Shown here in pieces: positions 1 to 64,000 of a stretch of DNA of 64,000 nt. This stretch comes from Roseobacter sp. MED193 (GTDB lineage: Bacteria; Pseudomonadota; Alphaproteobacteria; Rhodobacterales; Rhodobacteraceae). The position numbers and the translations under genes are program-made. The notes below the pieces were generated by a model. That model was not told the DNA's origin, searched no databases, and was given only the letters and a program-made list of their open reading frames with translations. Position 1 is the stretch's first letter. Each line of letters starts with the position of its first letter. The stretch is taken from NCBI RefSeq assembly GCF_000152965.1, contig NZ_CH902583.1, positions 2,549,892 through 2,613,891 of the forward strand. The letters are read 5' to 3'.

Positions 1-785
1 TGGCCATCTACAATCAGAGGCACCCCGATATAGGTTTCCAACAGGAACAGATCATAGCAAGGGTGGCTGGCAAATTGCGATTGTTTGGCAGAATGGCAGG
101 CCAGAGGGCCATCGCCTGCCAGCATTTCAGAGCAATAGGTGTCGCCGAGCGGGAAGCTGGTGCCGCGTGGGATCTCTACCAGATCCGATTGACTGTAGAG
201 AATGGTATAGATGTCCTCACGCACCCAGCTCACAATTGCGGAATCCGTTTGGAAATGCTCACAGCCAAGCTTCAGTATGGAGTTGATTTTTGCTGTGTGA
301 CACATCTCCTGATCCGTAGAGATATGGAACAGTTTATGCAGCAGCTCTTCGATGGCGCGGGTTTTGGAGATATCTTTGATAATCGCAAAGTATCCAAAAA
401 CGGCCCCGCTATTGGCACGGATCGGGCCGCCGGTGGTCTGGGTTAGGAAGGTTTTGCCGTTTTTGCGCCGATACCGCATTTCGTAATTGTGGTCAGCTTG
501 GGTACTGTCGGGGGTGAAGCGGTTGCGGCTCTGTTCCATGTAGCTTTCTGGATCAGCATAGAGGTTTTTTGTGATCTCACCCACCATTTCTTCGTGCGCG
601 TATCCGAACAGGAGCTCAAAGGCGGGGTTGACCCAGGTGATGCGTCGATCTGCATCCGCAACAATTACGGCGTCGGGGAGATCGCGAAACAAATCCGGGA
701 GTTGAATGGCACCCATGGAAATACCCGTAGGCTCACTCGTTTCCTGTGCCACTTGTGGCCTCGTGCTGACCCTCACGTCATTCAT
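1..785 (-). CDS. PAS/GAF sensory protein, 3' end outside the window
   Basis: An open minus-strand frame starts at an ATG (785-783) preceded by a G-rich Shine-Dalgarno (SD) stretch (GGGGGAAG) and runs 261 codons without a stop to the window edge. Residues about 32-142 form a PAS domain: VNPAFELLFGY near residue 53, then the PAC-like stretch YRRKNGKTF. From about residue 150 the sequence looks like a GAF domain (GTSFPLGDTYCSEML). The output module (kinase, GGDEF or other) lies beyond base 1, so only a sensory or signalling role can be inferred. The plus-strand frames opposite it are antisense shadows. Confidence 0.8.
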   Translation of the reverse strand, partial: MNDVRVSTRPQVAQETSEPTGISMGAIQLPDLFRDLPDAVIVADADRRITWVNPAFELLFGYAHEEMVGEITKNLYADPESYMEQSRNRFTPDSTQADHNYEMRYRRKNGKTFLTQTTGGPIRANSGAVFGYFAIIKDISKTRAIEELLHKLFHISTDQEMCHTAKINSILKLGCEHFQTDSAIVSWVREDIYTILYSQSDLVEIPRGTSFPLGDTYCSEMLAGDGPLACHSAKQSQFASHPCYDLFLLETYIGVPLIVDG

Positions 786-1057
786 GCGCGCTTCCCCCCC
801 CATTCTAGGTCGTTCATTTTACCCGTTGGTAGTGACTTTGGTGCCTGCGTGGTTGCGAGATTAGAAGTGAGGGTAAACCACTTAAAATTCAGACGCATAA
901 ATCGAAGAACGCTCAAAATCCGGCAAAACGCTGAAATTGCGCCAATCGAGCACTAAAAAAGCCTGTCTGAAACATGCATATAATTTGGTCGGCAGTGCAA
1001 CAAAAAATCCGTTTAGTTGCATTGCCTTGAGTATACTTGTCTTATGGTTGGGAACGC

Positions 1058-1969
1058 TCAGGCGCTACGCCCGCCGTGATGGGCTTCCCCGCGTTCACGG
1101 GCGAGACGCATCTGTTTCTGCCGCTCGCGGAAACGGGCCTTATCTGCCTCTGAGGTTTCATCAATGCACTGGTAGCAAGACACCCCCATTTCAAAGGAGG
1201 GAAGCAGTTTGTCCTTGGGCAGGATGGGGCGGCGGCAGCCGTGGCAAAGCTCATGCGGGCCCTCGACCAAGCCGTGACCAACGGAGACCCGGTTGTCAAA
1301 AACAAAGCACTCGCCTTGCCAGCTGCTGTCCTCAGGCGGCATTTCTTCCAGATAGCGCAGAATGCCCCCCTTGAGGTGATAGACATCCTCTACGCCTTGG
1401 CTCAGCAGATAGTTCGTCGATTTTTCGCAGCGAATGCCGCCGGTGCAAAACATCGCCACACGTTTGTTGTGGAACCGATCTTTGTTGGCCTGCCACCAGG
1501 CGGGAAATTCACGAAAACTTGCGGTTTCGGGATCGATGGCACCTTCAAATGTACCGATCTGCACTTCGTAATCATTACGCGTATCAATGACGGCAACATC
1601 CTCGGCGCGGATCAGCGCGTTCCAGTCTTCGGGCTCGACATAATGGCCAACGCTGGCCTTTGGATCGACATCGGGTTGCCCCATGGTGACGATTTCTTTT
1701 TTCAGGCGAACCTTGATCTTGCCAAAGGGAGGATGATCGCTAAAGGCTTCTTTCCAGACCAAATCCGCGCAGCCCGGCAGCGTTTTTATATGATCAAGAA
1801 CGGCCTTAATCCCGGCCTCTGGGCCCGCAATGGTGCCATTGATCCCTTCCTGTGCCAGCAAGAGAGAGCCAGTTACTTCTTGCTGCAGGCAAAGCTCCAG
1901 CAGCGCCGGCTTCAGAGCGGCAGGATCAGCGAAACGAGTGAAGTGATAAAGGGCAGCGATTTTGTACAT
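1058..1969 (-). CDS. trhO: tRNA uridine(34) hydroxylase, rhodanese family
   Basis: 303 aa, the usual length for TrhO/YceA (UPF0176). The family installs 5-hydroxyuridine at the wobble position of certain tRNAs using oxygen. The N-terminal ferredoxin-like half is followed by a rhodanese domain with active-site loop CTGGIRC (Cys175 and Cys181). The C-terminal tail carries two Cys pairs (CHGC and CYQC) typical of the family. The gene stands alone, divergent from pncA. The 88-base gap 970-1057 and the rest of 786-1057 downstream contain no gene; they probably hold the promoter of the PAS/GAF gene. Family assignment is firm; the tRNA substrate is family knowledge. Confidence 0.93.
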   Translation of the reverse strand: MYKIAALYHFTRFADPAALKPALLELCLQQEVTGSLLLAQEGINGTIAGPEAGIKAVLDHIKTLPGCADLVWKEAFSDHPPFGKIKVRLKKEIVTMGQPDVDPKASVGHYVEPEDWNALIRAEDVAVIDTRNDYEVQIGTFEGAIDPETASFREFPAWWQANKDRFHNKRVAMFCTGGIRCEKSTNYLLSQGVEDVYHLKGGILRYLEEMPPEDSSWQGECFVFDNRVSVGHGLVEGPHELCHGCRRPILPKDKLLPSFEMGVSCYQCIDETSEADKARFRERQKQMRLARERGEAHHGGRSA

Positions 1970-2153
1970 GCAGCGCCCTTAGAGCGCTGTGCCGCATTTT
2001 TCAAGGAAAACCCCAAAGGATAGGGTGTTTTGTACCCCTTTTTCGCCTTTGCTCTTGCGTCCCTATGACTTTTATCCAGTGTTGCAAGCAGGCATTGTTT
2101 CCTTTTGTAAAAGCAGGGAGCCACCATGCCTCAAGAGACTTGGAGAAACAGAG

Positions 2154-2753
2154 ATGACGCAGGCCCTGATCGTAGTTGACGTGCAAAACGATTTTTGCCC
2201 GGGAGGAGCTCTTGCAGTTCCCGGCGGGGATGAGGTTGTGGTGCCAATCAATGCGATGATGAAGGATTTCGAGACCGTGATCCTGACGCAGGACTGGCAC
2301 CCGGCGGGACATTCTTCCTTTGCCAGTTCGCATCCGGGCATGTCTCCACTAGAGACCCTGGAAATGAGCTATGGTACCCAGGTGCTATGGCCGGATCATT
2401 GTATCCAGGGCAGTCAGGGGGCAGCGTTTCACCCGGCGCTTGATTTGAGTGGCGATTTGATTATCCGCAAGGGCTTCCGTTCCGCGATTGACAGCTATTC
2501 GGCCTTTTTTGAGAATGATCAACTGACCCCGACCGGTTTGGAAGGCTATCTCCGTTCTCGTGGGATATCCGAGTTGACGTTTGTTGGGTTGGCTACCGAT
2601 TTTTGCGTCGCTTTTTCGGCGCTTGATGCCGCTAGGTTGGGGTTTCAGGCCAAGGTTGAGCTCGCCGCGTGTCGAGGCATAGATCTGGGCGGATCGCTGG
2701 CTAAGTCTTTAACAGATATGCAGGCGGCTGGGGTGCAGGTCCAACAGGGCTGA
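2154..2753 (+). CDS. pncA: Nicotinamidase
   Basis: Hydrolyses nicotinamide to nicotinate plus ammonia in NAD salvage. 199 aa from the ATG at 2154, chosen over an upstream in-frame start because it has a GGAG SD seven bases away and because residue 1 then matches the family start (TQALIVVDVQNDF). The cysteine-hydrolase triad is visible as Asp9, Lys106 and Cys151. The metal site is Asp47, His49 and His53 (TQDWHPAGH). It is the first of three co-directional genes (pncA, histidine kinase, pncB), with only 11 bases to the kinase. pncB supplies the next step, nicotinate to nicotinate mononucleotide, so both flanks of the kinase are NAD salvage enzymes. Confidence 0.95.
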   Translation: MTQALIVVDVQNDFCPGGALAVPGGDEVVVPINAMMKDFETVILTQDWHPAGHSSFASSHPGMSPLETLEMSYGTQVLWPDHCIQGSQGAAFHPALDLSGDLIIRKGFRSAIDSYSAFFENDQLTPTGLEGYLRSRGISELTFVGLATDFCVAFSALDAARLGFQAKVELAACRGIDLGGSLAKSLTDMQAAGVQVQQG

Positions 2754-2764
2754 AGGACCATAGT

Positions 2765-5125
2765 ATGGCCAGACGCAATTTCGTTCCATATCGCGTTGTT
2801 TTAGGAATTTTGAAAGAGTGGGCTGGTTATGTTTGGCTGATTGCGCGGAGGCAAAAGCGACGTATGACGACCCATGGAAAGTCTGGAACGGGACCGCTGG
2901 CCCAGCACCATGACCGATATAGTCTGGATGGGTTGTTCCTGCGGTATCTGCGTGGGCAAATCCGGATATTCTGGCCACGCATCGGATTTGTTGCACTGGT
3001 GAGCTTAGTCTTGGGGTTTGTTGTTTCGCCGCTGGCGGGGGTCCTTGGGATGACCGTGGCGAGCACTGCAGAAGTCATTGATGGTCTCTACCTGCGCTAT
3101 GCGCGGCGCAAGGTAGAACAGGGCGCCGACACTAGGGCGTTACGGATTGTCAGCACGATCACAGCCCTGTTGCATGGAACTGCCTTTGCCGTTGGCGCAG
3201 CGACGCCGTTTTGGGTTTCGTCTCTGTTTGGCGATGGCGGGCAGCAGGCGGTCGACCCGGTATTTACCGTTGGCCTGTTGGCTGGCGGTGCAATAAATGC
3301 CGGTTTGACCTATCCCTTTCATAAGCCCGCAGCAATCGTGAGATTGTGCGCCTATGCCCTTACTCCTATCCTTATTTTGGCAACGGGGAGGGGTAGCTTT
3401 GATGACATGGGCTTTCACCTCCAATTGGCGGGTCTTCTGATCCTCTATGGGGCGCTGATCTGGCATTTGACATTTGTTGTCCGCAGTTTTTCCCGCATCC
3501 GTAGCATAATGTTGACGCAGGCCCTGCAACAGCAAGAGCTGGAAGGTGCCTACCAACGCCTACTTTCGCAGCAGGTTGAGGCCAAGAGACTGGCCTTGGT
3601 GGCACGCCACGCCAATGACAGTGTCTTGCTCATCGATCAAAACAACAAGGTCCAATGGGTGAACGAGGCCTTTACCCGGATTACCGGATACAGCTTTGAA
3701 GAAATTCAGGGGCGGGAACCCGGTGAATTGTTGAACCATCCACAGACCAATCAAGATACTCTCGACAAGTTGATAGAGGGGCGACGGGCTCGGCAGCCCT
3801 TTAGGTTGGAGATTTTGAACCGCCACAAAGATGGACATGATGTCTGGCTGGAGACAAACCAGGTTCCCATATTGGGCAACCAGGGAGGGGAAATGTCCTA
3901 CATCGCCATTGAGCGCGACATGACAGCGGCCAAACAAAATGCCCAACAATTAGAAGAAGCGCGTCTCGCTGCGGAAGAAGGCGGGCGCGCCAAATCGGAT
4001 TTCCTTGCCACTATGAGCCATGAAATCCGCACCCCCATGAATGGGGTGATCGGGATGGCGCAATTGTTGGAGGAAACCGATCTTGATGGCGACCAGAGGC
4101 TCTATACAAACACGATCCTCAGCTCTGCCAAGACACTGTTGGCGCTGATCAACGATATCCTTGATTTGTCAAAACTTGACGCAGGGCAGATTTCGCTCAA
4201 CCCGTGCAATTTTGACCTGCATCAGTGCTTGGAAGAGACAATCCAGTTGCTCCTTACTCAGGCCGAAGCCAAGGGGCTGACGCTGGAAGTTGAGCGTGAT
4301 GTAGATCTGCCGCGTTACCTGGTAGGAGATGATCACCGACTGCGGCAAATTTTGAATAACTTGGTCGGCAATGCGATTAAGTTTACGGAAAAAGGCAGGG
4401 TAAAGGTCTCGGTAGAAATGGAACCAGCCCAGGATGGCGGGGTTCTATTGAACTGCGCGATTATCGACACAGGTATTGGCATTCCAAAAGATATGCTCAC
4501 AGGAATCTTCGAGCGCTTCTCACAGGCCGATGCCGCGATCAGCCGCCGGTTTGGCGGCTCTGGCCTTGGGCTGGCCATATCCAGGCGCTTGGCTGAGGCC
4601 ATGGGGGGGCGTATCACGGTCACTTCTGAAATCGGCTCTGGCTCCTGTTTTACCCTCGTCCTCCCTTTTGCCTTGGGCAGCACTGCAGAGGCAACGGCCC
4701 TGCCCAATCAAGAACCCAAAGGGGGGAATGACGGGCTGTCAGGGGAGCGGATCTTGGTGGCTGAAGACAACCGAGTGAACCGACTATTGATCCAAAAGTT
4801 CCTCAAAGACGCGTCTGTTGAACTGGAATTTGCCCATGACGGCGCCGAGGCGGTGGATAAAGCAAAGCTGTTTAGGCCGGACATTATTTTGATGGATATC
4901 AGCATGCCGGTCATGGATGGATTGGAGGCAACACGTATCATTCGCGCCTCCGGGCAGTCGCAGCCTGTGATTGTCGCTTTGACTGCGAATGCGTTTGATT
5001 CAGATCGTGAAGCCTGTCTGGCAGCGGGTATGAATGAATTTGTGACAAAACCAATCTCCAAAAGCCAACTGTTGGAAGTTCTGGCCAGTTTTTCTGACAT
5101 ACAGGGGGTCCAGCTGACCGGGTGA
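2765..5125 (+). CDS. Membrane hybrid sensor histidine kinase (PAS-HisKA-HATPase-REC)
   Basis: 786 aa. The N-terminal third has about six hydrophobic segments (about residues 70-110, 135-160, 170-190, 195-215 and 220-240) and so anchors the protein in the inner membrane. A PAS domain follows (about 280-395, WVNEAFTRITGY). The HisKA H-box is [11 protein letters not shown] with phospho-acceptor His419. The ATPase has an N-box (NAIKFTEKG), G1 (DTGIGIP) and G2 ([12 protein letters not shown]). The C-terminal receiver has acidic ED, phospho-acceptor Asp711 (LMDISMP) and Lys in VTKPIS. It lacks a DNA-binding output, so a phosphotransfer partner is expected elsewhere. It lies 11 bases after pncA and before pncB. 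A later start (residue 34, MTTHGKS) is possible. The signal sensed is unknown. Confidence 0.9.
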   Translation: MARRNFVPYRVVLGILKEWAGYVWLIARRQKRRMTTHGKSGTGPLAQHHDRYSLDGLFLRYLRGQIRIFWPRIGFVALVSLVLGFVVSPLAGVLGMTVASTAEVIDGLYLRYARRKVEQGADTRALRIVSTITALLHGTAFAVGAATPFWVSSLFGDGGQQAVDPVFTVGLLAGGAINAGLTYPFHKPAAIVRLCAYALTPILILATGRGSFDDMGFHLQLAGLLILYGALIWHLTFVVRSFSRIRSIMLTQALQQQELEGAYQRLLSQQVEAKRLALVARHANDSVLLIDQNNKVQWVNEAFTRITGYSFEEIQGREPGELLNHPQTNQDTLDKLIEGRRARQPFRLEILNRHKDGHDVWLETNQVPILGNQGGEMSYIAIERDMTAAKQNAQQLEEARLAAEEGGRAKSDFLATMSHEIRTPMNGVIGMAQLLEETDLDGDQRLYTNTILSSAKTLLALINDILDLSKLDAGQISLNPCNFDLHQCLEETIQLLLTQAEAKGLTLEVERDVDLPRYLVGDDHRLRQILNNLVGNAIKFTEKGRVKVSVEMEPAQDGGVLLNCAIIDTGIGIPKDMLTGIFERFSQADAAISRRFGGSGLGLAISRRLAEAMGGRITVTSEIGSGSCFTLVLPFALGSTAEATALPNQEPKGGNDGLSGERILVAEDNRVNRLLIQKFLKDASVELEFAHDGAEAVDKAKLFRPDIILMDISMPVMDGLEATRIIRASGQSQPVIVALTANAFDSDREACLAAGMNEFVTKPISKSQLLEVLASFSDIQGVQLTG

Positions 5126-5293
5126 ACCCAGCAGGGCCGCTTCGGCTAATTGGTGGGAAGAACAACACGGGCAGGCCGTGCGCGCACTGGTGCGGAATAG
5201 TCAAACAGACAGAAGCCAACCTGCTCGGCCTTGGCTTGCTCTGGCTGGTTGGCTGTCCTATCAAGTTGTGACCCAACTTACATGAGGCCGCCG

Positions 5294-6583
5294 GTGGATA
5301 TTGCAACCCGCGTCTACAATCACAAATGGAAGATCGATCCAATCATCCGTTCGTTGATTGATACGGACTTTTATAAGCTGCTGATGTGCCAATCAGTATT
5401 TCGCAACAAACCAGAGACCGAGGTCACTTTCTCGCTGATCAATCGGTCTACCTCGGTGCCGCTGGCGCGCTTGATTGACGAGGGCGAGCTGCGGGAGCAG
5501 CTGGATCATATCCGCTCTCTCTCATTATCGCGCGGTGAGAGCACCTGGCTGCGCGGCAATACCTTCTACGGCAAACGCCAGATGTTCCGCCCAGATTTCA
5601 TGGAATGGTTCGAGAACCTGCGCCTGCCGGCCTACCACCTGGAACGTGTTGGCGATCAGTACGAGCTGACCTTTGAAGGCAAGTGGCATGAGGTGATGCT
5701 CTGGGAGATATCGGCCCTGGCCGTGCTGATGGAGCTGCGTTCGCGTGCGGTCTTGAACGACATGGGGCGGTTTGAACTGCAGGTGCTCTATGCGCGGGCC
5801 ATGACCCGGGTCTGGGAAAAAATCGAACGGCTGCGCCAGATCGACGGACTCAGCATTGCGGATTTTGGCACCCGGCGGCGACATGGCTTTCTCTGGCAGG
5901 ACTGGTGCGTGCAAGCGATGCGCGAAGGTTTGGGCGATGCGTTCACCGGCACCTCGAACTGTTTGATTGCCATGCGCCGCGAGGTCGAGGCGATCGGCAC
6001 TAATGCCCATGAGCTGCCGATGGTCTATTCAGCTTTGGCAGCGGATGATACCGCCCTGGCGCAGGCGCCCTATGAAGTCCTGTCAGACTGGCATGACGAA
6101 CATGACGGTAACCTGCGGATCATTCTGCCCGACACCTATGGCACCCAGGGCTTTCTGGACCATGCACCAGACTGGCTGGCGGGGTGGACCGGCATCCGCA
6201 TCGACAGCGGTGACCCTGCGGCTGGGGCTGAAGTGGCGATCAAATGGTGGCAGGATCGCGGTGAGGACCCGCAAGACAAGCGGGTCATCTTCTCGGACGG
6301 GTTGGACGTTGAAAAAATCACTGAACTCCATGGGCAGTTTGCCGGCCGCACCAAGGTCTCTTTTGGTTGGGGCACCCTGCTGACCAATGATTTTCGCGGG
6401 CTGGTTCCTAATGATGGGCTGGCGCCATTTTCGCTGGTCTGCAAGGCGATCTCGGCCAATGGAAAACCAACGGTGAAACTGTCTGACAATCCGGAAAAGG
6501 CCATGGGGCCCAGGTCAGAGATCGCCCGCTATAAACGCGTCTTTGGCGTTGGCGAACAGGACCACATTGACGTCTTGGTCTAG
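5294..6583 (+). CDS. pncB: Nicotinate phosphoribosyltransferase
   Basis: Converts nicotinate and PRPP to nicotinate mononucleotide (Preiss-Handler pathway). 429 aa from a GTG at 5294. I prefer this start over the in-frame ATG at 5282 because a GAGG SD sits six bases before the GTG, and because VDIATRVYNHKWK is the usual family N-terminus. Family motifs: DTDFYKLLM, FGTRRRHGFLWQ, GTSNCLIA, GIRIDSGDP, FSDGLDV, SFGWGTLLTND and KLSDNPEKA. It is separated from the kinase gene by about 168 bases, so it may have its own promoter. Confidence 0.94.
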   Translation: MDIATRVYNHKWKIDPIIRSLIDTDFYKLLMCQSVFRNKPETEVTFSLINRSTSVPLARLIDEGELREQLDHIRSLSLSRGESTWLRGNTFYGKRQMFRPDFMEWFENLRLPAYHLERVGDQYELTFEGKWHEVMLWEISALAVLMELRSRAVLNDMGRFELQVLYARAMTRVWEKIERLRQIDGLSIADFGTRRRHGFLWQDWCVQAMREGLGDAFTGTSNCLIAMRREVEAIGTNAHELPMVYSALAADDTALAQAPYEVLSDWHDEHDGNLRIILPDTYGTQGFLDHAPDWLAGWTGIRIDSGDPAAGAEVAIKWWQDRGEDPQDKRVIFSDGLDVEKITELHGQFAGRTKVSFGWGTLLTNDFRGLVPNDGLAPFSLVCKAISANGKPTVKLSDNPEKAMGPRSEIARYKRVFGVGEQDHIDVLV

Positions 6584-6604
6584 ACTTCCCGTAGTGCTTT
6601 GTGA

Positions 6605-6626
6605 TCACCGCGCTTGCGCGCGGTGA
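6605..6626 (+). terminator. Hairpin after pncB, candidate terminator
   Basis: Perfect 9-bp inverted repeat (TCACCGCGC / GCGCGGTGA) around a TTGC loop, 21 bases after the pncB stop, between convergent pncB and the aldehyde dehydrogenase gene. There is no clear U-run, so intrinsic termination is uncertain. The rest of 6627-6765 holds no gene. Confidence 0.45.
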
Positions 6627-6765
6627 GGCCTCCGGCGGGAATATTTAGAGAAGGTGATAGGGAGGGTGTATTCGCGCCTTCTGGCACCAAGTCCGCGCCG
6701 ACGGGTTCGGGCTTAAGCTATTCATTTGGCTAGACGTATCCCGGGGGCAGAGCCCCTCATCCCTC

Positions 6766-8238
6766 TCAACCGTGATGCGCTGCGACAGTTTTGAGTTGCG
6801 AAAATCCATAAAGCGCCTCAAACCCTTTTTCGCGCCCATGGCCTGATTTCCCCACACCACCAAAGGGCAGTTCGACACCTCCACCGGCACCGTAGTTGTT
6901 CAAAAAGACCTGTCCTGCGCGTAGTTTCTTGGCCAAACGCATCTGTCGGGCCCCATCCCGGGTCCAGACGCTTGCGACCAGGCCAAACGCGGTTGAGTTG
7001 GCGATTTTCAACGCTTCCTCCTCAGTGTCGAAGGGGATAAGAACCTGAACCGGACCAAAGATTTCTTCCTGCGCCAGTATGTGATCAGCGGGCACATCTG
7101 CAAAGAGCGTTGGACGCACATAGGCACCCTGCGCTGGCGCGTGATCAACCAGCTTCCCCTGGGCTGCGATATCAAGGTCTGCACCTTTGGCAAGAAATCC
7201 TTCGACGAGCTCTTTTTGTCGATTGGAGATCAATGGCCCAAGCCGCAGATCCTCGGCAGCGGGGCCCACCGTGAGTGCAGCATAGGCCTCTGACATCCGG
7301 GACTTGACCTGCTGATAGACAGTTCGATGTACCAGAATACGCGAAGAGGCAGAGCAGGTTTGACCTGCGTTTTGAATGCCGGCATTGACCAGAAAGGGCA
7401 GAGCCGCATCCAGGTCAGCATCGTCAAAGACCAACTGCGGGGATTTGCCGCCCAGTTCCAGAGTGACGGGTACAACGTTCTTGCCTGCCGCTTGCTGTAC
7501 CAGGGCTCCGGTGGCCACAGATCCCGTGAAGGAAATGTGATGCACGCCGGTGTGAGCGGTCAATGCTGCGCCCGCCTCGGCGCCGATGCCAGGCACCACA
7601 TTCAGGGCACCGGCTGGCAATCCGGCCTCCTGCGCGATATGGGCAAAGGCCAGCGCTGTCAGGCAGGCTTCTTCGGCGGGTTTAAGCACACAGGCATTGC
7701 CCATGGCCAGCGCCGCCCCAACGGAGCGGCCAATGATCTGCATCGGGTAATTCCAAGGCACGATGTGGCCTGTGACACCATGCGGTTCTCGCAGGGTATA
7801 GACCGTATATCCATCCAGATAGGGGATGGTCTCACCATGCACCTTATCCGCTGCGCCGCCGTAGAATTCGCAGTAACGAGCCAGCGCTATTGCATCTGCC
7901 CGCGCCTGGGTCAGAGGTTTACCCACGTCACGGACTTCCAGTGCCGCCAGATCGTCGACCCGTTCCAGTACCAGCTGGCCAATACGGGTCAGAATACGGC
8001 CACGTTCCAGCGCGGTCATCCGGCCCCACCCCCCAGAGAGAGCCGCTTCGGCGGCCTGAACTGCGGCGTCAATATCTGCGCTCCCCCCGCGCGCGATCTG
8101 GCACAGGTCGCTGCCATCTGAAGGATCTACCAGCGGCAGGGTTTGGCCGCTCTGTGCAGGCAGCCAGTTACCGCCAATCAGGCACAGGCTGGGATCGAAC
8201 CAAATTGGCGTCGCATTATCTGTTTTGGGATTAGGCAT
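6766..8238 (-). CDS. NAD(P)-dependent aldehyde dehydrogenase
   Basis: 490 aa from the ATG at 8238, which has an AGGA SD seven bases upstream; the frame extends five codons further to a TTG without better support. It oxidises an aldehyde to its acid. Catalytic Glu261 (LELGGKS) and nucleophile Cys295 (GQTCSA) are present, as are the cofactor-site motif VPWNYPMQ and the family motif EEIFGPV. The start overlaps the stop of the GNAT gene by 8 bases (ATGCCTAA), pointing to translational coupling at the 3' end of the ABC importer operon. Specificity cannot be read from the sequence; betaine/gamma-aminobutyraldehyde-type enzymes are the nearest look. Confidence 0.9.
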   Translation of the reverse strand: MPNPKTDNATPIWFDPSLCLIGGNWLPAQSGQTLPLVDPSDGSDLCQIARGGSADIDAAVQAAEAALSGGWGRMTALERGRILTRIGQLVLERVDDLAALEVRDVGKPLTQARADAIALARYCEFYGGAADKVHGETIPYLDGYTVYTLREPHGVTGHIVPWNYPMQIIGRSVGAALAMGNACVLKPAEEACLTALAFAHIAQEAGLPAGALNVVPGIGAEAGAALTAHTGVHHISFTGSVATGALVQQAAGKNVVPVTLELGGKSPQLVFDDADLDAALPFLVNAGIQNAGQTCSASSRILVHRTVYQQVKSRMSEAYAALTVGPAAEDLRLGPLISNRQKELVEGFLAKGADLDIAAQGKLVDHAPAQGAYVRPTLFADVPADHILAQEEIFGPVQVLIPFDTEEEALKIANSTAFGLVASVWTRDGARQMRLAKKLRAGQVFLNNYGAGGGVELPFGGVGKSGHGREKGFEALYGFSQLKTVAAHHG

Positions 8239-8701
8239 TTTCGGGTCCTGCAATGTCGAAGGTATAGCTTTTGGTCTGATGTTCGGTAAACGGCGCCCCG
8301 GTTTGCAGGGCGCTTAGGCCTGGCACCAGGCTGAGGCACGTGCCCCAAAAGGCGGCGGCCTGCGGTGACTGTTGAGAGATGCCCATGCGCCAGCGCCCTG
8401 GAAACTCTTGTAGGATCAGGCTGGCCGCCTCTCGTCCGTAGCCCTGGCGCCGATATTGCGGCACGATCAGAAACTCTGACAGCTCACGACGATCATCGGG
8501 CAGATTCAAAACCAGGGCAAAGCCAATACGCGCCCGGGCCTGATGTATCCAAAAGGCTGTCACGTCTTTGCGGTTCAACATCTGCTCGGCGCGTTTGGCC
8601 GGATCGATTGGAGCGCCTGGGGCGACTTCGTGGAAATAGGGGGCGAGCACCGAGGCAAAGATCGTCTGCTGACGCGGCAGAATCAAGGAAAGCGAGACCA
8701 T
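8231..8701 (-). CDS. GNAT-family N-acetyltransferase
   Basis: 156 aa. The acetyl-CoA pyrophosphate-binding motif appears as RRQGYGREAA near residue 87, and the fold follows the GNAT order with EFLIVPQ just before it. The ATG at 8701 overlaps the stop of the double-ATPase gene in a TGATG arrangement and has AGGGGG seven bases upstream; a GTG at 8704 is the alternative. It is embedded between the ABC importer and the aldehyde dehydrogenase, which suggests it acts on the imported amine- or peptide-like solute or its breakdown product. That is inference. Confidence 0.8.
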   Translation of the reverse strand: MVSLSLILPRQQTIFASVLAPYFHEVAPGAPIDPAKRAEQMLNRKDVTAFWIHQARARIGFALVLNLPDDRRELSEFLIVPQYRRQGYGREAASLILQEFPGRWRMGISQQSPQAAAFWGTCLSLVPGLSALQTGAPFTEHQTKSYTFDIAGPENA

Positions 8702-10293
8702 CACGCGACCCCCTGATCAAGCTCTGGCAGCTGCGGCGCCGCTGCGATCAGCGCGCGGGTATAGGGGTGTTTGGGGGTGGCAAAAATCTCTTCGGTGGCA
8801 GCTGCCTCAACGATCTCGCCTTTTTGCATCACCAGACAGCGGTCGGTGATGGTGCGCACGACGCTCAGGTCGTGGCTGATGAAGAGATAGCTGAGGCCAT
8901 AGGCCTCACAGAGGTCTGCCAGCAGGTCCAGTATCTGCGCCCGTACCGAAACATCCAGCGCTGAGACTGCCTCGTCAAACAAGATCAGTTCGGGGCGGGT
9001 TATGAGCGCGCGGGCAATGGCGATGCGCTGGCGCTGGCCTCCGGAAAACTGATGCACATATTTTTGGGCATCTTCTGGCTGCAGCCCAACCGCGCGCAGG
9101 GTCTCGGCAATGAGGTCGCTGCGAGCAGAGCCTGTGGGGGGGGCGATCAAGGTGTAAAAGGGTTCGGTGATCAATCGGTCAACCCGGTGACGCGGATTAA
9201 AACTGCCAAAGGGGTCTTGAAACACTACCTGCATTCGGCGGCGAATTTCCGGGTTCTGGGTGGTGGTGATCGCCATTCCATCTAGGCAGATTTCACCACT
9301 CTGAAGTGGCTCTAGCCCCAGAATCGCCCGCGTTAGGGTCGATTTTCCACATCCCGACTCCCCCACCAGTCCCAGGCGCTCCCCCCGATAGAGAGTAAAG
9401 GAGACATCCTTGACGGCGCGAAAATGCTCGGGTTTTGCAAACAGGTTCTTGCGGGGCAGGGGATAGTCCCGCACAGCGCCCTTGACCTCTAGAAGCGGGC
9501 TAGGCGCTGGGGGCTCTGGCAGGGTCACCTGATGGTTGGAAGCGGCAAACAACATCTTGGTGTAGGGATGCTGCATATTGTGCAATAGCGTCTGCGTTGC
9601 GCCTGTTTCCACGACTTCTCCGTGGCGCATGACGACAATGCGATCAGCGAGATCGGCGACGACTGCCAGATCGTGGGTGATGATCATCAGCCCCATGTCA
9701 AATTCACGCACCAGGTCACGCAGCAGTTCCAGAATTTGTGCCTGAGTGGTGACATCCAGCGCCGTGGTGGGTTCATCGGCGATCAAGAGCTTGGGGCGCA
9801 GAGCGATGGCCATGGCAATCACGACCCTTTGCCGTTGCCCGCCAGACAGCTCATGCGGGAAGCGGCCAAGGGGGAAGCGATCAGCAGACAAGCCGACACG
9901 GTCCAGCAATTCGCGGGCGCGGGCGCGGGCCTGATCCGGCGGCAATGCCTTGTGAATTAGGATGGTCTCCATCACCTGATCGCCGATGGTTTTGACCGGG
10001 TTGAGCGCTGTCATCGGTTCTTGAAACACCATGCCAATGGCCTGCCCGCGCAAGTCGCACATCTGGGCCTCGCTTTGTGCCAAAAGATCGGTTCCAGAGA
10101 GGCTGATCCCACCTGATGTCGTCGCTGTTTCAGGTAGCAATCCCATGGCAGAAAATGCGGTCATTGATTTGCCAGAGCCGCTTTCGCCGGTGATGGCGAC
10201 AATCTCGCCTGCCTCTACCGACAGAGAGACCTCTTTGAGGATCTCGTGGGTGCCGATCCGCAGCGACAGATTGGTTATATCAAGCAGGGTCAT
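8701..10293 (-). CDS. Peptide-type ABC importer, fused double ATPase (DppD-DppF like)
   Basis: 530 aa with two complete nucleotide-binding domains, as in YejF/GsiA-type proteins. Domain 1 (about 1-255): Walker A GESGSGKS, signature LSGGQRQR, Walker B LLIADEP. Domain 2 (about 280-525): Walker A GESGCGKST, signature FSGGQRQR, Walker B LILFDEA. Each is followed by the oligopeptide/dipeptide C-terminal motif (HPYTKML and HPYTRAL). It energises uptake through the two permeases just upstream; its start overlaps the permease stop by one base (TGATG). The substrate class is peptides or similar small solutes. Confidence 0.94.
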   Translation of the reverse strand: MTLLDITNLSLRIGTHEILKEVSLSVEAGEIVAITGESGSGKSMTAFSAMGLLPETATTSGGISLSGTDLLAQSEAQMCDLRGQAIGMVFQEPMTALNPVKTIGDQVMETILIHKALPPDQARARARELLDRVGLSADRFPLGRFPHELSGGQRQRVVIAMAIALRPKLLIADEPTTALDVTTQAQILELLRDLVREFDMGLMIITHDLAVVADLADRIVVMRHGEVVETGATQTLLHNMQHPYTKMLFAASNHQVTLPEPPAPSPLLEVKGAVRDYPLPRKNLFAKPEHFRAVKDVSFTLYRGERLGLVGESGCGKSTLTRAILGLEPLQSGEICLDGMAITTTQNPEIRRRMQVVFQDPFGSFNPRHRVDRLITEPFYTLIAPPTGSARSDLIAETLRAVGLQPEDAQKYVHQFSGGQRQRIAIARALITRPELILFDEAVSALDVSVRAQILDLLADLCEAYGLSYLFISHDLSVVRTITDRCLVMQKGEIVEAAATEEIFATPKHPYTRALIAAAPQLPELDQGVA

Positions 10294-11105
10294 CAGCGCG
10301 CCAGCCTCAATTTTGGGTCCAACCAGTCGCGGAGACCGTCGCCCATTAGGTTCAGCCCCAGCACAGTGATCACGATTGCGGAACCGGGAATAAGGGCAAG
10401 ATGCGGCGCAAAGCTGACCATGGTTTGGGCATCTGCCAGCATCCGACCCCAGCTGGGAGTGGGGGGCTGTGCACCCAGACCCACGTAGGACAGCCCTGCC
10501 TCGGCCAGGATCCCCAGCGAGAACTGGATGGTGCCCTGCACGATCAGCAGGTTGGCGATATTGGGCAGGATGTGCTCGCCGGAAATACGTGCGGCACCTT
10601 TGCCTGCAACCCGCGCCGCGAGGATGAACTCTCGCTCCCAGAGCGACAGCGCCGCGCCCCGGGTAATGCGGGCAAAGACGGGAATGTTGAAGATGCCGAT
10701 GGCGGCAATGGCGTTTATGGCGCCAGCGCCAAAGATGGCAGTGATCAGAATGGCGATTACCAGGGATGGAAAGGCAAAGACCAGATCATTGCCGCGCATA
10801 ATGATCTCGTCCAGCCAGCTGCCCTTGTTGGCGGCGGCGGCCAGCCCCAACGGCACGCCTAGCCCCATGCCGATACCCACGGCCACCAGGGCCACGGCGA
10901 TAGAGGTCCGCGCTCCGACCATGATCATCGAAAAAATATCGCGGCCAAAGTGATCGGTGCCCAGCCAATGGGTGCCATTGGGCTGCTGTAGTTTGGCCGG
11001 GATATCCATCGCCGTGTGATCAAAAGGCGTCCAGATGAAGGAGACAAGCGCCGCCAGAACCACCAATGAGGACAGCCCTGTGCCGAGGATGAGGTTGCGG
11101 GTCAT
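10293..11105 (-). CDS. Peptide-type ABC importer permease (DppC like)
   Basis: 270 aa, the usual DppC length. It has an N-terminal membrane anchor, the OppC-type stretch GTDHFGRDIFS near residue 50, and about five further hydrophobic segments. The inner-membrane ATPase-coupling loop (EAA region) is around residues 160-185. It pairs with the DppB-like permease encoded upstream, but a 127-base hairpin-rich spacer separates the two, unlike the tight overlaps in the rest of this operon. Confidence 0.93.
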   Translation of the reverse strand: MTRNLILGTGLSSLVVLAALVSFIWTPFDHTAMDIPAKLQQPNGTHWLGTDHFGRDIFSMIMVGARTSIAVALVAVGIGMGLGVPLGLAAAANKGSWLDEIIMRGNDLVFAFPSLVIAILITAIFGAGAINAIAAIGIFNIPVFARITRGAALSLWEREFILAARVAGKGAARISGEHILPNIANLLIVQGTIQFSLGILAEAGLSYVGLGAQPPTPSWGRMLADAQTMVSFAPHLALIPGSAIVITVLGLNLMGDGLRDWLDPKLRLAR

Positions 11106-11132
11106 GGATGTGCCTTTGCTGATTGGACGCTA

Positions 11133-11208
11133 GGACTGCGCCTGACCCTGGGTGGGTGCAAAGCGCCCTCCCGTGGGGAGGGTCGGGCGCAGTCCGGCTT
11201 GGCCGGAC
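11133..11208. repeat. Tandem hairpins inside the ABC importer operon
   Basis: A long imperfect hairpin at 11133-11195 has a 10-bp outer stem (GGACTGCGCC / GGCGCAGTCC), one mismatch, then GACCC / GGGTC, and encloses CCCTCCC-GTG-GGGAGGG. Directly after it is a 7-bp stem at 11192-11208 (GTCCGGC-TTG-GCCGGAC). It fills the only large gap between the permease genes. It resembles REP-type elements or an mRNA-stabilising/attenuating structure. Confidence 0.6.
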
Positions 11209-11232
11209 CAATGGCGTATCGATTGACCAGTC

Positions 11233-12180
11233 TCATGTGCGGCTCCTCAGCCGGGGGTCGACCAGCGCATAGGCCAGATCGACCAGAAAGTTCACAGTGA
11301 TCACCGCAAAGACCAGTATCATCACCACCGATTCCACCACGATCAGATCACGCGAGGAAATCGCCTGAAACACCAACCGCCCCAGTCCGGGTAGGAAAAA
11401 CACCTGTTCGATGATGATGGCCCCGGCCAGCAAAAAGGAAAACTGCAGGCCGATGATGGTGAGCACCGGAATCATCGCATTGCGCAGCCCGTGGCGCCAC
11501 AATGCTTGCCGACGGGTGAGCCCCTTGGCACGGGCGGTGCGCATGAAATCCTCGCCCAGAATATCCAGCAGGGCGGAGCGCATGACACGGGCCAGGATGG
11601 CCGCCTGTGGCAGGGCCAGGGCGATGGCGGGCAGAGTCAGCGAATGCAGGGCTGTGCCAAGCCCGTCATCCCATCCGGCAAAGCCACCCGCGCCAAACCA
11701 GCGTAGGTTGATGGCAAAGACCAGCACCAGGATCATAGCAAACCAGAAATTGGGCACCGCAACGCCCAGCTGGGTTGCGCCCATTACGGCCATATCGCCT
11801 GCCTTGCCGCGCCGCGCCGCCGCGTAGATACCGGCTGGAAAGGCGATCAGCGTTGATAGCGCCAGCGCATAGAGCGCCAGCGGCAGCGAGACCCACATGC
11901 GGTCGGCAATCATGCCCGCGACAGGGGTGCGATAGGTATAGGACATACCAAAATCCCCCTGCAGCATGCCGCCAACCCAGGCGAGGTAGCGCTGCAACTT
12001 GCCCTGATCCAGCCCCAGCTCGGCGCGCAGGGCGGCCACGGTATCGGGCTCGGCATTGATGCCAAGCATAAAAGAGGCGGGATCTCCGGGCGCGATTTCA
12101 ATCACGAAGAAGATGACAAGCGAGGCAACGGCGAGGCTGATTATCAGCGAAAACCCACGTTTCAGAGCATAGCGTAGCAT
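11233..12180 (-). CDS. Peptide-type ABC importer permease (DppB like)
   Basis: 315 aa, the usual DppB length. It starts with the family N-terminus (LRYALKRGFSLIISL, first membrane segment), has the ectodomain motif DFGMSYTYRTPV near residue 95, and about five further hydrophobic segments. The EAA-like loop is FMRTARAKGL (about residue 210). It forms the heterodimeric inner-membrane channel with the DppC-like subunit. The start lies six bases after the cupin stop, so the genes are probably cotranscribed. Confidence 0.93.
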   Translation of the reverse strand: MLRYALKRGFSLIISLAVASLVIFFVIEIAPGDPASFMLGINAEPDTVAALRAELGLDQGKLQRYLAWVGGMLQGDFGMSYTYRTPVAGMIADRMWVSLPLALYALALSTLIAFPAGIYAAARRGKAGDMAVMGATQLGVAVPNFWFAMILVLVFAINLRWFGAGGFAGWDDGLGTALHSLTLPAIALALPQAAILARVMRSALLDILGEDFMRTARAKGLTRRQALWRHGLRNAMIPVLTIIGLQFSFLLAGAIIIEQVFFLPGLGRLVFQAISSRDLIVVESVVMILVFAVITVNFLVDLAYALVDPRLRSRT

Positions 12181-12185
12181 CTGTT

Positions 12186-12602
12186 TCAGGCGCTATCGTC
12201 TGTGCTAGGCAGATAGTCGGCGTCGGAGACATGTTCCAGCCACGCGGCGGCCGACCCATCCTGCTCTTCCTGCAGGGCAAGGTGCACCATGGCGGTTTCG
12301 GGCGCGGCACCATGCCAGTGTTCCACCCCTGGCGGGATCCAGATGGTATCGCCAGGGCGCATCTCGCGGGGGGCTTCATTGCGCAGTCCAACCAGTCCCA
12401 GCCCGCTGATGATGTTCAGGGTCTGACCCAGGGGATGGGTATGCCAGGCGGTGCGCGCACCAGGGGCAAAGCTGACGCGCAGTGCATTGATACGGGCGGG
12501 TGCAGGGGCTGTGATGATCGGATCCATCCAAACCTCGCCGGTGAACCACTGGGCCGGGGCTTTGCGGCTGGGGCGACTGCCGGCCGGATAGAGATCAATC
12601 AT
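12186..12602 (-). CDS. Cupin-domain protein, (R)-mandelonitrile lyase-like
   Basis: 138 aa single-domain cupin. The start is the ATG at 12602 with AGGA eight bases upstream; the longer frame begins with an unsupported TTG. Cupin motif 1 is GARTAWHTHPLGQTL and motif 2 is PPGVEHWHGA, giving the His-rich metal site. The stretch AQWFTGEVWMDP matches the small cupins annotated as (R)-mandelonitrile lyase-like, which are often misnamed; the real reaction here is unknown. Its position between the binding protein and permease genes suggests a step in use of the imported solute. Confidence 0.82.
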   Translation of the reverse strand: MIDLYPAGSRPSRKAPAQWFTGEVWMDPIITAPAPARINALRVSFAPGARTAWHTHPLGQTLNIISGLGLVGLRNEAPREMRPGDTIWIPPGVEHWHGAAPETAMVHLALQEEQDGSAAAWLEHVSDADYLPSTDDSA

Positions 12603-12673
12603 CGAATGTGTCCTGAAAAGAGGTGACTCTGCCGGGCGCAAAGCTCTGTCGCGCCCGGCGAGGTGTTGATGGT

Positions 12674-14152
12674 TTACTCAGCCCAGCTGACGGCGGTCAG
12701 GTCGGTGGCCTGGGTTGGCGCATTGGCCCAAAGCCCCTGCAGATCGGCCTTGGCGACGCCGAGCGAGGCCAGCTGGAACAGGTAGCCGTTCACATAGTCC
12801 TTGGCGATGGTCTCCTGGGCTTCCTGTAGCAGCGCCATGCGCTTGTCGGGATCGGTGGTGCCATTCAGGGTGGTCATCAGATCCTGGAAGCCAGAGTTGT
12901 CATACTGGAAATAGTAGTCGGGGCGCGCATAGATGCCGATGTCCATGGGCTCGGTATGGCTGACGATTGTCAGGCCAAAATCCTTGCCGCGGAACACGGT
13001 TTCAAGCCACTGAGCCCATTCCACATTGATGATCTCAGCCTTGATGCCGACCTGGGCCAGCTGCGCTGCGATGATCTCGCCACCGCGACGCGCGTAAGAG
13101 GGCGGCGGCAGGTGCAAAGTGGTTTCAAAGCCGTCCGCCAGGCCTGCCTCCGCCAGCAGCGCCTTGGCGCGTTCGGGGTCATAGGCCGAGCCGCCAGTCA
13201 GATCCTTATAGGCGGGGTTATGCGGCGCAAAGTGGGTGCCAATCGGGGTGCCATAGCCAAACATGGCACCATCAATGATGGCCTGACGGTCGATGGCATG
13301 GGCCAGGGCCTCGCGCACGCGCACATCATCAAAGGGCGCCTGTTTGTTGTTGGTCGACAGGATGGTTTCCCCCTCGGTCGAGCCGACCAGCACCTGAAAG
13401 CGCGGATCGGCCTCAAACTGTGGCAGGTTTTCCGGCGCCGGGAAGCCGGAAAAGGCATCCACATCTTCGGCCATCACCGCAGCAAAGGCGGCGGTCGGGT
13501 CGGAGATGAATTTAAACGTCGCGCTGTTCAGCACCGCGGGTGTGCCCCAATAATCTGCGTTCTTTTCCAGGGTGATGCGGTCGCCCTGCACCCAGTTTGC
13601 GAATTTGAACGCGCCGGTGCCCACGGGGGAGGTCTTGATGTCATCAATGCTTTCGGGTGCCACGATGACAGCATCCCCCCAGGCCAGGTTGAACAGCATA
13701 TTGCCGTTTGGTTTGCTGAGGGTAAGCTTGACTGTCGCGGGATCAATGACCTCGACGCTGGCGATATCAGCGTAGAGGGCTTTTTGTGCGTTGGTGCTGT
13801 CCTCAGCGCGGGCGCGGTCCAACGAGAATTTCACGTCATCGGCATCCATGGTGGTACCATCATGAAAGGTGACGCCGCTGTTCAGATGGAAGGTATAGGT
13901 TAGCCCATCTTCGGAGATTTCCCAGCTTTTGGCCAGGCCGGGGACAACCGATCCATCGCCCATAAACCGGGTCAGACCCTCAAAGACGTTAGAGTAAAGC
14001 ACCTGATCAATGGCACCGGCTGCGGCACTGGTAGGATCAAGATGGGGGGGCTCCAGTTGAAGACCGATGGTAACGGAATCCTTGGCAAAAGCGGCACCGG
14101 CCATCAAAGCCAGGGTCGAACTGGCGGCAAAGATGATTGATCTGAATGTCAT
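12674..14152 (-). CDS. Peptide-type ABC importer periplasmic binding protein
   Basis: 492 aa, SBP family 5. A classic signal peptide spans about residues 1-23 (hydrophobic core, cleavage after AAFA). Family stretches follow: EPPHLDPTSAAAGAID, YSNVFEGLTRF, GLAKSWEISEDGLTYTFHL and YDPERAKALL. It is the first gene of the minus-strand importer operon, whose promoter must lie in 14153-14315, shared divergently with panB. Family 5 proteins bind peptides, nickel or small organic solutes; the ligand cannot be told here. Confidence 0.94.
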   Translation of the reverse strand: MTFRSIIFAASSTLALMAGAAFAKDSVTIGLQLEPPHLDPTSAAAGAIDQVLYSNVFEGLTRFMGDGSVVPGLAKSWEISEDGLTYTFHLNSGVTFHDGTTMDADDVKFSLDRARAEDSTNAQKALYADIASVEVIDPATVKLTLSKPNGNMLFNLAWGDAVIVAPESIDDIKTSPVGTGAFKFANWVQGDRITLEKNADYWGTPAVLNSATFKFISDPTAAFAAVMAEDVDAFSGFPAPENLPQFEADPRFQVLVGSTEGETILSTNNKQAPFDDVRVREALAHAIDRQAIIDGAMFGYGTPIGTHFAPHNPAYKDLTGGSAYDPERAKALLAEAGLADGFETTLHLPPPSYARRGGEIIAAQLAQVGIKAEIINVEWAQWLETVFRGKDFGLTIVSHTEPMDIGIYARPDYYFQYDNSGFQDLMTTLNGTTDPDKRMALLQEAQETIAKDYVNGYLFQLASLGVAKADLQGLWANAPTQATDLTAVSWAE

Positions 14153-14315
14153 TTCTCAATTCCCTTGTTGCGTTTGATCCCCTGTTGCCGGGGCCTTAGC
14201 GCCAAGGTTTCCCGTTTTCCGCTGGGTAATCAAGGGCTGCGAGACATTTCGCCCTCTGGAAGTGCGCCGCGTTAGTTGTTAGCCGTGCGCAACCCGTACA
14301 AACCTAGGGAAAACC

Positions 14316-15149
14316 ATGAGCGCGACCTCAAAGACCACGGCCATTACTGCGAGCGATATCCTTGCGCAGAAGGGCAAAACGCCAATTGTCAGCCTGACGG
14401 CCTATACCACGCCAATGGCGCAGATGATGGATGAACATTGTGACTTTGTTTTGGTCGGTGACAGTGTTGGCATGGTGTTGCACGGGCTTTCTTCGACGTT
14501 GGGAGTTACCATGGAGATGATGATTCTCCACGGTGCGGCGGTTGCGCGGGGGCTGAACCGGGCCATGTTGGTGATTGATATGCCCTTTGGCTCTTACGAA
14601 GAGAGCCCAGAACAGGCCTTTGGCAACGCGGCTCGCCTGATGCGGGAAGCCAATGCGGCGGCAGTCAAGCTGGAGGGCGGCGTCGAGATGGCGCCGACGA
14701 TCCGTTTTCTCGTGGAGCGTGGTATTCCGGTGATGGCCCATGTTGGGCTGACACCGCAGTCGATCAACACTTTGGGCGGTTACAAGGTGCAGGGCCGTGA
14801 TGACGCTGGTGCAACTGTGCTCGCAGGGGCCCAGGCAGTGGCAGAGGCCGGGGCCTTTGCGGTGGTGCTGGAGAAAGTGCCACAAAAATTGGCGGATGAG
14901 ATCACGGCTGAAGTGCCAATCCCTACCATTGGCATTGGCGCCTCAGCAGGCTGTGATGGCCAGGTCCTGGTGGTGGATGACATGCTGGGCCTGTTTACTG
15001 CCTTCAAACCAAAATTCGTGAAACGCTACGGCGCGCTGGGCGTTGATGCCAAAGCCGCCATCGCTGCCTATGCAGCCGAGGTCCGCGCGCGGGAGTTTCC
15101 TGCTGCTGAACATATATTCGCTGACCAGATAACACCTGCAAAAGGGTAA
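14316..15149 (+). CDS. panB: 3-methyl-2-oxobutanoate hydroxymethyltransferase
   Basis: First committed step of pantothenate synthesis: transfers a hydroxymethyl group from methylene-tetrahydrofolate to ketoisovalerate to give ketopantoate. 277 aa, usual length. Motifs: [21 protein letters not shown] (metal/substrate site), [23 protein letters not shown] and [18 protein letters not shown] at 14316 has GGGA upstream. It is followed by panC after seven bases, making a two-gene pantothenate operon. Confidence 0.97.
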
Positions 15150-15156
15150 ATCCAAC

Positions 15157-15999
15157 ATGACTGCCCCGATTATTCGCCAACTCGCGGAGCTGCGAGCCAA
15201 GCATAGTGACTGGATTCGCGCTGGAGAACGTGTCGCTGTGGTGCCCACAATGGGGGCGCTGCATGCCGGTCACTTGTCCCTGGTTGACGCCGCCAAGGCA
15301 GCCTGTGACCGGGTGATTGTGACGATTTTTGTCAATCCCAAGCAGTTCAACAACCCGGAAGATCTGGCCAATTATCCCCGGACTGAACATGAGGATGCTA
15401 TCAAACTGGCGCCCTATGATGTGGATGTGATCTATGTGCCGGACCCGGAACAGATCTATCCCGATGGCTTTGCCAGCACTGTCTCTGTGACCGGGGTGGC
15501 AGATCAGATGGAGGGGGCAAGCCGCCCGGGCCACTTTGACGGGGTCGCCACAGTTGTGGCCAAGCTGTTTCTGCAAACCGGGGCGCACCAGGCGTTCTTT
15601 GGTGAAAAGGACTATCAGCAGCTTCTGGTGGTCCGGCGCATGGCGCGCGATCTGGATATCCCGATTGAGGTGGTGGGCTGTCCAACTGTGCGCGAAGCTT
15701 CGGGTTTGGCGATGTCCTCACGCAATATGCGGTTGTCGGCTGAGGGGGTCAGCAAGGCCGGGGCACTGTACCCAATCTTGACTTCTCTGGCTGGAGAGTT
15801 GTCCGCGGGCGGTGCCTTTGCGGATCTAAAACAGCAATCGGAGGTTGCGATCCTGGCGGCAGGATTTGACGAGCTGGAATATCTGTCGCTCTGCTCTGCC
15901 GAGGATTTAAGTGCCACGGAGCTGGCCCGGGAGCCAGCACGTTTGTTTGTTGCAGCCTGGATCGAAGGTGTCCGACTGATTGACAATATCGCTGTGTGA
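15157..15999 (+). CDS. panC: Pantothenate synthetase (pantoate-beta-alanine ligase)
   Basis: ATP-dependent joining of pantoate and beta-alanine. 280 aa, usual length. Nucleotidyltransferase HIGH-like motif MGALHAGHLSLV, then FVNPKQFNNPEDL, YPRTEHED, SRPGHFDGVATVV, FFGEKDYQQL and the KMSKS-like MSSRNMRLS. It follows panB by seven bases with AAAAGGG upstream of the ATG. No aspartate decarboxylase (panD) is nearby, so beta-alanine must come from elsewhere. Confidence 0.97.
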   Translation: MTAPIIRQLAELRAKHSDWIRAGERVAVVPTMGALHAGHLSLVDAAKAACDRVIVTIFVNPKQFNNPEDLANYPRTEHEDAIKLAPYDVDVIYVPDPEQIYPDGFASTVSVTGVADQMEGASRPGHFDGVATVVAKLFLQTGAHQAFFGEKDYQQLLVVRRMARDLDIPIEVVGCPTVREASGLAMSSRNMRLSAEGVSKAGALYPILTSLAGELSAGGAFADLKQQSEVAILAAGFDELEYLSLCSAEDLSATELAREPARLFVAAWIEGVRLIDNIAV

Positions 16000-16094
16000 T
16001 CCGGTTTTTAAACTAATACTTTAGTCAGGACTGGCAGCGGTAACATCTAGCGGCTAAAGTCCCGCTCTGAGGAGATTCATCACAGGGGCGGGAC

Positions 16095-17579
16095 ATGACA
16101 TATATTCTGGCAATCGACCAGGGCACCACGTCGACACGTGCGGTGTTGTTTGACGCAGATATGCAGGCCGTTGGCACGGCACAGCGGGAGTTTCCCCAGT
16201 ATTTCCCCAAGGCGGGCTGGGTTGAGCACGACTTGGAAGAGATCTGGGAGAGCGTTGTAGAGACCTGCCGCAAAGTGCTGGCAGAACGGGGCCTTACAGC
16301 CGCTGATCTTGCAGGGATCGGCATTACCAATCAGCGCGAAACCACCGCTGTTTGGGAAAAAGACAGTGGTAAGCCGATCCACAAAGCGATCGTTTGGCAG
16401 GATCGTCGGACCGTTGAAATATGCGAGGCTCTGCGTGCTGAGGGGCATGAGGAGATGATCCGCTACAAGACAGGGCTGCTGCTGGATCCCTATTTCTCAG
16501 GCACCAAGGTCAGCTGGATCCTGGATCAGCAACCGGGGGCTCGCGCGCGGGCTGCACAGGGGGAGCTTCTGTTTGGTACCATCGACAGTTTTCTGATCTG
16601 GCGGCTGACCGGGGGGGCTTCGCATGTGACGGATGCAACCAATGCCTCGCGCACCATGCTTTATGATATTCGTGCAGGCGCTTGGAGCGAAGAGATTTGC
16701 CGGGTGCTCAAGGTGCCGATGGAGATGTTGCCTCAAGTCAAGGATTGCGCGGCGGAGTTTGGCACGACCCAGCCTGAAATCCTCGGCGCTGCGGTGCCCA
16801 TTCTCGGCGTTGCCGGCGATCAACAGGCGGCGACTATCGGGCAGGCCTGTTTTGAACCGGGAATGATGAAATCCACCTATGGAACTGGCTGTTTTGCCCT
16901 GTTGAACACCGGCGACACACCGGTTGTCTCAAACAATCGTCTGCTGACCACTGTGGCCTATCAGCTGAAGGGCCAGCCCACCTATGCATTGGAGGGGTCG
17001 ATCTTTATCGCCGGTGCAGCGGTGCAGTGGTTGCGGGATGGATTGGGTATTCTGGAGGATGCGGCCCAGTCGGGCGCTTTGGCGCGCGCAGCAGACCCCG
17101 AACAGGATGTACTTTTGGTACCTGCGTTTACGGGTCTGGGTGCGCCCTATTGGCAGCCCGAATGCCGTGGCGCCGTCTTTGGCCTGACGCGGGGCTCCGG
17201 CCCGGCGGAAATGGCCCGCGCGGCTCTGCAAAGCGTCGCCTATCAGACGCGGGATCTTTGGGAGGCGATGCGGGCGGATTGGCCCGAGGAAACTCATGTC
17301 ACCCTGCGGGTTGATGGCGGCATGAGCGCCAGCGACTGGACGATGCAGAGCTTGTCTGATCTGCTTGGTGCCGCAGTGGATCGTCCGAAGATGCAGGAGA
17401 CGACAGTATTGGGGGCTGGCTGGCTGGCTGGCATGCAGGCCGGGATCTATCCTGACCAAGCCGGGTTTGCAGCGACCTGGGCGCTGGATCACAAGTTTAC
17501 GCCGCAGATGGCGCCAGAGCAGCGCAATATGGCCTATGCGCGTTGGCAGCGCGCAGTTCAGGCAGTCATAGGTATTTGA
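16095..17579 (+). CDS. glpK: Glycerol kinase
   Basis: Phosphorylates glycerol to glycerol 3-phosphate. 494 aa, usual length. FGGY-kinase motifs: [13 protein letters not shown] (phosphate 1), [49 protein letters not shown] (phosphate 2) and the adenosine motif [10 protein letters not shown] near residue 405. It stands alone, without a glycerol facilitator or glpD next to it; an independent promoter in 16000-16094 is likely. Confidence 0.97.
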
Positions 17580-17698
17580 CATCGTCATCGCAGTTCAGGA
17601 TCGGCGCTGCGACGCCAAGGTCATCAAGGGCAAAGCGGGAGCTCCCGCGCCCGCGGGGCATCGGCTGGCGCCGTGTGACCCTGGCGGCCTTGGGCCCG

Positions 17699-17720
17699 GC
17701 GCCGCGCTTGCGCGCGGCGC
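17699..17720 (+). terminator. GC hairpin downstream of glpK
   Basis: Perfect 9-bp inverted repeat (GCGCCGCGC / GCGCGGCGC) with loop TTGC, the same loop as the hairpin at 6605-6626. It lies between convergent glpK and the flavin monooxygenase gene. No U-run follows, so it may be a REP-type hairpin rather than an intrinsic terminator. Confidence 0.4.
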
Positions 17721-17781
17721 AGTTTCGCGCAAATTAACCGGAGTGGGTACAGGACCACCGTCGTGCGCCAGCACGGCGCCA

Positions 17782-17833
17782 GGCCCAACGGGAAGAGGGC
17801 CCAAAAGGGCCTGATGACGGGCGGGAGCCCCCC
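17782..17833. repeat. Dispersed intergenic element, GGCCCAACGGG type (copy 1)
   Basis: GGCCCAACGGG at 17782-17792, a variable central hairpin (AGGGCCC-AAAA-GGGCCT), then GACGGGCGGGAGCCCCCC at 17816-17833. The same outer blocks recur at 51216-51270 around a different hairpin. Both copies sit between convergent gene ends, which fits a REP-like or bidirectional terminator element. Confidence 0.7.
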
Positions 17834-17837
17834 ACCT

Positions 17838-19097
17838 TTAACCGGTTAGTCTGGCACCGGCTTTGATTGTTTCTGGGCGGGCATTCAGATCTTCTATGGA
17901 AAACCCTGAGATGGATTTATAGCGCGCGGCATGAGCGGCGAGGTCGCCACTGGGGATCACATCATCGATGCTGGTAAACTCACCGCCGCAGAGATCTTCG
18001 ACCTGTTGCAACACCGCATCTGGCCCTTTGCCTGCGCGGTTGGTCTGACCAATGCCAGTGGCTAGGGGGCGGACCTCGGTTTCATAGGCTGCAAGTGCTT
18101 TTGGGGTGACACCGTGGGACAGCATGCTCGCGCCAATGACCCGTGCATCGAGAATCGCCTGGCTGGCTCCGTTTGAGCCAACAGGGTAGGTTGGGTGGGC
18201 TGCATCTCCCATCAGTGTCACAGCGCCAAAACCCCACTGCGGCAAAGGATCACGATCAACCATGGGGTATTCGTAAACCACCTCAGCGCCATGGATTAGG
18301 CCAGGTACATCAATCCAGTCGAATTTCCAGTCCTCGAAGTCGCCGATGAAATCGTTGATGTCGGCGGCGCGGTTCCAATCCTCTTTCTTCCAGGGACTGG
18401 TGGGATCAAAGCTCTTCTCGGCAATCCAGTTGAGGGTCGCCAGCCCCTCGGCATCAGGACGGGAGATTGGGTAAGCGACCATGCGCAGGCTGTCATGACC
18501 GATCATCGCCATGGAAGCCCCTCCCTTCCAGGGCGCGCCTTTGGTGGTCGCACGCCACAGGATGCGACCATTCCAGATCGGGGCACCCTCATCCGGGTAC
18601 ATCTGCTGGCGCAGGGCGGAGTGGATGCCATCTGCTGCCAGAACCAATGTGCCGCTCTTGCGAGACCCATCTGCCAAAATCAGGTCTGCCCCGCTTGCTG
18701 TTTGATCAAAACCAACAGCGCGCGCATCAGTGGTGATACAATCAGCGCCCGCCCGTGCCACCAGCGCATGATATAGCATCATCTGCAAAGCACCGCGATG
18801 GACCGAGTATTGCGGCCAGGCGTATCCGGCCTCCAAGCCACGCGGCTCTTCCCAGATGGTCTTTCCGAATTTGGAATAGAAACCCAGCTGCCGGGTACGG
18901 ATGCCGATCCGTTCCAATTCGGCCTCTAGTCCGAGGTCAAACAGCTCCCGTACGGCATTGGGCTGCAGATTGATGCCCACGCCCATCGGGCGCAATTGCG
19001 CAGCGGATTCGTAGATATGAAAGGGAACACCGATCTGGTGCAATGTCAGACCCAGGCTGAGCCCGGCGATACCGCCGCCTGCAATAAGAACTGACAT
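17838..19097 (-). CDS. FAD-dependent monooxygenase (flavin-dependent oxidoreductase)
   Basis: 419 aa from the ATG at 19097, which has GGGAGG ten bases upstream and places the Rossmann motif VLIAGGGIAGLSL at the very N-terminus; the frame extends 33 codons further without support. Class A aromatic hydroxylase features: FAD motif GGGIAG (residues 7-12), the DG motif AADGIHSALR and the second FAD motif MGDAAHPTYPVGSNG. The overall look is closest to the PhzS-like flavin oxidoreductases. It would use NAD(P)H and oxygen to hydroxylate a ring substrate, identity unknown. It lies 115 bases after idi on the same strand. Confidence 0.88.
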   Translation of the reverse strand: MSVLIAGGGIAGLSLGLTLHQIGVPFHIYESAAQLRPMGVGINLQPNAVRELFDLGLEAELERIGIRTRQLGFYSKFGKTIWEEPRGLEAGYAWPQYSVHRGALQMMLYHALVARAGADCITTDARAVGFDQTASGADLILADGSRKSGTLVLAADGIHSALRQQMYPDEGAPIWNGRILWRATTKGAPWKGGASMAMIGHDSLRMVAYPISRPDAEGLATLNWIAEKSFDPTSPWKKEDWNRAADINDFIGDFEDWKFDWIDVPGLIHGAEVVYEYPMVDRDPLPQWGFGAVTLMGDAAHPTYPVGSNGASQAILDARVIGASMLSHGVTPKALAAYETEVRPLATGIGQTNRAGKGPDAVLQQVEDLCGGEFTSIDDVIPSGDLAAHAARYKSISGFSIEDLNARPETIKAGARLTG

Positions 19098-19212
19098 GAT
19101 ACGTGTGCCTCCCATTATTTGGGGGCACAAAACCATATGGACCGTCCTAAGGGCAAGGAGAAACGGGCCAGATCGTGGCCTTGTTGCCAAGGGCAAAATG
19201 CCACTGCTGAGA

Positions 19213-19755
19213 TCAGGTTTTGGAGGCGATAATCAGGTCAGGACCAAAGATGATATCGGCATATTTGTGAAGATAGATCTTGAGCCAGGGCGTAAACCGT
19301 TCGGGGTGGCGTTGCACCTCAGCCAAAAGGTCATGGTAGTCCATCCAGCGGGTTTCCATCACCTCATCCGGGTTGGCGACGGGGGTGAGTGGACGATGGG
19401 CATGAGCAAGAAAGACATCGACGACCTCATGTTCCACCATGCCGTGACCCACATCGGCCCTGTATTCCAGCTGATGGCGAAACTCAGGATATAGACCTTT
19501 GAGGCCCAGTTCCTCTTCCATGCGGCGCACGGCACAGGCAGAGGAGGCCTCTTCCCACATGGGATGGGTGCAGCAGGTATTGGCCCAAAGGCCGGGCGTG
19601 TGATATTTTCCTAAAGCCCGACGTTGCATCAAGATCTTGACGCCTTTGACCACAAACACCGAGACAGCCTTGTGCTTTAGCCCCTGTTCGTGTGCCAGGA
19701 GCTTCTCCACCGGTGTCAGTTCGCCGTTCACCCAGGCCGGGATCATATGGGGCAT
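19213..19755 (-). CDS. idi: Isopentenyl-diphosphate delta-isomerase, type I
   Basis: Interconverts IPP and DMAPP for isoprenoid synthesis. 180 aa from the ATG at 19755 with GGAT six bases upstream; an ATG at 19746 is also possible. Nudix-fold type I hallmarks: the catalytic Cys motif WANTCCTHP, the Nudix-like helix MEEELGLKG, ADVGHGMVEHEVVDVF and the C-terminal FTPWLKIYL. Roseobacter photosynthesis clusters carry idi, but no carotenoid or bacteriochlorophyll genes are seen here. Confidence 0.95.
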   Translation of the reverse strand: MPHMIPAWVNGELTPVEKLLAHEQGLKHKAVSVFVVKGVKILMQRRALGKYHTPGLWANTCCTHPMWEEASSACAVRRMEEELGLKGLYPEFRHQLEYRADVGHGMVEHEVVDVFLAHAHRPLTPVANPDEVMETRWMDYHDLLAEVQRHPERFTPWLKIYLHKYADIIFGPDLIIASKT

Positions 19756-19833
19756 TTCGGATCCATAATCGTCTTGCCGTCGTCGCGCAGCCAGCAATGG
19801 CTAACGCGGGTCGCCTAGCAAAGCAACTACGCG

Positions 19834-19863
19834 AAAGGCCGCGCCCCTGAGGTCACGGCCTTT
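19834..19863 (-). terminator. Candidate terminator of the cytochrome c gene
   Basis: Inverted repeat AAAGGCCG / CGGCCTTT around a 14-base loop, about 80 bases past the cytochrome c stop on the minus strand. Its 3' arm ends in a short T-run. Confidence 0.5.
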
Positions 19864-19940
19864 GATGCTCAAGTTTCAGGCAGTCCGATATGCCTGCCCG
19901 TTTCGCTCCCTAGGGCAAAGAGCCGGACTGCAAGGGCCGT

Positions 19941-20420
19941 TTACTCGGAAGCGGGCTGTTCGCTGGTCTCAGTTGCTTCAGCAGCATCGTCCTCTGCAGG
20001 CTCTTCCGCAACTGGGCTGAACTGAGCCAGGAAAGCATAGATGTCTTCAGCCCCTTTTTTCAGCTTGAAGGACATTTTGGACTTGGCTTTGCTGTTGTCC
20101 AAATGGCTCCGCAGGAAGCCGCGCGGGTCCTGAGTATAGGCGGTAAAACTCTCAAGATCCCAAACCAAGCCACCTTCGCCGGCGGCAACCAGATCCTTGC
20201 CATATCTGAAGCCTTCATAGGTGCCAGCTGTACGGCCGACAACACCCCAGAGGTTGGGACCGGTTTTGCCGCCTTTGACGATCTTTTCACCGGTGTCGGT
20301 GACGATGGTGTGGCAGGATTTGCATTTGTTAAAGAGTTTTTGGCCTTTTGCGGCATCGCCCTCGGCAAAGGCGGGGGCAGCCAGAAGGCTAAGAAGGGCT
20401 GCAGTCAGGACGGGTTTCAT
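19941..20420 (-). CDS. Class I cytochrome c (c2/c-551 like) with acidic tail
   Basis: 159 aa. A signal peptide (about 1-19, cleavage after PAFA) sends it to the periplasm. One haem-binding motif, CKSCH, lies near residue 33. The distal Met ligand is probably in KSKMSFKLKKG near residue 115. This is a single-domain soluble electron carrier for respiration or denitrification. The last 25 or so residues are unusually acidic and Ala/Glu-rich (VAEEPAEDDAAEATETSEQ), beyond the normal cytochrome c2 end. The gene is monocistronic with its own terminator-like hairpin. Confidence 0.9.
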   Translation of the reverse strand: MKPVLTAALLSLLAAPAFAEGDAAKGQKLFNKCKSCHTIVTDTGEKIVKGGKTGPNLWGVVGRTAGTYEGFRYGKDLVAAGEGGLVWDLESFTAYTQDPRGFLRSHLDNSKAKSKMSFKLKKGAEDIYAFLAQFSPVAEEPAEDDAAEATETSEQPASE

Positions 20421-20509
20421 ATGCTTGCTCCAGTTTTGAGTTGGCTGATGGAATACGGCGCTTGTTGGCCGACAGTGTCAACGGGCGAAACTGCCGCATG
20501 GGAGGGGGG

Positions 20510-21541
20510 TTAGGTTTGGATTGCGCTCCAACATGGCAGCAGATCCTTCTCTGCTGGCCGGGCACTATATACAGCGCGCGCAATAGCGCGGCTGAGGCAC
20601 AGGGCGGCGGCATGGCCAATTTGGCCCAGTTCAGCTTCGGGGGAGGCCAGAACCCGCGTACCAGTGCTGGCGGCAAACACCAAATCGCCGTCTCCTGGCG
20701 CATGAGCCGGAACGGTGGCGCGGCCAATACCGTCATGGGCGGCAGTGGCCATGCGCTGGCATTCGGCCTTGGTCAGGGCGGCATCGGTGGCCACAATGGC
20801 AATGGTGGTATTGCCGCGCTCAGTGGGCAGATCTTCACCCGCTGCGAGAGCGCGCATGGCCTGCATTTTGCGGCTATCGAGGTTGCGCCCCAAGCCCACT
20901 GCGCTGTCTGGTCCCGCACCGCCAAATTCGCCATCGACCTCAAAAGGTGCAGCCCAGAAATGGCGATCCCCAGGTGTGGTGACACTGCCCATGGGATTGG
21001 CGGCCACCAGTGCCCCCACAGTGACGCCGTTTTCCAGCACGAAGGAGGCAGAGCCCAAGCCCCCCTTAAGCATCGCTGTCAGCGCTCCGGTTCCAGCACC
21101 GTGGCTGCCAAGGGCAAAATCATCAGAAGCCGCTTCAAACGCAGCGCGGCCGAGGGCGCGATAGGGATTATCGACCCAATCCTTGTTGCCACCATTCAAC
21201 AGATCAAACAGGATCGCACCAGGCACCAGCGGAATGATTGCTGGTCCCAAGGCAAAGCCGCGTCCCTGGGCGCGCAGCCCATCTACCACGCCGGAACAGG
21301 CATCCAGCCCAAAGGCGGAGCCTCCAGATAGGACCAGCGCGTCGATCTTTGCGACGGATTTATCCGGCGCCAGCAGATCCGTCTCGCGCGTTCCCGGCGC
21401 GCCGCCCATCACATGCACTGAAGCGGTTAGAGGCTTGGCAGCCAACAAGACTGTCGTGCCGGATTTCAAGTCGGCATCACTGGCATTGCCGACCATCAGG
21501 CCGGGCACATCGGTGATGAGGTTCTTGGCACCTGGAGTCAT
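20510..21541 (-). CDS. P1-family (DmpA/NylC-type) N-terminal nucleophile aminopeptidase
   Basis: 343 aa. Motifs of the self-processing DmpA/NylC family: VLSGGSAFGLDA (residues 70-81), VGALVAANPMGSV and ERGNTTIAIVATDA. In NylC and DmpA relatives the chain is cut before the Ser/Thr that becomes the nucleophile; here the predicted scissile bond is Asn244-Thr245. Family members hydrolyse short peptides, beta-peptides or 6-aminohexanoate oligomers. There is no signal peptide, so it is cytoplasmic. It lies 128 bases downstream of the cupin gene on the same strand. Confidence 0.88.
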   Translation of the reverse strand: MTPGAKNLITDVPGLMVGNASDADLKSGTTVLLAAKPLTASVHVMGGAPGTRETDLLAPDKSVAKIDALVLSGGSAFGLDACSGVVDGLRAQGRGFALGPAIIPLVPGAILFDLLNGGNKDWVDNPYRALGRAAFEAASDDFALGSHGAGTGALTAMLKGGLGSASFVLENGVTVGALVAANPMGSVTTPGDRHFWAAPFEVDGEFGGAGPDSAVGLGRNLDSRKMQAMRALAAGEDLPTERGNTTIAIVATDAALTKAECQRMATAAHDGIGRATVPAHAPGDGDLVFAASTGTRVLASPEAELGQIGHAAALCLSRAIARAVYSARPAEKDLLPCWSAIQT

Positions 21542-21621
21542 GTGGAGTGTCCTGTTTCAAAACGTGCGGCGGGGCAAATGCGCCCCTTCCTTTTAGAGTC
21601 GTTTCCAGTGGGGTCTTTGAT

Positions 21622-21644
21622 CCGGCGCAAACAGGTTGCGCCGG
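21622..21644. terminator. Hairpin after the SDR-cupin pair
   Basis: Perfect 9-bp inverted repeat (CCGGCGCAA / TTGCGCCGG, 5-base loop) 26 bases past the cupin stop. There is no U-run, so it is only a candidate terminator. Confidence 0.4.
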
Positions 21645-21669
21645 AAGCACAGAGCACAGAGGGAGAGCG

Positions 21670-22023
21670 TCAAATTCGATTTTTTGCCGCCGCCGTAGCA
21701 GGGTCGCCGGAATTGGGCTCTCCTTTTGGTTCAATGAGCAAGACCTTACATTCATGCTCGGCGCGGGGGCGATGGGTGACACCTTTGGGCACGACAAACA
21801 GCTCACCAGTGCGCACGGGATGTGCGGCCCCTCCTTCGATATCCATGACCATTTCGCCTTCAAGCACCAGAAAGAAATCATCGGTGTTCTCGTGCAGGTG
21901 AAACGGGAAGGCGCCCTGGAATTTGACCACCATTATCTCGTTGTCGTTGTAGTCAGCCACTACCTTTGGGTCCCAATGGCTGTCAAAGAGCGCCAGTTTC
22001 TCGGCTAGATTTACCGTCTTCAT
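21670..22023 (-). CDS. Small cupin-domain protein
   Basis: 117 aa from the ATG at 22023, which overlaps the SDR stop as ATGA; the upstream extension lies inside the SDR gene. Cupin motif 1 is FHLHENTDDFFLVLEGE and motif 2 is PKGVTHRPRAE; the His/Glu set is suited to a metal. The overlap implies translational coupling with the SDR, and probably a shared small-molecule pathway. Function unknown. Confidence 0.85.
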   Translation of the reverse strand: MKTVNLAEKLALFDSHWDPKVVADYNDNEIMVVKFQGAFPFHLHENTDDFFLVLEGEMVMDIEGGAAHPVRTGELFVVPKGVTHRPRAEHECKVLLIEPKGEPNSGDPATAAAKNRI

Positions 22024-22766
22024 ATGCAGCGGCCCCCGTCCACTTCCATGGCAACCCCGGTGACCATGCTGGCCTCGTCTGAGCACAGATAGCAGGCGGC
22101 ATTGCCCATGTCTTCTGGCGTCGAAAAGCGCCCGATCGGGATGGTTGAGATGAACTTGGCGCGCACCTCTGGTGTGTCTTCTCCCATAAAGGACTTCAGC
22201 AGCGGGGTCTCGCCGGCCACCGGGTTGATGGCATTGACGCGAATGCCCTTGGGGGCCAGCTCGACCGCCATGGCCTTGGTTGCGGTGATCATCCAGCCCT
22301 TGGAGGCATTGTACCAGTTCAGATTAGGGCGCGGCGAAACCCCGGCGGTGGAGGCCACGTTGAGAATGGCGCCGCTGCCATTTGCCTTCATATGCGGCAC
22401 CAAAGCGCGGGCTGTCAGATAGACCGACTTCATATTGACGTTGAAGACGCGGTCAAAATCTTCCTCGCTCACTTCGTCCAACGGGGTGGGCAGATGGGTG
22501 ACGCCAGCATTGTTGATCAATATGTCGACCTGACCAAACGCTTCTATCGCGGCCTCCGCCATGGCGCTGACTGAGGCGGCATGGCCAACGTCGACCTGCT
22601 GGGCATGCGCGGCGTCACCGCGCTCAGCCGCCAGGGCAGCGGCACCGTCGCCATTGATGTCGGCGATCATCACCCGGGCTCCTTCGGCTAGAAATTTATC
22701 AACGATGCCAAGCCCAAAACCAGAGGCTCCACCTGTTACAATTGCGCATTTTCCTGCAAGCCGCAT
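22020..22766 (-). CDS. SDR-family NAD(P)-dependent oxidoreductase
   Basis: 248 aa, usual classical SDR length, from the ATG at 22766 with GAGGGAG six bases upstream. Cofactor motif TGGASGFGLGI (about 12-22), NNAG near residue 85, catalytic Ser in NVASTAGVS and the YxxxK pair in YNASKG. An acidic residue after beta-strand 2 (IADIN) favours NAD over NADP. Substrate unknown; 3-ketoacyl reductase or glucose dehydrogenase-like enzymes are the nearest general class. Confidence 0.9.
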   Translation of the reverse strand: MRLAGKCAIVTGGASGFGLGIVDKFLAEGARVMIADINGDGAAALAAERGDAAHAQQVDVGHAASVSAMAEAAIEAFGQVDILINNAGVTHLPTPLDEVSEEDFDRVFNVNMKSVYLTARALVPHMKANGSGAILNVASTAGVSPRPNLNWYNASKGWMITATKAMAVELAPKGIRVNAINPVAGETPLLKSFMGEDTPEVRAKFISTIPIGRFSTPEDMGNAACYLCSDEASMVTGVAMEVDGGRCI

Positions 22767-22828
22767 AATGTTCTCCCTCAAAAGTCATTTACAGCAAACA
22801 TGGCCAAGCCCGTGGCGAGGTGCAATCG

Positions 22829-23254
22829 CTAGGAGCCTTCTGGCGTGATTTTTCCTCGCGTCGATTTGAGGCTGCTGCGTTGCTTTTTGCTCTCCAGTCG
22901 CCGTTTGACGGACCCGCGCGTTGGTTTGGTCGCTATACGACGCTTTGGCGCTACCAAGGCCTTGCGAATGAGCTCGGCTAAGCGTTCGCGCACCAGCTCG
23001 CGGTTGCGCAGCTGCGAGCGGGTTTCGTCGCATTGCATCAGAATCGCGCCCTCTTTGGTCCAGCGCCGACCAGCCAGCCGTTTGAGCCGCGCTTTCACTG
23101 CGGGGGTGAGCGCGGGGCTGCGGGCAGCCTCAAACCGCAGCTCGACGGCTGTGGCCACCTTGTTCACGTTCTGCCCACCGGGACCCGAAGCGCGCATGAA
23201 GCTTTCCGAGAGTTCCCAATCCTGGAGTGCGATATCGTTGTTGATATGGAGCAT
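22829..23254 (-). CDS. arfB: Alternative ribosome-rescue factor B (peptidyl-tRNA hydrolase)
   Basis: 141 aa. The release-factor GGQ motif (SGPGGQNVNK, near residue 22) catalyses peptidyl-tRNA hydrolysis. The C-terminal basic tail (KPTRGSVKRRLESKK) is the ArfB hallmark that enters the empty mRNA channel of stalled ribosomes. Start uncertain: ATGs at 23263 and 23254 are both weakly supported. I chose 23254 because LHINNDIALQDWEL matches the family N-terminus. Confidence 0.92.
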   Translation of the reverse strand: MLHINNDIALQDWELSESFMRASGPGGQNVNKVATAVELRFEAARSPALTPAVKARLKRLAGRRWTKEGAILMQCDETRSQLRNRELVRERLAELIRKALVAPKRRIATKPTRGSVKRRLESKKQRSSLKSTRGKITPEGS

Positions 23255-23285
23255 GGGCCGCATGTAGCGCGGCTGGCGCAAATGG

Positions 23286-23318
23286 AAAAGGCCGCAGTCC
23301 GCTGGACCACGGCCTTTT
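23286..23318 (-). terminator. Rho-independent terminator of the queuosine-precursor transporter gene
   Basis: Perfect 9-bp stem AAAAGGCCG / CGGCCTTTT with an internal GTCC-GCT-GGAC hairpin in the loop. It ends in four Ts on either strand and sits 28 bases after the transporter stop. Confidence 0.75.
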
Positions 23319-23345
23319 GCCGGAACTGTTGTATTGACGTAGGTG

Positions 23346-23969
23346 TTAGGCAGGTTTGGCTGTCAGGCGGGTGACGATCATGCGGAAAGGCACCAGCGCC
23401 AGCAGCGCCAGCGAGAGTTTCACCAGCCAGTCGGCCACTGCCAGCGACACCCAGAGTGGCGCCATGGGGCCTGCGCCCAAGAGTGGCAGCATTTCGGTGG
23501 CCCAGGAGACGTCATTGCCGGGTTCGACCCAGGTCAGCGCACCAGAAAAGGCGATGGTAAAGAAGATGGCCGTATCCACTGAGGAACCAACCAGAGTTGA
23601 GGCCAGCGGCGCGCGCCACCATTTGCCCTCACGTAGGGCGGCAAAGATCGACACGTCAAGCAGCTGCGCGGTAAGGAAGGCGAGACCAGAGCCAAGCGCG
23701 ATGCGCAGGGTCACAAGCGGGCCAAATTCACCCATGATCTGAGTGCCAATGAGTGAGCAGATGACGCCCACCACAAAGCCCACAAAAACCACGCGGCGGG
23801 CAGGTCCGGCGCCGTAAACGCGGTTCATCACATCGGTGATGAGAAAGGCGATTGGGTAGGTAAAGGCGCCCCAGGTCAGCCATTGGCCAAACAAGAATTG
23901 CACCAGGATATTGGAGGCCACCACAACGGCAGCCATGGCAAGAATGCCAGGTAGATGAGAACGATTCAT
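23346..23969 (-). CDS. yhhQ: Queuosine precursor transporter, YhhQ/VUT family
   Basis: 207 aa integral membrane protein with about six hydrophobic segments. Family motifs TYPIAFLITDVMNRVYG (residues about 37-53) and VGSSVDTAIFF. The family imports preQ0/preQ1, precursors of queuosine in tRNA. The leader carries a likely preQ1-I riboswitch (see 23976-24009), which fits the role. Start at the ATG 23969; a GGA SD eight bases upstream lies inside the riboswitch tail. Monocistronic, closed by the terminator at 23286-23318. Confidence 0.92.
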   Translation of the reverse strand: MNRSHLPGILAMAAVVVASNILVQFLFGQWLTWGAFTYPIAFLITDVMNRVYGAGPARRVVFVGFVVGVICSLIGTQIMGEFGPLVTLRIALGSGLAFLTAQLLDVSIFAALREGKWWRAPLASTLVGSSVDTAIFFTIAFSGALTWVEPGNDVSWATEMLPLLGAGPMAPLWVSLAVADWLVKLSLALLALVPFRMIVTRLTAKPA

Positions 23970-23975
23970 TTTTCA

Positions 23976-24009
23976 GTTCCGTTTTTTATACAAGGTCGCG
24001 GCGACTTGT
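23976..24009 (-). promoter_or_regulatory. Putative preQ1-I riboswitch before yhhQ
   Basis: On the minus strand: 5-bp stem ACAAG / CTTGT (24009-24005 with 23994-23990), a 10-base loop TCGCCGCGAC, then the A-rich tail ATAAAAAACGGAAC. Loop bases CCG (positions 4-6) can pair with tail CGG (9-11), the H-type pseudoknot of class preQ1-I. In the Bacillus subtilis aptamer the equivalent pairs are UAG with CUA, so the pairing is kept while the bases differ, and the tail AUAAAAAAC is identical. The loop ends in C, the position that pairs with the ligand. The tail CGG overlaps the likely SD (GGA, eight bases before ATG), so ligand binding should block translation. Identified by eye from remembered consensus, not by a covariance search. 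Confidence 0.72.
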
Positions 24010-24146
24010 TCCGCATCTTGTGCGGAAGACGCGCTCATCTAGCTGTGTTGGAGACACTTGGCAAGTGTTTTGAAGCATCGAAGAACCTAGCGGAGCTGCG
24101 AAAGCGGCGGCTCCCGCCTGGACCACCACCTTCAAAGAATCTGCCG

Positions 24147-24225
24147 CTCCCGTTGGGCCGGGCAGCGCTCTATGATTGCAGACGAGAAAGTCTTGCTTAT
24201 CATTGCAAGGTGGGCTCAACGGGAG
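24147..24225. repeat. Inverted pair of GGCCCAACGGG-type blocks
   Basis: CTCCCGTTG at 24147-24155 and CAACGGGAG at 24217-24225 form perfect 9-bp arms. The left arm extends to CTCCCGTTGGGCC, the complement of GGCCCAACGGGAG. This is the same core block seen at 17782 and 51216. An inner pair, CTTGC / GCAAG, lies between the arms. Confidence 0.55.
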
Positions 24226-24293
24226 AGGGTTGCGGTTGCAAAGGTTGCTTGTGCAAGTTGGCGCTCTTGGAGAAGGTGAAGTGAAGGAAAATT

Positions 24294-24773
24294 ATGATTT
24301 TGAAGAATGTGGGCCAGGTCTTCCTGTGGTGTTTACTTGGATCATTTGCGGTTGAGTGTCTTGAACAGTTTTTGGTTGACCCTATCTCGTTGGAACACGG
24401 AAAAAGACTACTAAACAAGGTGAGAACTGACCGGGAAACCGAAGAATTTTATTATGGAGTTTATGGATTATCAAGCGTGGCAAACGTTTGCAGGGATGTT
24501 GTTCTTTCTTGGTTGGCAATTGGGTTGATTGGCAATAGGTCACTGCTCTGGTCTGCGGTAATGGCCTTTCCGATCGCTTTTGTAGGAGTTTCGATTCCGA
24601 AGCTCATGTTTGACAATTCCGGCGAAGGGTATGCCTTTGCAGGCTTCTTTCTCGCCTCTTTTGCTTTGACGTTCCTTTGCGCATTGGCGTTTCGAGTATT
24701 CAGCGACAAAACGATTGTGCAGGAGATCGCTCGGAGATTCAAAATCTTTCAGGCCACTCTCAGGGGATACTAA
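24294..24773 (+). CDS. Unrecognised four-helix membrane protein, A+T-richer than neighbours
   Basis: 159 aa. ATG at 24294 has a good SD (AAGGAAAATT). About four hydrophobic segments: residues 6-24, 68-80, 84-102 and 113-135. A charged stretch lies between the first and second (NKVRTDRETEEFY) and a basic C-terminus follows (ARRFKIFQ). I recognise no family. Codon use is visibly richer in A and T at third positions (many TTT, ATT, GAA, TTG) than the surrounding genes, which suggests recent acquisition. It is oriented opposite to both neighbours and shares no operon. It looks real because of the SD and ordered hydrophobic pattern. Confidence 0.65.
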   Translation: MILKNVGQVFLWCLLGSFAVECLEQFLVDPISLEHGKRLLNKVRTDRETEEFYYGVYGLSSVANVCRDVVLSWLAIGLIGNRSLLWSAVMAFPIAFVGVSIPKLMFDNSGEGYAFAGFFLASFALTFLCALAFRVFSDKTIVQEIARRFKIFQATLRGY

Positions 24774-24832
24774 GGTGGGCTTTCCGACTGGGCTTCCAGT
24801 GTGGCTGTAAGAGAAGTATCCTGAGGTCCTGA

Positions 24833-25771
24833 CTAGTCTGGCAGGGTGTATTCCACCAGTTCGGTACGTTGCAGAGCTTTGAAGTTATCATCAGATACCA
24901 TGGTGGCGCGCAGGGTTCCCTTGGGATCGCGCCAGACCGAAAGACCTTCGAGATTGTCATGCACCCCGGTGCTGCTCTCCAGCAGGGTGACCTCATTCAC
25001 CGCGCCCTGATCGGTGATGTCCCAACGCCGCAACCGGCTGCGAAAGCCGATAAAGACAAAACTGCGTTCCAGCAGATAGAAGCGTCCGTCAGGGCCAAAA
25101 TCGGCGCCCACCGGCAAAAATCCACCCCGCCGGGGCAGAGCAAAGGGCTGGCTCCACCGCGCGCCATTCCAGCGCCAGACCGGGATTTCTCCGGCGGCGT
25201 TCAGCGCGTTTTCTGGCAGGGTGTACAACCGCCCCTGGGGGTCAATCGCCAGGGCCTCAAGCGATTTGTTCAAGGGCAAGCCGCGAAAATCATTGGGGCG
25301 GGGCAGCACACGGGCGCGGCTGGCCTCGGTTTGGTGGTGGACCACGCGCGCCAGGCCTTCAAAGGAGATAAACAGCGAGCCATCGGGCGCCAGGGCCAGG
25401 CCTTCGCTGTCCATGATCCGCCCCAATAGCTGCTGTCCTTTGGAGGAACGCAAATGCTGGGCACTGCGTAGGGAGATCCCTGAAATCTCACCGTCCTGCC
25501 GATGGATATAGGCCCGGGCCACATGGGCACGGTCGCTTAGGACAACCATTTGCGACCCATCCGCTGAGAGCTCGATTCCGGAGAAACCGCCGAACCATTT
25601 GGGATTGGCCCGCCAGGTGTAGCTGCCCGCCGGTTGCGCCTGTTCCAGTGCCGCTCGTGCACGCGCAAAGGGGTCGGCCTGTCGGTTGGCTGCCAGAGCT
25701 GCCGCTGCAATCAGGCCGCTGAGCAGCACGAGGCCACCGGTCAACCAACTGGCCAATTTCCAAGGCGTCAT
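24833..25771 (-). CDS. Esterase-like activity of phytase family protein
   Basis: 312 aa with one N-terminal membrane or signal segment (about 8-28), so probably exported or anchored. The body shows beta-propeller-like repeats typical of the phytase-like esterase family (PF13449-type): FSGIELSADGSQMVVLSD, DSEGLALAPDGSLFIS, SLEALAIDPQGRLYTLPE and DNLEGLSVWRDPKG. It follows mepA by 11 bases, so it is likely part of the MFS-mepA operon. The substrate is unknown; the family name comes from weak similarity, not proven activity. Confidence 0.83.
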   Translation of the reverse strand: MTPWKLASWLTGGLVLLSGLIAAAALAANRQADPFARARAALEQAQPAGSYTWRANPKWFGGFSGIELSADGSQMVVLSDRAHVARAYIHRQDGEISGISLRSAQHLRSSKGQQLLGRIMDSEGLALAPDGSLFISFEGLARVVHHQTEASRARVLPRPNDFRGLPLNKSLEALAIDPQGRLYTLPENALNAAGEIPVWRWNGARWSQPFALPRRGGFLPVGADFGPDGRFYLLERSFVFIGFRSRLRRWDITDQGAVNEVTLLESSTGVHDNLEGLSVWRDPKGTLRATMVSDDNFKALQRTELVEYTLPD

Positions 25772-25782
25772 TCTGGGTCAGC

Positions 25783-26652
25783 TCAGTTTGATTGCAAGAC
25801 GCCAGAGCACTGCCTGGGCAGATCTGACAGGGTGTACTCCCGGCGCGGCTTCGGCGCTGGCGCATTTGGATCAACGGGTTGCGGTGGGGGCGGGTTCAGG
25901 ATGTCATCGACCCATTTCTGGGCCGCATCACAGCCGTCACCACGAGGGGGGCGATCCTGATTGACGCAGCCCTGCGATCCCTTGGGGCAGGCAAGGCGCA
26001 CATGGAAATGGTAGTGATGCCCCCACCAGGGGCGGATCTTGCGCAGCCAGCGTCGATCCCCCTTTGCGTCTTTGCACATTTGTACCTTGGCACCGGGAAA
26101 CACAAAGATTCGCGCCACACGTTTGTCCTGGGCGGCTGCCTTGATGATCTCGTGATGGGCGCGGGTCCAGTCTGAATTCACATAGGCGCCGTTGTTGCGC
26201 CGCATCGAGATGGAGGAGATCTTTTCGCGCTGGGCCCGACTGTAGGTCAGCTTGTCAGCCGGGCGCATCCAGATATCAATATCCAGCCCCACCTGATGGC
26301 TGCGGTGCCCTGACAGCATTGGGCCACCACGAGGCTGGCTGATGTCGCCAATATAAAGCCCGTTCCAACCAGGCTGGCGGGCAGCAAATTGGCTGAGCTT
26401 TTCGATAAAGTCGATGGTTTCGGGATGGCCCCAATTGCGGTTCCGGCTGAGCCGCATGGCCTGCCAGGTGGCCCCGGTTTCCGGCAGCTGCACCGCGCCG
26501 GCGACGCAGCCCTTGGCATAGGAGCCATAGGGAGCAGGCGCCTGCTGTGATCCTGTATCCTTGGCACCAAAAAGCTGCTTGGCCGGGGTGGCGGCGCTGG
26601 CGCCACCAAGCGCTACAATGGCTAAACAAAAACTCGCTACAAGCAGTCTCAA
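25783..26652 (-). CDS. mepA: Penicillin-insensitive murein endopeptidase
   Basis: 289 aa. MepA (LAS superfamily metallopeptidase) cleaves DD- and LD-crosslinks between peptidoglycan strands in the periplasm. Signal peptide about 1-20. Zinc-site motifs HRSHQVGLDIDIW near residue 117 and HHYHFHVRL near residue 218; conserved Cys residues follow (ACPKGSQGC, GDGC). The start is a TTG at 26652 overlapping the MFS stop (TTGA). I accept it because AAGGAG sits eight bases upstream, the signal peptide begins there, and the next in-frame ATG would remove it. Confidence 0.95.
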   Translation of the reverse strand: MRLLVASFCLAIVALGGASAATPAKQLFGAKDTGSQQAPAPYGSYAKGCVAGAVQLPETGATWQAMRLSRNRNWGHPETIDFIEKLSQFAARQPGWNGLYIGDISQPRGGPMLSGHRSHQVGLDIDIWMRPADKLTYSRAQREKISSISMRRNNGAYVNSDWTRAHHEIIKAAAQDKRVARIFVFPGAKVQMCKDAKGDRRWLRKIRPWWGHHYHFHVRLACPKGSQGCVNQDRPPRGDGCDAAQKWVDDILNPPPPQPVDPNAPAPKPRREYTLSDLPRQCSGVLQSN

Positions 26653-28013
26653 ACCTGATCTCCTTCTGCCTTGACCCGGTACAAGACGATCAATCCGAGG
26701 ATAAACAGAAAGATCACCGGGCTAATGCCCAATCGTGCGCTACCTGTCCAGGTTGTGGCAACCCAAATTAGCCCAGGCGCCAAAAAGGCGGTGGCGCGCC
26801 CGGACAAACCATAGAGCCCAAAGCTCTCGGTTGCCTTTGCAGGGTTGGTATGACGCACCATCAGGCTGCGGCTGGCGGCCTGCAAGATTCCGCCGAAACC
26901 ACCGATCAGCACACCGCAGCCAAAGAAAACCACATCTGGCAGCTTGGAGCCCTCGGCCAATTCAAAACCAAACAGCGTTTCGCGGGACATATTGACGACG
27001 ATGATGCAGACCAGAGTGAGCACCAAAATCGCAGCGATGATAACTGGTTTGGGGCCATAACGTTTGTCAGCCATGCCGCCGACCCAGCTAAAGGCCGCAG
27101 CGGCAATAGCCGAGATGATTCCGAAGATACCGATAAGGGTGATTTGCCAGCCCAAGACCAGCGCGGCATAGACACCGCCAAAGCTATACAGCCCGTTCAA
27201 TGCATCCCGGTACAACATGGACGAACCAAGGTAGTGGGCCAGGCTGGAGCGATGCCGCAGGGCCTTAACCGAAGAGACCACCAAGGAGACGCTTTGGCTT
27301 AAAGTACCACGCTTGCCTGTGCGGGGACCATCTTTGACCCAGAGATAATAGGGGATCATAAAAATGATGAACCACAGGGCGGTTATCGGTCCCACCGCGC
27401 GGGTGCCTTCGCGGGTTTCCGCATCCAGCCCCAATATGGGATCTAACCCGATAAGGGTTTTGCCACTGCCTTGTTCAACAAAGAAGAGCAGCATGATGAA
27501 CAGCGCCAAGACCCCGCCCAGATAGCCAAAGGCAAAGCCGGACCCAGAGATGGCACCAACGTCATCCTTTTCTCCGAGGCTAGGCAGCTGCGAATTGGCA
27601 AAAATGAGGGCGAATTCCGCCCCAATGAAACCAAACCCAAAGGTCACCAGCATCCACCAAAGGTTGCTGCCGGCGGGATCCGAATACCAGATCCCCCAGG
27701 CCCCAAGCACATACATCAGCGAAAAGCCCAACAACCAGGGCCGCTTACGCCCAGAAATATCGGCCAGGGCACCGATGAAGGGCGCGCCAAAGCCGATCAG
27801 CAATCCAATGATGGTCATCCCCGTTGACCACATGGTCTGAGCTTGGGCCTTGGCGGCTTCGGGCTCCAGCCCCTCTCCCAAGTAATAATTTGCCGCCACG
27901 GCGGCAAAGAAGGGGCCAAAGACAAAGGTGACCAAGAGCGTGTGATAGGGCTGGCTGGCCCAGTCAAAGAACCACCAGCCCCAAATGCGCTTGCGCGTTG
28001 AAATATTGCTCAT
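26649..28013 (-). CDS. MFS transporter, UMF1/Atg22-like family
   Basis: 454 aa with about 12 hydrophobic segments. The opening (RIWGWWFFDWASQPYHTL) and the stretch IGFGAPFIGALADISGRKRPW match the unknown-major-facilitator UMF1 group related to yeast Atg22 vacuolar effluxers. The substrate is unknown. It is first in a probable operon with mepA (overlapping TTG start) and the phytase-like gene. The pairing with a murein endopeptidase hints at cell-wall fragment handling, which is inference only. Confidence 0.88.
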   Translation of the reverse strand: MSNISTRKRIWGWWFFDWASQPYHTLLVTFVFGPFFAAVAANYYLGEGLEPEAAKAQAQTMWSTGMTIIGLLIGFGAPFIGALADISGRKRPWLLGFSLMYVLGAWGIWYSDPAGSNLWWMLVTFGFGFIGAEFALIFANSQLPSLGEKDDVGAISGSGFAFGYLGGVLALFIMLLFFVEQGSGKTLIGLDPILGLDAETREGTRAVGPITALWFIIFMIPYYLWVKDGPRTGKRGTLSQSVSLVVSSVKALRHRSSLAHYLGSSMLYRDALNGLYSFGGVYAALVLGWQITLIGIFGIISAIAAAAFSWVGGMADKRYGPKPVIIAAILVLTLVCIIVVNMSRETLFGFELAEGSKLPDVVFFGCGVLIGGFGGILQAASRSLMVRHTNPAKATESFGLYGLSGRATAFLAPGLIWVATTWTGSARLGISPVIFLFILGLIVLYRVKAEGDQV

Positions 28014-28070
28014 GTGTTCCTGCCTGTCCCCACCTATTTGTTACCAGCGATAAGACAGGCACTTAGGCCC

Positions 28071-28625
28071 CTAGGCAAGGGGATCTTGCATGGGCGGCCA
28101 TGGGCGTTGCGCGTCCGCCGCGCGCCAGGCGTCAATCCAATCGGGCATTTCAAAGGTGGGCAGATCAGGATGGCCCATCGCCTTGAGCACGCGGGAAGGG
28201 GACACAATACCGTTTTTGTCGGTGAGGGCGGTGCGCAGCATCACATGGCTGGCGCATTCCCCGTCCTTTTTCCACATGCTTTGTTCCAGGTAGATGAACT
28301 TATCATCCCAGGCCACGGCCCGGCTGCGCATCTCGAAGCGTTCAAAACCGCGAATGCGCTGGCGAAACCGCACAGAGGAGCCAGCAACCGTCATGCCCCA
28401 GCGGTTCTGGCGCAGGGTGCCGATCAAGCCAACCCGCTGCGCCAGCATGGTGCGCCCCAGATCATAGAGCGTCATGGCGCGACCATTGTTCAGTTCCAGC
28501 CAGAAATCCAGATCCCAGGGCCAGCAGATATGGCTGGAGACATGGGTCTCGGTGAGGTTCAGGGGCGCCATTCGGCGGGCCTTCAGCAGGTCTTTGATAA
28601 GGCGGACAATGGGAAACATCGGCAT
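28071..28625 (-). CDS. Hotdog-fold acyl-CoA thioesterase-like protein
   Basis: 184 aa. The segment WDLDFWLELNNGRAMTLYDLGR (residues about 37-58) is the thioesterase active-site helix with its Asp-x-Asn region, seen in the 4HBT-like/FcbC families; the rest (GSSVRFRQRI, FEMRSRAVAWDDKFIYLEQ) fits a single hotdog domain. It probably hydrolyses an acyl-CoA or acyl-ACP. The monocistronic gene starts 127 bases from divergent yggT. Confidence 0.82.
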   Translation of the reverse strand: MPMFPIVRLIKDLLKARRMAPLNLTETHVSSHICWPWDLDFWLELNNGRAMTLYDLGRTMLAQRVGLIGTLRQNRWGMTVAGSSVRFRQRIRGFERFEMRSRAVAWDDKFIYLEQSMWKKDGECASHVMLRTALTDKNGIVSPSRVLKAMGHPDLPTFEMPDWIDAWRAADAQRPWPPMQDPLA

Positions 28626-28752
28626 TTCTTTCTTTGCGCATTGTGCCCCTCATGCCACCGATTAACCAATGGTCAACCGCAACCTCGGGGAAGCCTTGCA
28701 CATAAGCACAGGGCTGCTTACCTGTAGGGCTGCTATTCCAAAGAGGTAAAGA

Positions 28753-29040
28753 ATGCTCTCTCTGTTCCAAATTCTGCTGCTGATCCTGGACATCGTCTGG
28801 TTCTTTATCATTGCTCATGTGATCATGAGCTGGCTGATCAATTTCCAAGTGCTGAACCTGCAACAGCAACTGGTGAGCCAGATCTGGTATATGCTACAGC
28901 GCATTCTCGAGCCCCTATACGCGCCGGTACGCCGTATTCTGCCAAATATGAGCGGCATAGATCTGGCTCCGCTGGTGGTGTTGATTTCTGTCTATGCTCT
29001 GCGCATCATCATCCAGAACAACATGGTCTATTTCTACTAA
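28753..29040 (+). CDS. YggT family membrane protein
   Basis: 95 aa, usual length, with two membrane segments (residues about 3-28 and 68-90). It has the YggT signatures MSWLINF and RILEPLYAPVRRILPNMSGIDLAPLVV. AAGAGG lies upstream of the ATG. The family is linked to osmotic tolerance and division/envelope functions in other bacteria; its exact role is unknown. Confidence 0.93.
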   Translation: MLSLFQILLLILDIVWFFIIAHVIMSWLINFQVLNLQQQLVSQIWYMLQRILEPLYAPVRRILPNMSGIDLAPLVVLISVYALRIIIQNNMVYFY

Positions 29041-29097
29041 GCCTTTCTGCGGGCCTGTGATGGGCTGCTTCCGGTGGATGATCTGAGTAAAACTAGG

Positions 29098-29122
29098 GGG
29101 GCGAAGCGTAAAGCTTTGCCCC
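29098..29122 (+). terminator. Candidate terminator between yggT and recQ
   Basis: 10-bp stem (GGGGCGAAGC / GCTTTGCCCC, with one G-U wobble) and a 5-base loop, followed by CTTGCTCTT. It lies about 60 bases after yggT. Confidence 0.5.
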
Positions 29123-29200
29123 TTGCTCTTGCCGCCCGAATCGACCTGTGGGATTGTGGCCACCAAATCAGAGCAGCCGCACCCAACGAGGTCCCACTTC

Positions 29201-31273
29201 ATGACAGCCGCGTCCGCGATCACCGAGACGGAGAGCAGTGCCACTCCGCTGCTGCGTGAGATTTTTGGCTTTGATGCCTTTCGCCCCGGCCAGGAGGAAA
29301 TCGTCGATGCGGTGACGCGGGGCGAAAACGTCTTGGCGATCATGCCCACAGGGGGCGGAAAATCCCTGTGTTTCCAGTTGCCCGCGCTGCAACGGGCCGG
29401 CATCACTGTGGTGATTTCACCTCTGATTGCCTTGATGCGCGATCAAGTGCGGGCTCTGCAGGCCGTTGGTGTCACGGCAGGCGCGCTGACCTCCGGCAAT
29501 ACCGAAGCAGAGACCGAGGCCGTCTGGCAAGCCATAGAGGCAGGTGAGCTGAAGCTGTTGTACATGGCGCCAGAACGGCTGGCATCCGGATCGACGCTCA
29601 ACATGTTGCATCGCATCAATGTCAGCCTGATCGCCGTGGATGAGGCCCATTGTGTCAGCCAATGGGGCCATGACTTCCGCCCCGATTATCTGCGCATTGG
29701 CGAGCTGCGTCAGGCGCTGGATGTGCCGCTGGCGGCCTTTACCGCCACCGCCGATTCCGAGACCCGCGAAGAAATCACACGCAAGCTGTTTGACGGCCAT
29801 GCGCCGCGCGCCTTTCTGCGTGGATTTGATCGGCCCAATATCCATCTGGCCTTTGCCGCCAAGGACGGTCCTCGACGGCAGATCCTTGAGTTTGCAGCGC
29901 CGCGTAAGGGGCAGTCGGGCATCGTCTACTGTGGCACCCGCGCCAAGACCGAAGACCTGGCCCGCGCCCTGCGGGATGCGGGGCATGCGGCCTGCCATTA
30001 TCATGGTGGCATGGAGGCAGGGGAGCGTCGCGATGTGGAGGTGCGGTTCGCGCGCGAAGATGGGCTAATCGTGGTGGCCACGGTGGCCTTTGGCATGGGG
30101 ATTGATAAGCCGGATATTCGCTGGGTGGCCCATGCGGATCTGCCCAAATCGATCGAATCCTATTATCAGGAAATTGGCCGCGCCGGCCGTGATGGGGCCC
30201 CGGCCGAGACGCTGACGCTCTTTGGATCTGATGACATCCGTCTGCGCCGCAGTCAGATCGACGAGGGTCTCGCCCCCCCCGAACGCCGGGCTGCTGATCA
30301 TGGTCGGCTAAACGCCTTGCTGGGATTGGCTGAGGCGCTGACCTGCCGTCGGCAGAGCCTGCTGGCCTATTTCGAAGAAGAGTCTCAGCCCTGTGGCAAT
30401 TGCGATCTCTGCGATAGCCCGGTGGAGGTTTTTGACGGCACCACGGCGGTACGCAAGGCGCTCTCGGCTATTTTGCGCACCAATGAGACCTATGGCGCTG
30501 GGCATTTGATCGACATCCTTTTTGGCAATGAAACCGACCGGGTGCGGGAAAAGGGTCATAACGATTTGTCGGTCTTTGGCTGTGGTAAGGAATACAGCAA
30601 ACGCCAGTGGCAGGCGGTGTTTCGGCAAATGATGGGCCATGATCTGGTGCGCCCTGATCCCGAACGCCACGGCGCGCTGCGGATGACCGAGGCAGCGCTG
30701 CCGGTGCTGAAAGGGGGGGCGCAGATCTCCCTGCGCAAGGATACCATCAAATCTGCCGAACGCCGTCCGGCGGTTAAAATGCTGGTGTCCGAAGAAGATG
30801 CGCCGCTTCTGTCGGCCCTGAAGGCCAAGCGCCGGGCGTTGGCGGAGGCGCAAAAAGTGCCGGCTTATGTGGTGTTTAACGACAAGACGCTGATTGAGAT
30901 GGCGGAAACCCGACCTGAAACCCTGGACCAGATGGCGCGGATTGGTGGTGTTGGTGCAAAAAAACTGGATCGCTATGGCGATGAGTTTCTAGAGGTGATC
31001 AATGGCGCCGTAGAGCAAGTGCACCCCCAGCGCCGCAAACTGGCAACACGGGCCGGCGCGGGTACGATCTACGACGCCTTGATGGATGCGCAGAGCCAGT
31101 TGATCCGTGGCGATTGTGGCACGCTGAAACCGCTTAGCTGTCCAGCTACCATGTTGGCAAAGCTGGCTCAGATGCGTGCGGAGGACAGCCGCAGCATCAC
31201 GATATTGCTGGGAGAGCGTCGCGCTGAGAGATTCTTGCCCGCTTTTCTGGACGTTTTGCGTCAGACTGATTAA
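29201..31273 (+). CDS. recQ: ATP-dependent DNA helicase RecQ
   Basis: 690 aa from the ATG at 29201, with GAGG nine bases upstream; an upstream GTG/TTG extension is unlikely. 3'-5' helicase of recombination and fork repair. Walker A GGGKS (51-55), DEAH box with aromatic loop VDEAHCVSQWGHDFRP (about 147-162), motif VI QEIGRAGRDG, and the RecQ zinc site (CRRQSLLAYF…CGNCDLC, four Cys). An RQC winged helix follows, and an HRDC domain sits near 530-610 (PAYVVFNDKTLIEMA, IGGVGAKKLDRYG). A further about 60-residue C-terminal segment resembles the second HRDC-like end of alphaproteobacterial RecQ. Confidence 0.96.
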   Translation: MTAASAITETESSATPLLREIFGFDAFRPGQEEIVDAVTRGENVLAIMPTGGGKSLCFQLPALQRAGITVVISPLIALMRDQVRALQAVGVTAGALTSGNTEAETEAVWQAIEAGELKLLYMAPERLASGSTLNMLHRINVSLIAVDEAHCVSQWGHDFRPDYLRIGELRQALDVPLAAFTATADSETREEITRKLFDGHAPRAFLRGFDRPNIHLAFAAKDGPRRQILEFAAPRKGQSGIVYCGTRAKTEDLARALRDAGHAACHYHGGMEAGERRDVEVRFAREDGLIVVATVAFGMGIDKPDIRWVAHADLPKSIESYYQEIGRAGRDGAPAETLTLFGSDDIRLRRSQIDEGLAPPERRAADHGRLNALLGLAEALTCRRQSLLAYFEEESQPCGNCDLCDSPVEVFDGTTAVRKALSAILRTNETYGAGHLIDILFGNETDRVREKGHNDLSVFGCGKEYSKRQWQAVFRQMMGHDLVRPDPERHGALRMTEAALPVLKGGAQISLRKDTIKSAERRPAVKMLVSEEDAPLLSALKAKRRALAEAQKVPAYVVFNDKTLIEMAETRPETLDQMARIGGVGAKKLDRYGDEFLEVINGAVEQVHPQRRKLATRAGAGTIYDALMDAQSQLIRGDCGTLKPLSCPATMLAKLAQMRAEDSRSITILLGERRAERFLPAFLDVLRQTD

Positions 31274-31314
31274 GTCTGGAAAAAGGAAACAAATCGGAAA
31301 CAAAGGAGCGCGCG

Positions 31315-32085
31315 ATGCTGGTAGTGGTGTCCCCGGCCAAGAAGCTGGATTGGTCGGAGCAAGATCAGGAGATGACCTTCCCTGACTTTCAGAGCGATGC
31401 CATCGCTTTGAACGCTGTGGCGCGTGACCTTACGGTGGCCGAGCTGATGAAGTTGATGCATATCAGCGAAGATCTGGCCAAGCTGAACTACGACCGGTTT
31501 CGCGATTTTGCCTCAGACCCCAAAGCCGAGGATCTTCGCCCCGCCGCGCTGGCCTTTGCAGGCGACACCTATCAGGGACTGGAAGCCAGTTCGCTGGATC
31601 CTGACGAATTGGCCTGGGCACAGGATCATTTCCGTATTCTTTCGGGGCTTTATGGTCTGCTGCGGCCACTGGATGCGATGCAGCCCTACCGGTTGGAAAT
31701 GGGCTCGAGACTGACCAACCCACGCGGTAAGAACCTGTATGAATATTGGGGCAGCCAGATCGCTGAGGCGCTGAATACGCAGGCTGAAACAACCGGGTCG
31801 CAGGTGTTGGTAAACTGCGCCAGCCAGGAGTATTTTGGTGCGGTTGATTTGAAAGCCCTGAAGCCGCAGGTGGTGACGCCAGTCTTTATGGAAGACAAGA
31901 ATGGTACCCCAAAGGTGGTGAGCTTTTATGCCAAACGGGCGCGTGGGGCGATGGCGCGCTATGTGATTCAAAACCGGATTTCCGATGTTGCGAGTTTGCA
32001 GGAGTTTGACAGCGGCGGCTATGCTTACCAACCACAGATGTCGGAGCCGCTGAAGCCAGTGTTCTTGCGTAAGGTCTCTGCTTGA
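31315..32085 (+). CDS. yaaA: Peroxide stress protein YaaA (DUF328)
   Basis: 256 aa, usual length. Family motifs: VVVSPAKKLDW at the N-terminus, FAGDTYQGLEA, LSGLYGLLRPLDAMQPYRLEMG, NCASQEYFGAV and VSFYAKRARGAMARY. In E. coli YaaA limits free iron and DNA damage under peroxide stress. ATG at 31315 has AAAGGAG upstream; it follows recQ by 41 bases, so cotranscription with this repair helicase is plausible. Confidence 0.95.
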   Translation: MLVVVSPAKKLDWSEQDQEMTFPDFQSDAIALNAVARDLTVAELMKLMHISEDLAKLNYDRFRDFASDPKAEDLRPAALAFAGDTYQGLEASSLDPDELAWAQDHFRILSGLYGLLRPLDAMQPYRLEMGSRLTNPRGKNLYEYWGSQIAEALNTQAETTGSQVLVNCASQEYFGAVDLKALKPQVVTPVFMEDKNGTPKVVSFYAKRARGAMARYVIQNRISDVASLQEFDSGGYAYQPQMSEPLKPVFLRKVSA

Positions 32086-32094
32086 ACCGGGACC

Positions 32095-34428
32095 TTATGC
32101 GGCCGAGGTCGTCTCAACCTCTTGGAAACCTTCTGAGACATGCTGCAGGATGCGCTCCAAGATAACGGCCTTGCGCAGGGGCTTGGTCAAATAGTGATCC
32201 AAACCAGCAGCCAGGATACCATCGGAATCTCCGGTCATGGCATGGGCTGTCAGGGCGACGATGGGGACGTGTCGCCCTGTGAGGGCTTCGAGCTTGCGGA
32301 TCTCGCCTGTGGCCTCTTTGCCGTCCATCTCCGGCATTGAAATGTCCATAAAAACCAGATCGGGTTCAAAGGATTGATACAGAGCCACCGCCTCGACACC
32401 GTTGTTGGCAAATTGAAGCTCAATATTGAGATCTTTTACCATCTTGCGGAAGACCAGCTGATTGGTTCTGTTGTCTTCGGCTGCCAGAATGCGCATCTGC
32501 CGCGCGCCGCTTGGCTCGGGATCGGGCAGCGGGGGAGCGGACGCATTGTCGGCGGCATAGGCCTCTTCCAGGGTCTGGTCGGCGCACCCTGGTTGCGTTT
32601 CAGTTCGGTCCGTATCGATTTGGCCCATTTCAAGCTGGGGCTGCTCAATCTGGGGTGGCTGGTCTTCAGCAGGTGCTGAGGCATCCTGCTTGTCCAGTAA
32701 CCCATTTCCGAGGCTTTCAAGTTTGGCGAATAGCTCACCACGCGGGGTGGGACGGGGCAGCAGGTCTATGTTGAGATTTTCGATGTCCGTGGCGTTGTAC
32801 TCATGCGGGTTTGAACAGAGCATCACCATGGGAGCGTCTGGCCAGCCGCCCTGCCGCAATTGTTGTGCCAGTTCTAGCCCACCACCACCTGAAATGGCAT
32901 GATCGCTAAGGATCAAATCAATGCCGTCATTCATTTTGCTCAGGGCGTCTGAGACGCTGTCAGCGGTTGTGGTTTCCACCCCGAGCAGCATCAACTGGCG
33001 CTGAAGAATTTCACTGTTGAGGGTGGAGTAGTCCACTAGCAAAATGTGGCGCAGGCTTTGGGGCAGCTTAGGCGTGCCTGCATGGCTCCCTTCGACGATG
33101 GGCAAGGGAATACGGAACCCAAAGCAAGACCCCTTGCCTTCGTCGCTTTCGACCCAGATTTCACCCTTCATCAATTCGATCAGACGGCGCGAGATTGCCA
33201 GTCCCAGACCGGTACCCTCGAACTTACGATTGCGCTCGTCTTCAACTTGGTTGAACTCTCCGAACACGTGATCGATTTTTTCTACCGGGATGCCAATTCC
33301 GGTGTCCTCGATCATGCAGTGCACTGCACAGGTGCCCTCTTCGGGGTTGGAAATGCCGGTCACGCGGAGCGTTACATGGCCTTCGTTGGTGAATTTCACT
33401 GCATTGCCGGCCAGGTTGGTCAAGACCTGCCTAATTCTCCCTGGGTCGCCCACAAACTGGGTTGGCAGGAACAGATCGTAGTCCACCAGAATCGTGAGCC
33501 CTTTATCGCGGGCTGTCGGCTGCAACAGCATGACGATTTCATGGATGCAGCGTTCCAGATCAAAGACTTCTTCGTGCAATACCAGCTTGTCGGCTTCGAT
33601 CTTGGAGTAATCGAGCACATCGTTGATGATCACAAGCAGTGCTTCGCCTGAGTTCTTGATGGTATTGGCGTAGAGTTTCTGTTCATCGCTCAGCGTGGTG
33701 TCGTTGAGCAATTCAGCCATGCCGACAACGCCGTTCATAGGCGTGCGAATTTCGTGGCTCATATTGGCCAGGAATGCGGATTTGGCCCGGTTGGCGGCTT
33801 CGGCCCGCTCACGGGCGCTGCGCAGTTCTTCCTCGTAGTTTACTGAGGTGGTGATATCAAGCGCGAGGCTCACCACATCGCCCCCATGGCCGCGTTGGTC
33901 AATCAAGCGAAGATAGCGATCGTCCCACATCTGGATCACCACCGGCTCTGGTGACATTGATAACCAGCGTTCGCTCATCATAGCGCGCCAGCTATCGGGT
34001 TTCATTTCGCCGGTGTTGACCAACCCTTCGTCCGTCAGGATCTGCAAGATGCGCATGTAGGATATACCCGGCGCGGCCTCCTCCAGCCCATCAAAAAGGT
34101 TAAGATAGGCGGTATTGGCGCCGATGAGCCGACTGTCGGCGTCAAAAAAGGCGAAACCATCCTGAAAAGCCTGGATCGAGTGCCACAGCCTTCGCTCGGC
34201 GGTTTCGATCTTTTCATTGGCTTGGCTCAGGTCTGATTTAACCTTGGCATTTTCATCTCGGACAGTTGCCACCTCTGCCTGGGTTTCACCAATCTGTTTG
34301 GTCAGCGCCAGCGCATGGCGGCCCAGCTTGCGATTCGCAGCTGACAATTCGGCCTGCTTGAGTTCAAGCAGCCGCTCCGCCGCCAGTCTTGCCCGGCGTT
34401 CTTCCGCGAGTTTGTCAGCAAGGCTCAT
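32095..34428 (-). CDS. Cytoplasmic hybrid sensor histidine kinase with two receivers, one degenerate
   Basis: 777 aa from the ATG at 34428 (GGAG upstream); 34443 is an alternative start. There is no membrane segment. An N-terminal coiled coil (about 1-75) precedes a PAS domain (about 75-190, [18 protein letters not shown]). HisKA has His225 ([11 protein letters not shown]). The HATPase has [16 protein letters not shown] and [15 protein letters not shown]1 (about 460-570) keeps Asp509 (LILSDHA) but has only one acidic residue (LLVDYST) and Arg in place of the invariant Lys (LLPRPTP). A Pro/Gln-rich linker leads to an intact REC2 with Asp695 (FMDISMP) and Lys in LTKPLRK. It is convergent with yaaA and divergent from the macroglobulin gene. 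Confidence 0.9.
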
Positions 34429-34582
34429 CCCTGCGGGCTCCATCAAATATAACAAACAGTTTCCCCAAAAAAGGGGAGGAACGTCGGGTGTAAAATTAAA
34501 GGTCTTGGCATCTGTCTTACGCGTGAATTTCTTGCTATGGCGTTAAGCCCGTGCCAGCCTATGAGTGATTTAGGAGGGCGTT

Positions 34583-37500
34583 ATGCCAGTTTGTTTCTTT
34601 GCACGGTTCCATATTTTTGTTCATGAGTTTTATCTGGGTGCTCTTCGACCAGCGTGGCGAAGGGACAGCGAAGGGCGTGCAGGCCGCTGCCTTTCGGCGG
34701 CTGCAAGCGTCCTGTCACTTTCGTACATCACTGTTTTTGCAACATTCTTCGCAACCATGACGCGGGCCGAACCGGTGATTCCATCGATGCGGTATCAGGC
34801 ATTTATGGATACCGACTATTATGGTTCGGATTTGCAGGCTTTGTTTGATACCGATCTGACGTCGTGCCAGGCGGCCTGTAGTGCGCAGAGCAACTGTTCT
34901 GGCTTTGTGTACAACTCGCGGTCCAACGCCTGTTTCCCAAAACAGACAATGCAGACAGCTTCGCAGTTCATCGGGGCTATTTCCGCGTTGAAACAGATCC
35001 AGCCTGCCGAGCTTGTGGCCCAAGGCACAGCGCGTGCTCAAAGGCTAAGCACTCTGCGGAAGGGGGATTGGACCCTGGCCAATCAGACAGCTGAAGAGAT
35101 TGGCCGCCTGTTTCCCTCTGAAGGAGAGGCGCTGGAAGACATGGTTGCGGCGGCGCAAATCCAGGCCCGCGGCGGCAATACCTCAGGCGCGCTGCGTTGG
35201 TTGGCGCAGGCGGTTGCGCTCAGTGATGAGGCCGGGCTTTGGGCTGAATACTCTGCGGTACTGCTGCGTCATAGCAATTCATCTGGAAACACCAGCACCA
35301 AGCGGAAGATGCGCAAACAGGCGTTGGCGGCTGGCCTCAATGCCTATCTGCGTGCCTCTGGCAATGAGGTGCAGGTCAACGGGTTGGTTACAGCGGCTCA
35401 GGCTCTCGAACAATTGGGACGGGGCAAGGATATGCTGCCGCTCCTGCGTTTGGCCGAAGAAATCGCGCCGCGACGGGATACGGCACGACTGCTGGACCGG
35501 ATGATCGAGAAATACGGCTTCCGTGTCACTGACAGCAGGGTGCAAAGCGACAGCGCTACTCCGCGTCTTTGCGTCGAGTTTTCCGAACCCCTGCTGCTGA
35601 GCGGCGTTACCTACGAGGATTACCTTAAACTATCGGCGCCAGGTATTGTGGCCACCGCCGAGGGGCGTGAGCTTTGTATCGAAGGGCTCGAACATGGGCG
35701 GCGTTACCGGATGACCCTGCGCAGTGGCCTGCCCGCAGGAAATGGGGATGCGCTGATCAAGGATGTCGAGCTTACCCATTATGTCAGCGACCGCAGTCCA
35801 GCGGTACGTTTCCCTGGGCGGGCCTATGTGCTGGCCAAAACCGATCAGGCGGCCTTGCCGATTGAGACTGTCAACCTGACAGAGGTGACGTTGCAACTAC
35901 GTCGCGTGAGCGACCGCAACCTGCTGCGCAGCATTCAGGATGGCTATTTTGGCCGCCCCCTGTCGCAGTGGCAGGAGGAGCACTTTGCCAGCGACATCGC
36001 AGAGGAGGTCTGGAGCGGCACGGCAACGGTGCAAAGCACGCTGAACCAAGATATGATCACACGCCTGCCTCTGACTGAGGCCATTGCTGATCAGCCGGTG
36101 GGCATCTATGCGCTTTCGGCCAGTTACAAGGGCGCTGACCCCTATGAAAACCCCAGTGCCACCCAGTGGTTTGTCCTGACGGATCTTGGCCTCAGTACCA
36201 TGTCCGGCAGCGACGGGCTGCATGTGCAGGTGCAGGCCTTGTCTGATGCCATGCCCCGCGCCGGAGTTAAGGTAACGCTGATCTCCAACGCCAATGCTGT
36301 ACTGGGCAAGGCAGAGAGCGACGCGAGCGGCTATGCGCATTTTGCTCCCGGTTTGGCGCGTGGGCGGGGCGGTGCTGCTGCAGCAATGCTCCAGGCCCAG
36401 GTCATGGGCGAGGATGGAGTTGAGGATTTTGCTTTTCTGTCCCTGAAAGATGCTGCCTTTGATCTGTCCGATCGGGGTGTCGAGGGGCGACCTTCTCCGG
36501 GGCCTGTGGATGTGTTTTTGGCCACCGACCGGGGCGCCTACCGTGCTGGTGAAGTGATCCATGTCACCGCATTGACCCGTGACAGCAGGGCGCAGGCGAT
36601 TGACGGCCTGCCGCTCACCGCGATCCTCTCTCGTCCAGATGGGGTGGAATACAGCCGCCATGTCTCAACCGGTGGCGAGGTGGGGGGGCATGTCTTTGCT
36701 CTGCCAGTGGGGGGCACAGCACCTCGCGGCACCTGGCGATTAGAGATCAAGAGCGATGTCAAAGCGCCAGCCCTGGCCAGTCGTCAAATTCTGGTCGAAG
36801 ATTTCATGCCAGAGAGGATTGACTTTGACCAAAGCATTGCCAACGCGGAGAATTTGCGCCCCGGAGAATTTGCCCAGCTTGATATCGCTGCGCGCTATCT
36901 CTTTGGCGCACCAGGGGCGGATCTGGGCATTGATGGCGATCTGCGCCTGCGCCCGGTTAGCACCCTGGAAAAGTGGCCTGAATATCACTTTGGCCGCTTT
37001 GATGCGCCGCGCGACAGCCAGCGCAACTATTTTGGTGGTGACAATACCGATGCCAGTGGCGCAGCCCGCGTAACCGTAGAGCTCCCGATGGTTGAGGCCG
37101 CCGGCATGCCCTTTGAGGCCACATTGTCTACCCGGCTGACAGATGGATCTGGTCGCCCGGTTGAGCGCACAATGGATCTGCCGGTACGCCCCTCTGGTCC
37201 GATTCTGGGCATCAAGCCCTTGTTCGATGGTGTGGTTGCCGAGGGCACAGAGGCGGGGTTTGAGCTGATAGCCCTGTCTCCGGACCAAAGGCTGATGCCG
37301 ATGCGGGTGAAATGGAGCCTGAACCGGATCGAGACTCGTTATCACTGGTATCAGCTTTATGGCAATTGGAACTGGGAACGCAGCACCCGTCGCAAAAGCG
37401 TCGCCACGGGCGAAGCCCTGCTGGAGGAAGCACCTTTTCTGCTGTCCGCGCCCACGGATTGGGGCCGTTATGAATTGGTGATTGAACGACTGGATGGCGC

Positions 37501-40153
37501 CTACGTTGAGGCAGCCCTGGATTTCTATGCGGGGTGGTACGCCCCCGCCGATGCCTCGGCCACGCCGGACCAGTTGGAGATCTCCCTGGATGCCGAGAGC
37601 TATCAGCCCGGCGATACGGCCCAGCTGCGGCTGGTGCCACAAAGCGCAGGAACGGCGCTGATATCGGTGTTGTCGAACCAAGTGATCGAACGCCACGCGG
37701 TTGAAGTCGAGGCGGGCGAAGTGCTGGTGCCGCTTACGGTCACCCAGGAATGGGGTAGCGGCGCTTATGTCACTGCAATGATGTTACAGCCGCTGACTGG
37801 CAAGACCAGCCGCACCCCAACCCGGGCATTGGGGCTGGCCCATGCCACGGTGATCCAACCGGGACAGGAGTTGCAAGTCGCCATCGAGGTGCCTCAGGTG
37901 GCTCGCCCCCGCAGTACTGAAATGGCGGAGATTTCCGTTACAGGCGCCGCACCGGGCGAAGAGGTCTGGCTGACAGTAGCTGCTGTGGATTTGGGTATTC
38001 TCAATCTCACAGGGTTCAAGAGCCCGGACCCCAGTGCATATTACCACGGCCAGCGCCGTCTGGGCATGGAGCTGCGCGATATCTATGGACGGTTGATTGA
38101 TCCGGGAAACGGGGCTTTTGGGCAACTGCGCTCTGGCGGCGACGCAGATCGCGGCTTGCAGATGCAATCCCCACCACCCACGCAGGACCTGGTGGCTTTC
38201 TTCTCTGGCGCTGTGAAAGTTGATGCCGACGGTATGGTTGCTTTTCCGATGGAATTGCCCGCCTTCAATGGCACCGTGCGGTTGATGGCCATGGCTTGGT
38301 CGAAGACCGCGGTAGGTCAGGCTGAGGCGGATATGCTGGTGCGAGATCCGGTTGTTGTCACAGCGTCCTTGCCACGTTTCCTGGCTCCTGGGGATCAAAG
38401 TCGTATCAGTATCGAATTGGTTCATGCCGATGGTCCCACCGGAGAGATGACCCTACTGGCGCAGTCTCTGGGCGCTGGCATCACGCTGGGTAATTTACCC
38501 GGATCCATCACCCTGGGCGATCAGGGTAAGGCGGTACTGGAGTTGCCGGTCACGGCAACGGATGTGGGCGACCCCGAGGTGGTCCTGTCGCTGATTACCC
38601 CGGATGGCAAGCATCTGAGCCAGGTCTTGCGCCTGCCGGTGCGGGCCAACGATCCGGTTCTGGCCAGCACCCGCCGGTTTACTTTGAACAAAGGTAGCAG
38701 TTTTCAGCTGACGGAGGATGTCTTTACTGGGCTCAGGCAGGGGACCGCACGGGCGGTTTTGTCGGCAGGTCCACTGGCGAAATTTGATGTTCCAGGCCTG
38801 CTCGCAAGCCTGGATCAATATCCCTATGGCTGTACTGAGCAGGTGACCTCTAAGGCGTTGCCGCTGCTCTATCTGTCTTCGGTGGCGCAGTCACTGGGCT
38901 TGGGGCGCGGCCCTCAGGTTGATGCCCGAATCCAATCGGCGATCCAGCGGGTGCTGACGCGCCAGGCCAGCAACGGCGCCTTTGGCCTGTGGCGGGCCGA
39001 AAGCGGTGACTTCTGGCTGGATGCATATGCCTCTGATTTCCTGTCGCGGGCGCGTCGGCAGGGTCACGCGGTTCCTGAGTCTGCATTTATGCGGGCAATG
39101 GACAATCTGCGTAATCGTCTGAACTATGCCTCTGACTTTGATGACGGCGGCGAGGACGTGGCCTACGCGCTATTGGTCCTTGCTCGCGAGGGTGCCGCCT
39201 CGATGGGGGATCTGCGCTACTATGCAGATGTTAAGGCGCGTGCCTTTGCTACCCCCTTGGCTGCGGCGCAGCTTGGCGGGGCCCTGGCAGCCTATGGAGA
39301 CCAGCGCCGGGCTGACAGGATGTTTGCCCGCGCTGCAGAGTTGCTGCAGCAGGCAGAGCGGGAAGGCCCGGTCTGGCGTGCAGATTATGGTACCCAGCGC
39401 CGCGATGCCGCGGCAGTACTGGCTTTGATCACCGAGGCCGGCACCGACGTGATCAGCGCTGAGATGCTGAGCCGCCGTGTCACCGCTGATACCGATCGGA
39501 TGTCGACGCAGGAATCCGCTTGGACGCTCTTGGCGGCTCATGCGCTGATCAAAAACCCCGAGGTTTCGGGGATGCTGGTAAATGGTCAACCCTCAGAGGG
39601 GCCATTCTTGCAGGTCGCAGGTGGCCAGGGCTTGCCAGAGATGTCGATCTCCAGCGCCAATGGCGCTGCCACAGATCTCACTCTGACCACCCTGGGCGTG
39701 CCCGAAGTCCCGCCCGCTGCCGGTGGCTATGGCTATACTATCGAGCGCAGCTACTACAGCCTGGAGGGACAGGAACTGCCAGGCGATGCCTTTAGGGTCG
39801 GGGAGCGGTTTGTCACTGTGCTGAAGGTCACACCGCATGAAGCCGTGGGGGCGCGGTTGATGGTCAATGATCCGCTGGCGGCCGGCATTGAAATCGATAA
39901 TCCCAACCTGCTGCGCTCGGGGGATCTGCGCGATTTGGCTTGGCTGAAGCCCAGCTCGGCAGAACATGCAGAGTTCCGCAGTGACCGGTTCTTGGCGGCG
40001 ATTGACCTCTCAGGGCGCAAAACCGCGACCCTGGCCTATATCAGCCGTGCTGTAACGCCAGGGAGCTTTCATCGTCCGGCGGCCCAGGTTGAGGATATGT
40101 ATCGTCCTGCCTATCGGGCGCATACTGATGCGGGTTCGGTTATTGTCCGGTGA
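34583..40153 (+). CDS. Bacterial alpha-2-macroglobulin with PAN/apple domain
   Basis: 1856 aa. The start at 34583 has a strong AGGAGG SD. A long n-region leads to a signal segment near residues 38-60 (cleavage around MTRA). Residues about 65-120 form a PAN/apple-like module with Cys at TSCQAACSAQSNCSGF and NACF. MG domains follow. The thioester is present as YGCTEQ (Cys1417-Gln1420), so this is the protease-trapping type, not the thioester-less YfhM-B type. The C-terminal alpha-helical thioester region and receptor-like domain end near residue 1850. The periplasmic protein guards against proteases that breach the envelope. It overlaps pbpC, whose product repairs peptidoglycan, the classical yfhM-pbpC pairing. 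Confidence 0.94.
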   Translation: MPVCFFARFHIFVHEFYLGALRPAWRRDSEGRAGRCLSAAASVLSLSYITVFATFFATMTRAEPVIPSMRYQAFMDTDYYGSDLQALFDTDLTSCQAACSAQSNCSGFVYNSRSNACFPKQTMQTASQFIGAISALKQIQPAELVAQGTARAQRLSTLRKGDWTLANQTAEEIGRLFPSEGEALEDMVAAAQIQARGGNTSGALRWLAQAVALSDEAGLWAEYSAVLLRHSNSSGNTSTKRKMRKQALAAGLNAYLRASGNEVQVNGLVTAAQALEQLGRGKDMLPLLRLAEEIAPRRDTARLLDRMIEKYGFRVTDSRVQSDSATPRLCVEFSEPLLLSGVTYEDYLKLSAPGIVATAEGRELCIEGLEHGRRYRMTLRSGLPAGNGDALIKDVELTHYVSDRSPAVRFPGRAYVLAKTDQAALPIETVNLTEVTLQLRRVSDRNLLRSIQDGYFGRPLSQWQEEHFASDIAEEVWSGTATVQSTLNQDMITRLPLTEAIADQPVGIYALSASYKGADPYENPSATQWFVLTDLGLSTMSGSDGLHVQVQALSDAMPRAGVKVTLISNANAVLGKAESDASGYAHFAPGLARGRGGAAAAMLQAQVMGEDGVEDFAFLSLKDAAFDLSDRGVEGRPSPGPVDVFLATDRGAYRAGEVIHVTALTRDSRAQAIDGLPLTAILSRPDGVEYSRHVSTGGEVGGHVFALPVGGTAPRGTWRLEIKSDVKAPALASRQILVEDFMPERIDFDQSIANAENLRPGEFAQLDIAARYLFGAPGADLGIDGDLRLRPVSTLEKWPEYHFGRFDAPRDSQRNYFGGDNTDASGAARVTVELPMVEAAGMPFEATLSTRLTDGSGRPVERTMDLPVRPSGPILGIKPLFDGVVAEGTEAGFELIALSPDQRLMPMRVKWSLNRIETRYHWYQLYGNWNWERSTRRKSVATGEALLEEAPFLLSAPTDWGRYELVIERLDGAYVEAALDFYAGWYAPADASATPDQLEISLDAESYQPGDTAQLRLVPQSAGTALISVLSNQVIERHAVEVEAGEVLVPLTVTQEWGSGAYVTAMMLQPLTGKTSRTPTRALGLAHATVIQPGQELQVAIEVPQVARPRSTEMAEISVTGAAPGEEVWLTVAAVDLGILNLTGFKSPDPSAYYHGQRRLGMELRDIYGRLIDPGNGAFGQLRSGGDADRGLQMQSPPPTQDLVAFFSGAVKVDADGMVAFPMELPAFNGTVRLMAMAWSKTAVGQAEADMLVRDPVVVTASLPRFLAPGDQSRISIELVHADGPTGEMTLLAQSLGAGITLGNLPGSITLGDQGKAVLELPVTATDVGDPEVVLSLITPDGKHLSQVLRLPVRANDPVLASTRRFTLNKGSSFQLTEDVFTGLRQGTARAVLSAGPLAKFDVPGLLASLDQYPYGCTEQVTSKALPLLYLSSVAQSLGLGRGPQVDARIQSAIQRVLTRQASNGAFGLWRAESGDFWLDAYASDFLSRARRQGHAVPESAFMRAMDNLRNRLNYASDFDDGGEDVAYALLVLAREGAASMGDLRYYADVKARAFATPLAAAQLGGALAAYGDQRRADRMFARAAELLQQAEREGPVWRADYGTQRRDAAAVLALITEAGTDVISAEMLSRRVTADTDRMSTQESAWTLLAAHALIKNPEVSGMLVNGQPSEGPFLQVAGGQGLPEMSISSANGAATDLTLTTLGVPEVPPAAGGYGYTIERSYYSLEGQELPGDAFRVGERFVTVLKVTPHEAVGARLMVNDPLAAGIEIDNPNLLRSGDLRDLAWLKPSSAEHAEFRSDRFLAAIDLSGRKTATLAYISRAVTPGSFHRPAAQVEDMYRPAYRAHTDAGSVIVR

Positions 40154-42261
40154 TTTGGCGCTATACAGCAAAGGCACGCATGTCTGCGTCTTTGGTTGAG
40201 CAAAGGAGCAGATCTGGATGGGGGCTTTGGTACCTGGGCTTTGCTTTGGCTGTTGTTATGGCCGTTGCCGTGGCGGGTTTTCAGCGGTTTGAACAATGGA
40301 TCAGTGAGACCGAGCTACCGGTGACGTTGGCTGAGACCTCGACTGAGGTGCTGGACAGGAACGGAGCGCTGTTGCGGGTCTATCCGGTGGGGGATGGTAT
40401 CTGGCGCATGGCGCCACAGCTAGAGCAGGTGGACCGAGATTTTGTCGCCATGCTGATCGCCTATGAGGATAAGCGGTTCTTCTCCCATGCGGGGGTTGAC
40501 CCCCTGGCCATGTTGCGGGCCGCGGGGCAGGCGCTTTGGCACGGGCGGACCGTCTCGGGAGGGTCAACCCTGACCATGCAGCTGGCGCGGCTGCTGGAAG
40601 ATGGCACCACTGGGGCCTGGGCTGGAAAGCTGCGCCAGATCCGTCTGGCACTGGCGCTAGAGCGCCGTCTATCCAAGTCGCAGATCCTGACGCTGTATCT
40701 CACCCATGCGCCCTATGGCGGCAATCTCGAAGGTATTCGGGCTGCGAGCTATGCCTGGTTTGGCAAAGGGCCTAAGCGGTTGACGCCTTCTCAGGCGGCC
40801 TTGTTGATCGCCTTGCCACAATCGCCGGAGCGGCGCCGCCCGGATCGCGCACCTGCGGCGGCTGGTGCCGCCCGGGACCGGGTGCTGGAACGGCTAATGC
40901 GGGCCGGGCTGTTGAACGCCACAGAGGTCGATGTGGCGGGGCAGGCGCCCTTGCCGCGCCGGATGCAGGGCTTCCCACGTCTGGCGCCGCATCTGTCAGA
41001 TCGGATTTTGGCGGCGCGCCCTGGTGTATCGCGTTTGGCGTTAACCCTAGATGCACAGCTACAGGCCAAAATGGAGACCCTCGTGGCAGAGGCAGCCCGC
41101 AGGGCCGGGGCGCGGGTCTCAGGCGCGCTTTTGGCGGTGGATCATCGCAGCGGCGAGATCCTGGCCTCGGTGGGCTCGCCCTCCTATCAGGATAGCACCC
41201 GCCAAGGGTTTGTCGATATGACACAGGCCGCGCGTTCGCCGGGGTCCACGCTGAAACCTCTGGTCTATGGGTTGGGTTTTGATTCCGGTCTGGTCCACCC
41301 TGAAAGCCTGATCCATGACGGTCCTATAGAGTTTGACGGCTACGCGCCGCAGAACTTTGATGGGGAGTTTCGCGGTGATCTGCGGGTGCGTGAAGCGCTA
41401 CAACTGTCGCTGAACATCCCCGTTGTGCGGCTGGCTCGCGAGATCGGTCCAGCGCAGCTCTTGGCGGTGATGCGGCGCGGGGGGGCTAGGCCTCAGCTGC
41501 CAGGGGGCAAGCCTGGACTGGCCATTAGCCTGGGGGGGATCGGCACCTCCCTGCAGGATTTGGTGCAGATCTATGCCGGGATAGCTGCCGGTGGCAGGGG
41601 GATGCAGCTGCGGGCAGATCAGGCCAGCGGTGCGCAGGAACTGTCCCGTATGATGTCAGAGGTTGCTGCTTGGCAATTGGGGGATATCTTGCGCGGGCTG
41701 GCGCCCCCACCTGGGGCGCGGGCCGACGTACTGGCCTATAAAACCGGGACATCCTACGGTCACCGCGATGCCTGGGCGATCGGATGGGATGTGCAACATG
41801 TGATTGGCGTCTGGATGGGCCGTGCAGATGGCACACCGGTACCGGGTGCCTTTGGAGGTGAACTGGCCGCACCAGTGTTGTTTGAGGCCTTTGGACGTCT
41901 AAAACCTGAAGTCACTGCGCCACCAGCACCGCCAGCGGCAACCCTGATTCTGGGGGCTGCCGAGTTGCCGCTGCCGCTGCGCCGCTTCCGTCCGCGTGAC
42001 GCGGTTTTTGCCCAGAACGCGGCAGCCCCGCAGGTATTATTCCCTCCAGATGGCGCGGGGCTGGCACTGGACGGGGCACCTCTGGTGGTCAAACTTCGCG
42101 GCGGCAGCGCGCCTTTTGCCCTCCTGGCTGATGGCCGGGTTCTGGTCAAAGGCCAGCGGCGGCACGAATTCGAGGTGCCCAATCCGGGACCGGGCTTTGC
42201 CAATCTTGTCGTTGTGGACAGTGCAGGTCATAGCACGAGCGTTCATGTCGAGATTGACTGA
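40150..42261 (+). CDS. pbpC: Penicillin-binding protein 1C
   Basis: 703 aa bifunctional peptidoglycan synthase anchored by one membrane segment (about 27-45). The transglycosylase domain has EDKRFFSHAGVDP and SGGSTLTMQLARLL. The transpeptidase domain has SxxK at Ser366 (GSTLKP), SxN at Ser420 (SLN) and KTGTS at Lys531. The C-terminal BiPBP_C-type domain (about 625-700) is also present. The GTG start overlaps the macroglobulin stop (GTGA); an ATG at 40180 with AAGG upstream is possible. It is convergent with the next gene, with only 19 bases between them. Confidence 0.95.
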   Translation: MIWRYTAKARMSASLVEQRSRSGWGLWYLGFALAVVMAVAVAGFQRFEQWISETELPVTLAETSTEVLDRNGALLRVYPVGDGIWRMAPQLEQVDRDFVAMLIAYEDKRFFSHAGVDPLAMLRAAGQALWHGRTVSGGSTLTMQLARLLEDGTTGAWAGKLRQIRLALALERRLSKSQILTLYLTHAPYGGNLEGIRAASYAWFGKGPKRLTPSQAALLIALPQSPERRRPDRAPAAAGAARDRVLERLMRAGLLNATEVDVAGQAPLPRRMQGFPRLAPHLSDRILAARPGVSRLALTLDAQLQAKMETLVAEAARRAGARVSGALLAVDHRSGEILASVGSPSYQDSTRQGFVDMTQAARSPGSTLKPLVYGLGFDSGLVHPESLIHDGPIEFDGYAPQNFDGEFRGDLRVREALQLSLNIPVVRLAREIGPAQLLAVMRRGGARPQLPGGKPGLAISLGGIGTSLQDLVQIYAGIAAGGRGMQLRADQASGAQELSRMMSEVAAWQLGDILRGLAPPPGARADVLAYKTGTSYGHRDAWAIGWDVQHVIGVWMGRADGTPVPGAFGGELAAPVLFEAFGRLKPEVTAPPAPPAATLILGAAELPLPLRRFRPRDAVFAQNAAAPQVLFPPDGAGLALDGAPLVVKLRGGSAPFALLADGRVLVKGQRRHEFEVPNPGPGFANLVVVDSAGHSTSVHVEID

Positions 42262-42280
42262 CCTGCTCTCTAGCCTGCCA

Positions 42281-44350
42281 TCACAAGGGCCGCTCACGTC
42301 GTCCTTCTCGCAGCCAGCCAGCGATGACAAAACCTGCCGCCAGTATGAGGCCAAGCCAGGCGGGTAGCAGTGCGATTTGCGAGACAGAGCGTGTCTCATA
42401 GGCGCTGCGGGTCGTGAGCCCGATCCAGCCGCGTCCAGATGCTGGGCGTCCAGCGCGGACATCGCGTAGGCGGGGCAATCCTTCTTCCAGCGCCAGGGCG
42501 CCACCGCGCAGCGGGGCCAGCACAGGCGCCATAAGATCTGCAGTGGCAATGGTTTGTTGAAACTCTCGCGGAGCCGCAGGGCCAAGGCCAACAACCGCAT
42601 CGGCGGCGCCTTCAGAGAGGCGGTAAAGACCGGGCTCGGCGCCAGTATAGCTGGCTTCCCACAGGCCCGGTGCGCGTTCTGTCATTGCCAAAAGGGTTTC
42701 GCCACCATCGGGACCGATCACACTCAGCTCACCTGCAGTGCCGCTCATTCTGCGGCGAAACACCTGCATAGTCTGTCCAGTGACCTCGGCCCAAAGCATT
42801 TCTTCTTCCAGTTCTGGTTCTTTCATCATCCAATGGGCCAGTCGCCGCAGAAGTTCGAGCTGGGGTCCGCCGCCCTGATATCCCCGGCTCCAAAGCCAGG
42901 CGTGATCCGAGGCCAAAAGTGCTACCCGTCCGGCTGCCACCCGGTCCAGCACCAACAAAGGCCGGGTCTCAACGCCCTCCATCAGGACATGGCCCTGTGG
43001 TGCGGCTACTTCGATCTGGCGCAGCCAGCTGCCCCAATGCGGCATGCCTTCCGGCCCCGGTGGCTCCAGCCCTGCGGTAACGGGGTGACGATGACCGAGA
43101 TCAGTGATCTCAGGGCGATAGGCCTGTTCCAACACTCGCGCTGTGGGGGCTGCGGGCAACACCCGTGAAAGCGGTGAGCGATAGATGGAATCAGCGCTGG
43201 CAAAATCCGGCCCCGCTGCCACCAGCACAGCGCCGCCCTGTTCGACATAGTTGGCCACATTGTCGAGGTAGATCGCGGGCAGGATGCCGCGCCGTTTGTA
43301 ACGGTCAAAAATGATCAGATCAAAATCTTCGATTTTCTCCAGAAACAGCTCTCGGGTGGGAAAGGCGATGAGGGACAGTTCATCCACCGGCACCCCATCC
43401 TGTTTTTCCGGCGGGCGCAAAATGGTGAAATGCACCAGATCAACCGAGCTGTCTGATTTAAGCAGGTTGCGCCAGGTTCGCCCGCCAGCATGGGGCTCGC
43501 CCGAGACCAAAAGCACACGCAGCCGATCCCGCACGCCATTGATCTGCACCAAAGCGGCATTATTGCGATCAGTGAGCTCGCCGTCGACGTCGGGGGTGGC
43601 AAAGCGGATCACATTGCGCCCACCGTGGGGGAGGGTAAGTGGCAAATCAAAATCCACGCCAAGCGGCAGGTTGAAGCGCTGCGGCGGGCCGCCATCGATA
43701 GAGATTTCCAGCGGTGCCTGACGTTGACCTGCGGGGGCAGCGCCTTGATCTTCAATGCGAAGGGTGAGGGTCACAGGTTCGCCGATGATGGCAAAGGCTG
43801 GTGCATTGCGCAGAATCAGGCGCCGATCCCAATCTCCCTGCCTGCCCGTCATCAGCAAGTGCATTGGCGCGGGCAATTCAATCGGATGGTCGGTGTCATG
43901 TATCTGGCCATCGGACAGAGCAATGATGCCGGCAACGCGCCCCTGTGGCTCATCGGCCAGCGCCTGGGACAGGGCCTGCAGCAGGGTGGTCCCGCTGTCT
44001 CCGGTGCCATCCTCAAGAGTGATCCAGCGGGTCTCGGTATTGGGGCGGGCCTTGAGCTGGCGGTCCAGCGAGGCTTGGGCCTCGGCCATCTGCGCCTGCC
44101 GATCTGACAGCTGCTGGCTGGCGGTGTTATCGACCGCCACCAGCACAATGTCGCTCAGTGGTGCCCGGTCTTCGCTTTGGCGCAGGGGGCCAGTCAGGGC
44201 GCCCAGCAGGCAGAGCGCGGCCAGACCGCGCAGGCCCCAGCCAGGCAACCGCCGCCATAGCGCCAGCACCAGACTGGCCAGCACCAATGTGGCCAAGCCC
44301 CAGATTACGGGCCAGGGCAGTAGCGGGTCAAAAAGTATTGTGTGGTTCAT
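42281..44350 (-). CDS. Membrane protein with VWA-like/glutamine-amidotransferase-like fold, last gene of MoxR operon
   Basis: 689 aa. Two N-terminal membrane segments (about 10-30 and 38-55) and one C-terminal segment (about 660-680) place a large domain in the periplasm. Residues about 65-160 resemble a degenerate von Willebrand A domain (DIVLVAVDNTASQ, ALSDGQIHD). Residues about 255-500 resemble the class I amidotransferase-like fold of BatA-associated proteins (RVLLVSGEPHAGGRTWRN, LIIFDRYKRRGILP, RVALLASDHAWLW). No catalytic residues are evident. The ATG at 44350 (TAGGAG upstream) follows the DUF4159 gene by 11 bases, so they are cotranscribed. Confidence 0.8.
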   Translation of the reverse strand: MNHTILFDPLLPWPVIWGLATLVLASLVLALWRRLPGWGLRGLAALCLLGALTGPLRQSEDRAPLSDIVLVAVDNTASQQLSDRQAQMAEAQASLDRQLKARPNTETRWITLEDGTGDSGTTLLQALSQALADEPQGRVAGIIALSDGQIHDTDHPIELPAPMHLLMTGRQGDWDRRLILRNAPAFAIIGEPVTLTLRIEDQGAAPAGQRQAPLEISIDGGPPQRFNLPLGVDFDLPLTLPHGGRNVIRFATPDVDGELTDRNNAALVQINGVRDRLRVLLVSGEPHAGGRTWRNLLKSDSSVDLVHFTILRPPEKQDGVPVDELSLIAFPTRELFLEKIEDFDLIIFDRYKRRGILPAIYLDNVANYVEQGGAVLVAAGPDFASADSIYRSPLSRVLPAAPTARVLEQAYRPEITDLGHRHPVTAGLEPPGPEGMPHWGSWLRQIEVAAPQGHVLMEGVETRPLLVLDRVAAGRVALLASDHAWLWSRGYQGGGPQLELLRRLAHWMMKEPELEEEMLWAEVTGQTMQVFRRRMSGTAGELSVIGPDGGETLLAMTERAPGLWEASYTGAEPGLYRLSEGAADAVVGLGPAAPREFQQTIATADLMAPVLAPLRGGALALEEGLPRLRDVRAGRPASGRGWIGLTTRSAYETRSVSQIALLPAWLGLILAAGFVIAGWLREGRRERPL

Positions 44351-44361
44351 CAAATCCGCTC

Positions 44362-47172
44362 CTATTGTCCCAGCCGTTCCAGCAGGGCCGGCACATGGAC
44401 CTGATCAGATTTGTAGTTGCCAGTGAGCACATGCATCACCAGATTGACGCCAAAGCGATAGGCGAGCTCTCGCTGGCGTTCGCCAGAAAAGCCGCGCCCC
44501 ACTGGCAACATCGGTCTGCCATCCCTATCCACGGCCCAGGCTGCGGCCCAGTCATTGCCGCCGATCACAACCGGCGTCACCCCATCGTTCAGATCACGAA
44601 AGGGGATGCCCTCGACCTGTTCGGCATCCGCGGGCGCAGCTTCGACCCAAAGCGCGCCACGCGGGTGACGGCCCGGGAAATCCTGCAGTAGGTAAAAGGA
44701 GCGGGTGAGCACATGGTCACTGGGCAGGGGCTCCAAGGGCGGGATATCTAACGGCAGCGCCAGCTGCTGTAGCCGCCGGGTGGCCGGGCTGGCAGTACCA
44801 CTGGCCGCATGTCCCGCATCGCGGGTGTCAAACAGGATCATGCCACCAGAGCCGAGGTATCGATTTAACTGTGCGTAGGCCTTGGCCGAGGGCAGTGGCT
44901 GGCGAAGGGTGACAGGCCAATAGAGCAGAGGATAAAGCGCGAGATCATCACGTTCCAGGTCAATACTTACCGGAGTGGAAGGCTCAACAGAGGTGCGAAA
45001 GAACAGCGTATCCGACAGCCCGCGCAGCCCGGCGAGAGCTATTCGATCTGTTTGGGCATCCCCCGTCAGCACATGGGCCAGAGTTAACTCCCCGGCGCGC
45101 AAGACATGTTCGACGGGTGCGCTTTCGGGGGATAGATCTTCCTGCGCTGTCGCGGGAGATACGCCTGCAAGCCCTAGTCCGAACCCGGTTCCCAGGAAAA
45201 GGGCAATCATCGCCAGGCTCTTTGCACGGGGCAGCAGGCCACTAATCAGCAGCGTCGCCACCACATCGAGGGTGAGCATAACCAGTGCCAGGCCTAGCAA
45301 TGCCCCCGCCAAAGCCTGCTCTTGGGATTTGTTATACCCGACCTCGGTGACATCCGCTCCCCAGGTGGCGGCGGTCAGCAGATCGCCCTGAGAAAGCGTA
45401 TTGCGTGCCAGGCTGCGGCCATTGCTTTGATACAGGCCAGGTCGCAGCTCAGGCCCGGTTGGGGCTTCGACCAGGTCGGGACCGGTCACCCCGGGAAGTG
45501 TCGCGGCATCGGCTTTGCGGCCAAACCCGTCCAGCACGGCGATGGGGCGCCACGTGGTTCCCTCCAGGCTTTGTGCCTCTGGGGGTTTTGCAGCCGAAGA
45601 CACTGCGAGCCGCTCCAACATACGCACAAATAGGCCGGAAATTGGCAGGTTGCTCCATTCTGCATTGGCCGTGACATGAAACAGCACCACTTGCCCCTGT
45701 CCCAGCTCCTTGCGGGTGACCAAAGGCGTGCCATCTTCAAGGGCGGCAATTACGCGAGACGCGAGACTTGGGTCGGGCTGTGCCACCACCTGTGAGGCAA
45801 CAGAGACCTCGGCCGGGATGGTGAGGCCAAAGAAGGGAGAGGCCTCAGGGAAGGGCGCCAGTGTTTTGGGCTCGCCCCAGCTCATGGCGCCACCGATGCT
45901 GCGACCGCCAATACGCAGGCGCACGGGGAGCAACACCTCTTCGCTGTCGCGGGCAGTATCGCTGGCCGCCAGGCGCGGTCCGGCAAATCGGAGGAGAAGC
46001 CCACCTGCCTCAATCCAAGCGGTCAGTTCTGTTTGAACATCCGGTGCTATGCGGGCTACGTCGGCCAGAACGATTACGTCCGGGTTTGCAGGCAAAACTT
46101 CGCCCAATGTCCCCTCAATTAGATCCGCAGTGGGTTTCAACGCCTGGCGCAGGTAGTGCAGCGGTGACAGCAGGGCGAGACCTTCATCCGGTGCACCAGA
46201 AGACACCAGGGCTACCTCGCGGCGTCGCAGACTGTCGTCGCTCAACGCCACAGCCCCGGCAGCGCGCTGGTCCAGGAGCTCAAAGCGTTCAATTCGGGCG
46301 CGTAATTCTGACGGCAAAGAGAGCTGCAGGCTGGCGCTATCGGCACCTGCGGCAAACTCTGCGGTACCCTGCGCTAGGGTGCGCTGGGTTCCGCCAGGAT
46401 CGCGGCCGCGCGCCAAGACCTGGACTGCGCGGGCACCCAATGCAGTGCCCTGCGGCTGGCTGCGCCTTAGCGAAATCTCGAGCGCCCCATCTTTTGCAAC
46501 GGGGGGCATGAGCCCCAGTACAGGCAGGCCAGAGGAGATCACCGTCACGTGGCCCTGGAGCTTAAGAGCCTCAGTTATGTCATCCTGCCCCTCATAGGCC
46601 AGACCATCGCTAAACCAGAGGCTGTCAAAAGATTCGGCACTGGCGGCCAAATGGGTCACAGCGCTGCTGATTTGATCGCCAGTGGGCTGCCAGGCCTGCG
46701 GCAGCAGGCCTGGTAATTGCTGTTGCCAAGTACTGGCAGCCTGGAATTGTAGCGCTCTGGGAGTGGTGAGCTGTAGCAGCGCGACAGGACGGTTGGCGCG
46801 ACCTGCTTCTTCCAGGTGGGCAGTGATTTGCTTGGTGGTTTCCTGCCATCCCGTGGCCCCGGCCCAGGTGCCATCCAGCACCAGCAAAAGCGGCCCGGAC
46901 CCGGCGTCGTTGCGGGCTGGGTTCAGTACTGGCCCAGCAAAGCCAAGGATCGCCGCCGTCACGGCCAAAAGCCGCAACAGGAGGAGCCACCAGGGGGTGC
47001 GATCGGATTGGCGGTCCTTATCAGTGAGCCCCAGCAAAAGAGTTACGGCAGGAAAGATCTGTTTCTTTGGTGCCGGTGGCACCGCGCGGAGCAGGATCCA
47101 CAGCAGCGGCAGCACCAACAGCCCCAGCAACAGCCATGGCGCAGTAAAGCCAAGGCCACCAATCACCGTCAT
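44362..47172 (-). CDS. BatA-domain / DUF4159 membrane protein
   Basis: 936 aa from the ATG at 47172, overlapping the DUF58 stop as ATGA. An N-terminal BatA-type region carries two membrane segments (about 10-30 and 60-82; LGFTAPWLLLGLLVLPLLW). A degenerate VWA-like domain follows (PLLLVLDGTWAGATGW). Paired membrane segments lie near 630-690. The C-terminal DUF4159 domain (about 700-930) has family features DTLFFRT, GGMILFDTRDAG and LPSDHVLTRSFYLL. DUF4159 resembles amidotransferase-like folds. It acts in the membrane with the MoxR ATPase and DUF58 protein; its role is unproven. Confidence 0.9.
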   Translation of the reverse strand: MTVIGGLGFTAPWLLLGLLVLPLLWILLRAVPPAPKKQIFPAVTLLLGLTDKDRQSDRTPWWLLLLRLLAVTAAILGFAGPVLNPARNDAGSGPLLLVLDGTWAGATGWQETTKQITAHLEEAGRANRPVALLQLTTPRALQFQAASTWQQQLPGLLPQAWQPTGDQISSAVTHLAASAESFDSLWFSDGLAYEGQDDITEALKLQGHVTVISSGLPVLGLMPPVAKDGALEISLRRSQPQGTALGARAVQVLARGRDPGGTQRTLAQGTAEFAAGADSASLQLSLPSELRARIERFELLDQRAAGAVALSDDSLRRREVALVSSGAPDEGLALLSPLHYLRQALKPTADLIEGTLGEVLPANPDVIVLADVARIAPDVQTELTAWIEAGGLLLRFAGPRLAASDTARDSEEVLLPVRLRIGGRSIGGAMSWGEPKTLAPFPEASPFFGLTIPAEVSVASQVVAQPDPSLASRVIAALEDGTPLVTRKELGQGQVVLFHVTANAEWSNLPISGLFVRMLERLAVSSAAKPPEAQSLEGTTWRPIAVLDGFGRKADAATLPGVTGPDLVEAPTGPELRPGLYQSNGRSLARNTLSQGDLLTAATWGADVTEVGYNKSQEQALAGALLGLALVMLTLDVVATLLISGLLPRAKSLAMIALFLGTGFGLGLAGVSPATAQEDLSPESAPVEHVLRAGELTLAHVLTGDAQTDRIALAGLRGLSDTLFFRTSVEPSTPVSIDLERDDLALYPLLYWPVTLRQPLPSAKAYAQLNRYLGSGGMILFDTRDAGHAASGTASPATRRLQQLALPLDIPPLEPLPSDHVLTRSFYLLQDFPGRHPRGALWVEAAPADAEQVEGIPFRDLNDGVTPVVIGGNDWAAAWAVDRDGRPMLPVGRGFSGERQRELAYRFGVNLVMHVLTGNYKSDQVHVPALLERLGQ

Positions 47173-48080
47173 GTCTGCCCCCGATCCATCGCGTGATAGA
47201 GCCACATCAGAGCGACAAGCGCAGGGTCATCACAGTGATGTTGCCCCATGCGCCATCCCGCGGCGCGGCACAGGCGGTCCAGTGCATCGCGCCGTTCTGC
47301 CAAGCGCCTCAGGTATTCATCGCGCAGGGATGCAGCCTTGAGTGTTTCATGGGAAAGCGCGCCGCTGACGCTTTCAAAGCGGGTGCGGCCTGCAAAAGGA
47401 AAGCCTTCTTCAGCCGGGTCCAGCACCTGCAGCAGGACGCCATGCACGCCGCGATCTGCAGCCTTGGAGAGGGCGCGTTCCAAGGGCTCAAAGGGGCCAA
47501 GGAAATCGGAAATGAAAAGGGCGCGGGCATGGGGTGCCATGGCGCGATCTTCGGGAGGGGCATAGTCCTGGGTGTCATCGGCGCTCAGCGCATCACAGAG
47601 CCGCAGGATCTGCAGGTTGCCCCGTCGCGGCGGCAAGCTCCCTCCGGTGAGCCCAACCCGCTCACCAGCGCGCAGCATCAGGATCGACAGGGCCATGCCA
47701 ATCAACCGGGCACGATCAATCTTGCGTGGCAGCTCGGGGGTTGAGGCAAAGCGCATGGAAGCCCCTTGATCAATCCAGAGGTGCACTGTCTGGGCAATCT
47801 GCAATTCGCGTTCACGGACAAATTGCTGATCCCCGCGAGCAGAGCGGCGGTGATCGATCATCCGCCGACTGTCGCCTTGTTGTAGCGGGCGGTACTGCCA
47901 GAAATCATCCCCCATACCAGCCCGCCGCCGTCCGTGATCACCGCCTAGCACTGAGCCGGCCAATTGCTGTGCCTGCACCAAGAGCGGCGGCAGAGCACTG
48001 GCGGCACTCTCGGCACCGACGCGCAGCTGTACGGCCCCGGTTGTGGGGACGGTGTGTTGGGACGTGGCGGTTTGGGTCAT
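47169..48080 (-). CDS. DUF58 domain-containing protein
   Basis: 303 aa from the ATG at 48080, which overlaps the MoxR stop (ATGA); the 75-codon upstream extension lies inside moxR. DUF58 signature: GMGDDFWQYRPLQQGDSRRMID followed by WIDQGASM, a VWA-like fold. It is the usual partner of MoxR AAA+ ATPases, which are thought to remodel VWA-like substrates. Both overlaps in this operon are ATGA, indicating coupled translation. Confidence 0.93.
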   Translation of the reverse strand: MTQTATSQHTVPTTGAVQLRVGAESAASALPPLLVQAQQLAGSVLGGDHGRRRAGMGDDFWQYRPLQQGDSRRMIDHRRSARGDQQFVRERELQIAQTVHLWIDQGASMRFASTPELPRKIDRARLIGMALSILMLRAGERVGLTGGSLPPRRGNLQILRLCDALSADDTQDYAPPEDRAMAPHARALFISDFLGPFEPLERALSKAADRGVHGVLLQVLDPAEEGFPFAGRTRFESVSGALSHETLKAASLRDEYLRRLAERRDALDRLCRAAGWRMGQHHCDDPALVALMWLYHAMDRGQT

Positions 48081-49084
48081 GCGGCGATCCCGTTCTGGCC
48101 CAGATCTGTAGCGGTCTGTGCGATCAGATCGCTGAGGCTGTCTCCGCGGGCGCGGGCGGCAAAGGTCAGCTGCATCCGGTGGCTTAACACCGGCAACGCC
48201 ATGTCGAGTACGTCTTCGGCATTGGGAGCCAGACGGCTTTGTAGCAGGGCACGAGCGCGTACCGCTAGCATCAGGGCCTGGGCTGCGCGAGGGCCTGGGC
48301 CCCAAGCGACGGTCTGCGCCACCCGGTCCGAGACGCCGGGTTCTTCGGGGCGGAAGGCACGCACGAGGTCAAGGATCATCTCTACCACGGAATCGCCCAC
48401 TGGCATACGTCGCAGCAGCTCCTGCGCTGCGATAAGATCTTCAGGGGAAAAGACCTGATGCGCTGTGTCTTCTTCTAACCCTGTGGTGGCCAGCAGGATG
48501 TCTCGCTCAGTATCGCGGGTGGGGTAGGGCACATCAATCTGAAACAGGAAGCGGTCGAGTTGCGCTTCGGGCAGGGGATAGGTGCCCTCCTGCTCGATCG
48601 GGTTTTGCGTTGCCAGCACATGAAAGGGCAGCCCCAAGGACCGATTCTCGCCTGCGACGGTTACCTGACGTTCCTGCATCGCCTGCAACAGAGCCGACTG
48701 GGTACGCGGGCTGGCACGGTTGATCTCATCCGCCATCAAAAGCTGGCAAAAAACCGGACCAGGCACAAAGCGAAAGGCGCGGCTGCCGTCCGTATTGGTA
48801 TCCAGCACTTCGGAGCCAAGGATATCTGCAGGCATCAGATCTGGGGTGAATTGCACCCGTTTGCCATCTAGCCCCATGACTGTTGACAGAGTTTCAACCA
48901 GTCGGGTCTTGCCCAACCCCGGAAGCCCTACCAGCAAACCATGGCCGCCACAGAGCAGGGTGGCCAGTGTCAGGTCGACGACCCTCTCTTGTCCGATGAA
49001 GCGGCGGGTGATCGACTCTCGTGCGAGCTGTAGTTTTGCTTCCAGAGCTTCAATCTGGTCCAGTAGATCGTCAGGTTCGGACAT
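48077..49084 (-). CDS. MoxR-family AAA+ ATPase
   Basis: 335 aa from the ATG at 49084 with AAGGAA upstream; a longer frame crosses the divergent promoter and is rejected. Walker A GLPGLGKT, Walker B LLMADEINRA, sensor 1 ATQNPIEQEGTYPLPEAQLDRF and sensor 2 region RAAQALMLAVRARAL. MoxR proteins act as chaperones for VWA-domain proteins. It is the first gene of a four-gene operon (MoxR, DUF58, DUF4159, membrane protein) like aerotolerance-type loci. It is divergent from DUF1285 with 52 bases between starts. Confidence 0.95.
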   Translation of the reverse strand: MSEPDDLLDQIEALEAKLQLARESITRRFIGQERVVDLTLATLLCGGHGLLVGLPGLGKTRLVETLSTVMGLDGKRVQFTPDLMPADILGSEVLDTNTDGSRAFRFVPGPVFCQLLMADEINRASPRTQSALLQAMQERQVTVAGENRSLGLPFHVLATQNPIEQEGTYPLPEAQLDRFLFQIDVPYPTRDTERDILLATTGLEEDTAHQVFSPEDLIAAQELLRRMPVGDSVVEMILDLVRAFRPEEPGVSDRVAQTVAWGPGPRAAQALMLAVRARALLQSRLAPNAEDVLDMALPVLSHRMQLTFAARARGDSLSDLIAQTATDLGQNGIAA

Positions 49085-49136
49085 GACATTCCTTTCGTGG
49101 CGCATATATGGTCTTACTGTATCGCGGTTGAGGGAA

Positions 49137-49736
49137 ATGGCAAAAGCAATGAGTGGACAAAATACTGTGACTCCATCGGCAGATGGGCTGGCTGCCTCGA
49201 TCAAGGCAGCGGGCAAGGCTAGCGCAAAGGGCGGTTTACCGCCGGTGCATCTGTGGAACCCGCCCTTCTGCGGTGATCTGGATATGCGGATCGCCCGCGA
49301 TGGCACCTGGTTCTACCTGGGCACGCCAATTGGGCGATTTGAGCTGGTCAAGCTGTTTTCCTCGATCCTAAAGCGCGAAGAGGGCAAGTATTTTCTGGTG
49401 ACCCCGGTGGAGAAGGTCGGCATCACCGTAGATGATGCCCCCTTTGTTGCGGTTGATTTTGAAGCCAGAGGCGAAGGTGCGGCGCAGGAACTTTTGTTTA
49501 CCACCCATGTTGGTGACCAGATGCTGGCAGGCCATGATCATCCGATTCGGGTCGAACGCGACGCCGAGACCGGCGAACCTTCCCCCTATGTGCTGGTGCG
49601 CAGTGATCTGGAGGCGTTGATTGATCGCAAGAGCTTCTACCGCCTGGTGGAGCTGGGCTGTCATCATGACGGTTGGTTTGGGCTCTGGTCAGGGGGGGCG
49701 TTCTTTCCGGTGATCCCATCGGATGAACTGCCCTAG
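49137..49736 (+). CDS. DUF1285 domain-containing protein
   Basis: 199 aa. DUF1285 core with PPVHLWNPPFCGDLDMRIARDG, FYLGTPIGRFELVKLFSSIL and EGKYFLVTPVEKVGI. Small soluble protein of unknown function. The start at 49137 or 49149 is unclear because the GAGGG is unusually close to the first ATG. It is divergent from the MoxR operon, a linkage familiar in Rhodobacteraceae, so shared regulation is likely. Confidence 0.9.
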   Translation: MAKAMSGQNTVTPSADGLAASIKAAGKASAKGGLPPVHLWNPPFCGDLDMRIARDGTWFYLGTPIGRFELVKLFSSILKREEGKYFLVTPVEKVGITVDDAPFVAVDFEARGEGAAQELLFTTHVGDQMLAGHDHPIRVERDAETGEPSPYVLVRSDLEALIDRKSFYRLVELGCHHDGWFGLWSGGAFFPVIPSDELP

Positions 49737-49853
49737 TGTTTTTTGGGGCTAAGGCCGCTTTGGGGATTAGAAAAAATGCGTTGTTTTCTCTGCTTGGCTG
49801 AGGGCCCGTGTTGGGGTTAGACCGTTGACGACGACAGACAGGAGGTCTCTGAC

Positions 49854-50615
49854 ATGCCACGATTTGCGGCAAATATCTCTATGCTCTTTGCTGAGCTGCC
49901 CTATCTGGATCGTTTCGCAGCGGCAGCCAACGCAGGGTTCAAAGCGGTGGAGATCCTGTCCCCTTATGAGTTCGCAGCCAAGGAAACCCAGAGGGCCTTG
50001 TTGGCCAATGGGTTGGATCTGTTGCTGATCAACGCGCCGCCGCCCAATTATACTGGTGGCGAGCCGGGGTATGCGGCACTGCCCGGCGGTACCGACCGGT
50101 TCCAAAGGGATATTCGCCGGGTGCTGCGCTATGGCGAGGTGCTGAATGTGGGGCTCATCCATGTCATGGCAGGCTATGCGAAAGGCGATGAGGCGCGAGA
50201 TACCTTTATCACCAACCTGCGCTGGGCGGCGGATTTTGCGCCCAAGCAGCGCTTTACCATTGAGCCGTTGAATGCCGGTGATCAGCCTGGCTATTTTTTG
50301 GATGATTACAATCTGGCGGCCGAGGTCCTGGAGGCGGTGGACCGGCCCAATGTGGGGCTGCAGTATGACGCCTATCATGCGCAGATGATCCATGGCGATG
50401 CCTCCAAGGTCTGGGAGAGTTTTGGCAAACAGGCCGTACATGTGCAGATTGGTGCTGCACCCAGCCGATGCGAACCTGGTACCGGGCCAATTGATTTTGG
50501 TGCCCTATTTCAAGCCATTGATGACAGTGGATATGAGGGCTGGGTGAGTGCGGAATACACCCCCTCTACACTACGGACAGAGGATAGCTTGGGCTGGTTG
50601 CCTGCCCAAGGTTAG
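49854..50615 (+). CDS. hyi: Hydroxypyruvate isomerase-family TIM-barrel protein
   Basis: 253 aa, usual length. AP-endonuclease-2-like TIM barrel with NISMLFAELPYLDRFAAAA, GFKAVEILSPYEF, INAPPPNYTGGEPGYAALPG, FTIEPLNAGDQPGYFL and YDAYHAQMIHGD. Conserved Glu, Asp and His metal ligands sit at the ends of the strands. A strong AGGAGG SD precedes the ATG. Hydroxypyruvate/tartronate semialdehyde interconversion (glyoxylate or allantoin use) is the family role, but otnI-like 2-oxo-tetronate isomerase is also possible because no glyoxylate carboligase is next to it. Confidence 0.85.
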   Translation: MPRFAANISMLFAELPYLDRFAAAANAGFKAVEILSPYEFAAKETQRALLANGLDLLLINAPPPNYTGGEPGYAALPGGTDRFQRDIRRVLRYGEVLNVGLIHVMAGYAKGDEARDTFITNLRWAADFAPKQRFTIEPLNAGDQPGYFLDDYNLAAEVLEAVDRPNVGLQYDAYHAQMIHGDASKVWESFGKQAVHVQIGAAPSRCEPGTGPIDFGALFQAIDDSGYEGWVSAEYTPSTLRTEDSLGWLPAQG

Positions 50616-50683
50616 GCTATTTACATTCTTTATGTGGAATGTGTAACTTGTAGCACCTCTGTCATTTCACAAGGAAAGCTGCA

Positions 50684-50920
50684 TTGATTCCCGCTCGTTT
50701 TGCCCCTGCACTGGTTGGGTTGATCCTCTCGGGACTGATGTCCTGTATCGTTACTCTGGTGGCAACTGTGAAAACACTAGGCTTGAACGATGAAGTGTTT
50801 CCAACTTGGTTGAATGCTTGGTTGTTTGGCTGGCCGATTGCCTTTGCGGTGGTGCTAATCGCAGGACCGGCGGTGCGTGGTCTGGTTTCGAAATGGGTGA
50901 AGTCGTCTTCGAAGGTCTGA
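50684..50920 (+). CDS. DUF2798 small membrane protein
   Basis: 78 aa with two membrane segments (about 8-28 and 44-64). The start is a TTG, chosen because AAGGAAA lies seven bases upstream and because IPARFAPALVGLILSGLMS is the usual DUF2798 N-terminus. Function unknown. Confidence 0.85.
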   Translation: MIPARFAPALVGLILSGLMSCIVTLVATVKTLGLNDEVFPTWLNAWLFGWPIAFAVVLIAGPAVRGLVSKWVKSSSKV

Positions 50921-51089
50921 AATTTTTCCACGGTTGGCGCTCCCGCAAATTCCGAGACATCCCGAGGGTGTCTCTCTATTGTTGGGGGGGCGCCGCGCTG
51001 ACGCGACGCGCAGAGAAATTGCTGAGATACGCATAAGGGTCAGGTCTGCCCTGACGCGCGATTGCTAGGATAGAATAATCCGAGTAGCC

Positions 51090-51133
51090 TCAAGGGCAAG
51101 CCGCCCAGAGCGCGGCGGCTTTGCCGCCCTTGA
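51090..51133. terminator. Long hairpin downstream of DUF2798 and polA
   Basis: Outer stem TCAAGGGC / GCCCTTGA and inner stem AAGCCGCC / GGCGGCTT with a small bulge between. It is one of several palindromes at the convergent end. No U-run, so the terminator call is tentative. Confidence 0.45.
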
Positions 51134-51215
51134 CCCGAATCGGCCCCACAGGGCCGAACCAATAGGAAATGGGTTGCATATTGGCGCTGCCGCGTCGCGC
51201 GTCGGCGCGGCGCTA

Positions 51216-51270
51216 GGCCCAACGGGGGAGGATCAATCTTTGATTGTTCCGAGACGGGCGGGAGCCCCCC
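51216..51270. repeat. Dispersed intergenic element, GGCCCAACGGG type (copy 2)
   Basis: GGCCCAACGGG at 51216-51226, a central hairpin GGATCAATC-TTT-GATTGTTCC with one mismatch, and GACGGGCGGGAGCCCCCC at 51253-51270. The outer blocks are identical to those at 17782-17833 while the central hairpin differs. Flanked on the left by another GC palindrome. Confidence 0.7.
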
Positions 51271-51284
51271 TCTGCAACAGGAAT

Positions 51285-54092
51285 TTAATGCGCTTCGGCC
51301 CAGTTGTTGCCCCTGCCGGCATCAACGCTGAGCTTTACATCCAGATGAAGGGCGGGATCCGCTGCGTTTTCCATGACCCGGCGCGCAGTCTCAATGGTCT
51401 CTTCCACCGCCGCTTCCGGCACTTCAAACAACAGTTCATCATGGACTTGCAGCAGCATCCGCGCAGGCAGATGGGCGATGGCGGGCGGCATTTTCACCAT
51501 GGCGCGACGGATCACATCGGCGGCCGTGCCCTGGATCGGCGCATTGATGGCAGCACGTTTGGCAAAGCCGGCACGCGGACCTTTGGCGGCGATTTCAGGT
51601 GTGTGAATCTTACGGCCAAACAGGGTCTGCACGTAGCCGTGTTCCTTGGCGAATTCCACGGTCCGGTCCATATAAGCACGGATGCCCGGGAAGCGCTCAA
51701 AATAGCGGTCGATAAAGCCCTGCGCCTCGGCACGAGGGATGCGCAGATTGCGGGCCAGACCAAAGCCCGAGATGCCGTAGATGACGCCAAAGTTGATTGC
51801 CTTGGCCTGGCGTCGGATATCTGCTGTCATCTCTTCCATTGGCACATCGAACATTTCCGAGGCTGTCATGGCGTGAATGTCCTGACCGGCGGCAAAGGCG
51901 GCTTTCAGCGCGTCAATCCCGGCCACATGGGCAAGAATTCGGAGCTCGATCTGGCTGTAGTCGAGCGACAGGAGCACATTGCCCTGTTCCGGCACAAAGG
52001 CCTCGCGGATGCGGCGGCCTTCTTCGGAGCGTACCGGAATGTTTTGCAGGTTGGGATCCGATGAGGCCATACGGCCAGTATTTGCCCCGGTCTGGATATA
52101 GGAGGTATGTACCCGGCCCGTGTCCGGATTGATATGGTCCTGAAGCGCGTCCGTGTAGGTTGACTTCAGTTTGCTCAGTTGCCGCCAATCCAGCACCAGC
52201 GCAGGCAGGGCATGCTCGGTGGCCAGATCCTCGAGGATATCTGCACCCGTTGCATAGGCGCCGGTCTTACCCTTTTTGCCGCCGGGCAGCTCAAGCTTAT
52301 CAAACAGGATTTCGCCAAGCTGTTTCGGTGAGCCGACATTGAAGGGCTGACCCGCCAGCGCGTGGATTTCATCTTCCAGCGCCGCCATTTTCTGGGCAAA
52401 GGCATTGGACATGCGGCTCAGGGTGTCGCGATCCACCTTGATGCCATTGCGTTCCATCTCAGCCAGCACGGGGACCAGCGGGCGCTCCAGGGTTTCATAG
52501 ACCACTGTTACCTGCCGCTGATGCAGTTCGGGCTTGAAGTGTTGCCAAAGGCGCAGGGTGATATCGGCATCCTCGGCGGCATAGGGCACCGCGTCGGCAA
52601 TGGGCACCCGGTCAAAGGTGATGGCGGATTTACCGGTGCCGAGCAGAGGTTTGATTGGGATCGGTTTATGATCGAGATAGCGCTCCGACAGGATATCCAT
52701 GCCGTGGTTATGCTCGCCCGCGTGCAGGGCATAGGACATCAGCATAGTGTCATCGATCGGGGCTACATCAATGCCATAGCGATGTAGGATCTTAGCGTCA
52801 TACTTCATGTTCTGGCCGATTTTCAGCACCGCGGGATCCTCGAGCATCGGCTTCAGCATTTCGAGGGCCTGTTCCAATGGCATCTGCCCCTCAGCCAGAC
52901 CTTCGCCACCAAAGAGATCGTCGCCCCCTTGTTTATGGGTGAGCGGGATATAGCAGGCGGTGCCCGGTTCGACACAAAGCGACACACCCACCAGATCCAC
53001 AACCATGGCATCCAACCCGGTGGTTTCGGTATCTATCGCCACATAGCCACGCTCATAGGCTTGGTCGATCCACTCCTGCAGGCCTGCGGCATCGCTGATA
53101 CATTGATATTTCTCAGCATCAAAAGCCACGGCAATGGGGGTTTCGGGCGCAGCAGAACCGCCAGAGGTGCTGACCTCTGGAATAGCTGGAGCCTCACGCC
53201 CCAGCTGATCCGCCATGCGTTTGGTCAGGGTGCGGAACTCCATATCAGCGAGGAAACCCAACAGTACTTCTGGATCTGGATCCAGAACTTCCAGGTCTTC
53301 GAGGGAGAAATCCAGCTCCATGGCGCAATCCAGCTGCACCAGTCGTTTGGACATCTCGATCTGGTCACGTTTCTCGATCAGAGTCTGGCGCCGCTTGGGT
53401 TGTTTGATCTCTTCGGCGCGATCCAATAATTCCTCGAGCGAGCCATATTCATTGATCAAAAGAGCAGCGGTTTTGATGCCGATGCCAGGCGCGCCGGGCA
53501 CGTTATCGACACTATCGCCGGCCAAGGCTTGCACATCGACCACCCGGTCAGGGCCAACGCCGAATTTCTCGTGCACGCCCTCGCTGTCGATGCGCTTGTT
53601 CTTCATGGCGTCCAGCATTTCAACACCGCCGCCGACCAGCTGCATCAGATCCTTGTCCGATGAAATGATGGTGCAACGACCGCCTGCATCGCGGGCCTGA
53701 TGGGCGAGGGTTGCGATGATGTCGTCGGCCTCAAACCCTTCGACCTCTTTGCAGGCGATATTAAAGGCGCGGGTGGCGTCTCGGGTCAGCGGGAATTGTG
53801 GGCGCAGATCTTCGGGTGCGGGCGGGCGATTGGCTTTGTAAAGCTCATACATGTCATTGCGGAAACTCTTGCCGGAGTGGTCAAAGATCACCGCCACATG
53901 GGTTGGGGCATCTGGCCCCTTGTTGTCTTCGACCTGTTTGAACAACATGTTGCAAAAACCCGCCACAGCCCCGATGGGCAGCCCATCAGATTTGCGCGTC
54001 AACGGCGGCAGCGCATGGTAGGCCCGAAAGATAAAGGCCGAGCCATCAATCAAATGCAGGTGGCAGCCTTTGCCGAATTTACTCTCGCTCAT
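51285..54092 (-). CDS. polA: DNA polymerase I
   Basis: 935 aa, usual length, with all three domains. 5'-nuclease domain about 1-300 (HLIDGSAFIFRAYHALPP, EADDIIATLA, GDSVDNVPGAPGIG). 3'-5' exonuclease about 325-525 with intact acidic site (AIDTETTGLD), so proofreading is expected. Polymerase domain with motif A LLSLDYSQIELRILAH, motif B RRQAKAINFGVIYG and motif C LQVHDELLFE. It repairs DNA and removes Okazaki primers. Monocistronic; the end is next to the palindrome-rich convergent region. Confidence 0.98.
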   Translation of the reverse strand: MSESKFGKGCHLHLIDGSAFIFRAYHALPPLTRKSDGLPIGAVAGFCNMLFKQVEDNKGPDAPTHVAVIFDHSGKSFRNDMYELYKANRPPAPEDLRPQFPLTRDATRAFNIACKEVEGFEADDIIATLAHQARDAGGRCTIISSDKDLMQLVGGGVEMLDAMKNKRIDSEGVHEKFGVGPDRVVDVQALAGDSVDNVPGAPGIGIKTAALLINEYGSLEELLDRAEEIKQPKRRQTLIEKRDQIEMSKRLVQLDCAMELDFSLEDLEVLDPDPEVLLGFLADMEFRTLTKRMADQLGREAPAIPEVSTSGGSAAPETPIAVAFDAEKYQCISDAAGLQEWIDQAYERGYVAIDTETTGLDAMVVDLVGVSLCVEPGTACYIPLTHKQGGDDLFGGEGLAEGQMPLEQALEMLKPMLEDPAVLKIGQNMKYDAKILHRYGIDVAPIDDTMLMSYALHAGEHNHGMDILSERYLDHKPIPIKPLLGTGKSAITFDRVPIADAVPYAAEDADITLRLWQHFKPELHQRQVTVVYETLERPLVPVLAEMERNGIKVDRDTLSRMSNAFAQKMAALEDEIHALAGQPFNVGSPKQLGEILFDKLELPGGKKGKTGAYATGADILEDLATEHALPALVLDWRQLSKLKSTYTDALQDHINPDTGRVHTSYIQTGANTGRMASSDPNLQNIPVRSEEGRRIREAFVPEQGNVLLSLDYSQIELRILAHVAGIDALKAAFAAGQDIHAMTASEMFDVPMEEMTADIRRQAKAINFGVIYGISGFGLARNLRIPRAEAQGFIDRYFERFPGIRAYMDRTVEFAKEHGYVQTLFGRKIHTPEIAAKGPRAGFAKRAAINAPIQGTAADVIRRAMVKMPPAIAHLPARMLLQVHDELLFEVPEAAVEETIETARRVMENAADPALHLDVKLSVDAGRGNNWAEAH

Positions 54093-54379
54093 GGGCTGAT
54101 GCTCCGGGTGTTACGCGTTTGCCCCGTTATCCGCGATCCAGAGGATAAGGGCAATTGCCCATTCGTTGCTGTTGAAGCCTCAGGGTTCTTTGGTTCGTCA
54201 AAGCTCGGGCAACGCAGCGCTGCGGAGCCAGAGCAAAACGGTAGAGATCTGTGCGCTTCGATGCCTAGGGGTGACTTTACTCTGCGTCATCTTGAAACGA
54301 TGGTAATATGACCGATAGGGGGCGTTGGGGAGCGACGAGGTTCAGCCTGATTGCGTGCGAATTTGCAGGGAGTACTGCC

Positions 54380-54814
54380 ATGACTGTCCGATATAACTAC
54401 CTGCCGCAGGCCGAAGTGATGTTGATGGTCTATGAGGGGCGCAGCACAGCCGCGCAGCAAGATAGATTGTTCAAAGAAATGGCGGCAGTGTTTGGCGTTG
54501 GGCCCTTTACGAATTCTATCTCTGATATGTCGGCTCTGACATCGACCACGATCACCAGCAGTGATATGTTTGCACAGAGTTCGGCGGTCAAGGCGCAGGT
54601 CGAGAGATTGGCCAAACCGATCAAGCAAGCGCTCTACGCGCCTCATGCTCTGCCCTACGGAATTGCGCGTATGTATATGGGCTATGCGGATATCTCGTCA
54701 AAGCTTGATATCCAGATCTTTGATGATCTTCAGGCCGCGATGAACTGGCTGGGACTACAAGGGACAGCCGAAACCCTGTTTGACTCGCAGAATTGGCGCA
54801 GTATCGCAGATTGA
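54380..54814 (+). CDS. STAS/SpoIIAA-like small protein, unrecognised family
   Basis: 144 aa from the ATG at 54380 with AGGGAG eight bases upstream; the 24-codon upstream extension lacks support. The alternating pattern TVRYNYLPQAEVMLMVYEGR … NSISDMSALTSTTITSSDMF … QIFDDLQAAMNWLGL resembles SpoIIAA/STAS-type folds, with the Ser/Thr-rich loop after the DMS stretch at the usual regulatory site. No catalytic motif. A role as a protein-interaction or signalling switch is inference. It is isolated between polA (divergent) and a convergent membrane-protein gene. Confidence 0.7.
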   Translation: MTVRYNYLPQAEVMLMVYEGRSTAAQQDRLFKEMAAVFGVGPFTNSISDMSALTSTTITSSDMFAQSSAVKAQVERLAKPIKQALYAPHALPYGIARMYMGYADISSKLDIQIFDDLQAAMNWLGLQGTAETLFDSQNWRSIAD

Positions 54815-54939
54815 TTTTTGCAGATGTCTCATTGGCCTCGTCAGATGTCTGAATGCCTGCGGCACTCCTGAACCGCCCACAGGATCCTTCTGTTCTGGTC
54901 ATAGCTCTTGGTTTGACGCGTGAGAACCGCACAATAACC

Positions 54940-54974
54940 CCTGCCCCGGTGGGAGGTAAAACCGCCGGGGCAGG
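54940..54974. terminator. Bidirectional hairpin terminator candidate
   Basis: Perfect 10-bp stem CCTGCCCCGG / CCGGGGCAGG around a 15-base loop, between convergent genes ending at 54814 and 55040. A-rich and T-rich flanks are weak. Confidence 0.55.
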
Positions 54975-55039
54975 GAACAAGGGGGTGTGGAGAGATCTGG
55001 TGGAAATCGCCCCCATGTCCTGTGCCGTTTTACTTTCGG

Positions 55040-55456
55040 TCAGTATTGCGGTGAAGAGGTTAGTGATCTGTGTTGCGCCATCGGCTGTGCGGTTTGACCG
55101 GTGCGGGGGCGTTGCCGAGCCTGGCGCCGCATCGCCGCAAAGCTTTGCCTCAGCGGCTCGGGTTCAGAATTTGTATGCTTCAGCTTGTGGATAACAAAGC
55201 GCCGCGACAGGCCCAAAAGGCCCAGGCTGACATAGCTTGCCTGGATCAGAAAAGCAGCCAGGTTGAAGGCCGAAATGAGGCTGATCAAGACGCAAGAGGC
55301 CGCGCTGATGACAAAACAAGTATAGCCAATGCTATTGCCACAGATGCGCCCGGTCTGCAGCAGGGTAAAGGCGGTGATATATAGTGAAAAACCAATAACA
55401 CCAATAATTTGCAGCACCTCCGGATACTGCCGCAATGAGAGGATAATATCACTCAT
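55040..55456 (-). CDS. Small CBU_0592-like membrane protein
   Basis: 138 aa. Three membrane segments (about 15-35, 43-62 and 64-84) follow a short polar start, with family-like stretches IGVIGFSLYITAFTLLQTG and NLAAFLIQASYVSLGLLGL. A basic, unstructured 55-residue C-terminus follows (MRRQARQRPRTGQ). GGGAG lies eight bases before the ATG. Function unknown. Confidence 0.75.
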   Translation of the reverse strand: MSDIILSLRQYPEVLQIIGVIGFSLYITAFTLLQTGRICGNSIGYTCFVISAASCVLISLISAFNLAAFLIQASYVSLGLLGLSRRFVIHKLKHTNSEPEPLRQSFAAMRRQARQRPRTGQTAQPMAQHRSLTSSPQY

Positions 55457-55576
55457 CAGGAAACTCCCTTAACAATAGGGAACTGGTAACCAGCGGAAGT
55501 GTCTGTGGTCATACCCCAGATGGGGTAGGGGGACGAATTTTGACCAGAAATTTACGTTCTGGCAAAAAACCGCGCG

Positions 55577-57310
55577 CTATTGGGCCAGAGCCGGGCTTTG
55601 GGTCTGCGCCATGGCAGCGATGCGTTGCAGGACCTCCGATGTCTCCTGATAGAGCACCAGCTGCCCCACCTCTGGATAGCTGTGAAGCGTAAACCCCATG
55701 CGGCGCGCAAAATCCTGAACGCTGGAGAGGGTGACAACCGGGTCGGCGCCACCATGCACCAGCGTTACGGGTTGTGACAGGTGGCTGCAGTTACGAGACC
55801 AATCACGGACCACATTATGTGAATCAATGGCAAAGCTCCAATGGCCCTGCTGCACGATCTGGCGAAAGCCAGTGAACAGCATGTTCCGGTATTCTGGGCG
55901 TTCAGCCAGGGCACGGTCTGGACTGTCGGGGCGATAGAGCGCCTTGAGAAACCCCTCAACCCCGCCGGCGTCAATCTGGGCAATGCCAGCGCGCAACAGA
56001 GTGGGCAAAATTCGGGGGGTGAACCGCGCCGTAAGTGCCATGACCTGCTGGCGGTAGTGCATGGAGCGGATCTGGCTCATTTCGGTGATCGGCACCGCTC
56101 CTGATATATTAAACACCCCCTGCACCAGATTTGGGTGCTTTTGTGCAAGACGAAAAGCAAAGAGCGCACCAGACATATGCCCGATGGCCAAGATCTTTGA
56201 GCAGCCAAGATGCTTAAGAAAGGGAACCATATCTGCACAGAAGCGATCGGGGGCTTCTTCGGGGCGCCGTTTGGAGACGGGGTCCAGGTCGCTGGTGCCA
56301 AAACCAGGGCGGATAGGGCAGATGAACTGAAGCCCCAACCGATGCAGATCGTCGATGAGTCCTGATGTAAAATTAGGTCCGTTCAACATGTTATGAATGA
56401 ATAGACAGGGGGTGCCATCTGTCGGCCCAAAGAGATGATAGGCCATCTTGCGACCGTCCGGCAAAGTGAAGGCCCGATCCATGGTGCTGCCCGCAGGCAC
56501 ATCTGGCCCGTTGGTTTTTATAAGGGCTTCCAGCCCGGTCATCATCCGCACCAATTGTTGTTGGTTGGCGGTATATGTCTTGCGCCTGATCGCTTTTAGC
56601 TGGGTGCGCAAGGTGTCGACCGATCGGTCAGTCGTTTCAGCAATTTCACGGAGATTGGCCCCAGTCAGTAACTCGCGTGCAACGCGGGTCTCAGCCTGAG
56701 TGAGACCAAACATCTGCCGCAGGATCTGGTCATGTGCCTTGGTCCAGCGGCTGTGAAGCCCCGCCAGAACAAAGCCAGTTGCACCGTCGCCGCCACTTTC
56801 AGTTGCGATCTGCTCGCGCACCATCGGGTAGGGGTGTTTGTCCCCTTTGGCAAAAAACAAATAGACCTCTCCCGGCAGGCCGGGTTGTTTGCCATTCAGC
56901 TCCCAATTGAGCCGGGTGGTGGTTTCGGCGGACATGGCCAGATCTAACAGCTCCCCCCCGAGTGTCGCGCCAAGCGTTTCAGCGGCCAGGGGGCTGCAGC
57001 TGATGATCTTGCCGCGCGGAGAGATTTTTAGTTCCGCCCGGTCCAGCGCCGGGCGTGCGCTGGGCTGTTCGGCCCGTCCCAGACGGTCGAGAATTTCAAA
57101 CGAGCGCAACAGATGCTTGGCAATCTCATCGGAGGGCGCCGTAGGACCACCACTCTCCAAGGGGTTTTCGCTGAGGCTGGCCATCAGGTGTTGACCCCAT
57201 AGATCAACCAACCGGTCATAGACATGGGGATCCACGGCAACCTCATAGATAGTCTGTATCAAAGAGGTCTGATCGGCGTCGGATTCACTGATATCCAATA
57301 GATTGGCCAT
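55577..57310 (-). CDS. LuxR-type regulator fused to a catalytically degenerate alpha/beta hydrolase
   Basis: 577 aa from the ATG at 57310; a GTG at 57322 is the alternative and neither has a strong SD. An N-terminal PAS-like region (about 85-195) leads to a LuxR helix-turn-helix (about 200-260: FGLTQAETRVARELLTGANL, TTDRSVDTLRTQLKAIRRKT). An alpha/beta hydrolase fold follows (about 283-575; PCLFIHNMLNGPNF, CPIRPGFGTSD, LVHGGADPVV). The nucleophile elbow, normally GHSMGG, is GHMSGA, so Met379 replaces the Ser (a Ser follows one place later). The catalytic His is Gln550 (EVGQLVLYQ), while Asp523 remains. The hydrolase module therefore probably binds a ligand or acts structurally rather than hydrolysing. 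The gene is isolated. Confidence 0.85.
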   Translation of the reverse strand: MANLLDISESDADQTSLIQTIYEVAVDPHVYDRLVDLWGQHLMASLSENPLESGGPTAPSDEIAKHLLRSFEILDRLGRAEQPSARPALDRAELKISPRGKIISCSPLAAETLGATLGGELLDLAMSAETTTRLNWELNGKQPGLPGEVYLFFAKGDKHPYPMVREQIATESGGDGATGFVLAGLHSRWTKAHDQILRQMFGLTQAETRVARELLTGANLREIAETTDRSVDTLRTQLKAIRRKTYTANQQQLVRMMTGLEALIKTNGPDVPAGSTMDRAFTLPDGRKMAYHLFGPTDGTPCLFIHNMLNGPNFTSGLIDDLHRLGLQFICPIRPGFGTSDLDPVSKRRPEEAPDRFCADMVPFLKHLGCSKILAIGHMSGALFAFRLAQKHPNLVQGVFNISGAVPITEMSQIRSMHYRQQVMALTARFTPRILPTLLRAGIAQIDAGGVEGFLKALYRPDSPDRALAERPEYRNMLFTGFRQIVQQGHWSFAIDSHNVVRDWSRNCSHLSQPVTLVHGGADPVVTLSSVQDFARRMGFTLHSYPEVGQLVLYQETSEVLQRIAAMAQTQSPALAQ

Positions 57311-57461
57311 AGACAAATGCACTCACAAAAAACTTAACCCAAAACGGGTGATATCGGTCGCAAAATTGGTCGCCAAGCTCCTGCGAACCAGAGAAAATCC
57401 CTGCATTCTGAGTCTTGGTCTCAAATAATGCCCTTAGAATACCTGAAGCAGGCCCCTTGGT

Positions 57462-58175
57462 CTATGTCTCTGGTAGTGGCGTGGGGGCGGATCTGGCTGT
57501 ATCGGCATAGAGCCAATGGGACAGACGAACCGAATAGGGCAATGGGGTCCAGATGCCAAATCGATGTCCTGAGGCCCGTATCATACGGGACACCCAAGTA
57601 TTGCAGGTGCGAAACAGATGAAATCGCCCTTTAGCGGCGTAAAACCGGTCCTCCAAGGTGAATCCGGGGACTTTCAGGCTTTGCACTGGGGGGGATTCTG
57701 GTTTTTCAAAGCTTTCGGCAATGGCTGAGAGGAAGGCCTGATATTCCACGGCATCAAAGTTGAGGCTAGGCAGCTCGGGCACAGTGTTCAGGGCTCCCAG
57801 TACTTCGGCGCGCAGCACAGAACGATCTCCGAAGGCGGCTTTCAACAGGGTCGCAGGCGTCAAGTCCCGATAGTTTGTTGTGGTGTAAAAGCCTTGGGCG
57901 CCCCAGCCAATGACCAGCCAGCGTGCATCGGGATGGCTCACAGGCAATCCGCTGGGGATTAGAAACTGGAACTGCGCCCGCGCCTGCGCATCCAGAGGCA
58001 GTAGAAAATCATAGTGAATCGGTCCCGCGACCAGGAACACTTGATGGCTGCGCACCGTTGCGGGGGTCATAGCCGCTCCCGCAGGGATCATGGCGCCCAA
58101 GAGGGCGGCGAGGCAATAGGCGCAGATAAACCCCACTGGCAAAAGCAGAGCTCTCGCCAGAAGTGAGGAGGTCAT
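57462..58175 (-). CDS. DUF2459 (TIGR02117) family protein
   Basis: 237 aa. An N-terminal membrane segment (about 8-35) suggests an anchored or exported protein. Family stretches: SHQVFLVAGPIHYDFLLPL, LVIGWGAQGFYTTTNYRDL and RFHLFRTCNTWVSRMIRASG (Cys-Asn-Thr-Trp near the C-terminus). Function unknown; some members lie by polyhydroxyalkanoate genes. The start overlaps the zinc-finger gene stop (ATGA), implying coupled expression. Confidence 0.88.
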   Translation of the reverse strand: MTSSLLARALLLPVGFICAYCLAALLGAMIPAGAAMTPATVRSHQVFLVAGPIHYDFLLPLDAQARAQFQFLIPSGLPVSHPDARWLVIGWGAQGFYTTTNYRDLTPATLLKAAFGDRSVLRAEVLGALNTVPELPSLNFDAVEYQAFLSAIAESFEKPESPPVQSLKVPGFTLEDRFYAAKGRFHLFRTCNTWVSRMIRASGHRFGIWTPLPYSVRLSHWLYADTARSAPTPLPET

Positions 58176-58354
58176 GCGGCGGTGTCTACATAATCCTTGT
58201 GGATGAACTTGCAGTCACAATAGGGGCATTCAACAAAGCCTTCGCCCTCGGGGATTTGCAGGTAAACCCGGGGGTGACCCAATGCGCCTTCGCTGCCGTC
58301 GCAGGCAACGCGGTAGGTTTCAACGATCTTGGTTTCGGGCGCTTCAATAGTCAT
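58172..58354 (-). CDS. Zinc-finger domain protein (NDUFS6-like)
   Basis: 60 aa. Metal-site pattern CDGSEGALGHPRVYLQIP then CPYCDCKF: Cys, His, Cys and Cys, as in small proteins related to the complex I subunit NDUFS6. Alphaproteobacterial members are short and stand-alone. The ATG at 58354 overlaps downstream DUF2459 by ATGA and faces the ABC ATPase gene divergently. Confidence 0.9.
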   Translation of the reverse strand: MTIEAPETKIVETYRVACDGSEGALGHPRVYLQIPEGEGFVECPYCDCKFIHKDYVDTAA

Positions 58355-58436
58355 CGCTGGCGGTCCTTATGAATTTCGGCTAGGCGCATGGTGGAACCAT
58401 GTATGTCTGATGCAAAAACCGGGGGCAAGTACTGCT

Positions 58437-59366
58437 ATGAGAGATGACGCAATCCGTATTGAAAGCTTGCGCAAAACCTACAGCGGTGCCAAAGGCCAAC
58501 CCGAAAAGCAGGCACTAAAAGGGATTGATCTGACTATTCCGCGTGGTTCCGTTTTTGGTTTGCTGGGGCCAAATGGCGCTGGGAAATCAACCATGATCAA
58601 TATCTTGGCTGGGCTGGTGCGTAAGACATCCGGCCAAGTGACGATTTGGGGCTTTGATCAGGATGCCAATCCACGTCAAAGCCGCGCCGCCATTGGCGTG
58701 ATGCCACAGGAGCTGAACTTGGACCCGTTTTTCACCCCGCGCGCCGCGTTGGAGGTACAGGCCGGTCTATATGGTGTGCCAAAACAGGATCGCCGCAGCG
58801 ATGAAATTCTTGAGATGGTGGGGCTGACAGATAAGGCCCATGCCTATGCCCGAACCCTATCGGGGGGTATGCGGCGGCGGCTTTTGCTGGGCAAGGCTCT
58901 GGTGCATCATCCGCATATCCTTGTGCTGGACGAGCCCACCGCCGGGGTCGATATTGGTCTGCGGCAGATGCTTTGGGAGAATATCCGCAAGCTCAATAAG
59001 CAGGGGATGACCATCATCCTGACCACGCACTACCTGGAAGAGGCCGAAGAGATGTGCGACGAGATCGCCATTATCGATCAGGGAGAAATGGTGGCGCGTG
59101 ACAGCACCGCCAATCTATTGGGACGGCTGGATTCAAAATCCATGGTGGTTCACCCGGCCTCTCCGGTAACCGAGCTTCCCCAGGGCGCAGGAATTACCGC
59201 GGAGCTGCGAGATGATGGGGCAGTTGTGCTGCAGTATCACAGCGCAAAGACCAGTGCCGAAGACGTACTGGCCGCAGTGCATGGAGCCGGGATTTCCATC
59301 CGCGATGTTAAAACCGCCGAGGCGGACCTCGAAGAGGTTTTCCTGGCGCTGACGAAATCTGGATGA
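58437..59366 (+). CDS. ABC-2 type transporter ATP-binding protein, no permease nearby
   Basis: 309 aa from the ATG at 58437; 58410 is an alternative. Walker A GLLGPNGAGKST, Q-loop GVMPQELNLDP, signature LSGGMRRRL, Walker B ILVLDEPTAGVD and switch His TTHYLEEAEE. The C-terminal region (about 235-305) fits drug/polysaccharide-type ABC-2 exporters of the YadG/CcmA-like group. The partner permease would normally follow, but the next 454 bases contain only an integrase remnant and then tRNA-Thr. Confidence 0.92.
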   Translation: MRDDAIRIESLRKTYSGAKGQPEKQALKGIDLTIPRGSVFGLLGPNGAGKSTMINILAGLVRKTSGQVTIWGFDQDANPRQSRAAIGVMPQELNLDPFFTPRAALEVQAGLYGVPKQDRRSDEILEMVGLTDKAHAYARTLSGGMRRRLLLGKALVHHPHILVLDEPTAGVDIGLRQMLWENIRKLNKQGMTIILTTHYLEEAEEMCDEIAIIDQGEMVARDSTANLLGRLDSKSMVVHPASPVTELPQGAGITAELRDDGAVVLQYHSAKTSAEDVLAAVHGAGISIRDVKTAEADLEEVFLALTKSG

Positions 59367-59479
59367 AGCGCTGAGCATGCTGGCTCTTGTTCTGGTCAAC
59401 ACAGTGCCCAGGCAGGTGGATCTTTGCAAAACGCCTGCCGATTTAGCATTTCTCGAGGCGAATCTTTCACATGAGCCTC

Positions 59480-59759
59480 GATTCTTTTTGATTTGATCTT
59501 GCGGACCATTTCGCAGGACACTCCCAGTAGGCAAGAACCGCCCGATAGGCTGGTAGGTATCTTTTCAGGGCTTCTACCGATTCACTTGTGCCCAGTGAGA
59601 CCTTCACATGTGTTCCGATTCTCACCGATTTGAACGCGCCGTCTATTGGGGATCTAAAGGGATGGAGATGCGTTGGCTTTTGATGGCCTTAGCGAGGTCA
59701 GCCGGTGGGGCGACTCGCATGTAATGCCTGTTTCCGATGATGTACCACCTTCATGTACC
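59480..59759 (-). pseudogene. Frameshifted tyrosine-recombinase (integrase) N-terminal remnant
   Basis: Two minus-strand reading-frame pieces look like the N-terminus of a phage-type integrase. Piece 1 (about 59735-59645) reads WYIIGNRHYMRVAPPADLAK…, resembling the RGNxYYxRRxVPxDL start of integrases. Piece 2 (about 59650-59465, another frame) reads RIGTHVKVSLGTSESVEAL…RAVLAYWE, resembling the IKVSLGTSDxxEAL block that follows in intact genes. Stops end both pieces and the catalytic core is missing. It lies just past the 3' end of tRNA-Thr, the usual integration site. The rest of 59367-59820 shows no gene. Confidence 0.5.
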
Positions 59760-59820
59760 AGAGAGGTGGAGCTTTTCTGTTAAATTACAGATTATTATCA
59801 ATTTCAAGGGGTTAACCTGG

Positions 59821-59892
<72 letters not shown>

Positions 59893-59975
59893 GCCGGTGA
59901 GGGGCTTTTAGGGATAAACCTTGTAGGGCGCAAGAGCTTCTGGACGGTTTTTTCTCACTAAGTTACAGAAGGTCT

Positions 59976-60131
59976 ATGGCAGAGAAAAAACAACAGAAAT
60001 TGAGCCAGGCTGCCTCCCAGCGTGAGGATCGGCTAAAAGCCTCGTTGAAGGCCAATATGGCGCGTCGTAAGGCGCAGGCAAAGGCGCGCGCACAGAAACA
60101 AGACACAACGACCGAAGAGTCGGAAAGGTAG
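59976..60131 (+). CDS. Conserved small basic protein upstream of murA
   Basis: 51 aa, too short for standard gene lists. Starts MAEKKQQKLSQAASQRED, is lysine/arginine-rich and helical (KASLKANMARRKAQAKARAQ), and ends acidic. GAAGG lies before the ATG. It is six bases before murA, and a small charged protein at this position is a recurring feature of Rhodobacteraceae murA loci as I recall. It probably binds nucleic acid or another partner; function unknown. Confidence 0.75.
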   Translation: MAEKKQQKLSQAASQREDRLKASLKANMARRKAQAKARAQKQDTTTEESER

Positions 60132-60137
60132 AGGCAG

Positions 60138-61406
60138 ATGGATTCGATTTTGGTGAAAGGGAACGGCCCCCTGAATGGTCAAATTCCGATTGCGGGGGCA
60201 AAAAATGCCTGCCTCGCCCTGATGCCAGCGACCCTGCTCAGCGAAGAGCCGCTGACCTTAACCAATGCGCCACGGCTCAGCGATATCAAAACCATGACCG
60301 AATTGTTGCAATCTCTGGGGGCCGAAGTTTCCAGCCTGCAGGATGGCCAGGTTCAGGCCCTGTCGAGCCACAATATCGATAATCACGTTGCGGACTATGA
60401 AATCGTGCGCAAGATGCGGGCTTCAAACCTGGTGCTGGGTCCGATGCTGGCCCGCTTGGGGCAGGCAGTGGTTTCGCTGCCAGGCGGCTGCGCCATTGGC
60501 GCCCGCCCCATGGATTTGCATATTCATGGGCTCGAAGCGTTGGGTGCCGAGATTGAATTGAAGGACGGCTATCTGCATGCCAAGGCCCCGCGCGGCCTCA
60601 AGGGGGCGGTGATCGAGCTCAGCTTTGCCTCTGTTGGCGCTACTGAAAACATCATGATGGCGGCGACCCTGGCCAAGGGAACGACGGTGATTAAAAACGC
60701 CGCGCGCGAGCCCGAGATCGTTGATCTGGCAGATTGCTTGAGAAAGATGGGTGCTCATATCGATGGCGCAGGCACGAGTGATATTACAATCGAGGGTGTA
60801 GACCGGTTGCATGGTGCCACACATCCAGTGGTCACCGATCGGATTGAACTGGGGACCTATATGCTGGCCCCTGTAATCGCAGGTGGCGAGGTCGAATTGC
60901 TGGGGGGGCGTCTCGATCTGGTTGGCGCATTTGTCGAAAAGCTAAACGAGGCCGGTGTTGATGTCCTCGAGACCAAGGCGGGGTTGAAGGTCAAGCGCCG
61001 CGCAGACCGCGTTAAAGCGGTGAATGTGACCACGGAACCTTTCCCAGGCTTCCCCACAGATCTGCAGGCCCAGATGATGGCGCTGATGTGCACGGCTGAC
61101 GGAACCAGTGTGTTGGAAGAAAAAATCTTTGAAAATCGCTTTATGCATGCGCCTGAGCTGATCCGTATGGGTGCCAAGATCGACGTACAGGGTGGGCATG
61201 CCACCGTGACAGGTGTTGATCGCCTAAAAGGCGCGCCGGTTATGGCGACTGACCTGCGGGCTTCGGTTTCTTTGATCCTTGCCGGGCTCGCTGCAGAAGG
61301 CGAGACTATCGTTAATCGGGTCTATCATCTGGATCGGGGCTATGAGCAGGTGGTGCGCAAATTCTCGGGTGTTGGCGCTCAGATCGAACGTATTAAGGGG
61401 AGCTGA
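60138..61406 (+). CDS. murA: UDP-N-acetylglucosamine 1-carboxyvinyltransferase
   Basis: First committed peptidoglycan step: adds enolpyruvate from PEP to UDP-GlcNAc. 422 aa. The catalytic loop [15 protein letters not shown] carries Cys118, the usual fosfomycin-sensitive residue, not Asp. Other motifs: [39 protein letters not shown] and [14 protein letters not shown]. It is probably cotranscribed with the small gene upstream and DUF2948 (three bases downstream). Confidence 0.98.
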
Positions 61407-61409
61407 CGG

Positions 61410-61886
61410 ATGTCAGACGCGAGCTTTCATGATGGGCGCGAGGCGCCTCTGAACCTTGGCGCGCTGGAGGCCGAGGATCTCCAGGTGATCTCAACCCTGG
61501 TGCAAGATGCTGTCTTTCCTATCCAAGAAATGAGCTGGCGTTCCAAGGAGCGCCGCTTTGCGCTACTGCTGAACCGGTTCCGTTGGGAGGATTTATCAAG
61601 CGCAGAAAAACGCGGGCGTCCCTTTGAAAGGGTTCAATCTCTTTTGGTCTTCGATACCGTTTTGGGGGTTGCCTCGCAGGGGATCGACCGTAGGGATAAG
61701 GATATGGTTTTATCCCTGCTCTCGGTCCATTTTGAACCCGGTGCAGAGGGCGCAGGGCATGTCTTGCTGACCCTTGCAGGGGATGGCAGTATCCGTTTGG
61801 CAGTAGAGGCACTGGACGCCAGCCTGCGCGATGTGACCCGTCCCTATCTTGCTCCGTCAAAGCAGGCACCTGAGCACGGCACCTAG
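61410..61886 (+). CDS. DUF2948 family protein
   Basis: 158 aa. Family stretches LGALEAEDLQVISTLVQDAV, EMSWRSKERRFALLLNRFRWE, GDGSIRLAVEALDASLRDV and TRPYLAPS. Soluble, function unknown, in the conserved murA-DUF2948-hisD order of Rhodobacteraceae. ATG at 61410 with AAGGGG upstream, three bases after murA. Confidence 0.92.
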   Translation: MSDASFHDGREAPLNLGALEAEDLQVISTLVQDAVFPIQEMSWRSKERRFALLLNRFRWEDLSSAEKRGRPFERVQSLLVFDTVLGVASQGIDRRDKDMVLSLLSVHFEPGAEGAGHVLLTLAGDGSIRLAVEALDASLRDVTRPYLAPSKQAPEHGT

Positions 61887-62055
61887 CGAAAACCAAAGAA
61901 GGCCGATAGGCGGTTAAGGCGCGGATCTTGCCTCACAGGTATCCCCTGCGGCATATCGGTGGCGCTCTAGATGCAGACTGCCGCGGCTGTACCGTAATGC
62001 TTGTCGCTGACCCTTTGGGACGATATGTCGGCTCTAACAGTCCGAGAGAGTAGAT

Positions 62056-63360
62056 ATGCCCGTTTTCCTAGACACGTCTGACGCAGATTTTGAAACCGCC
62101 TTTGTTGAGCTGCTCAATGCAAAGCGTGAGGACAGCCCGGATGTCGACGCTGCAGTCGCCGCAATTATTGCTGACGTGCGGACCCGCGGTGACGCTGCGG
62201 TACTTGAGCTCACTGCCAAGTTTGATCGGCTGGATCTTACAGCGGATAAGATGGCAATATCTGAAGCCGAAGTGGATGCCGCAATTGCGACGGTTTCGTC
62301 GCAAGAACGCGCAGCGCTAGAACTGGCTGCTGAGCGAATCCGCTCCTATCATGCGCGACAATTGCCGGTGGATGCGCAGTGGGAGGATGCCACTGGTGCG
62401 ATACTTGGCTGGCGTTGGTCACCGGTGTCTGCGGCAGGGCTCTATGTGCCCGGCGGGCTTGCGTCCTACCCTTCATCTGTTTTGATGAATGCGATTCCGG
62501 CTCAGGTGGCCGGGGTTAAACGCCTTGCAATCACTGTCCCGGCGCCAGACGGCGTTCTGAACCCACTGGTTCTGCTTGCAGCCCGGCTGTCGGGCGTTAC
62601 AGAAATCTACCGCATCGGCGGCGCCCAGGCGATTGCCGCGCTGGCGTATGGAACCCAGACCATCGCCCCCGTAGATAAGATCACGGGCCCTGGAAATGCA
62701 TTTGTCGCCGCCGCCAAGCGACGTGTATTTGGTAAGGTTGGTATCGATATGATCGCGGGTCCCTCCGAAATTCTGGTCATTGCGGATAAGAACAATACAC
62801 CAGACTGGATCGCGCTGGACCTGATGAGCCAGGCAGAACACGATGAGAGTGCTCAATCGTTGCTGATTACAGATGATGCAGAATTTGGTCGCGCGGTTGC
62901 CGAAGCCGTAGAGGCACGCCTGCAAACCCTAGAACGCAGGGAGATTGCAGGGGCAAGCTGGCGTGATTTTGGAGCCATAATCACAGTGTCCGATCTGGAT
63001 GAAGCGGCTCAGCTTTCAAACCGAATTGCACCGGAGCATCTGGAGCTTTGTGTTACTGATCCGGAAGCGCTAAGCCTCAAAACTGTCCATGCAGGCGCCA
63101 TTTTCCTAGGTCAGTACACTCCGGAGGCGATTGGCGACTATGTTGGGGGGCCTAACCATGTCTTGCCCACCGCTCGATCTGCTCGCTTCTCGTCAGGGCT
63201 GTCGGTAATGGATTTTGTTAAGCGAACCACATTGAGCCAAATGTCCCCTGCTGCTTTGCGCAAAATAGGTCCTGCCGCAGAGGTTCTTGCAAAAAGTGAA
63301 AGACTGGAGGCGCATGGCCTTTCGGTGACTGCGCGGCTCCAGGCGCTGAATGAAGATTAG
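62056..63360 (+). CDS. hisD: Histidinol dehydrogenase
   Basis: Last two steps of histidine synthesis (histidinol to histidine with two NAD). 434 aa, usual length. Motifs: [100 protein letters not shown] and [13 protein letters not shown]. Zinc and catalytic residues lie in the SQAEHD and APEHLE blocks. No other his genes are in the window. Confidence 0.98.
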
Positions 63361-63398
63361 GGGCGCTGCCCCTCTTGGCCTTTGGCCAATTCACCCTG

Positions 63399-63484
63399 GG
63401 ATATTTGGGGCCAAATGAATGGATGTTACCTCTCGGTGCTGCGCGGGCGCAGTCCGAGAGGCTTCATTTGGTCGAAAAATATCC
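63399..63484. repeat. 86-base nested palindrome downstream of hisD
   Basis: Three stacked inverted repeats: GGATATTT / AAATATCC outside, CCAAATGAA / TTCATTTGG in the middle, and CCTCTCGG / CCGAGAGG with inner CTGCG / CGCAG at the centre. Each outer arm is perfect. The block ATTCATTTGGC…TATCCC also appears near 6720-6750, indicating a dispersed element. Confidence 0.75.
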
Positions 63485-63643
63485 TCGCCGAAGGCATGGA
63501 CTCTCTTTTTGCGTTCAGCTTTCGTAAGGTTCACCGCAGCTTTTTGCTGTACGGGTGTTAATCCCTTGACTGTCTATTTGCCCCTGCCTCCGCGATACAT
63601 TAGAGAGATGAGAGAACCGCTTTTTCGACAGAGGTCAAAGCCT

Positions 63644-64000
63644 ATGAGCCGCATTAGCCAAATTGAGTTGGACGACCGCAATCTGCCACCGCCCACTGCG
63701 GAAATCGAGCAGGAGCGTAAGGTGGCGATTTTTGATCTGATCGAAGAAAACAGCTTTTCGTTACCAGAGCGGGATGACCGTCCCGTTGTTGATGGTCCCT
63801 ATCATTTGGGCCTAGCCATTCGTGAAAAACGTTTGGTGTTTGATCTGGAGACAGAGACCGGACAGAAAGCAGCGGAGTTTCATCTGTCGTTGTCACCCTT
63901 CCGACAAGTCGTGAAAGACTATTATCAGATCTGCGAGAGCTATTTCTCGGCCGTTAAAACCCTGCCACCTAGCCAAATTGAGACCATCGATATGGCGCGG
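63644..64000 (+). CDS. UPF0262 family protein, 3' end outside window
   Basis: 119 codons visible. Starts MSRISQIELDDRNLPPPTAE and continues with EQERKVAIFDLIEENSF, AAEFHLSLSPFRQVVKDYYQIC and PPSQIETIDMAR. These match alphaproteobacterial UPF0262, a protein of unknown function. It follows hisD in the order usual for Rhodobacteraceae (hisD - UPF0262 - low-mass phosphatase). Confidence 0.93.
   Translation, partial: MSRISQIELDDRNLPPPTAEIEQERKVAIFDLIEENSFSLPERDDRPVVDGPYHLGLAIREKRLVFDLETETGQKAAEFHLSLSPFRQVVKDYYQICESYFSAVKTLPPSQIETIDMAR

Follow-up and report, generated by a model that had tools for sequence, protein, structure and literature searches.

Does the short leader of yhhQ in Roseobacter sp. 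MED193 carry a preQ1 riboswitch that Rfam does not recognise, and if so, what kind of preQ1-I element is it? The locus lies in a window of 64,000 nt (the whole stretch of DNA that was analysed), and a preliminary description had read it as a preQ1-I riboswitch acting on a queuosine-precursor importer. That interpretation is supported. We put the probability at about 0.87 that the leader element is a translational OFF class I preQ1 riboswitch, a structural variant found family-wide, with preQ1 as its putative ligand.

The yhhQ leader

On the minus strand, from 24009 down to 23976, the leader reads ACAAG - UCGCCGCGAC - CUUGU - AUAAAAAA - CGG - AACUGAAAA - AUG. Its features and surroundings are as follows.

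24059 to 24064, minus strand: TTGCCA, -35-like box of a probable promoter (sequence and leader survey)
24036 to 24041, minus strand: TAGATG, -10-like box (sequence and leader survey)
24009 to 24027, minus strand: P0, a 7-bp hairpin (UUCCGCA - CAAGA - UGCGGAA) abutting P1, new relative to the preliminary description
24005 to 24009, minus strand: P1 5' strand ACAAG, in which G24005 is G5 of preQ1-I
23995 to 24004, minus strand: loop UCGCCGCGAC, positions U6 to C15, in which U24004 is U6 and A23996 is A14
23999 to 24001, minus strand: P2 loop strand CCG (C9, C10, G11), from the sequence and leader alignments
23995, minus strand: C15, specificity base of the loop (Tte equivalence from an excerpt of PMC10622847)
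23990 to 23994, minus strand: P1 3' strand CUUGU, in which C23994 is C16
23982 to 23989, minus strand: L3, the A-rich AUAAAAAA, in which A23982 is A29
23979 to 23981, minus strand: P2 tail strand CGG, partner of CCG at 23999-24001
23978 to 23980, minus strand: GGA, anti-Shine-Dalgarno match (duplex scan, -3.5 kcal/mol)
23346 to 23969, minus strand: yhhQ, queuosine precursor transporter, 207 aa (TIGR00697, PF02592)

Every element of the preliminary description is present at this place: a stem of 5 bp, a 10-base loop with C as its last base, the A-rich tail, the pairing of loop CCG with tail CGG and the GGA eight bases before ATG. The overlap of tail CGG with the Shine-Dalgarno sequence also stands, in that both G of GGA sit within P2. 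In the 33 nt that end at the start codon, the duplex scan with the expected 16S tail finds GGA at 23980-23978 as the sole anti-Shine-Dalgarno match. An expected 16S 3'-end string has no match on either strand of the whole genome assembly, where the rRNA may be missing or different.

The gene had been called YhhQ-type, and its product is a queuosine precursor transporter by TIGR00697 (99.3 bits, cut-off 50.95) and PF02592 (105.7 bits), with a score of 108.6 under the cut-off of 252 for the narrower YhhQ model NF008406. The neighbouring genes encode ArfB on the downstream side and, on the upstream side, a phytase-like protein together with an M74 endopeptidase. A 159-aa reading frame divergent from yhhQ (24294-24773, plus strand) matches nothing in Pfam or NCBIfam at E 0.001.

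We infer which ligand is sensed, in which direction control runs and what P0 does. At low preQ1, the ribosome site GGA would be free and the importer would be made. At high preQ1, the ligand would sit between G5-C16 of P1 and G11-C30 of P2, where it would be read by U6, C15 and A29, and in this bound state loop CCG would lock onto tail CGG and hide the Shine-Dalgarno sequence. Since the two G of GGA belong to the P2 strand, the ribosome site should become inaccessible once preQ1 is bound, and synthesis of the importer should cease.

Conservation among yhhQ leaders

Leaders of about 140 nt were compared at 110 yhhQ loci (30 + 80, some sharing genomes) that had been fetched by protein similarity with the leader not considered. 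A strict pseudoknot rule (a 4-bp P1 followed by U, a loop containing CCG, C ahead of the 3' strand, and AAA followed by CGG) fits 108 of the 110, the exceptions being L030, which is without the motif, and L058, which has a single A-C mismatch in P1. Control loci, 112 in number, 0.4 to 3.5 kb long and read on both strands, gave three matches to the same rule. The site is confirmed and is far beyond chance. Built into the rule that the 108 of 110 pass are the U in L1, the specificity C before the P1 3' strand and an A-rich L3 ending in A before P2 (AAA before CGG). From P0 to tail, 94 of the 108 fitting leaders are distinct.

Together, protein-fetched and model-fetched loci give 184 distinct leaders, a set that includes one wrong site (L146) omitted from the set of 183 used below. 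The loop has ten bases in 172 of the 184. Within these 172, C stands at position 7 in 154 (U in 11) and at position 12 in 171, and A stands at position 14 in 168, while position 10 is C in all, C10 and the CGG tail both being demanded by the search rule. All P1 types found close with G/C at the loop, which places G5-C16 on top of the stem. The leaders keep the preQ1-I contact bases, as judged against an excerpt of PMC10622847, and U6, A14, C15, A29, G5-C16 and G11-C30 stand in the contact places of the Tte (T. tengcongensis) and Eco (E. coli) structures as given in the excerpted accounts (PMC10622847, PMC11625349).

Pairing and length of the pseudoknot

P2 was assessed in the 94 distinct leaders, with N8 denoting loop position 8 and N29 tail position 29. 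All three core pairs of CCG with CGG are invariant and so offer no covariation information; only a fourth pair varies. This pair, N8-N29, extends P2, with U8 facing A29 in 37 of 39 leaders, C8 facing G29 in 12 of 12 and A8 facing U29 in 1 of 1. N8-N29 is thus Watson-Crick in 50 of the 52 non-G8 leaders, and these 50 pairs compare with 27.9 (sd 3.0) in shuffles. The G8 leaders (42 of 94) have A at position 29 in 20 cases, G in 20 and U in 2, and C follows at position 30 in every G29 case. A control offset of +3 also exceeded its shuffles (45 vs 27.9), and simple pairing tests are therefore inflated by relatedness. On a YhhQ tree, positions 8 and 29 co-change on 7 branches against 2.0 expected (p 0.0013), where all co-change counts rest on a quick tree of 129 rows with weak inner branches. 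Position 30, taken for comparison, shows more co-changes with position 8 than expected as well (9 vs 4.1, p 0.009), for which G8-C30 is perhaps a real alternative pair. An independent-pairs test limited to supported branches comprised a single pair. The proposed loop-tail pairing is conserved across homologous leaders and gains support from its covarying fourth pair, but the three pairs originally named are invariant and do not covary. It is the N8-N29 covariation that marks the fold as an H-type pseudoknot, in which the loop is paired with the 3' tail.

For P1, pairing was part of the search rule, and two of its four pairs are unchanging in alignment A2. Compensation from A-U to U-A (CAUG/CAUG) is nonetheless seen in 6 of the 184 distinct leaders, along with a C-G to G-C change (GAAG/CUUC) in 2 and G-U in 8.

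Coupling of P1 and L3 lengths is a prediction of the H-type pseudoknot because L3 must span P1. In the set of 183 distinct leaders, a fifth P1 pair is present in 22 of the 23 whose tail is long (at least 8 nt) and absent from 146 of the 160 whose tail is short, an association whose Fisher value ignores relatedness. On the tree, the fifth P1 pair and the long L3 co-change on 5 branches where 0.56 would be expected (p 5.7e-5). A 27-nt core, typically with a 4-bp P1 and a 6-nt L3, is found in 136 of the 183, and the window leader is of the long form (5-bp P1, long L3).

Probable promoter and upstream hairpin

A promoter-like arrangement, TTGN-16/18-TAN at 10-45 nt before P1, occurs in 89 of 94 distinct leaders (shuffled mean 3.1, maximum 10), with the -10-like box at a median of 25 nt upstream of P1. 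Judging from these letters, transcription in the window would start near 24029, just before P0, and the mRNA would accordingly run in the order P0, aptamer, start codon.

An unbroken stem of 5 bp or more, 0-1 nt from P1, is present in 138 of 184 distinct leaders, and P0-type stems number 18.6 on average and at most 24 in 50 shuffled sets. The 3' arm of P0 is represented by 39 different pentamers in 139 leaders. In alignment A3, P0 pairing reaches 100 percent by construction, as the alignment was selected for P0 geometry, and this value is not proof. In the window, A24009 is able to pair in either helix, P0 or P1.

Rfam and RF00522

At gathering level, the Rfam scan of the window accepted only a tRNA. 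The covariance match to RF00522 (PreQ1) that the preliminary description had looked to fell short: under permissive settings, the model aligned end to end at the site with 14.1 bits against a gathering cut-off of 39. RF00522 also had no match, even at E 10, to the proven E. coli yhhQ type III preQ1-I riboswitch (L313 5050-5300), and for this reason its failure says little here. RF00522 is blind to at least one proven subtype, and its gathering score is a library threshold and not a class-defining feature. A search of 190 genomes of the class with RF00522 returned 0 matches, with the B. subtilis control positive and the window's family making up three of the 20 rows listed. The missed E. coli type III element is an annotation gap in its own right.

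A separate observation concerns RF01867 (CC2171 sRNA), which appears after yhhQ in nine of ten loci scanned, at 24.7-45.7 bits and so below its cut-off of 75. The RF01867-like loci are L020 (2199-2370) and eight other family loci, and the tenth locus, L241, is from another family. The L020 stretch between yhhQ and arfB holds AAAGGAGGTGATCC, before a possible small reading frame, and AAAGGAGGTGATCC looks complementary to the 16S 3' end. RF01867 has no match at E 1 in 22800-23400 of the window.

Relation to described preQ1-I elements

As described in PMC10622847 and PMC11625349, from which the Tte positions are taken, the Tte type II element shares with the yhhQ leaders a 10-base loop with U6, C7, C9, G11, A14 and C15 in place, AC before the P1 3' strand, A29-C30 opening P2, and translational control. 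Three type II traits, namely AC before the P1 3' strand, an intermediate loop and a G11-C30 ceiling, are found here (PMC11625349, PMC10622847, in excerpt). The Tte-type purine steps in P2 (G8, A10, A31, A32) are not, since the leaders carry C10 and a CGG tail. P2 here is continuous Watson-Crick (CCG/CGG, often with N8-N29), whereas that of Tte is noncanonical at G8, A10, A31 and A32. Unlike Tte, moreover, P1 here is mostly 4 bp, L3 is 6 nt, an abutting P0 is common and the gene is yhhQ.

The Eco type III element before E. coli yhhQ shares the downstream gene family, a pyrimidine-rich loop, translational control and the pairing of two Shine-Dalgarno guanines with C9 and C10, according to the excerpted text (PMC10622847). 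It has a 9-base loop, UU, U11-A28 and a Shine-Dalgarno adenine that contacts the ligand, whereas the loops here are 10-base, mostly with UC and with G11-C30, and L3 is shorter. The type III combination of UU after the P1 5' strand, a 9-base pyrimidine-rich loop and an AAGG tail does not describe these leaders, whose tail is ACGG, and a motif model built from them (R1, see below) does not match the Eco leader.

The preliminary description had likened the aptamer to that of B. subtilis, a type II element that shares P1, the A-rich tail and a Watson-Crick P2 in the excerpt of PMC11625349. That switch is transcriptional and governs a biosynthetic operon (PMC11625349, in excerpt), whereas the gene here is an importer with its Shine-Dalgarno sequence inside P2. 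The likeness is apt for the pocket, but closer ones exist in the Tte type II loop, which has the same length and the same contact bases, and in the E. coli type III element, which has the same gene family and its Shine-Dalgarno sequence in the pseudoknot. As read from sequence, the variant appears to combine a type II-like pocket with type III-like burial of the Shine-Dalgarno sequence and an abutting 5' hairpin.

A bolder proposal is that these leaders constitute a fourth structural subtype of preQ1-I, private to one alphaproteobacterial family, in which P0 stacks on the short P1, holds the core together and so belongs functionally to the aptamer. We hold this tentatively, at slightly less than even odds. 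If true, the subtype would have a core of 26-27 nt, with a 4-bp P1, a 6-nt L3 and an all Watson-Crick P2 over the Shine-Dalgarno sequence, and would thus undercut the E. coli type III element, which has 36 nt and is termed the smallest natural aptamer in PMC10622847. Any claim to the smallest aptamer needs care because preQ1-I aptamers span 25 to 45 nt according to the part of PMC9495176 cited.

Distribution

Model R1 has 30 positions and was built from 41 of 71 distinct motif rows, all of the shorter 27-nt form. On the window, it scores the site at 31.7 bits (E = 1.4e-7), with a runner-up at 9.7 bits. Among 295 family genomes, it matches 274 when E is set loosely at 1; at E 0.001 the number is 234 (hand count), which leaves 61 of the 295 without a match at that level. 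It also matches 110 of 121 genomes of the window's order at E 0.01, but all 121 belong to the window's family, so they do not test the border of the motif within the order. All 35 of the R1-fetched family loci with long flanks (L123-L156 and L158, the window being L155) precede YhhQ. The motif is present in 32 of 35 YhhQ-bearing family genomes and absent from G015, G019 and G025.

Outside the window's family, R1 matches 74 genomes at E 0.1 in a class sample of 385 genomes and 15 genomes at E 0.01 in a phylum sample of 398, all of them weak, the best having an E of 1.2e-4. Forty-two such matches were read (25 class loci and all 17 phylum sites), and none is near a YhhQ relative by a YhhQ search that was positive in 69 of 70 control loci. 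Among 70 loci of PF02592 transporters from other alphaproteobacterial families, there is no convincing R1 match (best E 0.37).

The 42 matches read were judged to be chance. L171, the sole one of them that fits the strict rule, has an out-of-register CCG; in L338 and L340 the stem and loop are present and the tail is absent; and most of the outside-family sites displayed resemble the model mainly in stem and tail. L186 and L212 fit the strict rule among the 70 YhhQ loci of other families and were likewise put down to chance because the R1 E value never falls below 0.37 in those loci.

In the literature, the type III preQ1-I element that precedes yhhQ is said to be confined almost entirely to gammaproteobacteria, and Pseudomonadota are one of several phyla with reported examples of types I and II (PMC10622847, PMC11625349). 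Among the papers listed by full-text searches, none concerned a preQ1 riboswitch in the window's family, and an earlier sighting is possible in the McCown 2014 catalogue.

Queuosine pathway, ligand and alternative readings

The window genome encodes QueF (109.7 bits), QueC (192.1), QueA (415.3) and TGT (534.1). Across 36 family genomes, some of them incomplete assemblies, QueA and TGT are found in all 36 and YhhQ in 35, with strong QueF (over 100 bits) in 13 and strong QueC in 11 (hand count). Neither strong QueF nor strong QueC is present in 21 of the 36, and all 21 have YhhQ, QueA and TGT. Several of these genomes have weak QueC or QueF matches, which are taken for relatives; a few of the weak QueC scores lie just over the family cut-off. 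G028, the single one of the 36 without YhhQ, has QueF. This patchiness of QueC and QueF beside near-universal YhhQ, QueA and TGT looks as if preQ1 salvage were the family rule. Where QueA and TGT occur without QueF, imported preQ1 and not preQ0 is to be expected, and the pathway gaps would in this way favour preQ1 as the sensed molecule.

A cis-regulatory RNA of the same fold could still have another 7-deazaguanine, preQ0 or queuine, as its main ligand. E. coli YhhQ is reported to import preQ0 preferentially and the Tte type II element binds preQ0 at 35 nM (PMC10622847, in excerpt), and the P2 and tail here are unlike those of the described subtypes. However, the pocket of U6, A14, C15, A29, G5-C16 and G11-C30 is that of preQ1-I, and the 21 of 36 genomes without strong QueF or QueC, all with QueA, fit preQ1 better; we consider a different main ligand improbable.

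It is less plausible still that the CAAG...CTTG inverted repeat is a DNA operator for a transcription factor, conserved at the level of DNA. P1 does form an inverted repeat, with symmetric changes of the kind that an operator could show. The repeat, however, lies a median of 25 nt downstream of the -10-like box, and a palindrome predicts neither the N8-N29 covariation, nor the coupling of repeat and A-tract lengths, nor a varied abutting P0, and on these grounds the operator was rejected. Least probable of all is a conserved ribosome-binding region with a ligand-free hairpin (a thermometer or a protein-binding site), which the short leader, the ribosome site within the pairing and the extra hairpin might suggest, but which has no need for a near-invariant unpaired U6, A14, C15 and A-tract kept in preQ1-I register and was rejected on this ground and on the 35 of 35 contexts read that precede a queuosine-precursor importer.

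Implications

Read as a translational preQ1-I riboswitch, the leader gives a large bacterial family one more regulatory RNA, which is widely kept and which Rfam does not recognise. The main RNA library would then miss at least two forms of preQ1-I, the family variant and the proven E. coli type III element. As a natural series with co-varying P1 length, L3 length and last P2 pair, the leaders also make the geometric limits of the smallest natural aptamer class directly testable. For the family itself, the findings suggest that many members without the de novo pathway may depend on imported preQ1.
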